The position numbers and the translations under genes were made by a program. Of a stretch of 44,168 bases of DNA, positions 1 to 44,168 are shown one piece after another; position 1 is the stretch's first letter, and each line of letters opens with the position of its first letter. Source of the DNA: an uncultured Saprospiraceae bacterium. GTDB taxonomy: Bacteria > Bacteroidota > Bacteroidia > Chitinophagales > Saprospiraceae. The DNA is taken from assembly GCA_937921825.1 (NCBI GenBank), contig CAKZVK010000060.1, forward strand, positions 1 to 44,168. Direction: 5' to 3'. The notes below the pieces were generated by a model. That model was not told the DNA's origin, did no database searches, and was given only the letters and a program-made list of their open reading frames with translations.

Positions 1-2
1 GT

Positions 3-59
3 GTCTATGAAACCAAAGATGGCAAGATCATAAAAGAACAATTCTTTTACCAGATGTAA
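3..59 (+). CDS. 3' end of an unidentified protein (partial)
   Basis: An open frame runs in from the left edge and stops with TAA; the visible 18 residues end in DGKIIKEQFFYQM. This kind of tail (DGKI followed by aromatic and charged residues) is common at the end of SnoaL/NTF2-like small proteins, but too little is visible to assign it. It converges on the DUF6503 gene, with a hairpin between the two stops. Confidence 0.5.
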   Translation, partial: VYETKDGKIIKEQFFYQM

Positions 60-78
60 TTAAAGATATTTCATTGCT

Positions 79-104
79 AACCCTTCTATGACCTCAGAAG
101 GGTT
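79..104. terminator. Hairpin between convergent genes
   Basis: The arms AACCCTTCT (79-87) and AGAAGGGTT (96-104) are perfectly complementary, 9 bp with an 8-nt loop, and sit between two convergent stop codons. Neither side has a strong T-run, so this is a weak bidirectional terminator at best. Confidence 0.5.
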
Positions 105-111
105 GGCAAGA

Positions 112-816
112 TTAATTACCCAATACATCGGTGCCGAGATAACCATCATCTTTATTGTAGTACCATGCTCTAGTTTTCGGCATTCTAATCTTAGACACCA
201 TCTCTAAGCCTGACAATAAAATATACTCGCCATCATTTGCTGATTCATCGTGAAAGAACTGATAGACTTCCATCGCATAAGTAACTGGGTCAAAATAAAA
301 ATACCAACTGTCCTTTCCCACCTCTTGCGTATAGGTCACTTTCAAGGTCAGGTATTCCTTTCCTTTAAATTTCTTCTTCCTCACTACAGGGTCTATGATA
401 GTACCAGGATCTTTTAATTTCATAGGTAAGCCATACAGATAGGTGTAATAATTCTTCATCATCTTTGCTCTCTGACAAGTCAGTCGATACTTGTTTTCTT
501 CTTGCTTAGAGAATTGCTCTTTTCCATTTAGCCTTAGTTGGCATTCCCCCTTATTTACTTTTTGATACAGGGCGACCTGATCTCTTTTTGACTGGAGTTC
601 AAATTGCTCATTAGGTAGGTCTATGAAAATTTGACTCACCCTATCATTCTTATCTGGAGTAGACATGGTTATAGTAAAGCGACCTTTGAATTTTTCCCAT
701 TGATTATCTGGATCATGGAAGGCAATAGTTCTATCTAGCAATTGTGTAGCAGTAAGTTCCTGACTCACCAAAGGGACAGTCAGAAAGAGCAAGCAAAAAA
801 TCAGAATAGTTTTCAT
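112..816 (-). CDS. DUF6503 family secreted protein
   Basis: This is an approximately 234-residue exported protein of unknown function. The N-terminus MKTILIFCLLFLTVPLVSQ is a signal peptide, so I prefer the ATG at 816 over the TTG two codons upstream. The mature part opens with a helix ending AFHDPDNQWEKFKG, followed by beta-rich sequence with alternating hydrophobic residues (LTLKVTYTQEVGKDSWYFYF). That layout resembles the DUF6503 / outer-membrane-lipoprotein-sorting-like folds common in Bacteroidota. There is no lipobox, so it is probably soluble in the periplasm. A TAATTTG element 35 nt upstream (851-857) could be its -7 box, one base shorter than consensus. It is monocistronic, divergent from the arylsulfotransferase. 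The family call rests on pattern recognition only. Confidence 0.7.
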   Translation of the reverse strand: MKTILIFCLLFLTVPLVSQELTATQLLDRTIAFHDPDNQWEKFKGRFTITMSTPDKNDRVSQIFIDLPNEQFELQSKRDQVALYQKVNKGECQLRLNGKEQFSKQEENKYRLTCQRAKMMKNYYTYLYGLPMKLKDPGTIIDPVVRKKKFKGKEYLTLKVTYTQEVGKDSWYFYFDPVTYAMEVYQFFHDESANDGEYILLSGLEMVSKIRMPKTRAWYYNKDDGYLGTDVLGN

Positions 817-976
817 AGACAATATCTTGTTGTGTTTAATTCATAGACTGCAAATTAGGTTTATTCTTTAGGATATCATTTACATAGAATCACTCCAAAG
901 CAAGAATTATCTTAAAGCTCATCTGGACGACTTAGCTATCGCAACATTTTTGCTATCTTGGATAAAATCAATTGTT

Positions 977-3001
977 ATGACTCTACAGCGTTTCCTACTT
1001 CTAGCTTCATTGATATGCTTCTTCTCAAGCTCTTATGCTCAGATCGAAGTTACAATTAGGGACAATACTGAGACGGATGAGCTAGTCTTTGTTTCTACTA
1101 TGCAAGATGAATCCTATTTGGTAAATAAATGTGGAGACATAGTCCAGCAATGGAGCCATACTGGTTCCGCTGGATTAACAGGTAGACTAACACATGATGG
1201 GCACATGCTCAGATCACAATATGTAAGAGGTTGTTGTTTCCAAGCCAGTACAGGTGGTCTGCTAGAGCTGTATGACTTTGATGAAAATATAGTTTGGTCA
1301 CATGAATTTTCGACTGATACTTATACTCAGCATCATGATTTTCATTACATGGAAAATGGAAATATCCTCTTCCTTGGGTGGGAAGAAATAGATGAAGATG
1401 AACAAGCCGCCTTAGGCAAAAAAAATCCCAGTGGTGTCCTATGGGGTGAATTTATCTGGGAAATAAAACCAGTAGGCACAGACGACTATGAACTCGTGTG
1501 GGAATGGCATCTTAAAGATCACTTGACTCAAAATATTGATTCCTCTCTAGACAATTACTCTAGTATAGATACCGCAATAGGAAAAGTAGATATCAACTAT
1601 GAAGGTCCAGCTATTTTTAGCACAAGGGACTGGTGGCATGTGAATGCAATACATTATAATAAGGAGAGAGATGAGATACTCATGAGCTGTAGGTCTAATG
1701 GTGAGATCTGGATCGTAGATCATAGCACCACCTCAGAGGAGGCGAAAACAAATTTTGGAGGTAATAGAAATAAGGGTGGACAACTTTTATTTAGATGGGG
1801 AAATCCACGGGCTTACAAGAGAGGCTCCAGTTCTGATATAAGACTATATGGACCACATGGCCATCATTGGATAGATCCAGGATTACCAAATGAAGGAAAA
1901 ATCCTCTACTTCAATAATGGAGATGGTAGACCTCAAGGATACTACGCTACTATAGAGATGATAGAACCTTCCTATGATAGCTTAGGGAACTATATCCTAA
2001 AAGACAACTACTTCTACCAGATGGAAAGCCATGAAGTAATCTATGGTGCTAATCAATCTTCTCAGCCCCTTAACTCTAAGTATCTCTCAAATGCGCAGCA
2101 ACTTCCCAATGGACATATCCTTATAAATGAGGGCAATGAAGGTAGAATATTCGAAATAGATACTGCTGCCAATATAGTATGGTCTATGAGACTTAGCGGG
2201 ACATGGGATAATGGAGAAGCATTTAGAGCATATAATTACCAGTTGGATTATCCTGGTTTTGAAAATTTAGAATTCTCTCAAATTACAGAGACACCTGCCA
2301 TAGATACCTTGTTCGGCACTACCCTATGTGCCGCAGACCTAAGAGTAATACCCACTGATGGATTTATAGAATGGTCTAATGGACAAATAGAAGCTACTCT
2401 GACTGTCAATGAACCTGGCGAATATTATTACTTCGCGCATTCCTGCAATGGTGACACCATTGAATCTGAAAGAATAATTATCAATGAAATAGAAATCACT
2501 CCGCCAGATCCACAAACTGTATCGGTCCCTTATGGCGAGGAAGTCAGAATAGAAGTAGCAGGCGAGGATATCCTCTGGTTCCAAGAAGAAAGCAGCACTG
2601 CACCTTTTCTTAGCAACAACTCTCTATTTATTCCTAGCGCAACCTCCTCTAGAACCTACTGGGTAGCTGAAGAAGTAGATGAAGCTAGAGTGGCAAGCTA
2701 TAGGTGTTATTCTGAAAAAGTGCCGGTAGAATTAATAGTAGTCGGAACCAGCACCAAAGACCATCTAGAAGATCATGGCATTAACCTATTCCCTAATCCC
2801 AGTACTACTGAATTCACTTTGAAGTCAAATGAAGATGTCACTGTAGATAGAGTCTCAGTTATAAATGCAGCAGGCAGAAAGGAACAGCTCTTTGGTTCTC
2901 ATAATACCTATGCAATAGACCACCTCAGTACAGGTATCTATTTTATAGTTATGGATACTAATAAAGGGCAGATAGCTACTAAGCTATGCATTTTGGAATA
3001 G
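977..3001 (+). CDS. Arylsulfotransferase (ASST) family protein with T9SS type A sorting domain
   Basis: This is an exported protein of about 674 residues. ASST enzymes move a sulfate group from an aryl sulfate donor to a phenolic acceptor through a histidine intermediate. The start chosen is ATG 977, giving signal peptide MTLQRFLLLASLICFFSSSYAQ; an in-frame TTG at 950 would add nine residues. Residues about 30-420 resemble an ASST beta-propeller: repeated blades with DxxGxxVW-like strands (LVNKCGDIVQQWSH, ELYDFDENIVWSHEF) and conserved histidines (WWHVNAIHYN, GPHGHHWIDPG). A linker of about 130 residues follows. The last about 75 residues (NLFPNPSTTEF ... LSTGIYFIVM) form a type A T9SS sorting domain, so the enzyme is probably displayed on or released from the cell surface. 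No dsb-type partner gene adjoins it. Substrate unknown. Confidence 0.8.
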   Translation: MTLQRFLLLASLICFFSSSYAQIEVTIRDNTETDELVFVSTMQDESYLVNKCGDIVQQWSHTGSAGLTGRLTHDGHMLRSQYVRGCCFQASTGGLLELYDFDENIVWSHEFSTDTYTQHHDFHYMENGNILFLGWEEIDEDEQAALGKKNPSGVLWGEFIWEIKPVGTDDYELVWEWHLKDHLTQNIDSSLDNYSSIDTAIGKVDINYEGPAIFSTRDWWHVNAIHYNKERDEILMSCRSNGEIWIVDHSTTSEEAKTNFGGNRNKGGQLLFRWGNPRAYKRGSSSDIRLYGPHGHHWIDPGLPNEGKILYFNNGDGRPQGYYATIEMIEPSYDSLGNYILKDNYFYQMESHEVIYGANQSSQPLNSKYLSNAQQLPNGHILINEGNEGRIFEIDTAANIVWSMRLSGTWDNGEAFRAYNYQLDYPGFENLEFSQITETPAIDTLFGTTLCAADLRVIPTDGFIEWSNGQIEATLTVNEPGEYYYFAHSCNGDTIESERIIINEIEITPPDPQTVSVPYGEEVRIEVAGEDILWFQEESSTAPFLSNNSLFIPSATSSRTYWVAEEVDEARVASYRCYSEKVPVELIVVGTSTKDHLEDHGINLFPNPSTTEFTLKSNEDVTVDRVSVINAAGRKEQLFGSHNTYAIDHLSTGIYFIVMDTNKGQIATKLCILE

Positions 3002-3008
3002 AGATGAG

Positions 3009-4904
3009 CTAGACCTGCATGTATTCCCAGGCAGACTTATAACTGCCCGTGGCTTCTACATGATCCGCTAGAGTATGGAATAATTTATTTTGGGACAGAG
3101 TGCTCATATCTCCTATGATGACTAGCTTTTTCTTGGCTCTAGTCATGGCGACATTGAGTCTTCGTTCATCTGCTAGGAAACCAATTTCTCCTGCTGAATT
3201 AGATCTGACTAAACTGATATATATAACATCACTTTCCTGCCCTTGAAAACCATCTATACTATTAACGGTGATATCGAAGGGGTGAAAGAACTCATCATCT
3301 TCTATTACATTTCTTAAATATTTCACCTGTTCAGAATAGGGACTGATAATTCCTATTGTCAGGCCCTCATAGACTTCTTTATGTTGTAGAAAATGTTCTC
3401 TCAGAATGAAACCTTCGCCTTCATTATAGCGGCTAAGTGTTCTCAGATTCTGCACCTCATCAAAACCACAGCCACTCGAATCTATCAAGGTCAGAGGCTC
3501 ATCATCTATAGACCAATCTGAATTAGTAATTCCTGAAGACAGTTTATTGTCATAGAATCTATGATTAGAAAAAGAAAGTATCTTTTCATTCATTCTATAC
3601 TGCACATTCAACAGATAACTACTTGGAATCTTATCTGTCATCCTAGCAAGCAAAGTATCTGAAAGGCCCAACTTTATCGCTTCAGAAGATTTAACAGTAG
3701 GTGCTAACTGCATATGATCTCCAGCCAAAATGACTCGTTCAGCTTTTAATATTGCATTCCAGCATTCTGGTTCTAAAGCTTGAGAGGCCTCATCTATGAT
3801 CAAGGTTCTAAACTTCAACCCCTCTAAGGACCTATGACTAACTCCTATCAAGGTAGAACAGATAACTTGGCTCTCTGCAATTATTTTTTCTAGCAATCTA
3901 CTCTCAAGGTCTTTAGCCCATTTTCTAAGTTCCTTGGATTCTCGATACATCGCATTTCTATCAGACCTCTCTTTAGGACCGAATGAGCGCTTATGCTTTC
4001 CTGCCAGTCTCCTTGCTTCATTAGCTTCAATCTTCACTTTCTTGATATGTTGCCACTCTGAGTGATTTCTAGCTTTCTCCGCCAGAGCTAGATGGGTCGT
4101 ACCATCTCCTATCCTCGACACATTCCCCACTCTGAGAGTATTAATACCTATTTTATCGAGTTCCATGGCTAGCAGGTCTACAGCATTATTACTAGGTGCG
4201 CAGACAAGTATTCTTTTCTCCTCTTTGGTTAGGTGTCTTATAACTTGTACTAGAGTGGTTGTCTTTCCTGTTCCAGGTGGGCCATGAATAATTCCGAGTT
4301 CAGGGCACTGCATGACCCCATTAAGAGCGACAACTTGGGATTCATTGAGCTCGTGGAGATCAATTCGATGATCAGATGGAGGCACTGGACTGGCTTTTTG
4401 GTTTTCTATGGTGTCTCTTAGGGCAACGAGCTTAGGTTCACCACTCTTGATCACTTCATTTATAGCTTGCTCCATGACCTTGTAAGGTCTATCGTCATAG
4501 ATAAGCTCGATTCCTAGTTGCCCTTTGAATCCTATGAGGTCCGATTTAGAAACCACTTGCTCATTCAAGATGACAGCAAGTTTATTTTTTTTGACATAAG
4601 AGACGACGCCTTTAAGAGCAGAAAATTCCTTGGCAGAATCATATTTAAAAATTCTACAACCGACACCAGCTTTTAATTTATGCGGGCTATCAAGATTCTT
4701 AGTTCGCTCAAAAGACATTTCTATCTGCTCCCCTACAGTATATACAGTAGATACATTCACTACAGGAAACCATAGGATACCAGAATCTACTCTTTCTGCA
4801 ATAGTCTTATTCGCTGATAGATTAGAGAAGTATACCTCTTCGGCTTTGCGCTCCTCATTGATTGCTGAGAGTAGATCTTGAAGTCTATGAAAACCTTTGC
4901 TCAT
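3009..4904 (-). CDS. Superfamily 1 DNA/RNA helicase, UPF1/IGHMBP2-like
   Basis: This is a 631-residue soluble helicase using ATP to translocate on single-stranded nucleic acid. Residues 1-160 form a beta-barrel-like N-domain as in SMUBP2/IGHMBP2. The motor follows in order: Walker A GPPGTGKTT (~207), Walker B/motif II DEASQALEPE (~370), motif III GDHMQLAPTV (~395), motif IV QYRMNE (~433), motif V DGFQGQESD (~549) and motif VI NVAMTRAKKK (~583). Length and motif order fit bacterial SF1B UPF1-like enzymes with no nuclease domain, so the protein is intact. Substrate and role are not known. It is convergent with the arylsulfotransferase gene, 7 nt between stops, and stands alone. Its upstream region contains two hairpin repeats and a TATATTTG element, so a long leader is possible. 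Confidence 0.88.
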   Translation of the reverse strand: MSKGFHRLQDLLSAINEERKAEEVYFSNLSANKTIAERVDSGILWFPVVNVSTVYTVGEQIEMSFERTKNLDSPHKLKAGVGCRIFKYDSAKEFSALKGVVSYVKKNKLAVILNEQVVSKSDLIGFKGQLGIELIYDDRPYKVMEQAINEVIKSGEPKLVALRDTIENQKASPVPPSDHRIDLHELNESQVVALNGVMQCPELGIIHGPPGTGKTTTLVQVIRHLTKEEKRILVCAPSNNAVDLLAMELDKIGINTLRVGNVSRIGDGTTHLALAEKARNHSEWQHIKKVKIEANEARRLAGKHKRSFGPKERSDRNAMYRESKELRKWAKDLESRLLEKIIAESQVICSTLIGVSHRSLEGLKFRTLIIDEASQALEPECWNAILKAERVILAGDHMQLAPTVKSSEAIKLGLSDTLLARMTDKIPSSYLLNVQYRMNEKILSFSNHRFYDNKLSSGITNSDWSIDDEPLTLIDSSGCGFDEVQNLRTLSRYNEGEGFILREHFLQHKEVYEGLTIGIISPYSEQVKYLRNVIEDDEFFHPFDITVNSIDGFQGQESDVIYISLVRSNSAGEIGFLADERRLNVAMTRAKKKLVIIGDMSTLSQNKLFHTLADHVEATGSYKSAWEYMQV

Positions 4905-4961
4905 CTGGGGTATGGAAAGAGAATATGAAACCTGTGGCTTATAGGTAGGTATAAATAAAAC

Positions 4962-5083
4962 GGAGGGCTAGACCGCTCTTCTTGGAAAAAATTTCGTTCT
5001 AGACCCTCCTCTGCCGATTTCATCTTTATGCTGAAAAAACAGCCTCGGAGAACAAAGCTACTTTGCCTCCTTGGCCGATTTCA
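4962..5083. repeat. Two tandem ~61-nt hairpin units ending in GCCGATTTCA
   Basis: Unit A (4962-5022) folds GGAGGGCTAGA (4962-4972) against TCTAGACCCTCC (4998-5009) with one bulged A. Unit B (5023-5083) folds GGAG/CTCC (5047-5050, 5067-5070) around CAAAG/CTTTG (5053-5057, 5061-5065), with an outer GCC/GGC. Each unit ends with a near-identical 18-mer (5005-5022 and 5066-5083, 16 of 18 equal), 61 nt apart. Read on the minus strand, the last hairpin is followed by GTTTTATTTAT, like an intrinsic terminator in front of the helicase gene. It could be a small RNA, an attenuated leader, or a dispersed repeat family; the window holds no further copy that I noticed. Confidence 0.5.
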
Positions 5084-5160
5084 AAATGTGTTCTTGTTAA
5101 ATAGAAAAGCTTCTTTCAACTCTTCATCCTTTTATTTCTTAAAGATTTGAAAGGTTACTT

Positions 5161-5168
5161 CAAATATA
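5161..5168 (-). promoter_or_regulatory. Candidate -7 element TATATTTG
   Basis: A perfect TAnnTTTG on the minus strand, upstream of the hairpin units and the helicase gene. There is no TTG at the expected -33 spacing. A transcript from here would start near 5155 and pass through both hairpins before the helicase start at 4904. Confidence 0.35.
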
Positions 5169-5329
5169 AAATATTCTTATTGTTTGACTTTATAATCCTG
5201 TCATAAAATCTGGAACTGTTGAATTAATACCGCAATTACTAGTTTTAAAATAGACAAATGACATCCAGATTACAAAACCAGTAATAATATAAATAGGGGT
5301 AGTAATCTAGCAGTCAGCTATAGACAGAA

Positions 5330-5360
5330 AAAAACCTGATAGTTTCGCTATCAGGTTTTT
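5330..5360 (-). terminator. Strong intrinsic terminator (bidirectional)
   Basis: A 13-bp perfect stem, AAAAACCTGATAG (5330-5342) and CTATCAGGTTTTT (5348-5360), encloses a 5-nt loop. A-runs and T-runs on both sides let it work on either strand. It lies 45 nt after the stop of the 28-residue membrane ORF, which it most likely terminates. Confidence 0.8.
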
Positions 5361-5405
5361 GTAAATCAAATATCTCTTAGCAGATATATGAAAACTTAAT
5401 AAGTT

Positions 5406-5492
5406 TTAAGCATCCGCATTTCTGCTGTGGTTGAGGTACATAAGTGTTACAATTATTGCAAAAATTGCAACGATCCCTAAGAATATATTCAT
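5406..5492 (-). CDS. 28-residue single-pass membrane peptide
   Basis: ATG at 5492 opens a short frame ending TAA at 5406. Residues 2-19 are almost wholly hydrophobic (NIFLGIVAIFAIIVTLMY), followed by a polar tail LNHSRNADA: one membrane segment with a short hydrophilic C-terminus. It is flanked by a perfect TAnnTTTG element 36 nt upstream (5528-5535) and a perfect intrinsic terminator 45 nt downstream, which is what a real monocistronic gene should show. No known family is recognised. Small one-helix proteins often modulate larger membrane complexes, but no partner is suggested by the neighbours (gpmI and a helicase). Confidence 0.6.
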   Translation of the reverse strand: MNIFLGIVAIFAIIVTLMYLNHSRNADA

Positions 5493-5527
5493 AACAATTC
5501 AGTTTTATTACTTCTAAAATATAAATT

Positions 5528-5535
5528 CAAATCTA
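5528..5535 (-). promoter_or_regulatory. Candidate -7 element TAGATTTG for the small membrane ORF
   Basis: A perfect match to TAnnTTTG on the minus strand, 36 nt before the ATG at 5492. No TTG lies at -33. It sits just after the gpmI terminator hairpin, so the small gene would be transcribed independently. Confidence 0.4.
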
Positions 5536-5550
5536 ATTCTTCAAATTTTA

Positions 5551-5579
5551 GAAAAATAAATGCAACATATTTTGCATTT
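5551..5579 (-). terminator. Intrinsic terminator of gpmI
   Basis: Arms AAATGCAA (5558-5565) and TTGCATTT (5572-5579) form an 8-bp stem with a 6-nt loop. On the minus strand it is followed by ATTTTTC. It lies 43 nt past the gpmI stop. Confidence 0.6.
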
Positions 5580-5621
5580 TTTAAATGATTTACCTTGTGT
5601 TAGCCTCTATTATCCATACAA

Positions 5622-7136
5622 TTAACTGGTAACGAGCACTTTTCCAGTCATTTCTTTTGGAGCAGCTATGTTCATCAAGTGTAGTAAAGTAGGTGCTACA
5701 TCCGCTAGGACTCCATCTTTGACGGTATTGTAGCTATTGTTATCATTCACCAATATTACTGGTACCATATTAACAGTATGGGCAGTATGTGGACTGCCAT
5801 CTTGATTTTGCATTTTGTCAGAATTACCATGATCGGCAATAATCAATATGTTATACTCTTCTCTGATGGCAATAGGTATTAATGCTTCTAGACAGGCATC
5901 CAAGGTCTCTACTGCCTTAATGGCTGCAGGCATACTTCCCGTATGGCCTACCATATCGGCATTGGCATAATTAAGAATAATCAATTCTGGCTGCTCCTCG
6001 AGTATATGATTATGGACAGCATTTGTTACCTCATAGGCACTCATTTCTGGCTGCAGATCATAGGTCGCAACTTTAGGGGAATTGATAACTATTCTGTGTT
6101 CGCCAGGTACTTCCTCCTCTTTTCCACCTGAGAAAAAGAATGTGACATGAGGATACTTTTCAGTCTCAGCTATCCTCAGTTGCTTAAGTCCTTTACTGGC
6201 GACCACATCTCCGAGAGTTTGGGTTAGGTTATCCTTGGTAAATGCAACATGAATGCCCTTAAAACTGCTGTCATACTCTGTCATAGTTACAAAGTGTAAA
6301 TTCAGTTTTTTCATATCATGCTCTAGGTCTTCCTGAGTTAGAGCTCTGGTCAATTGTCTTGGTCTATCTGTCCTGAAATTGGCAAATACTACAATATCAT
6401 CCTGTTCTATTCTCCCTGAATTCTTAGAACCTAATTTTATAGCTTCCATAAATTCGTCTGTAACTTCCTTTGCATAATATCCCTTGACAGACTCTAGTAT
6501 ATCATCGGTAACTTCGCCCTCACCTTTTACGAGTAGGTTATAGGCCTTGGCTATGCGCTCCCATCTATTATCTCTATCCATGGCATAATACCTACCGACC
6601 ACACTACTCAGCTCTACAGAGGTTCCCTGAGTTTTATCCAAAAAAGTTTCTAGGTAGGAATGTCCAGATTGAGGACCAGTATCACGACCATCTAGAAAAG
6701 CATGGACATAGACCTTGATCCCCGCATCTGAAAACATATTCCCTATGGCTATAATATGATCTAGATGACTATGTACACCACCATCAGAGAGCAGGCCTAG
6801 TAAATGGATGGGTTTCCCCTTCTGCTTTGCTATTTCTATGGCCTCTAATAATTTTTCATTTCTTTTGATAGATCCGTCAGCTATGGCATTATTTATTCTG
6901 GCTAGCTCCTGAAAGACTATTCTTCCCGCTCCGATATTAAGGTGTCCGACTTCAGAATTACCCATTTGACCTGTAGGCAAACCCACCTCTTCTCCAAAAG
7001 TGACCAGTTCTGCATGTGGATATTTCTGATACAGGCTATCTACATAAGGCGTACTCGCTTGAGCTATAGCATTGACCTTAGGGTCTTTGCCATGTCCCCA
7101 TCCATCCAAAATTATAAGAAAGGCTTTCTTGTGCAT
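5622..7136 (-). CDS. gpmI: 2,3-bisphosphoglycerate-independent phosphoglycerate mutase
   Basis: This cytosolic glycolytic enzyme interconverts 3- and 2-phosphoglycerate via a phosphoserine intermediate and two Mn(II) ions. At 504 residues it has the normal length for the family. Visible signatures: LDGWG with metal ligand Asp11, the nucleophile in GQMGNSEVGH (Ser61), LLSDGGVHSH, FLDGRDTGP, YYAMDRDNRWER and FANFRTDRPRQL in the inserted transferase domain, then NYANADMVGHTG and ADHGNSD as metal ligands near the C-terminus. ATG 7136 gives the usual short N-terminus before the first metal ligand. A TAAGTTTG -7 element lies about 80 nt upstream (7217-7224), and a terminator hairpin follows the stop. 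It is monocistronic. Confidence 0.96.
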   Translation of the reverse strand: MHKKAFLIILDGWGHGKDPKVNAIAQASTPYVDSLYQKYPHAELVTFGEEVGLPTGQMGNSEVGHLNIGAGRIVFQELARINNAIADGSIKRNEKLLEAIEIAKQKGKPIHLLGLLSDGGVHSHLDHIIAIGNMFSDAGIKVYVHAFLDGRDTGPQSGHSYLETFLDKTQGTSVELSSVVGRYYAMDRDNRWERIAKAYNLLVKGEGEVTDDILESVKGYYAKEVTDEFMEAIKLGSKNSGRIEQDDIVVFANFRTDRPRQLTRALTQEDLEHDMKKLNLHFVTMTEYDSSFKGIHVAFTKDNLTQTLGDVVASKGLKQLRIAETEKYPHVTFFFSGGKEEEVPGEHRIVINSPKVATYDLQPEMSAYEVTNAVHNHILEEQPELIILNYANADMVGHTGSMPAAIKAVETLDACLEALIPIAIREEYNILIIADHGNSDKMQNQDGSPHTAHTVNMVPVILVNDNNSYNTVKDGVLADVAPTLLHLMNIAAPKEMTGKVLVTS

Positions 7137-7216
7137 AATTCGCTGATTATCTTTTACTTACGAATAATTAAACTACTGAATATCATGGGCTTAACAAAAA
7201 ATTAGGCCCGTAAAAT

Positions 7217-7224
7217 CAAACTTA
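7217..7224 (-). promoter_or_regulatory. Candidate gpmI -7 element TAAGTTTG
   Basis: A perfect TAnnTTTG on the minus strand, giving a 5' leader of about 75 nt to the gpmI ATG. No TTG at -33. Confidence 0.35.
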
Positions 7225-7286
7225 TGACTTTTAGGACTCGTTATTGTTTTAAGAGTATAGAAATCTCTTGGGGATTCAGTTATTAA

Positions 7287-7679
7287 ATGAAAGTCATGAA
7301 GTTATTCAACATATTATTGGTGGCAAGTATAATACTAGGAGGAACAACTCTGTCCGCTCAGAATTATATCTTAGCATTTAAGAATCAAGACTTTTCGGTG
7401 ATCGAAAGCAACTTAACTGCAGATGTTACCGTCAAAGTAGATAGTGCTAAAAAGCTCAAAGGAAAAGCGGCAGGCCTACAGGCTATAAAATCTGTCTTAA
7501 CTGATTTTGCTCCGATAAGTGCAGAATCAAAGCACAAAGGTGGATCAGAAAATAATGACAATGATTACCTAATAGCCAAACTGGAAAATGCTAGTGGGGA
7601 AAAGATGAGAGTTTTTATTCATCTAGAAAATTCAGAAAACGGCAAAAGAATCTGTGATGTAAAAATCAGAAGATCATAA
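7287..7679 (+). CDS. DUF4783 family secreted protein
   Basis: This is a 130-residue exported protein. A signal peptide (MKLFNILLVASIILGGTTLSAQ after an alternative ATG at 7296) precedes a small alpha+beta domain of about 105 residues. Its pattern, FSVIESNLTADVTVKV followed by KGKAAGLQAIKSVLTDFAP and a C-terminal strand pair, matches DUF4783, an NTF2/SnoaL-like family of Bacteroidota with no known activity. It is complete and stands alone. Its stop overlaps the stop of the convergent TIGR02757 gene by 6 nt, leaving no room for a terminator between them. Confidence 0.82.
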   Translation: MKVMKLFNILLVASIILGGTTLSAQNYILAFKNQDFSVIESNLTADVTVKVDSAKKLKGKAAGLQAIKSVLTDFAPISAESKHKGGSENNDNDYLIAKLENASGEKMRVFIHLENSENGKRICDVKIRRS

Positions 7680-8399
7680 CTCGCCGATAACACCAATTCC
7701 AAACAGCGCAAAGTCATACTTTACTGGATCTTTAGGATCCATCTTTCTAAGATGAGCCGTCAGCTCTTCTACTGCTAGCCAGTCCCTCTGCTTACGTTTT
7801 AATAAACCAAGCTTTCTTGCTACCCGTTCTACATGTACATCCAAGGGCATCATAAGAGCACTAGTGGGAATCCGCTTCCACAGACCTAGGTCCACCTTTC
7901 CCGTTCTTACCATCCAGCGTAAAAACATATTCAATCTTTTACAGGTAGATTTTCTAGCCGGCGTGGCTATATGCTTCTGAGTTCTTCTGGGTGCAGAGTC
8001 TAGTTGGAAGAAATATTCATTGAAGCGAATCAAGGTTTCTTTCATCGACTCTTCTACTAGAAACAAATCCTCTAAAGTTTCGTGCTTTCTATAGTACCAC
8101 TGAAAAAACTCAAGAAAGTAAAGTGTATCTGTATACTGAAAAGTACGATGCTTAAATTCTGCAAATCTGATACGATCCTTCTCTTTATGATTGACTATAA
8201 ACTCATGAGGTGAGCCGCCCATTAGGCCAAAGAGTTCTGTAGACTTATTAATAATGGTTTTGCGCTGACCCCAAGCCAGCATAGATGACCAGAAGGCAGT
8301 GAGCTCTACGTCTTGCAACTTCGAATATCGCAGAGGAATACAAATAGGGTCGTCTTCTATAAATGTAGCTTTGTTAAACTCCTTGACTTTGGAGTCCAA
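7674..8399 (-). CDS. TIGR02757 (DUF2400) family protein
   Basis: This is an all-alpha protein of about 241 residues, function unknown, common in Bacteroidota. Signatures: FIEDDPICIPLRYSK, AFWSSMLAWGQRKTIINK, PLDVHVERVARKLGLL and a C-terminal DPVKYDFALFGIGV; the PLDVHVERVARK stretch recalls helix-hairpin-helix DNA glycosylases. The start is uncertain. TTG 8399 is the only usual initiation codon, yet the in-frame residues before it (LKSF, joining to LDSKV) look like family sequence and reach back to an ATT at 8429 with no ATG or GTG available. It follows infB by 13-43 nt, so it is probably the last gene of the rimP-nusA-infB operon. Its 3' end overlaps the DUF4783 stop. Confidence 0.85.
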   Translation of the reverse strand: MDSKVKEFNKATFIEDDPICIPLRYSKLQDVELTAFWSSMLAWGQRKTIINKSTELFGLMGGSPHEFIVNHKEKDRIRFAEFKHRTFQYTDTLYFLEFFQWYYRKHETLEDLFLVEESMKETLIRFNEYFFQLDSAPRRTQKHIATPARKSTCKRLNMFLRWMVRTGKVDLGLWKRIPTSALMMPLDVHVERVARKLGLLKRKQRDWLAVEELTAHLRKMDPKDPVKYDFALFGIGVIGEL

Positions 8400-8442
8400 A
8401 AAAGATTTTAGTTGTGGACCTTTGAAAATGGGAGATAGTTTT

Positions 8443-11187
8443 CTACTCGAGTTTACGTTTCGTTTCTACGATTTCGTATGCCTCTATAATATCGCCGACT
8501 TTGATATCATTATAATTCTTGACAGTAAGACCACATTCCATACCAGCTCTTACCTCCTTGACATCATCCTTGTACCTCTTCAGTGACCCTAGTTCCGCAA
8601 CGATACCTTCCTTAGTCGGATAGACCACGATACCTTCTCTGATTAGTCTGATCTTAGAATCATTAAGAATCTTACCCTCGGTTACAAAGCAACCTGCAAT
8701 GGTACCAATCTTACTGATTTTGTATGTCTCTTTGATCTCGATGTTACCCAGAACTTTCTCTTCCTTGATGGTATCTAACATACCTTCTATCGCCTTCTTG
8801 ATTTCATCTATTACCTCATAGATAATAGAATAGGTCTTAATCTGGACACCTTCTTTTTCTGCAATATTCCTTGCGCCAGCAGATGGTCTTACTTGGAATC
8901 CTATGATGATCGCATCAGAGGCAGAGGCCAATAATACATCTGATTCTGCAATAGCTCCTACTGCCTTATGGATAACATTAACCTGTACGGTCTCTTGTGA
9001 TAACTTAATCAATGAATCTGATAACGCCTCGATAGAACCATCCACATCACCCTTAACGATAAGGTTGAGCTCCTTGAAGGTTCCTAGAGCTAATCTTCTT
9101 CCGATCTCATCTAGACTGATACGCTTGCTTGCTCTGTTAGACTGCTCTCTTTCTATCTGAGAACGCTTAGTCGCTAGTGCTTTAGCATCTTGCTCCTTGT
9201 CCATCACTTTGAACTTCTCACCGGCTTGCGGCGCACCGTCCAGTCCTAATATAGCCACTGGTACTGAAGGACCAGCTTCTTTTATTTTCTTGCCCTTGTC
9301 ATTGAACATGGCTTTGACCTTTCCAGAATAGGCTCCAGCAACTATAGCTGATCCTATCTTCAGTGTACCCGCCTGAACTAATAACTTAGTGACGTATCCT
9401 CTTCCTTTATCTAGAGAGGCTTCTACTACTGTGCCTATGGCATTCTTATCTGGATTAGCTTTTAGCTCCAGCATTTCTGCTTCTAGGATGATTTTCTCTA
9501 AGAGTAAATCAATATTGGTACCTGCCTTAGCAGAGATATCTTGAGATTGGTACTTACCACCCCACTCCTCTACAAGGATATTCATAGAAGATAGCTCTTG
9601 CTTGATCCTGTTAGGATCAGCACCATCTTTATCTATCTTATTTATTGCAAAAACTATAGGTACACCTGCTGCCTGAGCATGCGAGATAGCTTCCTTAGTT
9701 TGAGGCATTATCTTATCATCTGCAGCTACGATAACGATAACTATATCCGTCACCTTAGCACCTCTGGCTCTCATCGCCGTAAAGGCTTCGTGACCCGGTG
9801 TATCTAAGAAGGTTATCATCTGATCACCGACTGGAACCGAATAAGCACCCACGTGCTGTGTGATACCCCCAGCTTCACCACCTGCTACATTAGCTTCTCT
9901 AATGTAATCAAGTAGAGAGGTCTTACCGTGATCTACGTGACCCATGACGGTAACTATAGGAGCTCTAGACTGAAGGTCCTTAGGATCATCTACTTCTACT
10001 TCTTCCTCTTCCTCGTCTTGCTCATCTACACCAATAAATTCTACTTCATGGCCAAATTCGCTGGCTACTAGTTCGATGATCTCAGCATCCATTCTTTGAT
10101 TAATGGATACGATGACACCGACATTCATACACTTCATGATGACATCCGCAACAGAGACATTCATAAGAGAAGCTAACTCAGTAGCAGAGATAAACTCCGT
10201 TACCTTTAGTGTTGTCTCCTCATTAGCTAACTCTTGTGCTTCTTGTTTCTCTCTCTTGTCAGCTCTGTTGTCTCTTCGTATTTTCTGTCTCTTCTTCTTT
10301 CCACCACCACCAGAAATTCTGGCCATGGTTGCTTTGATTTTCTCTTCTATCTCCTTCTTCGAGACTGCTTTGACTTCGTCTTGTTGTTTTTTACCTCCTC
10401 GGCCACCTCCAGCTGCACCACTTCTTTGGTTACGTTTGAAATTAGACTGTGCAGTGACTTTCTTTCTTGTTCTCTTTCTCTTCGTCTCTTGATTTCTACC
10501 TGCACCGGGCTTAGAGTCGTCTTTTTTCTTCTCAGGTTTATCAAATTTCTTGATATCTATTTTCCCCTGAATCTTGAGTCCCTCTAGCTTAGGTGTGACT
10601 GCTCGGACCATATCCCCTTCAGGTACAGCTTTAGGGTCATCAAGATTTATACTTGCTCTAGGCACCTCTACGACCTCCTCTTTCTTTTCAGTTTTCTGAG
10701 GTTTGACCGCTTCATCTTTTTTAGGTTCAGGCTTCTCTTCTACGACAGGCTTTTTCTTAGGCTTCTTCTTTTCTAGATCTATCTTGCCTATAACTTTTAA
10801 TTCTGTCTTAGGTACTTCAGCTCTAATGATTTCCTCTTCCTTCTTTGGTTCTACTACTTCTTCCTTTACAGGTTCAGGAGTAGGTTCAGGAGTAGGTTCA
10901 GGTTCGGGCTCAGGAGCTTTGACCTCCGGCACTGGTTCCTTGAAGAGGGGCTTAGGCTTTTCCTCTTTCTTAGGTTCTTCCTGTCTGGTACCAATGACGA
11001 GTTTATCAGCCTTTTCCTTAATGGCCATGGAGTTACTAAACTCCTGTAGTAACGCATTGTACATTTCATCTGACACTTTAGAAGTAGGCTTATTGTCTAT
11101 TTCAAAGCCGCTTTCTGTCAAGAAGTCAACTATAGTGGATGTTCCCACATTAAGTTCTTTCGCTATTTTGATTAAGCGTTTTGCCAT
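8443..11187 (-). CDS. infB: Translation initiation factor IF-2
   Basis: This GTPase delivers fMet-tRNA to the 30S subunit and promotes subunit joining. At 914 residues it is long, as usual in Bacteroidota. An N-terminal IF2_N domain (residues 1-50, KRLIKIAKELNVGTSTIV) is followed by a low-complexity charged linker (about 65-320) rich in K, E and P with PEPTPEP repeats, then a second IF2_N domain (~325-385). The G domain follows: G1 GHVDHGKT (~415), G3 DTPGHEAF and G4 NKID. Domains II-IV (GDVDGSIEAL, GFQVRPS) end with fMet-tRNA-binding C2 (MECGLTVKNYNDIKVGD). It is third in the minus-strand operon, 37 nt after nusA. The linker DNA carries a short 12-nt tandem repeat (10871-10906). Confidence 0.97.
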   Translation of the reverse strand: MAKRLIKIAKELNVGTSTIVDFLTESGFEIDNKPTSKVSDEMYNALLQEFSNSMAIKEKADKLVIGTRQEEPKKEEKPKPLFKEPVPEVKAPEPEPEPTPEPTPEPVKEEVVEPKKEEEIIRAEVPKTELKVIGKIDLEKKKPKKKPVVEEKPEPKKDEAVKPQKTEKKEEVVEVPRASINLDDPKAVPEGDMVRAVTPKLEGLKIQGKIDIKKFDKPEKKKDDSKPGAGRNQETKRKRTRKKVTAQSNFKRNQRSGAAGGGRGGKKQQDEVKAVSKKEIEEKIKATMARISGGGGKKKRQKIRRDNRADKREKQEAQELANEETTLKVTEFISATELASLMNVSVADVIMKCMNVGVIVSINQRMDAEIIELVASEFGHEVEFIGVDEQDEEEEEVEVDDPKDLQSRAPIVTVMGHVDHGKTSLLDYIREANVAGGEAGGITQHVGAYSVPVGDQMITFLDTPGHEAFTAMRARGAKVTDIVIVIVAADDKIMPQTKEAISHAQAAGVPIVFAINKIDKDGADPNRIKQELSSMNILVEEWGGKYQSQDISAKAGTNIDLLLEKIILEAEMLELKANPDKNAIGTVVEASLDKGRGYVTKLLVQAGTLKIGSAIVAGAYSGKVKAMFNDKGKKIKEAGPSVPVAILGLDGAPQAGEKFKVMDKEQDAKALATKRSQIEREQSNRASKRISLDEIGRRLALGTFKELNLIVKGDVDGSIEALSDSLIKLSQETVQVNVIHKAVGAIAESDVLLASASDAIIIGFQVRPSAGARNIAEKEGVQIKTYSIIYEVIDEIKKAIEGMLDTIKEEKVLGNIEIKETYKISKIGTIAGCFVTEGKILNDSKIRLIREGIVVYPTKEGIVAELGSLKRYKDDVKEVRAGMECGLTVKNYNDIKVGDIIEAYEIVETKRKLE
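10871..10906 (-). repeat. In-frame tandem repeat in the IF-2 linker
   Basis: GGTTCAGGAGTA occurs twice and continues with half units GGTTCA. The 12-nt unit codes for PEPT on the minus strand, so copy number changes would lengthen or shorten the linker without a frameshift. Confidence 0.7.
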
Positions 11188-11224
11188 GTAAAAGTTAAAA
11201 TGTTTATTACTACGTTGTTAATTA

Positions 11225-12463
11225 TTAGTCCTGAGCAAATTCTGCTTCTAGTACCTTTAGTACTGAATCGATAGTCTCTTCCTCTAGATCTGTTCTTCTT
11301 AGAAGTTCAGACTTGCTGAGTTCTAGAACACTTCTCGCTGTATCGCAACCTATACCTTTCAGTGCATCGATTACCCACTCTTCTATCTCATCAGTGAATT
11401 CATCTAAATCTACATCTTCTAGTCCTGGATCATCATCCTCTCTATAGACATCTATTTCATAACCTGTCAGCTTACTGGCTAACTTAATGTTAGACCCTCC
11501 CTTACCTATGGCAAGAGAAACTTGGTCCGCTTTCAAGAATACAGCCGCTGTTCCTTTTTCTGTATTGATATCAATACTAGAAACCTTTGCTGGTGTCAGA
11601 GACCTTTGAATGAATAGAGACACATTCGTCGTATAGTTAACGATATCTATATTCTCATTCTTTAGCTCTCTTACGATACCATGTATTCTTGATCCTTTCA
11701 TACCTACACAGGCGCCTACAGGATCTATCCTATCATCATAGGATTCTACGGCTACTTTTGCTCTTTCTCCAGGTATTCTTACAATCTTCTTGACTGTAAT
11801 CAGACCATCTTCTATCTCTGGAACTTCCTGCTCCATTAGTTTTTCTAAGAAACGACTATCCGTTCTAGACATAATGACGACAGGGTTATTGTTCTTCATA
11901 TCTACTCTCCTTATCACCCCTTTGATCATATCCCCTTTTCTGAGAAAATCACCTCTGATCATCTCATTCCTTGGCATAATCAATTCACTACCAGTAGCAT
12001 CATCAAGTATCAAGAATTCTCTCTTGAGTACTTGAGCTACTTCTCCTAGAACTATCTCCCCTATTCTGTCTGAGTATCTCTTGAAGATCTCATCTTTCTC
12101 TAATTCCATAATTCTGGAGATAAGCGTCTGACGTGCTGCCAGTATAGCCCTTCTTCCAAAATCTTCTAAGCCTAGTTGTTCATAGCATTCATCTCCAACC
12201 TCATAGTCATCATCAATAGATAATGCCTCTGAGCTAGAAATTTGGCTCATTTCGTCAGTTACTTCTCCATCAGAAACAATTTCTCGAACTCTCCACATCT
12301 CCAAATCACCATTTTGGTCATTGACAATGACATCAAAATTTTCATCCGATCCGTATTTCTTTTTAATCAAAGTCCTAAAAACATCTTCTAGTACTCTGAC
12401 CATAGTGGGCCTGTCTATATTCTTGCCCGCTTTGAATTCTGAAAATGACTCAACAAGATTCAT
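11225..12463 (-). CDS. nusA: Transcription termination/antitermination factor NusA
   Basis: NusA binds RNA polymerase, promotes pausing and intrinsic termination, and takes part in antitermination. The 412 residues cover the N-terminal polymerase-binding domain (1-130, ending LISRIMELEKDEIFKRYSDR), an S1 domain (~135-200), and tandem KH domains (~225-345; DPVGACVGMKGSRIHGIVRE and LAIGKGGSNIKLASKLTG). A C-terminal helix-hairpin-helix segment ends in WVIDALKGIGCDTARSVLEL. This is shorter than E. coli NusA, which has two acidic repeats, and normal for Bacteroidota. It lies between rimP (72 nt upstream) and infB. The operon leader carries an intrinsic terminator on which NusA itself could act. 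Confidence 0.96.
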   Translation of the reverse strand: MNLVESFSEFKAGKNIDRPTMVRVLEDVFRTLIKKKYGSDENFDVIVNDQNGDLEMWRVREIVSDGEVTDEMSQISSSEALSIDDDYEVGDECYEQLGLEDFGRRAILAARQTLISRIMELEKDEIFKRYSDRIGEIVLGEVAQVLKREFLILDDATGSELIMPRNEMIRGDFLRKGDMIKGVIRRVDMKNNNPVVIMSRTDSRFLEKLMEQEVPEIEDGLITVKKIVRIPGERAKVAVESYDDRIDPVGACVGMKGSRIHGIVRELKNENIDIVNYTTNVSLFIQRSLTPAKVSSIDINTEKGTAAVFLKADQVSLAIGKGGSNIKLASKLTGYEIDVYREDDDPGLEDVDLDEFTDEIEEWVIDALKGIGCDTARSVLELSKSELLRRTDLEEETIDSVLKVLEAEFAQD

Positions 12464-12535
12464 CGTAAATCATCTTTTTCATCTGTTAAAAGAATTTCTT
12501 TATCAATATTAATTACAACCCCTCATTTGGGATTT

Positions 12536-13012
12536 TTACTTTTTCTTTTTCTTCTTGAAAGAAACCTGCACTATAGCCGAGGTCACTGCTTCAAAAGGGA
12601 TAACTTTCGTTTTGAATTGTCCCTTCTTTGCACCTTGAACTTTTAGTGTTATTTCTTCCTCAGTAAGTGCTTCCATCTTCCCTGAGATGACATTGCCATC
12701 TTCCAAGGTTAGATCTAAGGTTCTCCCTATATTTCTAGGGTATTGCCTATACTCTTGTAAGGGTCTATCTACACCTGGTGAAGATACTTCTAGCGTATAT
12801 TCTTCTCCAAGTACCTGACTTTCATCAAGATAGGCTTCTACTGCACGACTGAGCTTCTGGCATTGCCAAAACTTAATCCCAGGATCAGAATCCACAAAAA
12901 CCTGAACCTTCTTACCATGTATGCCTACATCTAGTAAGAAGCAATCTTTGAGTTCCTCTTCTTGAAACTTTGCTGTTAATGCCTCGTTTATTTTGTCAAT
13001 TATATTATCCAC
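12536..13012 (-). CDS. rimP: Ribosome maturation factor RimP
   Basis: RimP assists 30S subunit assembly. The 158-residue protein has the two-domain RimP layout: an N-terminal alpha/beta domain with CFLLDVGIHGKKVQVFVDSD and YTLEVSSPGVDRPL, and a C-terminal Sm-like barrel ending in a lysine-rich tail. The start is GTG at 13012 (GTG GAT AAT), which gives the usual N-terminus before helix 1. It is the first gene of the minus-strand operon rimP-nusA-infB-TIGR02757, an order widely conserved in bacteria. It is preceded by a consensus promoter (13086-13116) and a leader terminator (13036-13065). Confidence 0.93.
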   Translation of the reverse strand: MDNIIDKINEALTAKFQEEELKDCFLLDVGIHGKKVQVFVDSDPGIKFWQCQKLSRAVEAYLDESQVLGEEYTLEVSSPGVDRPLQEYRQYPRNIGRTLDLTLEDGNVISGKMEALTEEEITLKVQGAKKGQFKTKVIPFEAVTSAIVQVSFKKKKKK

Positions 13013-13035
13013 TTTCGGTATAATCTGATGTACCT

Positions 13036-13065
13036 AAAATAAAAAGAGGGAACAATTGCTCCCTC
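13036..13065 (-). terminator. Intrinsic terminator in the rimP-nusA-infB leader
   Basis: On the minus strand GAGGGAG pairs with UUCCCUC (7 bp including one G-U, 6-nt loop CAAUUG), followed by UUUUUAUUUU. It lies between the promoter and the rimP GTG, so transcripts must read through it to express the operon. This is the layout of an attenuator. Confidence 0.75.
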
Positions 13066-13085
13066 CTTCGTTACGTAATCTGCTG

Positions 13086-13116
13086 CAAATATATAGAAAT
13101 TCCTAGCTTTTCGCAA
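13086..13116 (-). promoter_or_regulatory. Consensus promoter of the rimP-nusA-infB operon
   Basis: TTG (13114-13116), a spacer of exactly 20 nt, then TATATTTG (13086-13093) on the minus strand. This matches the Bacteroidota primary sigma consensus TTG-N19-21-TAnnTTTG in full. The start point would be about 13080, giving a leader of about 68 nt. Confidence 0.75.
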
Positions 13117-13148
13117 TAACCCACTCCTTTCCGTGATATCTTAGAGTA

Positions 13149-13982
13149 ATGGATTGGTACAAAGATGCACAGGAAGCGGCCAGCTTCATTCTAGACAGCT
13201 TTCAAAAAGAAGGTTATGAGAATGCAGAAACGGCTATAATTATAGGTTCAGGAGCGGCTCAGCTATTGGACGGTTTTTCAATCTTGGCCAGATTACCTTT
13301 CCAAGCGATACCCCATCTCTCATCCGCCACTTTTCATACAGGAGAGATTATATGGGCAAAATCCTCCCAGAGGAAATCAATCATCATTCTTAATGGGCGC
13401 CTCCATTACTACGAAGGCTACTCCACCAAAGAAATAACCTTCCCGATCAGAATCCTAAAGCTCCTAGGAATCAAGACTCTGCTGATGACCAATGCTTCTG
13501 GTGGACTCAACCCTGACTATGAAGCAGGTGAACTCGTCCTGATAAGAGATCACATAAACTTAATGCCTGATCATCCACTCAGAGGACCTAATGAGCCAAA
13601 GTTTGGCCTGCGCTTTCCAGATATGTCTAATGCCTATGACAAGGCATTAAGAACCCATCTCAAGGCACTCTACAAGTCTCAAAATAATAAAGCACTGAAA
13701 GAAGGAGTCTATGTTGGATTCCAGGGACCAAGTCTAGAAACCCCAGCAGAGTATAAATACTTGAATATAATAGGTGGAGATATGGTAGGTATGTCTACAG
13801 TACCAGAAGTCATCGTCGCTAGTCATTGTGGGATCAGCACTGCTGTCCTCTCAATAATTACGAATGTCTGCTACCCTCCAGAGGCGATTACTGAAACGAC
13901 CCTGGAAGAGGTCATAGAAATAGCTCAAGGAGCAGTGCCTTTCGTTACACCATTATATGATGCATTAATTAATGAGCTATAA
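13149..13982 (+). CDS. Purine-nucleoside phosphorylase, trimeric type
   Basis: It cleaves purine (deoxy)ribonucleosides with phosphate to give the base and (deoxy)ribose 1-phosphate, in purine salvage. The 277 residues match the trimeric PNP/MTAP family: phosphate-binding IIIGSG near residue 37, RLHYYEGY with the phosphate-site histidine, LLMTNASGGLN, base-site GPSLETPAE, GDMVGMSTVPEVIVASHCG and SIITNVC. Two family motifs differ slightly: GSGAAQ for the usual GSGLG, and TNASGG for TNAAGG. This suggests lineage drift rather than loss of activity. It is divergent from rimP. A TATCTTAG element sits only 5 nt before the ATG, so the promoter is unclear. Confidence 0.92.
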   Translation: MDWYKDAQEAASFILDSFQKEGYENAETAIIIGSGAAQLLDGFSILARLPFQAIPHLSSATFHTGEIIWAKSSQRKSIIILNGRLHYYEGYSTKEITFPIRILKLLGIKTLLMTNASGGLNPDYEAGELVLIRDHINLMPDHPLRGPNEPKFGLRFPDMSNAYDKALRTHLKALYKSQNNKALKEGVYVGFQGPSLETPAEYKYLNIIGGDMVGMSTVPEVIVASHCGISTAVLSIITNVCYPPEAITETTLEEVIEIAQGAVPFVTPLYDALINEL

Positions 13983-14016
13983 GAAGGAACGTCCTAATTA
14001 CTGCTCTTCCATTCTT

Positions 14017-14024
14017 TATATTTG
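14017..14024 (+). promoter_or_regulatory. Candidate uvrA -7 element TATATTTG
   Basis: A perfect TAnnTTTG, 33 nt before the uvrA ATG and 35 nt past the PNP stop, so uvrA probably has its own promoter. No TTG at -33. Confidence 0.5.
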
Positions 14025-14056
14025 CTTGTTGACTTACTACCCAACTCAATTTATAT

Positions 14057-16885
14057 ATGGCTAAGCCTACATCAGAGGAACAATACATAGAAATCATAGG
14101 TGCTAGAGAAAATAATCTCAAGGACATCGATGTCACCATCCCCAAGAATAAATTAGTAGTCATCACAGGACTCAGCGGCAGTGGAAAGTCTTCTCTTGCC
14201 TTTGACACCTTGTATGCTGAAGGACAGAGGCGATACATGGAAACCTTCTCAGCTTATGCCAGACAGTTTCTCGGAAAGATGGAACGTCCAGATGTAGAAA
14301 AAATAGAAGGCTTAAGTCCTGTCATATCTATAGAACAAAAAACAACTGCTTGGAATCCAAGATCTACAGTAGGTACTACTACAGAAATCTACGACTTTCT
14401 AAGATTGCTTTACGCCAGAATAGGAGAAGCCTATAGTTATAATACTGGCAAAAAAATGGTGCAGTATTCTGAAGTAGAAATCATAGAACAGATACTCAAG
14501 AATTTTAAGAACAAAAAAATCTGCATCCTTGCCCCAGTGATCCGAGCCAGAAAAGGACACTATCGTGACCTCTTCGAGCAGACCAGAAAAAAGGGCTACA
14601 CAAAAGTCCGTGCTGATGGGGTCATCAAAGACCTTGTGCCTGGACTACAACTAGACCGATACAAGGTGCATGATATCGAAATCGTGGTAGACCGCATTAA
14701 GATCTCTAAAGAGAAACAAGATCGACTGACCGATTCTCTAGAGATCGCTTTCAAACAGAGTCCAGATTTTATTCAGATTCTAGATGTAGATAAAAATGAG
14801 GTGAAGACTTACAGTAAAAGACTCATGTGTCCCGACACTGGTATCTCTTACGAAAAACCCTCTCCAAATACTTTCTCATTCAATTCTCCTTATGGTACCT
14901 GCCCCAGATGTAGAGGACTAGGAGATTGTCATGATGTGGATATGACGAAAGTAATACCCGACGACAAGAAAAGTATTAACGATGCAGGTATCGTACCCTT
15001 CGGCGAGGTAAGAGAGAACTATACTTTTACTCAATTAAGAGCCATCGCCAAGAAGTACAAATTTGATTTCGATACGCCTATCAAGAAAATTCCTAAAAAA
15101 GCTCTGGACATCATTCTCGAAGGAGGTGGTGATATAGATGTCAAAACAAGTTACTCCAAACATGATTTTGTCTACAACCTCGCCAATGAAGGTCTGAAGA
15201 CTATGCTAGAAAGATGGCAAACCAGTTCTACCTCAGAAAAAATCAGAAGATGGGCCGAAGACTTTATGACAGTGATAGAATGTCCAGAATGTGAGGGCTA
15301 TAGATTAAAGAAAGAGTCTTTACATTTTAAACTAGGCGAAAAGCACGTGGGAGAGTTAGCTACGATGGATCTGAATCTACTACAAGATTGGTTCTCTGGA
15401 ATAGAAAAGCATCTCAATAAGAAACAACAAACTATAGCCAAGGATATTCTCAAAGAAATAAGAATGCGTCTGCAATTTTTATTAGATGTAGGGCTCGATT
15501 ATCTCTCGCTTAACCGTCCGACTAGAACATTATCAGGAGGAGAATCTCAAAGAACGAGATTGGCAACCCAGATAGGTTCACAATTATCAGGCATCACCTA
15601 CATCATGGATGAACCTTCTATCGGTCTACACCAAAGAGATAATCAAAAACTAATCACGGCCCTTAAAGACCTGACAACTATTGGGAATACCGTCGTCGTA
15701 GTAGAGCATGATAAGGATATCATGCTGGCTTCTGATTACCTTATAGACCTAGGACCAGGAGCAGGAAAACTCGGTGGGGAAATCATAGATGAAGGACTGC
15801 CTAAATCGTTCTCCAAAGGTAAAGGTGTCACAGCAGCCTATCTCAGCGAAAAAAGAAAAATAGAACTCCCCGAAAAAAGAAGAAAAGGCAACGGCAACTA
15901 TCTAAAGCTCAAAGGAGCAAAAGGGCATAATCTGCGAAATGTAAATCTAAAAATTCCTTTAGCAACACTGACTTGTGTCACTGGAGTATCAGGCAGTGGA
16001 AAGTCTACCCTAATCAATGAAACGCTTTACCATATACTCAGACAACATTTCTATAAAAGCATCAAGAGACCTCTAGAGTATAGTACCATAGAAGGACTAG
16101 AACATATCGATAAAGTAATCGAAATAGATCAGTCGCCTATCGGTCGTACTCCGAGATCTAATCCAGCCACTTACATTGGAGTATTCACAGATATCAGAAA
16201 CATATTTGCTGGACTACCTGAAGCAAAGATCAGAGGCTATAAAGCTGGTAGGTTTTCTTTTAATGTCAAGGACGGTAGATGTGACACCTGCGAAGGTGGT
16301 GGTATGAAGTTAATAGAAATGAATTTCTTACCTGACGTCTATGTAGAATGTGAAGAGTGCTTAGGAAAGAGATACAAAAGAGAAACCTTAGAAATCCTCT
16401 ACAAGGGAAAAACCATTTCCGATGTTCTAGACATGAATGTAAATGAGGCCGTAGAATTTTTCAAGCCTATTCCTAAGATATATCGCAAGCTCAAAACACT
16501 AAAAGATGTTGGTCTTGGCTATATCACTTTAGGACAGCAAGCCCCTAGTCTTTCTGGTGGAGAAGCTCAAAGAGTAAAGCTGGCAGAAGAACTCTCCAAA
16601 AGAGATACTGGCAATACCTTCTACATCCTAGATGAACCTACAACGGGCTTGCACTTTGAAGATATAAAGCACCTCCTAGTCGTCATACAAAAGCTCGTAG
16701 ACAAGGGCAACACTGTAGTCATTATAGAACATAATATGGATGTCATCAAAGTTGCTGACCATGTCATAGACATCGGTCCTGAAGGTGGCCGAGGCGGAGG
16801 CAATATTGTCTGCGAAGGTCCTCCCGAAAAAATTGCAAAACATAAAAAAAGCCATACCGGAAGATTCCTAAAGTTGGAGTTATAA
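14057..16885 (+). CDS. uvrA: Excinuclease ABC subunit A
   Basis: UvrA is the damage-recognition ATPase of nucleotide excision repair, loading UvrB at lesions. The 942 residues contain both ABC modules: Walker A GLSGSGKSS (Lys44), first signature LSGGESQRTRLA (~491), second Walker A GVSGSGKST (~641), second signature LSGGEAQRVKLAEELS (~831) and the final DEPTTGLH. The large zinc finger is intact (CDTCEGGGM ... CEECLGKRY, ~742-775). The N-terminal zinc site reads CPDTG where the usual pair is CPxC, then CPRCRGLG, so one cysteine pair is incomplete; I believe this is common in Bacteroidota. Start ATG 14057 leaves the normal short N-terminus. Confidence 0.97.
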   Translation: MAKPTSEEQYIEIIGARENNLKDIDVTIPKNKLVVITGLSGSGKSSLAFDTLYAEGQRRYMETFSAYARQFLGKMERPDVEKIEGLSPVISIEQKTTAWNPRSTVGTTTEIYDFLRLLYARIGEAYSYNTGKKMVQYSEVEIIEQILKNFKNKKICILAPVIRARKGHYRDLFEQTRKKGYTKVRADGVIKDLVPGLQLDRYKVHDIEIVVDRIKISKEKQDRLTDSLEIAFKQSPDFIQILDVDKNEVKTYSKRLMCPDTGISYEKPSPNTFSFNSPYGTCPRCRGLGDCHDVDMTKVIPDDKKSINDAGIVPFGEVRENYTFTQLRAIAKKYKFDFDTPIKKIPKKALDIILEGGGDIDVKTSYSKHDFVYNLANEGLKTMLERWQTSSTSEKIRRWAEDFMTVIECPECEGYRLKKESLHFKLGEKHVGELATMDLNLLQDWFSGIEKHLNKKQQTIAKDILKEIRMRLQFLLDVGLDYLSLNRPTRTLSGGESQRTRLATQIGSQLSGITYIMDEPSIGLHQRDNQKLITALKDLTTIGNTVVVVEHDKDIMLASDYLIDLGPGAGKLGGEIIDEGLPKSFSKGKGVTAAYLSEKRKIELPEKRRKGNGNYLKLKGAKGHNLRNVNLKIPLATLTCVTGVSGSGKSTLINETLYHILRQHFYKSIKRPLEYSTIEGLEHIDKVIEIDQSPIGRTPRSNPATYIGVFTDIRNIFAGLPEAKIRGYKAGRFSFNVKDGRCDTCEGGGMKLIEMNFLPDVYVECEECLGKRYKRETLEILYKGKTISDVLDMNVNEAVEFFKPIPKIYRKLKTLKDVGLGYITLGQQAPSLSGGEAQRVKLAEELSKRDTGNTFYILDEPTTGLHFEDIKHLLVVIQKLVDKGNTVVIIEHNMDVIKVADHVIDIGPEGGRGGGNIVCEGPPEKIAKHKKSHTGRFLKLEL

Positions 16886-16964
16886 TTTTATTAAAAATGT
16901 TGCGGTTAACTTAATCTTAGGAAAGTTAAATTCTATGAGTAGTATCTTTTAGAAAACAAATCCT

Positions 16965-18008
16965 ATGACAACTAAAAGCATCATCACGAACTTTCTATTT
17001 CTCGTCTTCTTAGCCTCCTGTGCAAGCCCTGAAAAATCTTTCCAAAAAGGGCAGTACACCAAGGCGATGAGATTAGCTACCAAAGAAATCCAAAAAGGAA
17101 AAAATGTAGCTCAAAACAAAAAATACTTAGCCTCATCAGCGAGTATACTTTCAGAACAAACGCTATCTAATTACCTCCTTTCTAACAGTACTGACATCAA
17201 AGATTGGAAAGACTCTCAAAATGAATTCAATTCAGTCCTAGCTACGATAGGCAAGAACAACATTGCAACCAAAGGACTTGTCAGCGACAGCTACAACAAA
17301 CTCTGTGATGTCAAGTACGATTTAGATCTTAGGATAGTAGATTACTACTACCAGAATGGCCTGGACTTACTTACAGAATCTAAGTCTACCGGAACCACTG
17401 AGCTCGCTAGAGAAGCTTACCACCAGTTTGTAAAAAGTGAAAAAGAAGGCGCTAATACCTTCTACACAGACTTAGAGGTACTAAAAGAAGAATGCATAGA
17501 GTACGGGTCTATATATGTGTCAGCACCTTCAGAACTTCAGCTCAAAAGCCTATTTCTCAGAACTGCATCAGTAAATGAAGAACAGCGTCCAGACTGCTAC
17601 ATCACAGTAAGCTATGGTCATGTAAATATTGATGAATCAAAAAGCATAAACACAACAACTCTAAAGGAGAGAGTAAAAGTAGGACAGAATGCGATTACAG
17701 ACACTTCAGGAGTAACCCGATATGAAGACCTCTTCGAAGAGGTGACCGCTAAGGAACATAGAACTGTAATAAACTATACTGCTCATCAGACTCTAGACAT
17801 CAGAGTCAAGGCTAACACAGACGAATGCTTCTTACGTTCTCGCACTGTCAGGCTAGCCGAAAATGACACCTGCACTGAAGTCTCATACACCGGAGACATG
17901 AGAGCAGTCAAAAGCAATAATAGTACTAACTGCAATGACTCTCAGTTTAGATCAAATTTGAGAAGAGCTATAGAAAGAGCGCTAGACAGTGAATTATACA
18001 TCAGATAA
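16965..18008 (+). CDS. Lipoprotein of unknown function
   Basis: This is a 347-residue protein I do not recognise. The signal ends in a clear lipobox, FLASC (Cys about residue 19), so it is lipidated. Residues 25-180 are helical with TPR-like features (FQKGQYTKAMRLATKEIQKGK; YYYQNGLDLLTESK); the rest is beta-rich and polar with three cysteines in the last 60 residues. It starts 79 nt after uvrA with a possible -7 box TATCTTTT (16943-16950), one base off consensus. There are no functional partners nearby. Confidence 0.75.
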   Translation: MTTKSIITNFLFLVFLASCASPEKSFQKGQYTKAMRLATKEIQKGKNVAQNKKYLASSASILSEQTLSNYLLSNSTDIKDWKDSQNEFNSVLATIGKNNIATKGLVSDSYNKLCDVKYDLDLRIVDYYYQNGLDLLTESKSTGTTELAREAYHQFVKSEKEGANTFYTDLEVLKEECIEYGSIYVSAPSELQLKSLFLRTASVNEEQRPDCYITVSYGHVNIDESKSINTTTLKERVKVGQNAITDTSGVTRYEDLFEEVTAKEHRTVINYTAHQTLDIRVKANTDECFLRSRTVRLAENDTCTEVSYTGDMRAVKSNNSTNCNDSQFRSNLRRAIERALDSELYIR

Positions 18009-18077
18009 TGATCATAGTATTAGAAGCCTCTTCAGCTTGAAGGGAAAGGCACTGTAAGATTCAGTGAAAGTCCTTGG

Positions 18078-19037
18078 CTAGAATGTGAGCTCACCTCTAA
18101 ATAATTCAAAAGTTTCATAGACGGCCTTGTCATAGTCGTCTAGAGCTTTTGTCTTGATAATCTTCTTTATCAATCTAGGATTATCTAGTACAGAGCCAAA
18201 ATATTCCCAGTAACTAGACATCTTTCTGATTAGTGCTTTTTCTCCTTTGACCTTAGAAGAGTATGCGGTACATAAGCGATCATGAAACTTACTGAAGACT
18301 TCCCATCTATCATCGGGATAGGCAAGGCTATCCATTTTTATCATCTGGGGTAAAAAAGGATCAGAAATCAATCCTCTGCCTATCATCCAATGATCAATGG
18401 ATGGGAATCGTTCTTTTAGCATTCTAAAAAAAGAGACAGAAGTAATATCTCCATTATAATATAACTTATGTCGTGTAGCATCTACGCAACGTTCGAAACT
18501 ATCTAGATCCACACCACCTACATAAAGTTGACAACCCAATCGAGCATGAATACCAATATTCTTCAGTGGATACTGATCGAGAGTTTTAAAGGCTTCGATT
18601 ATCTCACTACTGGAATCATAGCCTAATCTCATCTTCATGGAAATCGTGATATCCGATTGGCTATAGACAGCATCCAATATCTCTGCTATTCTTTCTGCTT
18701 GCCGTATCAAGCCTGAACCCAATCCACGATTAGTCACCATTGGATAAGGACAGCCTAGATTCCAATTCACTTCATCATAGTCTAGACTCTGTACATATTC
18801 TGCCACAAGCAAAAACTCCTCTGCAGAATTAGTCATGACTTGAGGGACGAGGTGTGGGACCACATTGTTTTTGGGGTCTAAATCTTGTTGATAGCCCGGC
18901 TTTATTATAGGCTTACCATTGAACCTAATGTAAGGGGCATAATAGGTATCTATTCCACCAAAGGCTTGATAGTGGGCATTACGAAATCTATAATCAGTAA
19001 AACCTTGCAAGGGTGAAGAAATAAGCACATCTGGCAT
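18078..19037 (-). CDS. dus: tRNA-dihydrouridine synthase family protein
   Basis: This FMN-dependent enzyme reduces uridines in the tRNA D-loop. The 319 residues form a TIM barrel (SSPLQGFTDYRFRN at the N-terminus, NWNLGCPYPMVTNRGLGSGL with the catalytic Cys, ISMKMRLGYD, IGIHARLG, YYNGDITS, WMIGRGLISDPFL) and a C-terminal helical tRNA-binding domain. The subtype (DusA/B/C) is not clear; it resembles DusC-like single-copy enzymes. The ATG at 19037 is the only suitable start. The TACCTTTG -7 element ends just 5 nt before it, so the message may have almost no leader. Confidence 0.9.
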   Translation of the reverse strand: MPDVLISSPLQGFTDYRFRNAHYQAFGGIDTYYAPYIRFNGKPIIKPGYQQDLDPKNNVVPHLVPQVMTNSAEEFLLVAEYVQSLDYDEVNWNLGCPYPMVTNRGLGSGLIRQAERIAEILDAVYSQSDITISMKMRLGYDSSSEIIEAFKTLDQYPLKNIGIHARLGCQLYVGGVDLDSFERCVDATRHKLYYNGDITSVSFFRMLKERFPSIDHWMIGRGLISDPFLPQMIKMDSLAYPDDRWEVFSKFHDRLCTAYSSKVKGEKALIRKMSSYWEYFGSVLDNPRLIKKIIKTKALDDYDKAVYETFELFRGELTF

Positions 19038-19041
19038 ACTG

Positions 19042-19049
19042 CAAAGGTA
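19042..19049 (-). promoter_or_regulatory. Candidate dus -7 element TACCTTTG
   Basis: A perfect TAnnTTTG on the minus strand. Its last G is at 19042 and the dus ATG begins at 19037, so transcription would start at or next to the A of the ATG. No TTG at -33. Confidence 0.4.
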
Positions 19050-19172
19050 GTTATAGTTTTATGCATAGGAAGTTGAATTAATTCCCAGACGAGGTGAGAA
19101 TCACCAAGAGGAATAAAATTCCAGTCCCTAATCTGAATGATTCACAAAAAAACATTGCTTGCTGAGGCCTAG

Positions 19173-19218
19173 CAAAAGAAAAGCAGAAACATGCATAATT
19201 TGCAAATCATGTTTCTGC
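19173..19218 (-). terminator. Terminator of the di-haem peroxidase gene
   Basis: Arms GCAGAAACATG (19183-19193) and CATGTTTCTGC (19208-19218) form an 11-bp perfect stem with a 14-nt loop. On the minus strand it is followed by TTTTCTTTTG. It lies 72 nt after the stop at 19291. Confidence 0.65.
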
Positions 19219-19290
19219 CTAACTAATAAACTAACTATGAAAAAACTACTCTGAAAAAAACTCAGAGAATTCTATTTACTTCTCTTCACA

Positions 19291-20694
19291 TTATTTAACT
19301 ATCAATTTCTGCACAGATCGTGCATCATCCATTATCAATTCTATAAAGTACATGCCCGACTGAAAGTCTTCCTTGTACATGCTGTATGAATTGCCCGTCG
19401 TCTTATCATGACGTAACAGTTTACCTTCTGCATTTAGGATATTAACCGATACCAGATTACTATTCTCATTATCAAATTCAATGACTGCATATTCTGACAT
19501 AGGATTTGGCTTGAGGACAAGATTCGAAAATCCTTCTATGTTATTGGTGCTAGACAATTTGAAAGGGTCTGACCATTTTTCATCGGTAATAAAGTCCTTG
19601 TCTGTGAAGGTTTTCATAAAAGCGACCAAATTCTCTTTATCACTTACGGAGAAATTAAATCCACCATCTGGAATAAAAATAGTCCATTCATTTTCTTCTA
19701 CATCTTCTGAGTAATGCTCTACTACTTCTTCCAAGGTATTAAATCTACCATCATGCATATATGGAGCAGTTAATTCTATATTCCTTAAAGTAGGAACTTT
19801 GAATAAATTCTCGAATTCACTATTCCATTCTCCTGCACCTGCATCTTCCAGATCAACAGGCAAGCCATTATTAAATAAAAATGGAAATATCTCCACTGGA
19901 GAAAAATCTGGATCACTCACTCCGAAAGTAATTCCCTGTGAATGACATATAGCACAAGCTTGACTAAAAAGCTCTTTACCGGCAATTTCTTCATCAGTAA
20001 AATATCTAAAGTCATTTGCTGCGGCTTGGTCCAACTTAGAATTAAATGTCGTCATGGATGAGATAAACTGCACAAGAGCATCGACGATTCTCTCTTCATT
20101 GATCTCACTCGTACCATAAGCGTCACGGAATAAATCTGGATAGTAGCTCGTCTCAGCAAGCTTAGCAGAAACTTCTAACATATTAGCCCCTATTTCATTC
20201 TCATCTGTAAGAGGTAATACTATCATCTCATCTAGAGTCGTAATTTCTAGATCCCAAGAAAAACCAGATCTATTAGTCCATCCTAGATCATTGAGATGCA
20301 TAGAATTTCTTTTAGTAAGGGCACTGATGCCTTCACTAAAAGGCTTATTCTCAGTAAAAGACAAAGATTGATCGTGGCAAGATCCACATGAGATATTCTC
20401 AAGAGCAGAAAGTTTTTCGTCGTAGAATAATACTCTACCCAAGGTTGCTCTTTCATCTGTTATAATCGATAAGTGCATCGTATCTATGACCCCACCATAA
20501 CCAGTATCAGTACTATCTATATCTAGTAGGTGACCAGGGATTTTGACATTTTCATAGTCTAGAGGAGTGGCTGGCAGGTTGGGCTCTTCGTTGACAGCAG
20601 TCAGGATTACGACTGATTGCTTGTCAGGAGAAAAATTGCCAAAAATGAATACGATAGCCAATAAAACGCCACCAATGGAAAGTTGCTTTTTCAT
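19291..20694 (-). CDS. Di-haem cytochrome c peroxidase (CcpA/MauG family) with T9SS sorting domain
   Basis: It is an exported haem protein of about 467 residues; the family reduces hydrogen peroxide or oxidises partner proteins with two c-type haems. ATG 20694 starts MKKQLSIGGVLLAIVFIFGN, a signal-like segment; an upstream in-frame start would add an unlikely 22 residues. The two haem motifs CGSCH (in SCGSCHDQSLSF) and CAICH are present, along with MHDGRFNTLEEVVEHY, typical of the family C-terminal region. A last segment of about 80 residues (LVLKPNPMSEYAVIEF ... SGMYFIELIM) is a type A T9SS sorting domain, so the haem protein is probably moved across the outer membrane. An inverted repeat (20734-20750) lies just upstream. 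Confidence 0.9.
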   Translation of the reverse strand: MKKQLSIGGVLLAIVFIFGNFSPDKQSVVILTAVNEEPNLPATPLDYENVKIPGHLLDIDSTDTGYGGVIDTMHLSIITDERATLGRVLFYDEKLSALENISCGSCHDQSLSFTENKPFSEGISALTKRNSMHLNDLGWTNRSGFSWDLEITTLDEMIVLPLTDENEIGANMLEVSAKLAETSYYPDLFRDAYGTSEINEERIVDALVQFISSMTTFNSKLDQAAANDFRYFTDEEIAGKELFSQACAICHSQGITFGVSDPDFSPVEIFPFLFNNGLPVDLEDAGAGEWNSEFENLFKVPTLRNIELTAPYMHDGRFNTLEEVVEHYSEDVEENEWTIFIPDGGFNFSVSDKENLVAFMKTFTDKDFITDEKWSDPFKLSSTNNIEGFSNLVLKPNPMSEYAVIEFDNENSNLVSVNILNAEGKLLRHDKTTGNSYSMYKEDFQSGMYFIELIMDDARSVQKLIVK

Positions 20695-20733
20695 GCTGTC
20701 AACATTTAAATGAATAAGGATTCTAATGATTAT

Positions 20734-20750
20734 ATCCTTAAAATAAGGAT
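20734..20750. promoter_or_regulatory. Inverted repeat upstream of the peroxidase gene
   Basis: ATCCTTA and TAAGGAT with a 3-nt spacer, 40 nt before the ATG on the minus strand; a third AAGGAT half-site follows at about 20716. It could be an operator, or chance in AT-rich DNA. Confidence 0.35.
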
Positions 20751-20833
20751 TTCGTTGCATAAACTGACATTATATTCCCATTTTATTCTCCTACTGTCAG
20801 CTTCAACAACAATACTCTAAGGAGTAATTAGTT

Positions 20834-20841
20834 TATTTTTG
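20834..20841 (+). promoter_or_regulatory. Candidate proC -7 element TATTTTTG
   Basis: A perfect TAnnTTTG, 49 nt before the proC ATG. No TTG at -33. It shows that the TTG codon at 20839 lies inside the promoter and is not the start. Confidence 0.5.
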
Positions 20842-20889
20842 TGCCCTTCAAAGTCTCTCACGACTACACATTTAAATCAGAATAAGAAA

Positions 20890-21690
20890 ATGAAAATCCT
20901 AATAATCGGAGGCGGCAACATGGGTCTGACTTATGCCAAAAGTTTACTCAATGCACACATTGTAACGGAGGACAACTTGATGATTTTAGAAAAATCAGAA
21001 GAAAAAGCAGAGAAAATAAAAAAACTAGAAGTAGGAACCGTCTTCGGAGAGCCTGGTAGTTATATAAAAGAAGCTGATCTTATCATTTTGGCAGTAAAGC
21101 CTCAAGATTCTGATATCCTCTTCAATAAAGTAAAAGGCTATATAGATCATCAGCAGGTGATACTTTCTATTATGGCAGGTACACCAATAAAAAAAATAAC
21201 TGCTGCGTCTGGCAGTAAGAAAATCATAAGAGCTATGCCTAACCTCCCGGCACAAGTAGGATCTGGCATGACAGTATATACCTCCTCCGAGGATGTCACC
21301 CGAATAGAACTTGTAATGGTTCAGAACATTCTGAACTCGACAGGGAAAACGATATATGTAGATAATGAAAAACTCATAGACGCCTCTACCGCAATATCTG
21401 GATCAGGTCCAGCTTATGTATTCTTTTATATTAAGTCACTAATAGATACTGCTCAGGACTTAGGCTTTAATCGATCTGAGGCGGAATTACTGTCATACAA
21501 TACTTTTAAAGGAACCATAGACCTCTTCAATAAGCATAATTTCAGCTGTGAAGAATGGATTTCTAAAGTAGCCTCTAGAGGTGGAACGACAGAAGCTGCT
21601 CTAAATTCTTACAATCAGAATGATATTCAAAACAAATTATCCCAAGCTTATACAGCTGCCTTCAATAGAGCAAGAGAGCTCAGTGAGTAA
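20890..21690 (+). CDS. proC: Pyrroline-5-carboxylate reductase
   Basis: It catalyses the last step of proline synthesis, NAD(P)H-dependent reduction of 1-pyrroline-5-carboxylate. ATG 20890 places the Rossmann motif directly at the N-terminus (MKILIIGGGNMG), as in the family; an earlier in-frame TTG falls inside the promoter. At 266 residues it is full length. Further signatures: LILAVKPQD, MPNLPAQVGSGMT, and the C-terminal dimer domain with SGSGPAYVF and SRGGTTEAAL. It is monocistronic; the next gene has its own -7 element. Confidence 0.95.
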   Translation: MKILIIGGGNMGLTYAKSLLNAHIVTEDNLMILEKSEEKAEKIKKLEVGTVFGEPGSYIKEADLIILAVKPQDSDILFNKVKGYIDHQQVILSIMAGTPIKKITAASGSKKIIRAMPNLPAQVGSGMTVYTSSEDVTRIELVMVQNILNSTGKTIYVDNEKLIDASTAISGSGPAYVFFYIKSLIDTAQDLGFNRSEAELLSYNTFKGTIDLFNKHNFSCEEWISKVASRGGTTEAALNSYNQNDIQNKLSQAYTAAFNRARELSE

Positions 21691-21716
21691 AACAGCTTTA
21701 TTAAACTGGCCTTTTG

Positions 21717-21724
21717 TACTTTTG
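21717..21724 (+). promoter_or_regulatory. Candidate glyS -7 element TACTTTTG
   Basis: A perfect TAnnTTTG, 26 nt before the GTG start of the glycyl-tRNA synthetase gene and 27 nt past the proC stop. No TTG at -33. Confidence 0.5.
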
Positions 21725-21749
21725 CACACCTTAACAAAACAGAACTATA

Positions 21750-23282
21750 GTGGACTTTAAGAATCTAATAGCACATTGTAAAGAATACGGTTTCATATTT
21801 CCATCTAGTGAGATCTATGATGGTCTTTCTGCAACTTATGACTACGGACCGCTAGGCGTAGAGCTCAAAAATAACATCAAACAGTACTGGTGGAAAAGTA
21901 TGGTACAGATGCATGAAAATATCGTAGGATTAGATGCTGCCATCTTTATGCACCCTAAGACTTGGAAAGCCTCTGGACACGTAGATGCTTTTAATGATCC
22001 AATGGTAGATAATAAAAGTTCTAAAAAAAGATATCGTGCGGACCAACTGATAGAAGGCTATGCAGAAAAAATAGAAGCAAAAATCCAAAAGGACGTTGTC
22101 AAAGCTGCTAAGAAATTCGGTGACTCCTTTGACGAAAAACAATTCAGAGAAACCAATGGCCGTATTATAGATAGACAGAAGAAAATTGACTACGCTATCA
22201 ATACCATGAACCAACACATGAAAGATGGCAGCATGGAAGGTCTCGGTAATCTTATCGCTGAACTAGAAATCAAATGTCCAGACAGTGGTTCTGGAGAGTG
22301 GACTGATGTTCGTCAGTTTAATCTTATGTTTTCTACCCAACTAGGGGCTATTGCAGGTGAGGAAGGAAAAATCTATCTGAGACCAGAAACGGCTCAAGGT
22401 ATCTTTGTGAATTTCCTAAATGTGCAAAAATCTACCAGACAAAAACTTCCCTTTGGAATTGCTCAAATCGGAAAGGCTTTTAGAAACGAGATAGTCGCTA
22501 GACAGTTCATCTTTAGAATGCGAGAATTCGAGCAAATGGAGATGCAATTCTTTGTAAAGCCAGGAGAAGAAATGAAGTGGTATGACTACTGGAAGCAAAC
22601 AAGATTAGAATGGCATAAGGCACTGGGCACTCCTGCGGAGAACCTAAGATACCATGATCATGACAACCTTGCTCACTATGCCAATGCTGCTGTGGATATT
22701 GAATTCAAGTTTCCATTTGGATTTAGAGAACTAGAAGGTATTCATTCTAGAACAGACTTCGACCTTAAGAGTCATATGGAATTATCGGGTAAGAAAATGC
22801 AATACTTCGATCCTGCGCAGAATGAAAGCTATGTACCATATGTAGTAGAGACTTCTATAGGTTGCGATAGAATGTTCCTCTCACAAGTGGGTCAGACTCT
22901 CCAAGAAGAAACTGTACCAGATGCAGATGGCAAGGAATCAACAAGGACTGTCATGAAACTGCATCCTTCTATTGCTCCAGTAAAAGCAGCTGTATTACCA
23001 CTTCTAAAAAACAAAGAAGAACTAGTAAAAGCATCTAAAGATGTCTTCAAAAAATTATCTGCTCATGTCAACTGTCAGTATGATGAGAAAGATGCTATCG
23101 GCAGAAGGTATAGACGTCAGGATGCGATAGGTACACCTTACTCTATCACTATTGATTTTGATACACTGGAAGACAATACAGTTACTATTAGAGATAGAGA
23201 TACGCTAGAACAAAAGAGAATCAAAATAGAGGATGTGGCTAAGACTGTCAGTGACAAGTGCAACGTGAATAATATACTGTAG
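21750..23282 (+). CDS. glyS: Glycyl-tRNA synthetase, dimeric type
   Basis: This class II synthetase charges tRNA-Gly. At 510 residues it is the single-chain alpha2 form rather than the alpha/beta tetramer. The start is GTG 21750 (MDFKNLIAHCKEYGFIFPSS), which aligns with the usual N-terminus. Signatures: YDYGPLGVELKNN, class II motif 2 GKAFRNEIVARQFIFRMRE, QFFVKPGEE, SHMELSGKKMQYFD, motif 3 ETSIGCDRMF, and a C-terminal anticodon-binding domain (~395-510) with YRRQDAIGTPY. It is followed after 3 nt by a HAD phosphatase gene; the two end at a shared bidirectional terminator. Confidence 0.96.
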   Translation: MDFKNLIAHCKEYGFIFPSSEIYDGLSATYDYGPLGVELKNNIKQYWWKSMVQMHENIVGLDAAIFMHPKTWKASGHVDAFNDPMVDNKSSKKRYRADQLIEGYAEKIEAKIQKDVVKAAKKFGDSFDEKQFRETNGRIIDRQKKIDYAINTMNQHMKDGSMEGLGNLIAELEIKCPDSGSGEWTDVRQFNLMFSTQLGAIAGEEGKIYLRPETAQGIFVNFLNVQKSTRQKLPFGIAQIGKAFRNEIVARQFIFRMREFEQMEMQFFVKPGEEMKWYDYWKQTRLEWHKALGTPAENLRYHDHDNLAHYANAAVDIEFKFPFGFRELEGIHSRTDFDLKSHMELSGKKMQYFDPAQNESYVPYVVETSIGCDRMFLSQVGQTLQEETVPDADGKESTRTVMKLHPSIAPVKAAVLPLLKNKEELVKASKDVFKKLSAHVNCQYDEKDAIGRRYRRQDAIGTPYSITIDFDTLEDNTVTIRDRDTLEQKRIKIEDVAKTVSDKCNVNNIL

Positions 23283-23285
23283 TCT

Positions 23286-23930
23286 ATGATAGACCACAGT
23301 AAAAAAACGCTGGTCTTTGACTTCGGGAATATTCTTATCAACCTTGATTTCAAAACTTGCTTTGCAGCCTTCAAGAAAACTTTAAATCAAGATTTCTCTC
23401 AAGGGCTTCCCGATAAGACTAAAGAACATCTGTACAGATATGACAGAGGAAAAATCAATACGGAAGCTTTTCTATGGCATCTCCAGCAGTATAATCCACA
23501 AGCAGAAATCAGAGAAGTTATTGCTGCATGGAATGCACTCCTCGGCGAATTGCCACTTGCGCGATTCACCATGATAGAAGGTCTGAGAAAAGAATTCAAT
23601 ATCGTGATGCTCAGCAACATCAATGAACTCCATATCGAAAAAATACATCGAGATCTAAAGCACAATCATGGTATAGAAGATTTTCATGCACTGTACTTTG
23701 ACAAGGTCTATTACTCTTGCAGAATAGGTATGAGAAAACCTGATGCTGAAATCTACGACTTTGTAACAAAGGACCTCGGCATCACAGACTGCTCCACTAT
23801 GTTATTTATAGATGACATGGAGGAAAACATTATCGCATGTAAGGAAGCAGGTTGGAAAGGTCAGGTCCACAAGCCTACAGATGATATTATCAATAATATA
23901 GACGGGTACATCCAAACAGCTTTCGGCTAA
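23286..23930 (+). CDS. HAD superfamily hydrolase, subfamily IA (YihX-like)
   Basis: This is a probable small-molecule phosphatase of 214 residues. Motif I reads VFDFGNILINLD: the nucleophile Asp is present, and the second Asp of the usual DxD is Gly, as in the YihX-type branch. Motif II is MLSNINE (Ser), motif III has Lys in RKPDAEIYD, and motif IV is FIDDMEENI. The cap is the helical C1 type between motifs I and II. It starts 3 nt after the glyS stop, so it is co-transcribed and likely translationally coupled. The substrate cannot be read from sequence; the glyS link suggests no obvious one. Confidence 0.88.
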   Translation: MIDHSKKTLVFDFGNILINLDFKTCFAAFKKTLNQDFSQGLPDKTKEHLYRYDRGKINTEAFLWHLQQYNPQAEIREVIAAWNALLGELPLARFTMIEGLRKEFNIVMLSNINELHIEKIHRDLKHNHGIEDFHALYFDKVYYSCRIGMRKPDAEIYDFVTKDLGITDCSTMLFIDDMEENIIACKEAGWKGQVHKPTDDIINNIDGYIQTAFG

Positions 23931-23965
23931 TAGCTTGATGTAAAAAAGCTTGAGAGCTTAACCTT

Positions 23966-24008
23966 AAATAAAAGCCCAAATCGATGATCGATCTGGGCCA
24001 TAGTTTTT
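23966..24008. terminator. Bidirectional terminator between glyS-HAD and mscS
   Basis: GCCCAAATCGAT (23974-23985) pairs with ATCGATCTGGGC (23987-23998) with one mismatch, a 12-position stem around a minimal loop. The plus side is followed by a TTTTT run (24004-24008), the minus side by TTTTATTT. It serves both convergent units. Confidence 0.8.
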
Positions 24009-24021
24009 GCTTAGTTTTCTC

Positions 24022-24873
24022 TTAGTTATTACTAATCATATTTACATCCATCGTCGGATAAGGGATGCCTATATTATTCTTATCGAATGCCTTCTTTACA
24101 TTTTCCTGCATGTAAAATAAGGTATCCCAGTAGTGCTCACTCCTACAGAAAGGACGTGTTGCTAGATTTACAGAACTATCACCTAGTTCTGCCACTACCA
24201 CCCCTTGAGCTGGAGCAGATAAAATGTAAGGACAGGTCTCCCCTACTTCTAATATTATCTTACGAGCCTTATCAATATCATCAGAATATCCAATTCCAAA
24301 AGTAAGTTCCACACCTACTTGTCCTTGACCAGAGATATTTGTGATATCATTACCCGTTACATTGCTATTGGCGATAATTATTCTTTTGTTATCTAATGTC
24401 TTTAGTGTAGTATTGAAGGCATTAATAGCATCTACTGTTCCTACGGTACCACCGCCACCTATTTTCACTAGGTCACCTGTCTTGAAAGGCTTAAAGATCA
24501 TTAACATTACACCTGAAGCTACATGGCCTAAGGTGCCATTGAGTGCCATCCCTATACCCACCATCAGCGCACTAAATATCGCTATGAAAGAGGTTGTATT
24601 CACACCAAACATTCCCGCTACAGAAAGCAATAGCATTATTTTCAAGGCGATACTTATTAAAGAGGAGAGAAACTTGGATAGTGTTTCGTCCATTCCAGAT
24701 CTATTAATTCCACCTTCTGCAAATTTGACTATCTTGCCTATAATCCAAAATCCAATAATTAGGGTTAGTATTGCTAGCAAGGCTTTCGGCGCATACTCCA
24801 TAGCCATGCCCATAGCTTTCTGGGTATATCCTGAGATAGGAGATACTGCTTCTAGCACATCTGATTCATCCAT
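24022..24873 (-). CDS. MscS family small-conductance mechanosensitive channel
   Basis: This inner-membrane heptameric channel opens under membrane tension to release solutes during hypo-osmotic shock. Length is 283 residues from ATG 24873 (an in-frame TTG two codons upstream is less likely). Three transmembrane segments are visible: about 27-50 (LLAILTLIIGFWIIGKIV), about 65-90, and the pore-lining TM3 with FSALMVGIGMALNGTLGHVASG. The beta domain (PFKTGDLVKIGG) and the alpha/beta vestibule domain (VELTFGIGYSDDIDKARKI) follow, ending with GIPYPTMDVN. E. coli MscS has 286 residues. A TATTTTTG -7 element lies 30 nt upstream. It is divergent from recX. Confidence 0.93.
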   Translation of the reverse strand: MDESDVLEAVSPISGYTQKAMGMAMEYAPKALLAILTLIIGFWIIGKIVKFAEGGINRSGMDETLSKFLSSLISIALKIMLLLSVAGMFGVNTTSFIAIFSALMVGIGMALNGTLGHVASGVMLMIFKPFKTGDLVKIGGGGTVGTVDAINAFNTTLKTLDNKRIIIANSNVTGNDITNISGQGQVGVELTFGIGYSDDIDKARKIILEVGETCPYILSAPAQGVVVAELGDSSVNLATRPFCRSEHYWDTLFYMQENVKKAFDKNNIGIPYPTMDVNMISNN

Positions 24874-24902
24874 TTTCAATTAATTTTTTGAGTTAAAAAA
24901 AG

Positions 24903-24910
24903 CAAAAATA
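24903..24910 (-). promoter_or_regulatory. Candidate mscS -7 element TATTTTTG
   Basis: A perfect TAnnTTTG on the minus strand, 30 nt before the mscS ATG in the short gap shared with the divergent recX gene. No TTG at -33. Confidence 0.45.
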
Positions 24911-24927
24911 ATAGAAAGAATATATCA

Positions 24928-25407
24928 TTGAAGCTTACCCAAGAAATCATACTAGAAAAATTAAAGCGATACTGTGCCTATCAGGATCGCTGCCATCAAG
25001 AAGTACGGACTAAACTACTTTCATTAAAAATATACGGTGACGACCTTGAGGAAATAATAACAGAACTAATCAAAGAAGATTTCCTCAATGAAGAAAGATT
25101 TGCCCGATCGTTTACGCGTGGTAGGCAAAGGATGAAAAAATGGGGACGAAACAAAATCAAACAGCATCTTGCTCAAAAATACATTTCATCCTACTGTATC
25201 AAAAAAGGTATGGAAGAGATAGACGAAGAAGAATATCTAGAAAACCTAAGAAGCATCATCACAAAGCAACTCAGTAAACACGAACAGTTAGGAGAACTCC
25301 TAGCGAAAGACAAAGCTATAAAATATGCTTCCAGCCGCGGGTACGAAGCAAATCTAATCTTCAGTATTATAAAAGAAATAGAAGAGGATGGTTATCAAGC
25401 TGTATAA
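24928..25407 (+). CDS. recX: Regulatory protein RecX
   Basis: RecX binds RecA filaments and limits recombinase activity. The 159 residues show tandem three-helix repeats: LERLKRYCAYQDRCHQEV-like opening (KLKRYCAYQDRCHQEVRTKL), IITELIKEDFLNEERFARSF, RMKKWGRNKIKQHLAQK and YASSRGYEANLIFSIIKEI. The start is TTG at 24928; no ATG is placed to give the family N-terminus. recA is not in the window. It is convergent with the symporter gene, with 3 nt between stops. Confidence 0.9.
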   Translation: MKLTQEIILEKLKRYCAYQDRCHQEVRTKLLSLKIYGDDLEEIITELIKEDFLNEERFARSFTRGRQRMKKWGRNKIKQHLAQKYISSYCIKKGMEEIDEEEYLENLRSIITKQLSKHEQLGELLAKDKAIKYASSRGYEANLIFSIIKEIEEDGYQAV

Positions 25408-25410
25408 TGC

Positions 25411-27162
25411 TTATCTCCACAATCGTCTTAAGGCCAATAAACTGACAACACATAGAACTCCTGTCATTATAAACTTTGTCCATTCTTCATACAAGAAATA
25501 GCCCGTTGCAAATAAGGCTGAATAGATCATCAGACAACCAAGAAACATCATTAGTATCTCTGTAGATAGTGATCGCGTCTCTGTAGTCCGAGCTTGAATA
25601 TTTTTTTCATTTAATATTCTTTTCCAGCCCAAATTATGAGGCTGAATCTTATTATAGAAATCTACTAGAGTAGCAGTGGCCGTAGGTCTAGTCATAAGAG
25701 TAGCAACTATCCACGCCACGGTCGTTATTAGCACCCCTACTATCATACGTTCGTAGGGCTCCATATTGCCACCATAAAAGATTTCAAAATAAACTGCAAC
25801 TACAAATGACACAATCATAGCTACGATCTCACTATAAGCATTAATACGCCACCACAACCATCTCAACAAAAACAACAGACCAGTCCCTGCTCCTATCTGC
25901 AAGAGAATATTAAAAGCTTGCATGGCATTCGTCAGGTATAGAGCCATAACTGCAGAGAGCAGCATGAGTACAAAAGTGGAGATTCGTCCTACCCTTACCT
26001 GGTCTGATTGCGAGGCCTGTTTATTTCTAAACCTCAGATAAAAGTCATTCACCACATAAGAAGACCCCCAATTTAGATGTGTGCTTATAGTAGACATTAG
26101 TGCTGCTGTGAGCGCAGCAATCACTAAGCCCACTAGGCCTGCGGGCAATAACGTCAACATAGCAGGAAAGGCCAGATCATGGGCCAATAAGCTATCACTT
26201 ACGTTAGGAAAGCTTTGCTTAATATTTTCTAATTCTGGAAATATTACTAAAGAAGCTAAAGCAATCAGTATCCATGGCCAAGGTCTTAGAGCATAATGGG
26301 CAGCGTTAAAAAAAAGAGTGGCTTTAACTGCATCTTTCTCACTCTTAGTCGATAACATTCTCTGGGCGATATAGCCTCCACCCCCAGGCTCAGCACCAGG
26401 ATACCAGGCACTCCACCACTGGACTGCTATCGGTACAAAAAATAAAGGAATCGCCACATTCAAGTCATTAAAATCGGGGAACAAATCTATTTTGTCTGCT
26501 ACATTGGGATGAGAAATTAACTTTTGTAGACCACCTATCTCAGGAAGTCTGATGATATATGCTGCAGCGATTACCATCCCGATCATACTCAGGATAAACT
26601 GAAAGAAATCTGTTAGGACCACCCCTCTTAGTCCTCCTAAGGAAGAATATACGACAGTAACAAGTGATACAATAAGAACAGTCTGAATCGGAGATAAGCC
26701 TAACATGATACCTCCTATCTTAATACCTGCGAGCAAGACAGTTGCCATGATCATGACATTAAAAAAGACTCCTAAATATATGGCTCTGAATCCTCTTAAG
26801 AAACTGGCTTCCCTTCCACTATATCTCAGCTCATAGAATTCTAGATCTGTTGTTATTTCCGATCGTCTCCATAACTTAGCATAGATAAATACTGTAGCCA
26901 TACCAGTGAGTAAGAAAGCCCACCAGACCCAATTGCCCGCTACACCATTGTTTCTTACTATGTCTGTTACCAGATTGGGAGTATCCGCCGAAAAGGTAGT
27001 GGCGACCATAGAGACCCCGAGTAACCACCATGGCATATCTCTTCCTGAGAGGAAAAAGTCTTTGGCACTCTTACCTGCTTTCTTGGATGCTATAATACCT
27101 ATAAGTAAAGTTCCTAAAAAGAAGAGGGCGATTATAATCCAATCAAGCGTAGTCAGGTGCAT
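25411..27162 (-). CDS. Sodium:solute symporter (SSS family)
   Basis: This inner-membrane transporter couples Na+ entry to uptake of an organic solute. The 583 residues contain about 14 hydrophobic segments starting at DWIIIALFFLGTLLIGIIAS, with family motifs FFLSGRDMPWWLLGVSMVATTFSADTP and the helix-broken GGLRGVVLTDFFQF. It has an extended C-terminus with three further segments. A charged GKSAKDF loop and a tryptophan-rich cluster WWSAWYPGAEPGGGGYIAQRM are prominent. The substrate cannot be deduced. It is monocistronic. Confidence 0.9.
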   Translation of the reverse strand: MHLTTLDWIIIALFFLGTLLIGIIASKKAGKSAKDFFLSGRDMPWWLLGVSMVATTFSADTPNLVTDIVRNNGVAGNWVWWAFLLTGMATVFIYAKLWRRSEITTDLEFYELRYSGREASFLRGFRAIYLGVFFNVMIMATVLLAGIKIGGIMLGLSPIQTVLIVSLVTVVYSSLGGLRGVVLTDFFQFILSMIGMVIAAAYIIRLPEIGGLQKLISHPNVADKIDLFPDFNDLNVAIPLFFVPIAVQWWSAWYPGAEPGGGGYIAQRMLSTKSEKDAVKATLFFNAAHYALRPWPWILIALASLVIFPELENIKQSFPNVSDSLLAHDLAFPAMLTLLPAGLVGLVIAALTAALMSTISTHLNWGSSYVVNDFYLRFRNKQASQSDQVRVGRISTFVLMLLSAVMALYLTNAMQAFNILLQIGAGTGLLFLLRWLWWRINAYSEIVAMIVSFVVAVYFEIFYGGNMEPYERMIVGVLITTVAWIVATLMTRPTATATLVDFYNKIQPHNLGWKRILNEKNIQARTTETRSLSTEILMMFLGCLMIYSALFATGYFLYEEWTKFIMTGVLCVVSLLALRRLWR

Positions 27163-27277
27163 ATTTAGGTCATATTGTGGCCAATAAGAATTCTAGATCA
27201 TACGATCTAAAAAAACATTAGTACGCTACAAAATAGCTATAGAATTGGAAATAGGCAGCTACTAGAATAAAGAGGGC

Positions 27278-27304
27278 AAAAAAAATAGGGCTTCGAAAAG
27301 CCCC
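27278..27304 (-). terminator. Terminator of the 113-residue unknown gene
   Basis: On the minus strand GGGCTT-TTCG-AAGCCC forms a 6-bp stem with a stable UUCG-type tetraloop, followed by TATTTTTTTT. It lies 32 nt beyond the stop at 27337 and separates it from the symporter gene. Confidence 0.8.
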
Positions 27305-27336
27305 ATTAATCATTTATACCAATATTTTAAATATTG

Positions 27337-27678
27337 CTAGTTAAGATAGCCCTTTCTGAATATGATACCTTTTTTAGCATCATAACCCGGCTGTATGCCT
27401 CTATGAAGGAGCGCTTGCTTGTAAGAATATGTTCGAGAATCAATGAAATAGATCTTACATCCGATCGCCTTATTTAATTCCTTATGGCTTTTCTTCCATA
27501 GGTAAGCAAGTTCCTGAGCAGTCGCATTCATGTCTTTTGACCATTTTTTACTCAAGACTATCTCTAAGGTGAAGATGCCATTTGAAAAATTGATCAACTT
27601 GGACGAGAGTCCATATCCGACACGATAATACATGTCAGTTTCCATGAAGTGCTTTCTATTTATTTCTTCAATATTCAT
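27337..27678 (-). CDS. Conserved-looking hypothetical protein, 113 residues
   Basis: I do not recognise this family. The protein is small, basic and cytosolic-looking, with no signal or membrane segment. It has an N-terminal strand region (YYRVGYGLSSKLINFSNG, FTLEIVLSKKW) and a helix (ATAQELAYLWKKSHKELNKA), then CKIYFIDSRTY and a glycine-containing tail. ATG 27678 is a good start and a strong terminator follows the stop, both signs of a real monocistronic gene. Function unknown. Confidence 0.65.
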   Translation of the reverse strand: MNIEEINRKHFMETDMYYRVGYGLSSKLINFSNGIFTLEIVLSKKWSKDMNATAQELAYLWKKSHKELNKAIGCKIYFIDSRTYSYKQALLHRGIQPGYDAKKGIIFRKGYLN

Positions 27679-27855
27679 TACACCTCAGAAAGAGCAGAAA
27701 CTATGCCATAAAGCAGGCTATATTCTAGCTTTCCATAATATGATTTCTACTGCATAACTGACTGTTTATCACTACTTTAGGCAATCAGTCAATACTTGCA
27801 TTAAGTCTTATTTATATCCATAAGTAATTGAATTTGTATGCCTTAGGAGGAGTTT

Positions 27856-27909
27856 TTGTTTATTCATCTGTTTATATTCGTCTCAGCTAAACTTCAAATC
27901 AAATGTTAG
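27856..27909 (+). CDS. 17-residue leader ORF with Shine-Dalgarno, overlapping the antiporter start
   Basis: AGGAGG (27845-27850) stands 5 nt before a TTG codon at 27856. The frame codes for a mostly hydrophobic peptide (MFIHLFIFVSAKLQIKC) and stops with TAG at 27907-27909, overlapping the antiporter ATG (27903) in another frame. Such an arrangement could couple translation of the antiporter to this leader. SD sequences are rare in Bacteroidota, which makes the match stand out, but TTG start and short length keep this speculative. Confidence 0.3.
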   Translation: MFIHLFIFVSAKLQIKC

Positions 27910-29753
27910 AATTAGGTGGTGTAATAATTTTAGGGATACTTGCTCAGTGGCTTGCATGGCGCATTAAAGTGCCAGCTATCTTGCCATTATTGTTAATAGG
28001 CTTGGCTGTAGGGCCATTTTCTACCCTATGGACTGCTGATGGATTGAAGCTATTAGAGCCTGTATGGAATGGTTCTAAAGGTATTTTCCCAAAAGAACAT
28101 TTGTTTCATTTTGTAGAACTAGCCATAGGTATTATCCTTTTTGAAGGAGGATTGAGCTTACAGAGAGATGAACTCAAAGGTGTCGGTCCTTCCATAATAA
28201 ACCTAATTACGGTGGGGTCCTTGGTGACCTTCATCGGTGGTGCCTTGTTAGCCCATTATATAACAGGTCTTCACTGGGATATGTCTTTTCTGTTTTCAGG
28301 TCTTATCATCGTTACAGGACCCACAGTGATAGGTCCCATTCTAAGAAATTTACCTTTAAAACGAAATATATCAGCCATACTTAAGTGGGAAGGGATTCTG
28401 ATAGATCCGATAGGTGCCTTGACTGCAGTACTTGTCTATGAGTTTATTCACTTGACACATAGTCCAGAATTCGGAGGAAGTGGGGCCTTTACTGTTGATG
28501 CTTTTAAGCATTTTGCTTTGATAGCTTTGGTTGGGACTGCTCTTGGATTCTTTTTAGCGCACCTACTCAGAATATTCTTGCAGAGACACTGGGTTCCTCA
28601 CTATTTATTGACAGTATTTACATTGGCTTTCGTATTAGCGGCCTTTGTGGGTAGTCACTTGCTAGTCCCTGATTCTGGATTATTGACAGTAGTAGTATTA
28701 GGTATGGTAGTCGGTAATATAGAGATGCCTCATAAAAATGAAATCATCTACTTTGGTGAATCAATAAGTATCTTGCTCATAGCCATTCTCTTTATACTTC
28801 TTTCTGCCAATATGAATATCTCAGAACTGGAGCTCTTACTAGATTGGAAAGTAGGCGCACTATTCGCTGCCATTATTTTTATACTCAGGCCTATAGGTGT
28901 ATTTCTCAGTACCAGCAAGTCTGCATTGACCACCAATGAAAAACTATTCGTAAGTTGGGTTGGACCAAGAGGAATAGTCGCAGCAGGTATTGCTTCTCTA
29001 TTCGGATCCAAACTGGCCTCTGAGGGAATCGCAGGAGCAGAATACATTACACCTCTTGTATTTATGGTAGTACTCGGTACGGTCATCCTTAATGCTACTG
29101 GAGCAGGATTGATCGCAAAGTTATTAGGAGTGCTCCTAGAGAAGAGTAATGGAATCTTAGTCGTCGGTGCGCATCGTGCCAGTAGACTGATTGCTAAATA
29201 TCTAAAAGATAATGGTAAGCATATCATTCTTATAGATAGCAATACGGGCAATATAGAAAAAGCAAATGAAGAAGGTATCGATGCCTACACTGTAGACATT
29301 TACAAAGATGATCTACTCAATAATTCAGATCTTAATGATGTAGGTGTAATAATGGCTATGACGGGAAGTGCAGAGGTAAATGATTATTCTCTGAGCAATC
29401 TGAAGAAAGAGTTTGGCGAAAATGGTGCTTACAGACTGACATCAGTAAATGAACTTCAAAACCCAGATTCCTCAAATAACTCTACACTATTCTCTAAGCA
29501 AGATGACTTTATAAATCTTTTAGAAGTAGCAAGAGACTATCCTAACATACATGAAGTGGCTGCAGAAAGCTCAGAAAACCTGCAAGTACTTCTGGATCAG
29601 ATTAACAACCAAGAAAAAGCGATACCCCTTTTCCTTAAAAAAGCTGAGAACAATGATTTCCAAATTATCCTATCCGAACAGACGGATTACGTGGTAGAGG
29701 AAGGAGATCAATTAGTCTACATGGGAAAATTAGTACAAGCAGAAACGGCCTAA
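27903..29753 (+). CDS. Cation:proton antiporter (CPA family) with C-terminal RCK/TrkA-N domain
   Basis: This inner-membrane exchanger of Na+ or K+ for H+ has 616 residues. The first about 400 carry 12-13 hydrophobic helices (LELGGVIILGILAQWLAWRI at the start), including FEGGLSLQRDEL, WEGILIDPIGALTAVLVYEF (the Asp-containing ion-binding helix) and SWVGPRGIVAAGIASLF. Residues ~416-530 form a Rossmann-like TrkA-N domain (GILVVGAHRASRLIAKYL, HIILIDSN), where the usual GxGxxG reads GAHRAS. A short TrkA-C-like tail ends the protein. It resembles NhaP/KefB-like proteins; the ion is not certain. The next gene starts 12 nt downstream, so the two are probably co-transcribed. Confidence 0.9.
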   Translation: MLELGGVIILGILAQWLAWRIKVPAILPLLLIGLAVGPFSTLWTADGLKLLEPVWNGSKGIFPKEHLFHFVELAIGIILFEGGLSLQRDELKGVGPSIINLITVGSLVTFIGGALLAHYITGLHWDMSFLFSGLIIVTGPTVIGPILRNLPLKRNISAILKWEGILIDPIGALTAVLVYEFIHLTHSPEFGGSGAFTVDAFKHFALIALVGTALGFFLAHLLRIFLQRHWVPHYLLTVFTLAFVLAAFVGSHLLVPDSGLLTVVVLGMVVGNIEMPHKNEIIYFGESISILLIAILFILLSANMNISELELLLDWKVGALFAAIIFILRPIGVFLSTSKSALTTNEKLFVSWVGPRGIVAAGIASLFGSKLASEGIAGAEYITPLVFMVVLGTVILNATGAGLIAKLLGVLLEKSNGILVVGAHRASRLIAKYLKDNGKHIILIDSNTGNIEKANEEGIDAYTVDIYKDDLLNNSDLNDVGVIMAMTGSAEVNDYSLSNLKKEFGENGAYRLTSVNELQNPDSSNNSTLFSKQDDFINLLEVARDYPNIHEVAAESSENLQVLLDQINNQEKAIPLFLKKAENNDFQIILSEQTDYVVEEGDQLVYMGKLVQAETA

Positions 29754-29765
29754 AATGATAGATTC

Positions 29766-30842
29766 ATGAAGGTCCTAAAGCCTACTTTGGTTACCCTCTT
29801 TTCATTCTGTGCCCTAAGCTTTTGCTGGTCACAATCTGAAGACTGTAACCAACTAGGTGTATGGCTATGGCATGTGGAAGACACAGGATTCTCTCATGAA
29901 GTCCTTGCCACTAATCTATCTCAGAGAGACATCAAAAGAGTCTATGTAAAAGTGGCCGATGGTCGCATAGACAGTTCTCGATGGACAGAACTCGTAGACA
30001 CCGAATTAATCAGGGATTATAAAGAGCATGGCATACAACCCTGGGCATGGTCCTATAACTATAGAAATAATTATGCTGATCAGGCACAAGCTATCTATTA
30101 TGCTGCAAAGACGGGCTACTCTGGATATGTGGTAGATGTAGAGATTGAATTTGATGGACGTGCGACTTTACTAGATAGTCTCTTTAGAGCTTTCCATCTC
30201 GCTAAGCAAAAAGCAATTGCTGATAATCACGCTGCCACTGACTTCCAACTTTATGTCACTACTTGGGGCAATCCTAGAGATCATAACTATAGTATACGTA
30301 ATATAGATCCCTATGTGGATGGTTTCATGCCACAGACCTATGTAGAATATTGGGGTCCTAACTACGTAGATGACATTACTTTCTGGATAGAGGAAGGCAA
30401 CCAAGAGTACTTAGAACTCGGAGCTACTAAACCCATTCATCATATCGCCTCTACGGCTACTGGGGTAATGACCTCTGAGCTGATAGATGAATTTATAGCT
30501 GCCTCAGGTCCTGAGACCTCACTATGGAGAGTACCAGGTGGAGGAGTACCCATCGAAGTATGGCAAGACTGGAATGAAGTAGACTGGAGCATGAATTTCT
30601 GTGAGGAGACTGCTACTGACGACTTGATTGTAGCTGGTTCTTTCACCATGTATCCCAATCCTACTGACTCAAGAATCAACTATTCTTGTGTAGGAGGCGT
30701 AGGGCTCTATAACCTTAATGGTCAGCTACTAATGAAAGAGCATAGAGATAATGGTCAGATAGACTTAAGTTCATTCTCAGCTGGCATCTACATCCTGAAG
30801 TCAATAGCTTCTGGTGAGGCTCAGCGCTTCTTTAAATTATAG
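29766..30842 (+). CDS. Secreted TIM-barrel-like (putative glycoside hydrolase) protein with T9SS sorting domain
   Basis: This is an exported protein of 358 residues. The signal peptide ends FCWSQ (about residue 23). Residues 30-270 read like a glycosidase TIM barrel: GVWLWHVEDTGF, RVYVKVADGRID, IQPWAWSYNYR, strand-end acidic cluster GYVVDVEIEFDG, YVTTWGNPRDHN, VDGFMPQTYVEYWG. The clustered D/E at strand ends are candidate catalytic residues. The exact family is not recognised. The last about 70 residues (FTMYPNPTDSRI ... SFSAGIYILKSI) form a type A T9SS domain. It follows the antiporter by 12 nt, an odd operon partner for a surface enzyme; read-through linkage is the simplest view. Confidence 0.72.
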   Translation: MKVLKPTLVTLFSFCALSFCWSQSEDCNQLGVWLWHVEDTGFSHEVLATNLSQRDIKRVYVKVADGRIDSSRWTELVDTELIRDYKEHGIQPWAWSYNYRNNYADQAQAIYYAAKTGYSGYVVDVEIEFDGRATLLDSLFRAFHLAKQKAIADNHAATDFQLYVTTWGNPRDHNYSIRNIDPYVDGFMPQTYVEYWGPNYVDDITFWIEEGNQEYLELGATKPIHHIASTATGVMTSELIDEFIAASGPETSLWRVPGGGVPIEVWQDWNEVDWSMNFCEETATDDLIVAGSFTMYPNPTDSRINYSCVGGVGLYNLNGQLLMKEHRDNGQIDLSSFSAGIYILKSIASGEAQRFFKL

Positions 30843-30891
30843 ATTAAGTATTTAGAAGGGTAAGCGATTTCTTCTCCATAGAATAAGGCAT

Positions 30892-30925
30892 AAAAAAAGG
30901 GACACATTTTTCAATGCATCCCTTT
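30892..30925. terminator. Bidirectional terminator
   Basis: AAAGGGA (30896-30902) and TCCCTTT (30919-30925) flank a 16-nt loop. The minus strand ends in seven T (terminating the gene at 30946); the plus side has a weaker T-rich tail for the gene ending at 30842. Confidence 0.7.
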
Positions 30926-30945
30926 ATATTATTTTGAGTAACTGA

Positions 30946-31650
30946 CTAGTCTTTAGTCAATCTTATCACTTTCAATGTTTTTTCATTTCTGTCTACCATT
31001 CTAACTAAGTAGATGCCTTTATCAAGGTTAGTAACATCATGAGTCTGACCTGCTTTGTGGCTTTCGGTCATTACAGTCTTTCCTACAATATTGAATACAG
31101 AAACCGCTTTGACGTTTTCGTCATTCTTTACTTGGAATCTATCTACAGTCGGATTTGGATATATAAGAAGATCGTCACTTAAGAACTCATCCTCTGTACT
31201 GCTTTGTCCAGTCACACTAAAGTTCATAGTCGTCTGACCAATCAAATTATCATCAGAAAAATCTCCACATACTGTAGAGAACTTGATAGTCACAGAGTGA
31301 TCTCCAAGAATTCCATTGGGATTCAATGATAATTTATTATAGGTGATAGATACACCTGGATTCAGAACATTTGTAAATTGGGAATCACCGCATGGTGTAC
31401 TCTCTACTCCTGCAGCATGACAAAGAACCGCATCACATACTGTGAATGACCACTCTCTCGGCATCGCATCAGATCTCTCGAGCTGCCAGAAATATTCTAG
31501 TGTTTCAGTTCCTTCATTAGTCGTCGTGAACTCTTGTCCAAAATTCGACACATCTACATCTCCAGTAATATTGTATTCTGGATCTATAGTGAGCTGCGCA
31601 ACTGCAGCTGTGGAGTATAAAAATATAAACAGTAGTAAAACTTGTTTCAT
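30946..31650 (-). CDS. T9SS-secreted protein with type A sorting domain, unknown function
   Basis: This is a small exported protein of about 234 residues. Signal peptide MKQVLLLFIFLYSTAAVAQ; I prefer ATG 31650 because the TATATTTG -7 box (31668-31675) would put the transcript start at the earlier in-frame ATG 31662, and AGAAGG sits just before 31650. The central part (about 25-150) is a beta-sandwich-like domain with four cysteines (TVCDAVLCHAAG, TPCGDSQF, TVCGDFSDD), probably disulfide-bonded. The end (DDLLIYPNPTVDRFQV ... LDKGIYLVRMV) is a type A sorting domain. Function not recognised. Confidence 0.8.
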   Translation of the reverse strand: MKQVLLLFIFLYSTAAVAQLTIDPEYNITGDVDVSNFGQEFTTTNEGTETLEYFWQLERSDAMPREWSFTVCDAVLCHAAGVESTPCGDSQFTNVLNPGVSITYNKLSLNPNGILGDHSVTIKFSTVCGDFSDDNLIGQTTMNFSVTGQSSTEDEFLSDDLLIYPNPTVDRFQVKNDENVKAVSVFNIVGKTVMTESHKAGQTHDVTNLDKGIYLVRMVDRNEKTLKVIRLTKD

Positions 31651-31667
31651 AAGCCTTCTCATTTATA

Positions 31668-31675
31668 CAAATATA
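31668..31675 (-). promoter_or_regulatory. -7 element TATATTTG of the 31650 gene
   Basis: A perfect TAnnTTTG on the minus strand. The predicted start point near 31662 coincides with the first in-frame ATG, which argues for use of the second ATG. No TTG at -33. Confidence 0.45.
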
Positions 31676-31807
31676 TTGTTTTTAGAGCAGATTTTTTTCT
31701 TAAAAAGTCGTTAAGGTATTGTAGGCGGACAATTTTCTGCCTTACTTTCTCAAAATCACAATATTCTCACGAAATGTGATCAACACAACTAATTGATTAT
31801 CAATTAA

Positions 31808-33718
31808 TTATCTTCTCACAACTAGAGGCTGAGAGAATACTTCTTTATCACCTCTTATGATTACAAAATACAGACCATTCTCGAGGTTTTCGAGCATTAT
31901 TCTAATACTTGTCTGATTATTGTACAACTCAAGACCTTTTTTTATTAGCTCTACACCTGTGTAAGTTGATATCGTCAGACTTGCTTCAGTAGTATTATCT
32001 GTTCTGATGCGGAGGTCCACATAATCAGAGGCTGGATTAGGAAATAGGCTTACAGAACTTACAGAGAATAGTGTCTCAGTAGTTGAAGTTTTGAGCAATT
32101 TTTCTTCAAAAGCATTCACCACTTCCCCAGTCTCTGTATCAGTAACCAATACAACAATCCAGATTTCGTCATCATCAAAGGCAGAAGATAGGGTATAATC
32201 TAGAGTATAGCTCAGTTCCTCTCCTGCTCGGACCGAGGTAATAGATTCTTCGATCCCCTGAAAGCCTCCGATAATATCTCTCACCACATCATCATAGACC
32301 ATATCTTCTGATGGAACAGGATCAGCCAGGGTGCTCCAGTCTATTCCATCCACCCCAATCAGGGAAACATCCAATGCTGAAGAACTGTAATTATTGGCTT
32401 GCGCAAAATCAGGGCTATTGCCAGCGACCTTATCCTCTAGAATGATCACACTATATTGGTGGGTACTATCTTCTAGAGTGGTATGCGCCACTGATTCTAT
32501 TGTCAAATCTAAAGTTCTGCTGACCTCATCATAGGCCTGCTTAAGCTCGATATCCACAGGTGCTACCGTAGAAAAGTCATCTATAAAAAACTTTTCGACT
32601 TCACTAGGGGCTACAAAATTGGCTCTATTGATTCCAAAAGAAGGCTCTGCGAGATATCCTTCTAAGTTTTGCTGGCCTAGATCGTAGACGACATTGGTCA
32701 TTGGATCATTTCTATGAACTGAGGCATTTATCACGTCCTCGGAATATTTAAATGCCATCAAGTCTTTTATAACTTTTCCTTCTGGACACCATCCGCAGGC
32801 TGTACTTGTAGACTCTTCTAGAAAGAACTTCTTTGCAGGTGGGTTCTCTACCATGAAGACTGTCTTAGTGAGTGAGGGAACAGCTACGGAAGTGCCATTA
32901 ACACTACTGATGGCTGCTATAATTTCATACTTATCTGCCTCAAAAGGATAGAGTTCTCCAAAAGGTATGAGCACAGTCTGCTGTGGCAAAATATTTAGAT
33001 TATCAAAATTGAAGTCTCCCGAGTCTCCATTTATACTACCTGTGGCTACAAACTCGGTAATCGGTCTAGAACCTGTATTGAGCACTTCTATAAACAAGGC
33101 ATTATCTGCAACATCCTGATATCGATCACCCACTATACTTAATAGGGCAATAGCATCTTCAGCAGTAGGGGCTATGACAGATATATCATCTAGTGTAAGG
33201 GCATAATTATTAGTGCCTATCTGATTAAAAGCGAGAAAGATAGACTGTCCTACATAATCCGTTAGATCTAGTTCTCTCACCATCCCTTGAGAAGATTCTC
33301 CAGTAATCTCTAGCAATACATTCGTAAAGTTTTGTGTCGCTGAACCTGTCGTAGATACTAATACTCTGTAGTCTTCTAAGCTCTGATTTTCTCCCGATAA
33401 AGAGCTTCCCGTCCATTTTAATTTTGTAGCGGGCACATCAATCGAAATCTCTGAAGAAATCAACCAATTATCTGCAGTACCATCAGTAGAAATAAAAGAG
33501 GAAACACCTATAGCTCGAAAGTCATTGGGACCAGCTACAGGAGTCACATCGAAAGCTCCAGTAAGACCATCAAAATCTGATGTCAAAAGCAAGCCATCCA
33601 TATCGACCGTGGTAAAACTCCCTAGAGTCTGGTCTTGAAAGTTCTCAAAAAATAAAGTGTCCTGAGACCACAGAGAAAAACTCAAAACTTGAATAATAAA
33701 GATGACAAAAAGCTTCAT
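31808..33718 (-). CDS. Omp28-like T9SS cargo protein with choice-of-anchor J-like N-domain
   Basis: This is a 636-residue exported protein. Signal peptide MKLFVIFIIQVLSFSLWSQ. Residues 20-190 (FFENFQDQTLGSFTTVDMDG ... ALTLDDISVI) look like a choice-of-anchor J/cleaved-adhesin jelly roll. Two Ig-like strand-rich segments follow, then an Omp28-type thioredoxin-like domain around 300-530 with CGWCPEG (in STACGWCPEGKVI). The end (VSLFPNPASDYVDLRI ... LENGLYFVII) is a type A T9SS domain. It is clearly paralogous to the next gene upstream (33985-35952), same order of domains, so this is a tandem duplication. An AT palindrome abuts its stop. Likely cell-surface; role unknown. Confidence 0.85.
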   Translation of the reverse strand: MKLFVIFIIQVLSFSLWSQDTLFFENFQDQTLGSFTTVDMDGLLLTSDFDGLTGAFDVTPVAGPNDFRAIGVSSFISTDGTADNWLISSEISIDVPATKLKWTGSSLSGENQSLEDYRVLVSTTGSATQNFTNVLLEITGESSQGMVRELDLTDYVGQSIFLAFNQIGTNNYALTLDDISVIAPTAEDAIALLSIVGDRYQDVADNALFIEVLNTGSRPITEFVATGSINGDSGDFNFDNLNILPQQTVLIPFGELYPFEADKYEIIAAISSVNGTSVAVPSLTKTVFMVENPPAKKFFLEESTSTACGWCPEGKVIKDLMAFKYSEDVINASVHRNDPMTNVVYDLGQQNLEGYLAEPSFGINRANFVAPSEVEKFFIDDFSTVAPVDIELKQAYDEVSRTLDLTIESVAHTTLEDSTHQYSVIILEDKVAGNSPDFAQANNYSSSALDVSLIGVDGIDWSTLADPVPSEDMVYDDVVRDIIGGFQGIEESITSVRAGEELSYTLDYTLSSAFDDDEIWIVVLVTDTETGEVVNAFEEKLLKTSTTETLFSVSSVSLFPNPASDYVDLRIRTDNTTEASLTISTYTGVELIKKGLELYNNQTSIRIMLENLENGLYFVIIRGDKEVFSQPLVVRR

Positions 33719-33925
33719 ACTATCATATTAGATTAAACCTATATATAAAACTAAAGATAAATTCTACATTATGTTTTATTTCTCTTGCTATCCTTAGGTA
33801 ATCAGAGGAGGTCTATAAGAAGGAAATAGGCTAGATTAAAATAAGACTATAGAAAAACCTTATTGATGTGGAGATCACCTACAGAGACATAAATCCGTAT
33901 GCTCGGCTGACTAGAATATATAGAC

Positions 33926-33963
33926 AATAAAAAAGAGGGCAAGCCAAAACAGGCTGCCCTCTT
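33926..33963 (-). terminator. Terminator of the upstream Omp28-like gene
   Basis: AAGAGGGC (33933-33940) pairs with GCCCTCTT (33956-33963), and AGCC with GGCT inside. On the minus strand a TTTTTTATTG tail follows. It separates the two Omp28-like paralogues, so they are not one simple transcript. Confidence 0.8.
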
Positions 33964-33984
33964 GTATATCTAAAAAGAAATAGA

Positions 33985-35952
33985 CTAGTTAATAGTCACT
34001 TTTCTTGAAGTCAAATTGTTACCAGCTTTTATATTCATGATATAAAGTCCGGGGTTTACTGTAGCAGCATTATAGTTCAATACTACTTTACCATTTCTCT
34101 GACCGAAATCTTCTGTGGAAACTACTCTACCAAGAATATCAATAAGAGTTACTACAACTTCCTCAGCTTGCTCTAGATCCATAGTGATGGTTGTCTCACC
34201 AGAGAAAGGATTAGGAGCAACAATTACATTATTCTCTTCTGTGTATACCTCATCCGTGCTAGAAGTTATCGTCTTGACTTCTACTGCATTAATGATCTCT
34301 CCCGTAGCATTATCTAATAATAATCCTACTACTGAATAGTTAGGAATTAAATTCTTAGCGATAAGTATGCTCTCAGAATGAGAATAGGTTCCATTTCTCT
34401 CTACTGAAGTTAGTCTAGATTCTTCTATACCATAGAAGCTACCTATTAGCTCTCTTGCCACGTGGTCATATACCATCTGCGTAGCAGGAACTGGATTAGG
34501 AAGCACTTCATAACCATCCATAGGGCCACGTGCATTATCAGCATAAAAGTTTACCTGATCATAATCAGTATTATTTGTATTCGTGCCATCACCTGATCCA
34601 GTAACACCGTTTTCAGTAAGTACAACACTGAAAGTGAAATCACCTTCAATAGATGCTGCAAAGGTGGCATTCATGTCTATATTCAGTTCTCCAATATCAG
34701 GTGTAAGACTAGTCAGTTCTACTTCCATATCCATAGAAGCTGGCACTAAGGCTGTAACTCTGCTGAAATATGTGGATTCTAGAGCACTATAGCTCGCTAG
34801 ATCATTAGGCATTACATTGTCAGGTAATCTATCTGCAAGCATGCTTGGATATCCACCTATTAGATTTCCGAATTCATCATCATAATTTGAAATCTCCATA
34901 GGGTCTGAGTTATGTACAGCTATACCTATGGCATCTTCATATTGTGCAGAGATTAAATCTAACATTACAGCACCTCTAGGGCACCATCCACACCACGTAC
35001 CTGTAGCTTCTTCAAATACAACTCTCTTCTCAGGTCTGAAAGAAAGAACTGCCATGTCAGCCAGGACATCGTTATTGTCAGGATTTAAATCTTCATCTCC
35101 ATTAACAGAAACAACTGTCACATCTACATCATATTCTATCTCTTGATCTAAAGTCAAAATATCATCAAAAGAGTATGATAAGTTTCCTAGAGATGGAACA
35201 TTAAGACCAGTAAACTCTTGAGTTACCTGCGTACCTCCATTTACTGTATAGCCTAATACTATACTATTAATAGTTTCTTCTCCCAAGTTCTGAAGTGTAC
35301 CACTGATAGCAGACTGACCTCCTACAAGGTGATACTTTGTAAAAGATATTCCAGTCATTCCGGCATCTCTTTTTGGAAGACCTAGAACCTGTACATCATC
35401 CACAGTAATTAAGAACTGGTCAGATACATCAAAGTGTACAAAGGTTACATAGATAACCTGTCCGACATACTCATCTATCTTAAGAGAAATTTCATCCCAT
35501 ACATCTGCTCCATTTGCAGACAAGGTGTTTTCATAGATTATAGCTCCCTCATCTATATCCTCTATAGTATTGCCTGTAGAAATAACTACTTTATATTTTT
35601 CTGCTGCCCATTGTTGATCCTGTGCATATGCTTTCCAGCCTATGTAAGTAGCAGTAGGTGCATTTGTTAGGTCAATAGCAGGAGTAGTGATGTAATTTTC
35701 TGGAGTCAAAGGCAATTGTGTCTGTGGATTCCAAGAATATGAAATCATACTTCCTGACCCATCTATACCTAATGCCGCAGGAAACCAAGGAATGCCATCT
35801 CCATCTGCATCTATTGACGTCCAATCAGAAATATCTTCATCATCGAAGTTATCAGAGAAGAAAACTTGTGCCTGAAGGTTAACGAAAAAGCATGACATCA
35901 TGCAAAAGAAAACAACTCTTCCAAAAGCAGAATTGTGTAAAATTTGTTTCAT
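33985..35952 (-). CDS. Omp28-like T9SS cargo protein with choice-of-anchor J-like N-domain (paralogue)
   Basis: This is a 655-residue exported protein with signal peptide ending CFFVNLQAQ. Its architecture equals that of its downstream neighbour: jelly-roll N-domain (FFSDNFDDEDISDWTSIDAD), Ig-like middle (GTLQNLGEETINSIVLGY), Omp28 thioredoxin-like domain with WCGWCPRGAVMLDL (about residue 320) and GSFYGIEESRLTSV, and a type A T9SS domain at the end (VAPNPFSGETTITMDL ... NPGLYIMNI). The CGWCP pair looks like a thioredoxin active site (CxxC), so redox or disulfide activity is possible but unproven. Its promoter is probably TTG-N20-TACTTTG (35986-36015). Confidence 0.87.
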   Translation of the reverse strand: MKQILHNSAFGRVVFFCMMSCFFVNLQAQVFFSDNFDDEDISDWTSIDADGDGIPWFPAALGIDGSGSMISYSWNPQTQLPLTPENYITTPAIDLTNAPTATYIGWKAYAQDQQWAAEKYKVVISTGNTIEDIDEGAIIYENTLSANGADVWDEISLKIDEYVGQVIYVTFVHFDVSDQFLITVDDVQVLGLPKRDAGMTGISFTKYHLVGGQSAISGTLQNLGEETINSIVLGYTVNGGTQVTQEFTGLNVPSLGNLSYSFDDILTLDQEIEYDVDVTVVSVNGDEDLNPDNNDVLADMAVLSFRPEKRVVFEEATGTWCGWCPRGAVMLDLISAQYEDAIGIAVHNSDPMEISNYDDEFGNLIGGYPSMLADRLPDNVMPNDLASYSALESTYFSRVTALVPASMDMEVELTSLTPDIGELNIDMNATFAASIEGDFTFSVVLTENGVTGSGDGTNTNNTDYDQVNFYADNARGPMDGYEVLPNPVPATQMVYDHVARELIGSFYGIEESRLTSVERNGTYSHSESILIAKNLIPNYSVVGLLLDNATGEIINAVEVKTITSSTDEVYTEENNVIVAPNPFSGETTITMDLEQAEEVVVTLIDILGRVVSTEDFGQRNGKVVLNYNAATVNPGLYIMNIKAGNNLTSRKVTIN

Positions 35953-36328
35953 GTTAAATTATTGATTAGTGAACGAAGGTCTTTTCAAAGTAGAAAAATA
36001 GCGAAAAAGAATCAATACAAAAGCTTGATAGTGAATAATATAGCTTACAATCCTGCTTGAAGTCTAAATTTTGACAACAGCGAACATTAGCCCAACCAAT
36101 TATCTAAAAATTATTGAATCCCATGCCTAAAAGACTTAATGATATAAGTTACTGCCGATCAATAAATTACAATTATTCCTTTTCTGATATATTTTCTACT
36201 ACCCTACTTCTAGGCTTATATTTATCAGCGGAGGTAAAGGAACAGAAAGAGAAAGGTTATTCTCCTTACCAAACTCCGCAACATAGAATAAATAGTTACA
36301 TTTCGGATTTAAAAACAAAGCAAATTAG
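35953..36328. other. Intergenic region between Omp28-like gene and nadC
   Basis: This 376-nt gap holds the likely minus-strand promoter TTG (36013-36015), 20 nt, TACTTTG (35986-35992), one spacer base short of consensus, and a near-consensus plus-strand TACATTTC (36297-36304) 25 nt before the nadC GTG. A plus-strand reading frame (36123-36341) overlaps the nadC start but has no gene-like features. I see nothing else in it. Confidence 0.5.
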
Positions 36329-37186
36329 GTGGAAGGCATAAAGATTTCATTATTAGACGCATTCATTGATGCTGCACTTAGAGAAGATGTAAAAGATGGA
36401 GACCATACTTCACTAGCCTGTATAGATCCTGAGGCTACAAATACTGCAAAACTACTCATCAAGGATGAAGGAGTCATAGCCGGTGTGGACTTTGCAAAAT
36501 ATGTCTTTCACAAGTTAGACCCTGCATGCACTTTTACTGAGCTTATTCCAGATGGTACTAAGGTCCAATATGGAGACATTGCCTTTGAAATAACTACTGG
36601 TTCTCAGACACTGCTGATGGGCGAAAGATTAGTGCTCAATACTATGCAACGATTAAGTGGGGTCTCTACAATGGCAAGAAAATTCCAAGAATTAGTCTCA
36701 GATCTACCTGTAACTATTCTGGACACGAGGAAAACGACGCCTCTGATGAGATTCCTAGAAAAATGGGCTGTCCGAATAGGTGGCTGCGCTAATTATAGAG
36801 ATGGACTTTATGATTGGATAATGATAAAGGATAATCACATAGACGCGAGCGGAGGCATTACCAAGGCAATACAAAAAGTAAAAGCTTACCTCAAAGAAAA
36901 TAATAAGGAGCTCGGTATCACTGTAGAAACTAGAAATCTAGAAGAGCTCCAAGAAGTCATGAAAGAAGGTGGTGTCACCCGCATCATGCTGGATAACTTT
37001 GATCTAGAAACTCTCAGAAAAGGGGTAGAAATGATAGATAAGAAGTTTGAAGCAGAAGCCTCTGGAGGTGTAAACCTGACTACTGTCAGAGCGATAGCAG
37101 AAACTGGCGTAGATTTCATATCTGTAGGTGCACTTACACATTCTGCAGGTAGCCTGGATATGAGCTTGAAGATAAAATCTGCTTAA
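36329..37186 (+). CDS. nadC: Nicotinate-nucleotide pyrophosphorylase (carboxylating)
   Basis: It converts quinolinate and PRPP to nicotinate mononucleotide, CO2 and pyrophosphate in NAD synthesis. The 285 residues are full length from GTG 36329. Signatures: REDVKDGDHTS, NTMQRLSGVSTMA, TRKTTPLMRFLEKWAVRIGG, IKDNHIDASGG, VETRNLEELQE, MLDNFD and SVGALTHSAGSLDMSLKI. The segment usually read as GGGxNHR appears as GGCANYR (~residues 151-157), replacing the usual His by Tyr. nadA and nadB are not in the window. A strong terminator follows after about 60 nt. Confidence 0.94.
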   Translation: MEGIKISLLDAFIDAALREDVKDGDHTSLACIDPEATNTAKLLIKDEGVIAGVDFAKYVFHKLDPACTFTELIPDGTKVQYGDIAFEITTGSQTLLMGERLVLNTMQRLSGVSTMARKFQELVSDLPVTILDTRKTTPLMRFLEKWAVRIGGCANYRDGLYDWIMIKDNHIDASGGITKAIQKVKAYLKENNKELGITVETRNLEELQEVMKEGGVTRIMLDNFDLETLRKGVEMIDKKFEAEASGGVNLTTVRAIAETGVDFISVGALTHSAGSLDMSLKIKSA

Positions 37187-37243
37187 TACAGCCTTGTATA
37201 ATGAGGGAGCAGTTTTCTCACAAAGATTCATTCGTACTAGACC

Positions 37244-37285
37244 AAAAAAAATGAGCTTAGCTTTTTGTCGAAGCTAAGCTCATTT
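37244..37285. terminator. Strong bidirectional terminator
   Basis: A 15-bp perfect stem, AAATGAGCTTAGCTT (37249-37263) and AAGCTAAGCTCATTT (37271-37285), with a 7-nt loop. On the minus strand eight T follow; the plus side has a weaker tail. It ends nadC on one strand and the 35-residue membrane ORF on the other. Confidence 0.85.
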
Positions 37286-37306
37286 ATATTCTGCGTTGGC
37301 TTGTCT

Positions 37307-37414
37307 CTAGCCAGGGTAGCTCATTATCAAAATACTGATAAGAAATCCTGAGAAGATAAAAACTAACCAGAACCTCAAATCTGTGAGAACACTTGTCTCT
37401 TCCTCTTTAATCAT
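37307..37414 (-). CDS. 35-residue single-pass membrane peptide
   Basis: ATG 37414 opens a frame ending TAG at 37307. The N-terminus is polar and acidic (MIKEEETSVLTDLR), followed by one hydrophobic helix (FWLVFIFSGFLISILIM) and the short end SYPG. It is followed after 22 nt by a 15-bp terminator with an eight-T tail on its strand, and preceded by an inverted-repeat-rich leader (37456-37610). No known family is recognised. No perfect -7 element lies close upstream; the nearest is TATTTGG about 46 nt away. It could also be expressed by read-through from pyrD. Confidence 0.5.
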   Translation of the reverse strand: MIKEEETSVLTDLRFWLVFIFSGFLISILIMSYPG

Positions 37415-37455
37415 GAGTAGTCGGTTTTGGTTATTAAATGAGTAAGTATCTTATT

Positions 37456-37610
37456 GTATCCAAATAGGATACCATAACATTTTTACAATATATGTCCTAT
37501 ACACCTAGTAAGTAGGTGATTTTCAGGTACTTATGATATGACATTTTACTACCATTCATTAGCGTCTGATAGTGCAGCCATTATAGGTAGGACATATAGT
37601 ATATGTCTAT
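37456..37610. repeat. Cluster of nested inverted repeats
   Basis: Four elements lie within 155 nt: GTATCC/GGATAC (37456-37472, 5-nt spacer), ATATGTCCTA (37490-37499) with TAGGACATAT (37588-37597) as 10-bp ends of a 108-nt block, CACCTA/TAGGTG (37502-37518) inside that block, and GACATATA-G-TATATGTC (37591-37607). It lies between the end of pyrD and the start of the small membrane ORF. It could be a structured RNA, a leader, or a small non-coding element with terminal inverted repeats. Confidence 0.5.
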
Positions 37611-37676
37611 GATAGTATAAGAAAGAGTATTCTTAAAATACCCAAAACATTTAGAGGTGGAAAGGAAATAAAATAC

Positions 37677-38711
37677 CTAGTGAAGGCTGACGAGGTGCTT
37701 TTTTATTGATTTTATGAGTGCTGGACCACTATAGACCATACCAGAATAGACTTGTACTAAATCCGCCCCAGCAGCTAGCAAATCTGAGGCATGATGTGGT
37801 TCTGTAATTCCTCCTACACCGATAACAGGGATATCCTTATTACAAGATCTGATGTACCGGACCACCTCTAAGCTTCTTTTTCTTACAGGCAATCCACTTA
37901 GGCCTCCATTACCTATTTCCGATATTCTTGCTGGCGCTGTCTTGAGATCCGCTCGAGAAATAGTGGTGTTAGTGGCGATTATACCATCTACTTTTTGTGA
38001 CTCTAATATTTCTAAGACATCATCGATCTGACCTGTCGTGAGGTCTGGAGCTATCTTGAGTAATACTGGAATTTTCTTTGTCTTAGCATCTCTCAGTTGC
38101 ATGATATGAGAGAGCAGTCTTGTTAGAGGTTCTTTATCTTGGAGAGATCTCAGATCTGGTGTATTGGGAGAACTTACATTTACAACAAAGTAGTCTACGT
38201 AGGGATAGAGTTTATGAAAGCAAATCTCATAATCACTAATTGCCTCTTCGTTAGGTGTCACTTTATTCTTCCCTATATTTCCTCCTATAATCAATCCTTC
38301 TGAGCCATATTTTTCTAGACGGCTCACCATAGCATCTACCCCTTCATTATTGAAGCCCATCCTATTTATAAGGCCTTGATCTTGAGGTAGTCTGAAAAGT
38401 CTTGGCTGCGGATTACCATCTTGTCCTACAGGAGTCACAGTTCCTATTTCTATAAATCCAAAACCGAGAGCAGACATGGTCCTATAATACTTTCCATCTT
38501 TATCAAAACCTGCCGCGAGGCCTACAGGATTAGAAAATTTAATCCCTAATACTTCCTTCTTTAGACTCTCATGTTCGTAGCTATACAGGGCCCTGATCAG
38601 AGTACCTACAAGAGGAATATGTATAAGAATATCAAATAAGCTTGTCGTCGTGTGATGTGCCTTTTCTGGGGACAGTAGAAATAAAAAGGGCTTGAGAAGC
38701 AGTCTATACAC
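37677..38711 (-). CDS. pyrD: Dihydroorotate dehydrogenase (quinone), class 2
   Basis: It oxidises dihydroorotate to orotate in pyrimidine synthesis, passing electrons through FMN to membrane quinone. The 344 residues show the class 2 N-terminal membrane-associating helix (MYRLLLKPFLFLLSPEKAHH), then KFSNPVGLAAGFDKDG, IEIGTVTPVGQDGNPQPRLF, RMGFNNEG, catalytic-region VNVSSPNTPDLR, LLKIAPDL, IATNTT, and phosphate-binding GVGGI with VQVYSGMVYSGP. The start is GTG 38711, directly after the crp-family stop codon with no gap, so translation is probably coupled. It is last of the dnaX-crp-pyrD group. Confidence 0.95.
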   Translation of the reverse strand: MYRLLLKPFLFLLSPEKAHHTTTSLFDILIHIPLVGTLIRALYSYEHESLKKEVLGIKFSNPVGLAAGFDKDGKYYRTMSALGFGFIEIGTVTPVGQDGNPQPRLFRLPQDQGLINRMGFNNEGVDAMVSRLEKYGSEGLIIGGNIGKNKVTPNEEAISDYEICFHKLYPYVDYFVVNVSSPNTPDLRSLQDKEPLTRLLSHIMQLRDAKTKKIPVLLKIAPDLTTGQIDDVLEILESQKVDGIIATNTTISRADLKTAPARISEIGNGGLSGLPVRKRSLEVVRYIRSCNKDIPVIGVGGITEPHHASDLLAAGADLVQVYSGMVYSGPALIKSIKKHLVSLH

Positions 38712-39398
38712 TTACTTTATTTCTTCTTTGAGTTTGTCTAAATCCCTTACTAGAAGTCGTTTCCGATTGAAGGTTATAATTTCTGAAGCTCTTAATTCAT
38801 TCAGAACAGTAGTTACTGTCTGCCTGGAAGTCGCCGTAAGGTTTGCAATTTCTTGATGGGTATTAAAATTTCTTACTACCCATTCATAACCCACTCGCTG
38901 ACCATTCTTTCTTACCAATTCTACGAGATACTCTACTATTCTACTTCTTGAATCTTTAAAGACTAGGGACTCTAATCTATTCTCCATTTCCAAGACTTTA
39001 GAACCCATCATCTTCATGAAGAACATACTCAGAGAGCCATGATCTTTTATAAGCGAAGTCATTTCGGAGGATTTTATGGCACACAATTTTACATCCTCAA
39101 TGGCGACTGCATAGTCTCTTCTTTTGTGTTCTCCTACCAGTGAAAGTTCACCAAAGACTTCTCCTCTATTAAGGATGGCTTTGATAATTTCTTTTCCTTC
39201 CTCGGAAGTAGAACCGATGCGTACTCTTCCTTCAGCAATAAAATATATAGTGTCGCTGGCAGCATCAGGCATATACACATACTCGCCTCTTTCTATTTTC
39301 ATTAAATGGTCATCCTGCTGCCTATCCCCAAGTTTTTGAGGACAAAAAATTGTGCTGACATCAATATTCTCGAGATACCAGATGGACTTTTCACTCAT
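38712..39398 (-). CDS. Crp/Fnr family transcriptional regulator
   Basis: This is a 228-residue one-component regulator. Residues ~25-135 form the cyclic-nucleotide-binding-like barrel (MKIERGEYVYMPDAASDTIY, GEVFGELSLVG, RDYAVAIEDVKLCAI), followed by the long dimer helix and a C-terminal winged helix-turn-helix (~150-225; NTHQEIANLTATSRQTVTTV, FNRKRLLVRDL). There is no cysteine cluster as in Fnr; the effector is unknown. The GEVFGELSL stretch lacks the full RxA pocket of Crp (usual GExxGExxLxxxxxRxA), with RRDYAVA carrying an Arg nearby. It lies 29 nt after dnaX and abuts pyrD. A 22-bp palindrome of Crp-like geometry sits upstream of dnaX (41284-41305). Confidence 0.9.
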   Translation of the reverse strand: MSEKSIWYLENIDVSTIFCPQKLGDRQQDDHLMKIERGEYVYMPDAASDTIYFIAEGRVRIGSTSEEGKEIIKAILNRGEVFGELSLVGEHKRRDYAVAIEDVKLCAIKSSEMTSLIKDHGSLSMFFMKMMGSKVLEMENRLESLVFKDSRSRIVEYLVELVRKNGQRVGYEWVVRNFNTHQEIANLTATSRQTVTTVLNELRASEIITFNRKRLLVRDLDKLKEEIK

Positions 39399-39427
39399 AG
39401 TTGATCATGTTATGGGTTTTAAAGTAA

Positions 39428-41164
39428 CTACTTAGCCTTTAAATTTAGTCGATGTATGAATGCTTCAAAGGTTGGGTTTTGCTGATTGAACAAAGCAATT
39501 TTTTCATTGGTTGTTAAAATCTTAACTTTTTCTGGTGGTTTGTAGTCGGGAAATACACTTGAGTCAACTTCAAAGACTATTTCTATCTCTTTTTTGGGGT
39601 AATGAGATCTGATATCCAGAATCATGTCAGATTCTTGTTTTAACAATTCTGAAAAAACTTCTGATGGTGCAAAAATTGTGAGTTTATTGTCTTTGACTAC
39701 CACCTTAGAGTTGGTCACTGCACTTTTAAAAGAATTCAGTAATGATTTCTTCTTCCACTCTTGTAGAATCCCACCGATAAACTCATCTGTAAAAGGATTC
39801 TTATGCGCTCTTTTCTTCTTCTCTTCCTTATCTATAGAGGCTACAAGAGCATCTATATCAGTAGTGATAGTAGGAGTCAATGAGGAATACTTTCTAGTCC
39901 TCTTGGATAGATCATCAGTAGTAAGTTCATTCTTACTCTTCTTGGATGCTGCAGCAGGTGCTTCTTTTACAATGCTAACTTTGGCGGTAGACTTTGAGTT
40001 AGCTTTTTTATTAGCCACTACCGCTGGTCTTGCCTTAGGTGGCTGTACTTCCGTTATCTTTTTTTTTTCGATAACCCTATTCATGTAAGCTATCTTACTG
40101 AGCGCTATCTCCATAGTTAGTCGCTTATTATGTGACCTCAATAGATTCATATCTGTCTTATCCAAAAGTGATAGTGCGGTCATGATAAATGAATCACTTG
40201 CGAGTGCCGCTTGGTCTTGAAATCTCACTTTTAGATTTTCACTAGTCTCCATTAGTTGAGCTGTCTGGAGATCTTTTACTAGAAGCAACTGTCTCAGATG
40301 GGCTAGCAAACCGGAGATAAACTGCTCGACCTCAAAACCATTTTTCACCACTTCATCAAACTGGAGCATCAGCGAAGTAAAATCTTCCTTGATTGCCGCG
40401 TCTATTATACTGAAGTAATAATCATGATCGAGAACATTAAGATTAGCTGCTACATCTTTATAGCTAATATTACCATCTAAAGTGCTCACCATCTTATCGT
40501 AGATAGAGAGGGCATCACGCATAGCACCGTCTGCCTTCTGTGCTATTAAGTGCAAGGCTTCATCATCAAAGGTTCTCTGCTCTTTATCAGCAATCTGCTG
40601 CACTTGATTCACTATATCTTTTATCTGGATTCTTCGGAAGTCGAAGATTTGGCAACGAGATAAGATGGTAGGAATTATCTTATGCTTTTCAGTTGTAGCC
40701 AAGATGAACTTAGCGTAAGGAGGAGGCTCCTCCAGTGTTTTTAGAAAAGCATTAAAGGCCGCTTGCGATAGCATATGGACCTCATCTATGATATAGATCT
40801 TATAGGAGCCCTGTTGCGGTTGGAATCGCACCTGATCATTAAGAGATCTGATGTGATCCACACTATTATTAGAGGCAGCATCTAATTCGAAAATATTGAA
40901 TGAGGCATTATCACTAAAGGCCTTACATGCTGAGCAAGTTTCACAAGCATGATATTCAGGACTTAGATTTTCGCAATTCAGCACTTTGGCGAGAATTCTT
41001 GCAGAGGTGGTTTTTCCTACCCCTCTAGGTCCTGAGAATAAAAAAGCATGAGCAAGCTTATCATTTTTGATTGCATTCTTTAGGGTAGTCGCAATGTGGT
41101 CTTGACCTACTAATTCGTCAAAATTTTTCGGTCTGTACTTTCTTGCAGATACTACAAAGCTCAT
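39428..41164 (-). CDS. dnaX: DNA polymerase III subunit tau (gamma by slippage)
   Basis: This clamp-loader ATPase holds the replicase together. At 578 residues, the AAA+ module has Walker A GPRGVGKTT (Lys51), zinc ligands Cys64, 74, 77 and 80 (CETCSAC), DEVHM, and sensor region ILSRCQIFDFRR. The collar domain III ends near residue 365, followed by a lysine/alanine-rich linker and a C-terminal tau-type domain (~460-578, FTDEFIGGILQEW). Exactly at the domain III end, codons 366-369 (GAA AAA AAA AAG) form an A10 run. A -1 shift, or an extra A, leads to a stop after seven codons; a missing A stops at once. This predicts a gamma-like product of about 370-376 residues. It is first gene of dnaX-crp-pyrD. 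Confidence 0.95.
   Translation of the reverse strand: MSFVVSARKYRPKNFDELVGQDHIATTLKNAIKNDKLAHAFLFSGPRGVGKTTSARILAKVLNCENLSPEYHACETCSACKAFSDNASFNIFELDAASNNSVDHIRSLNDQVRFQPQQGSYKIYIIDEVHMLSQAAFNAFLKTLEEPPPYAKFILATTEKHKIIPTILSRCQIFDFRRIQIKDIVNQVQQIADKEQRTFDDEALHLIAQKADGAMRDALSIYDKMVSTLDGNISYKDVAANLNVLDHDYYFSIIDAAIKEDFTSLMLQFDEVVKNGFEVEQFISGLLAHLRQLLLVKDLQTAQLMETSENLKVRFQDQAALASDSFIMTALSLLDKTDMNLLRSHNKRLTMEIALSKIAYMNRVIEKKKITEVQPPKARPAVVANKKANSKSTAKVSIVKEAPAAASKKSKNELTTDDLSKRTRKYSSLTPTITTDIDALVASIDKEEKKKRAHKNPFTDEFIGGILQEWKKKSLLNSFKSAVTNSKVVVKDNKLTIFAPSEVFSELLKQESDMILDIRSHYPKKEIEIVFEVDSSVFPDYKPPEKVKILTTNEKIALFNQQNPTFEAFIHRLNLKAK
40053..40075 (-). promoter_or_regulatory. Slippery A10 run in dnaX with flanking inverted repeat
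   Basis: On the minus strand ten A (40068-40059) span codons 366-369 and include the heptamer A AAA AAG in the reading phase used for -1 shifting in E. coli dnaX. GTTATC and GATAAC flank the run as a 6-bp inverted repeat, placing the A run in the loop. All slippage products meet stop codons within eight codons. Confidence 0.65.
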
Positions 41165-41210
41165 CTAGGGTTGTGGTTAGTGATAGTATAGACGCCTAAG
41201 ATATAACCAA

Positions 41211-41226
41211 TCTTATATATATAAGA
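41211..41226. promoter_or_regulatory. 16-bp perfect palindrome upstream of dnaX
   Basis: TCTTATATATATAAGA is self-complementary and lies about 50 nt before the dnaX ATG, just upstream (on the minus strand) of a near-consensus -7 box TATCTTAG (41196-41203). It could be an operator, or only AT-rich DNA. Confidence 0.4.
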
Positions 41227-41283
41227 CAAATAGCAGGTCAGACAATTAACTAATTATCATTCCACTATGCCGAGCTAATTTAA

Positions 41284-41305
41284 TAATGACAATTACTTGT
41301 CATTA
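41284..41305. promoter_or_regulatory. 22-bp palindrome of Crp/Fnr-like geometry
   Basis: TAATGACAA, a 4-nt spacer, TTGTCATTA: two perfect 9-nt arms in a 22-bp site between the divergent dnaX and adhesin genes. Crp/Fnr proteins bind 22-bp sites of this form, and a member of that family is encoded two genes away. It may also fold as a hairpin. Confidence 0.45.
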
Positions 41306-41376
41306 CTCACAGATAATCAGCCTCATAGACATGATTCCAGATCAAATATGAACTTAACATAGGGGCAGCACTGTGA

Positions 41377-41406
41377 TAAGGATGTCTAAAGAACGTAACA
41401 TCCTTA
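41377..41406 (+). promoter_or_regulatory. Hairpin directly before the adhesin start codon
   Basis: TAAGGATGT (41377-41385) and ACATCCTTA (41398-41406) form a 9-bp stem with a 12-nt loop, ending 4 nt before the ATG at 41411. There is no T-run, so it is not a terminator. If formed in the mRNA it would crowd the initiation site. Confidence 0.4.
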
Positions 41407-41410
41407 ATAA

Positions 41411-43816
41411 ATGAAGGCTAACTCATTAGTGATCAGTCTTTGTACTCTGATAGCGTTATTTCTACTCAATAATAACCTTATCGCCTCGGGCCCTATAATC
41501 GTAGAAGGGGTCGATAATGTACAAGAGACCTGCAACCTTGGAAATGGTGAACTCAAGATTAATATCTCGAGTGACACTACAGGCTTGCTCTATTCCATAG
41601 ATGGTGGTACTACTTTCACCAGCAACAATCATTTTACAAACCTACACAGCGGAAACTTTCCAATCATGGTACTAGATCCGTCGGGTTGCTTTCTAGAATT
41701 AACAACCCAAATCGCAGATGCTCCAGAACCTACTGTGAGCATAAGTTCAGAATGCATCGAAGGCAGAGACAGGGTCACTGTAGAGGCTAACCCAGAAGGG
41801 GGAATCCTACCTTACCGATTTGAATGGCAGGGTCCAAATGGCGCAAGATATACAGATGAAACTCTGGTAGATGTTCCTCCTGGTGACTATATCATAACAG
41901 TGATTGATGATCTAGGATGTAACTTCTCTGATTCGATTTCTATAGAAAAATGTTGTGGATTAGAACTGGTCTGTAACCCTTCTGATACAGTGGTGACCTG
42001 TGCCAGCTCATTTCCAGAAATGTCAACTTTCTTTACAGCAACAAATGAGCAAAATGAGATTATAAATGAGCTTTCAGAATTAGGCATAGATGTTATGCCT
42101 AATAGATGTGGTGATCTAAATGTATCCATAGAAGACACTGATGAAAACCTACCTACCTGCTCTAAGAATGAACTTCTTGTCTATAGGAATTATAACATTT
42201 CGGATGGTTTTAGTTCTATGACTTGTACTAAAAGCATTCTGGTAGAAAACTATATTGATGTAGAATTATATTCTGATGCCATAGATATTGCAGTTAGTTG
42301 TGATCAAGATGTCCAGAATATATTTTCAGGTTGGATAGACCAAATGGGAGGCATGACATATAGTGACTGTGCAGATGAAAATAGCAGAGTTACTATTCCA
42401 GCTAATCCTGCGATAGATGGAATGTGTGGCTCTTTTGTAGAGGTTGAATTTTTTGTACAAGACAACTGTGGTAATGAAGTAAGCACTAAAGCAACCTTCT
42501 CTGTAGTAGACTCTATTTTTCCACAACTCATCTGTCCTGACGACCTAATTATCTCACCAGGCAGTTCTGATATTAACTCAGAAATCGACTTATGGCGGGA
42601 CTCTGCAATAGCATCAGATAACTGTGCTCAGAATCTTCAAATCTTAAATAACCTAACCACTGATTTTTCTGACCCTTGTAGTCTGAGTGACCTACCAGTG
42701 ATATTCGAAGTCAGTGATGATTGTGATAACAAAACCCAATGTGAAGCCAACATTGTATTCTTGTACAATACACCAACTATCAACTGTCCACAAAATCTTA
42801 CGGTATCTTGTGATACTGATAATCTAGATGCTGAAATAAATAATTGGGTAGAACTTGTAATCGCAGAAAACCATGATAATAATGATATCCACTACGAGAT
42901 ACCTACTGAATTAGGATTACAAAGCTGTCAGGAAGAAACTGAAATTGTCTTCGTAGTTAATAACAACTGTGGAGCATCTGCAGACTGTCAGGCACAAATA
43001 ATAATCATAGATCAAGAAGCACCGATCATAAGCTGTCCACAAGATCTTACCATTAACACCTCAGAGGAAGATGTAGAACTTATGATCACTTCTTGGTTAG
43101 AGATGGCCAGTGCAGATGATTGTAACCTTGATGCAGTGGAACATAATTTTACTAAGGATCTCTCAGAGTTACAATGCTCTGAAATCATCCCCGTAACATT
43201 TAGAGCTACTGATCTATGCGCACTTTCAAGTAACTGTTCCGCCACTCTATGGGTAGAGAGCGATTCTACCATTGAAGCGATTTGTCCAGAGCCTATTTCT
43301 ATTTCTTGCGAGGACCCATTGATGGAGAATATGATAGAAGCACATCTTAATAGTGTGATAATAATGGCAAGTAATGAATATGAGATGACTAGCAATTTCG
43401 AAATGGACCTTATAGATTCAGACTGTTCCGAGACTAGCTATTACGATATAGAAATCTCTGTTATTGACCTCTGTGATAATTATGCTGAATGCAGAAGTAG
43501 CATAGAACTAGTACCAGAACCAAAAATTTACATCCCTAATGTATTCTCACCAGATGGAGATGGCCTAAATGATTACTTCACTGTATATTCCAATAGTGCG
43601 GTGTCCATGGTACAATCTCTGACAATATTTAACAGATGGGGAGACAAGGTCTACGAGGCAGAAGAATTCCCAACTAACGATACAAATATAGGCTGGGATG
43701 GAAAATATCGTGGAAAGCTGGAAAACAATAATGTCTACACCTATTATGCAGTGCTGCAAGATACCTCAGGGAACGAAATAGAAAAAGTCGGAACAGTTCA
43801 GATTTTGAAGAAGTAA
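41411..43816 (+). CDS. Large cysteine-rich secreted protein with T9SS type B (gliding-associated) sorting domain
   Basis: This is an 801-residue exported protein. Signal peptide at 1-26 (LVISLCTLIALFLLNNNLIA). Two SprB-like repeats (about 35-95 and 108-180; LYSIDGGTTFTSNNHFTNL, YRFEWQGPNGARY, DYIITVIDDLGC) precede four to five cysteine-rich, HYR-like Ig repeats (about 190-700), each opening with a CPxxLxI strand (CPDDLIISPG, CPQNLTVSCD, CPQDLTINTS) and ending in CxxxSxCxA-type pairs. The last about 95 residues (IPNVFSPDGDGLNDYF, FNRWGDKVYEAEEFP, YYAVLQDTSG) form the type B domain. This is the architecture of surface adhesins in gliding Bacteroidota. It is monocistronic. Confidence 0.9.
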   Translation: MKANSLVISLCTLIALFLLNNNLIASGPIIVEGVDNVQETCNLGNGELKINISSDTTGLLYSIDGGTTFTSNNHFTNLHSGNFPIMVLDPSGCFLELTTQIADAPEPTVSISSECIEGRDRVTVEANPEGGILPYRFEWQGPNGARYTDETLVDVPPGDYIITVIDDLGCNFSDSISIEKCCGLELVCNPSDTVVTCASSFPEMSTFFTATNEQNEIINELSELGIDVMPNRCGDLNVSIEDTDENLPTCSKNELLVYRNYNISDGFSSMTCTKSILVENYIDVELYSDAIDIAVSCDQDVQNIFSGWIDQMGGMTYSDCADENSRVTIPANPAIDGMCGSFVEVEFFVQDNCGNEVSTKATFSVVDSIFPQLICPDDLIISPGSSDINSEIDLWRDSAIASDNCAQNLQILNNLTTDFSDPCSLSDLPVIFEVSDDCDNKTQCEANIVFLYNTPTINCPQNLTVSCDTDNLDAEINNWVELVIAENHDNNDIHYEIPTELGLQSCQEETEIVFVVNNNCGASADCQAQIIIIDQEAPIISCPQDLTINTSEEDVELMITSWLEMASADDCNLDAVEHNFTKDLSELQCSEIIPVTFRATDLCALSSNCSATLWVESDSTIEAICPEPISISCEDPLMENMIEAHLNSVIIMASNEYEMTSNFEMDLIDSDCSETSYYDIEISVIDLCDNYAECRSSIELVPEPKIYIPNVFSPDGDGLNDYFTVYSNSAVSMVQSLTIFNRWGDKVYEAEEFPTNDTNIGWDGKYRGKLENNNVYTYYAVLQDTSGNEIEKVGTVQILKK

Positions 43817-43865
43817 ATTCTCTGCTAGAGCACATACTCGATCAGATGTATGCAAGGAGGCAATA

Positions 43866-43913
43866 ATGGCAAAACTCAAGTTTTTTATTCATTACACGGA
43901 CCATAGATCTTAA
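43866..43913 (+). CDS. 15-residue mini-ORF with Shine-Dalgarno
   Basis: AGGAGG (43855-43860) stands 5 nt before ATG 43866. The peptide MAKLKFFIHYTDHRS is basic and partly aromatic and ends at TAA. It follows the adhesin gene by 49 nt. With only 15 codons it may be chance; the SD match at ideal spacing is the reason for listing it. Confidence 0.2.
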   Translation: MAKLKFFIHYTDHRS

Positions 43914-43989
43914 CATTAGTTTATAACCCTAATGTAGTTACATGTCACAATTCTGCTCGTCAAAACGTTTATATAATAGCTAATAAGGG

Positions 43990-43997
43990 TATTTTTG
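43990..43997 (+). promoter_or_regulatory. Candidate -7 element TATTTTTG
   Basis: A perfect TAnnTTTG upstream of the last lipoprotein gene, which would have a leader of about 115 nt. No TTG at -33. Confidence 0.3.
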
Positions 43998-44118
43998 CGG
44001 CATAATTTAAAACTTACTGCTCTCCCCAACCGGTCGATTCATATTTGAATAATTTTAATATTGGTTCGATTATTGACCCATTTTTAGCCTAAGTGTGCAA
44101 ATTCTTAGATAATCCAAC

Positions 44119-44168
44119 ATGAGACACCTAATTCTATCTATCCTCGTAGTACTCTCTTGTGTAGCAGA
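44119..44168 (+). CDS. N-terminus of a probable lipoprotein (partial)
   Basis: ATG 44119 opens a frame cut by the right edge after 16 codons. The visible residues MRHLILSILVVLSCVA are a signal sequence with a lipobox-like LSC (Cys14), so the product is probably a lipoprotein. Nothing more can be said. Confidence 0.6.
   Translation, partial: MRHLILSILVVLSCVA

Follow-up and report, generated by a model that had tools for sequence, protein, structure and literature searches.

The window analysed here, that is, the whole stretch of 44,168 bases, carries on its minus strand an open reading frame encoding DnaX, the gamma/tau subunit of DNA polymerase III (table 1). The protein scores 443.3 bits against the profile TIGR02397 (cut-off 250) and matches also PF13177, PF22608 and PF12169, showing the AAA+ clamp-loader core and the domain III that characterize the DnaX gamma/tau family, while its best matches among solved chains are the gamma and tau proteins of Escherichia coli (gamma 1jr3, E 1.4e-73). 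Genes for a Crp-type regulator (38712-39398) and for dihydroorotate dehydrogenase (37677-38711) lie 3' of dnaX on the same minus strand. A divergent gene on the plus strand (41411-43816) encodes a protein of 801 aa with a C-terminal CHU_C type IX secretion signal domain.

Table 1. Position of dnaX and of the elements around its A10 run within the window.
Feature	Position	Strand	Basis or remark
dnaX, DNA polymerase III subunit gamma/tau	39428..41164	-	578 aa, full-length tau frame with A10
DnaX domain III (collar), residues 236-369, with A10 at its end	40058..40459	-	Pfam PF12169
A10 run in mRNA, codons 366-369 (proposed slippery site)	40059..40068	-	Sequence; nine or more A in 287/331 readable Bacteroidia dnaX
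Tau-specific linker and C-terminal region, residues 370-578, absent from gamma	39431..40057	-	ORF; C-terminus profile
5' arm of 6-bp inverted repeat, GTTATC in mRNA	40070..40075	-	Pairs in fold; probably incidental
3' arm of the repeat, GATAAC in mRNA, containing the -1 stop	40053..40058	-	Pairs in fold; probably incidental as hairpin arm
TAA ending the gamma-like form of 376 aa after +1 A, or of 375 aa after -2 A	40035..40037	-	Sequence; computed product
TAA ending the gamma-like form of 369 aa after -1 A, or of 370 aa after +2 A	40054..40056	-	Sequence; computed product

The feature of interest is the run of ten A in the dnaX message, which on the minus strand has the context GGGTTATCG-A10-GATAACGG. 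Codons 366-369 read GAA AAA AAA AAG, so that the heptamer A_AAA_AAG lies in phase, and the run coincides with the end of the PF12169 match; both points confirm what a first-pass annotation of this DNA had claimed. Translation of the unslipped message gives a computed product of 578 aa and 65.3 kDa. With one A added the product has 376 aa (42.5 kDa), seven new codons preceding a TAA, exactly as predicted in that annotation for an added A or a -1 shift. Loss of one A had been said to bring an immediate TAA: it does truncate the protein, to 369 aa (41.9 kDa), but one new codon (Arg) stands before the stop. Two additional or two missing A produce 370 and 375 aa, respectively. The gene displays two traits of slippage sites of the Thermus type. 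Domain III is separated from the tau C-terminus by a run of at least about nine A, here ten, and both off frames have close stops, here after one and seven new codons.

Taken alone, a single run of this length in a window of 44,168 bases is unsurprising. Nowhere else in the window do nine or more A, or nine or more T, stand in succession, and shuffled sequences of window size have on average 1.33 A9 matches, with 36 out of 100 shuffles reaching at least the two overlapping matches observed. Given the residues E-K-K-K and the synonymous codon usage of this gene, an unbroken run has a probability of 0.135. Runs of nine or more A are not rare in the source genome either: 76 overlapping matches correspond to 63 separate A/T runs, and among 23 of the latter that were inspected, eight, one of them in dnaX, fall within open frames of at least 190 codons that have the A on their coding strand. 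The run could be a coding accident without any part in expression, arising because the linker is rich in lysine and the genome leans towards AT, and both its probability in this gene and the occurrence of similar runs in other open frames of the genome would agree with such an explanation. In the window by itself the run is unremarkable, and any significance it has comes only from the comparison with relatives.

Matches to dnaX were found in 11 of 14 genomes of the genus, 95 of 100 of the family, 192 of 198 of the order, 116 of 119 of the class and 116 of 118 of the phylum, these sets being overlapping. The source organism is probably a member of Saprospiraceae, as two genomes of its family (f1) share 300 nt of dnaX, without any mismatch, with records of a Saprospiraceae MAG and an Aureispira MAG. 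At most 30 of the matched loci were read per search, some of them partly chosen for short open frames, and a set of named loci was composed of the best 80 out of at least 592. Ten loci repeating a genome and four identical by sequence were dropped before counting, together with loci lacking a usable anchor (e.g., L078), four of insufficient length and two in which the site contains N.

A run of nine or more A lies just past domain III in 287 of the 331 readable dnaX genes thus sampled from the class Bacteroidia. Within the genus, A9 or A10 occupies the same place in all 11 dnaX genes found, with a joint synonymous probability of 10^-7.4 if kinship is ignored; the run is also present in 84 of 93 readable genes from the rest of the family, 63 of 66 from the rest of the order, 75 of 86 from the rest of the class and 54 of 75 in the named set, as well as in 9 of the 21 genes examined outside the class. 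Relatives with a broken run, which the first-pass annotation had named as evidence against its proposal, are therefore absent from the genus and in the minority in the family, even if 44 of the 331 Bacteroidia genes do lack the run. The same annotation had presented the device as one of this Bacteroidota lineage, and there it is indeed found; it is not particular to that lineage, however, since it occurs in most sampled families of Bacteroidia. Beyond the genus the run shifts along the linker, from 16 to 70 codons after the residue aligned to 345, and its amino-acid setting changes while the run itself persists. Relatives have runs of 9 to 13 A, both register states are represented among them, and some have lost the run.

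Could the amino-acid sequence of the linker account for such persistence? When linkers were recoded with the codon usage of their own gene, 104 genes were expected to have the run, against 286 observed out of 326, a difference that leads us to reject a chance product of the protein sequence. (Five of the 331 genes, L284, L383, L386, L395 and L405, were left out of this null because they have fewer than 30 linker codons before the stop.) Outside the linker, the same genes contain only eight such runs in 504,945 nt, roughly seven times the linker total of 73,239 nt. Where tau is in frame, the 10 codons past the run contain an off-frame stop in 214 of 214 genes after addition of one A (null 0.68) and in 203 of 214 after loss of one A (null 0.53). 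One sequence that recurs in the family, GAA AAA AAA ACG CCT GAC CTA AGC, has a TGA in one off frame and a TAA in the other, both at most four codons past the run. Conservation of the run and of its nearby stops at synonymous sites, which had been suggested as a check of the original observation, is thus strongly positive. Stops are enriched in both off frames and, in the 72 relatives described below, tau is split at the run while retaining a conserved C-terminus. As judged from these comparisons, the notion of a coding accident is largely contradicted, and we consider it very improbable.

In those 72 genes of Bacteroidia, gamma is encoded in the zero frame, which ends at a stop just after the run, and tau continues in another frame, the arrangement typical of the split genes detected by GeneTack and different from that of the window gene. 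One additional A is needed to restore tau in 65 of them, and one A less in the other 7. Their off-frame tau C-termini match in 72 out of 72 cases (worst E 7.3e-14) a profile built from 213 in-frame tau C-termini. Runs of at least 10 A are found in 68 of the 72 frame-swapped genes versus 128 of the 214 with tau in frame (Fisher p 3.5e-9, kinship ignored), and longer runs are what would be expected if tau depended on slipping. Since some loci had been picked for short open frames, the ratio of swapped to unswapped genes should not be read as a prevalence. A separate start of translation for the tau C-terminus in swapped genes was evaluated as a candidate and rejected, an ATG (the only start considered) lying within 40 codons past the run in just 7 of the 72 swapped genes and in 34 of the 214 with tau in frame.

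In a FastTree tree of 352 N-terminal sequences, some from outside the class, the 295 labelled genes require a minimum of 43 changes of register, and presence of the run changes at least 29 times, both counts being inflated by weak branches. This frequency of register changes might be taken to indicate that the variation resides in the DNA, either as phase variation or as sequencing error, and that the swapped relatives are off-variants or mistakes; moreover, all 65 genes of the +1 type would regain the tau frame with a single further A, the pattern that undercalling of homopolymers would produce. Against this, the swapped state is common to some genera, being present in eight of eight genes of genus g117 (family f18) and in the three genes read of g118 (family f19), all of the -1 type (a fourth match lies outside the three), though it is not universal in others (5 of 6 read genes in g148 and 2 of 3 in g128). 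It is found in single-contig genomes (L257 and L263, plus L310 outside the class), it accompanies longer runs and it includes the seven genes of the -1 type. Variation or error at the DNA level has, in our judgement, hardly any chance of being the correct explanation.

A more serious competitor is the mechanism of E. coli, in which -1 programmed ribosomal frameshifting at A_AAA_AAG would produce gamma. The gene and its two products are the same, the window gene has the heptamer in the proper phase, a -1 shift there leads to 376 aa ending at the nearby TAA, and a stem is predicted 14 nt 3' of the window run. In addition, 65 of the 72 swapped relatives need the equivalent of a -1 shift, and SD-like motifs are in excess upstream of the run in frame-swapped genes (13/76 vs. 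2/76 in control windows, compared with 23/218 vs. 14/218 when tau is in frame; these sets of 76 and 218 loci include a few outside the class). Upstream structure is likewise stronger in frame-swapped genes, with a mean z of -0.87 versus -0.39 for the control. This upstream excess of motifs and structure suggests that other stimulators or auxiliary elements may exist.

Among the relatives, however, no more than 36 of the 214 genes having tau in frame and 20 of the 72 swapped ones have A_AAA_AAG in phase, so that the heptamer is rejected as a conserved element, and runs occur in all three phases. The stem of the window has a z of -0.59, within the range of shuffles, and is not common to the genus, in which the z of the downstream fold goes from -1.53 to 1.89. 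Over all relatives, no excess of RNA structure downstream of the run was found with respect to control windows in the 218 and 76 loci, the mean z being -0.13 for tau in frame and -0.24 for the frame-swapped genes versus control values of -0.30 and -0.39. Furthermore, seven relatives need the opposite direction, for which the heptamer cannot be used, and stops after -1 A are enriched too. It is because the run is conserved rather than the phased heptamer, because downstream structure does not exceed the control and because both registers exist that slippage is to be favoured over ribosomal shifting, in agreement with the guess of the first-pass annotation; swapped relatives need both directions, which agrees with slippage of RNA but not with ribosomes that shift by -1 only. 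We consequently regard ribosomal frameshifting as an unlikely origin of gamma in these bacteria. Some additional -1 shifting by ribosomes is possible in the window gene, given its in-phase heptamer and the stem predicted to follow the run.

The inverted repeat GTTATC/GATAAC, previously reported to flank the run, is present and pairs in the predicted fold of the window (z -2.40 for the stretch of 121 nt). It is not a conserved element, since GATAAC follows the run in none of the 10 other sequences of the genus. For this reason the repeat, which was considered as a functional hairpin, is probably incidental.

In mechanistic terms, the A10 of dnaX is most probably a programmed site of transcriptional slippage, of the type found in Thermus, that yields gamma along with tau. 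As the T10 of the template is transcribed, the polymerase and its nascent RNA would realign, with the result that part of the dnaX transcripts would contain extra or missing A. Transcripts with 10 or 10+3n A would be translated into tau of 578 aa, while those with other numbers of A would end one to seven codons past the run, giving rise to a gamma-like clamp-loader subunit of 369-376 aa that would keep domains I-III without the polymerase-binding C-terminus. The situation would be reversed in relatives having the run out of register, in which slippage would make tau and unslipped transcripts would make gamma. Production of tau and gamma by slippage, as originally proposed for this DNA, thus finds support at the level of comparative genomics. 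The sequences themselves show the run, its position, the conserved off-frame stops and the swapped relatives with their conserved tau C-termini; from these we infer that the RNA would slip, how often it would do so, and that cells would contain and use gamma.

This proposal needs to be considered with respect to the systems already known. Thermus makes gamma by slippage on A9 and, in the portions of the reports consulted (PMC1088944; PMC5009743), the dnaX gene of Thermus thermophilus resembles ours in having an A homopolymer, tau in the zero frame and stops close by in each of the remaining frames, with runs of any other length truncating the product to gamma. It differs in belonging to another phylum and in that slippage has been demonstrated there, being deduced here; moreover, the run abuts domain III in our gene. 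The GeneTack survey, according to the sections available (PMC3711429), retrieved 17 split dnaX genes from 12 genera, 12 of the 17 with a poly-A of 7-10 residues and nine with A10. Its text names three species of Chlorobi, and the nine species with A10 may include Bacteroidota. Those genes, having an A run with tau off frame, are similar to the swapped relatives described here and dissimilar from the window gene, in which tau is in frame. The survey reports -1 frameshifts for all 17 genes, whereas in Bacteroidia 65 genes need an added A and 7 the removal of one; differing directions of frameshift within one gene family are, in the same source, a criterion for transcriptional realignment (PMC3711429).

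Caulobacter, too, obtains a shorter gamma from tau, by proteolysis (PMC5009743, in the part consulted). This precedent could be invoked for the window gene, in which proteolysis of tau would then be the source of gamma; yet it would leave unexplained both the conserved A run with its off-frame stops and the genes having tau off frame, and we attach next to no probability to it. In the passages accessible to us, PMC3290774 states that in most other bacteria dnaX does not retain the signatures of frameshifting and that these bacteria may do without gamma, the importance of which outside enterobacteria has been doubted (PMC3290774). Slippage of dnaX across Bacteroidia did not appear in the literature searched, which lacks most subscription journals, and this is not proof of novelty. 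The device would be known in kind, then, its extent throughout a class being without description in that literature.

Retention of a slippage site in most sampled members of the class, some of which even have tau off frame, would speak for widespread selection of a short clamp-loader subunit. The natural variants, with runs of different length, both registers and lost runs, offer material for testing the rate of slippage and the need for gamma. In genomes with the swapped arrangement, DnaX may appear truncated when annotated automatically. The main interest of these results is in the reach of the run across the class, in the frequent swapping of register and in a variant with UAG that is found among the genes without the run.

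The latter genes, 44 out of 331, indicate that the device is dispensable in some lineages. They include all nine loci named Bacteroidaceae, Bacteroides, Prevotella or Prevotellaceae among the best 80 of at least 592 named loci. Ten dnaX genes of gut Bacteroidales without A run (L383/L408, L386/L407, L405/L409, L410, L414-L417, L419 and L420) have at that place an in-frame UAG, 21-27 codons after the residue aligned to 345, "gut" being here a reading of the record names, for two of the ten via MAG records with rumen origin codes. The motif TAGATWGCNAGR follows 3' of the UAG in 10 out of 10, the linker being otherwise variable, and past the stop there are 189-254 open codons that match the profile of the tau C-terminus (E 1e-21 or lower) and terminate at TGA or TAA. 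In one family that was searched, an internal TAG is present in at least 8 of 59 matching genomes, a lower bound because some matches ended before the site; other members of this family have either the A run (e.g., L426-L428 and L430) or neither device. The possibility that the motif is a dispersed repeat was rejected, for TAGATWGCNAGR occurs 22 times in 13 genomes, 10 times in dnaX and 12 times elsewhere, versus 9 for the reversed control. No stem-loop shared 3' of the UAG was seen in single-sequence folds, which differ among the ten genes.

How might these bacteria obtain tau? The simplest reading is that UAG readthrough would make it, and we put this forward as a candidate mechanism suggested by the sequences; the genes may, on the other hand, simply encode gamma followed by a tail that is separately started or unused. 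The choice between gamma and tau in Bacteroidia could be an old, selected switch served by interchangeable devices at one fixed place past domain III. Genes with tau in frame would use slippage, genes with gamma in frame would use slippage of one direction or the other, and a number of gut Bacteroidales without the run would make tau by readthrough of UAG plus TAGATWGCNAGR. We would give this broader scenario an even chance of being right. Were it true, dnaX with stop readthrough would represent a further way of obtaining the two proteins from one gene.

A few individual genes deserve mention. The longest run found is the A13 of L395, which has a zero-frame stop and a +1 frame open to the contig end, and the A12 of L390, a Proteiniphilum MAG with tau in frame, is also among the longest. 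In L398, a Bacteroidales MAG, a zero-frame TAA (GAGTGCTAAAAATCC) is found at codon 38 after the residue aligned to 345, with another frame open across it and no A run of seven or more; this could be another form of recoding or an assembly error. L284, from a genome of 0.5 Mb in one contig (family f47), has a zero-frame stop right after domain III and equally no A run of seven or more; on the basis of its zero frame alone, it may make gamma only. Finally, L153, L288 and L294 have A7 at the expected place with off-frame stops still within 4-6 codons, and they look like decayed slippage sites.
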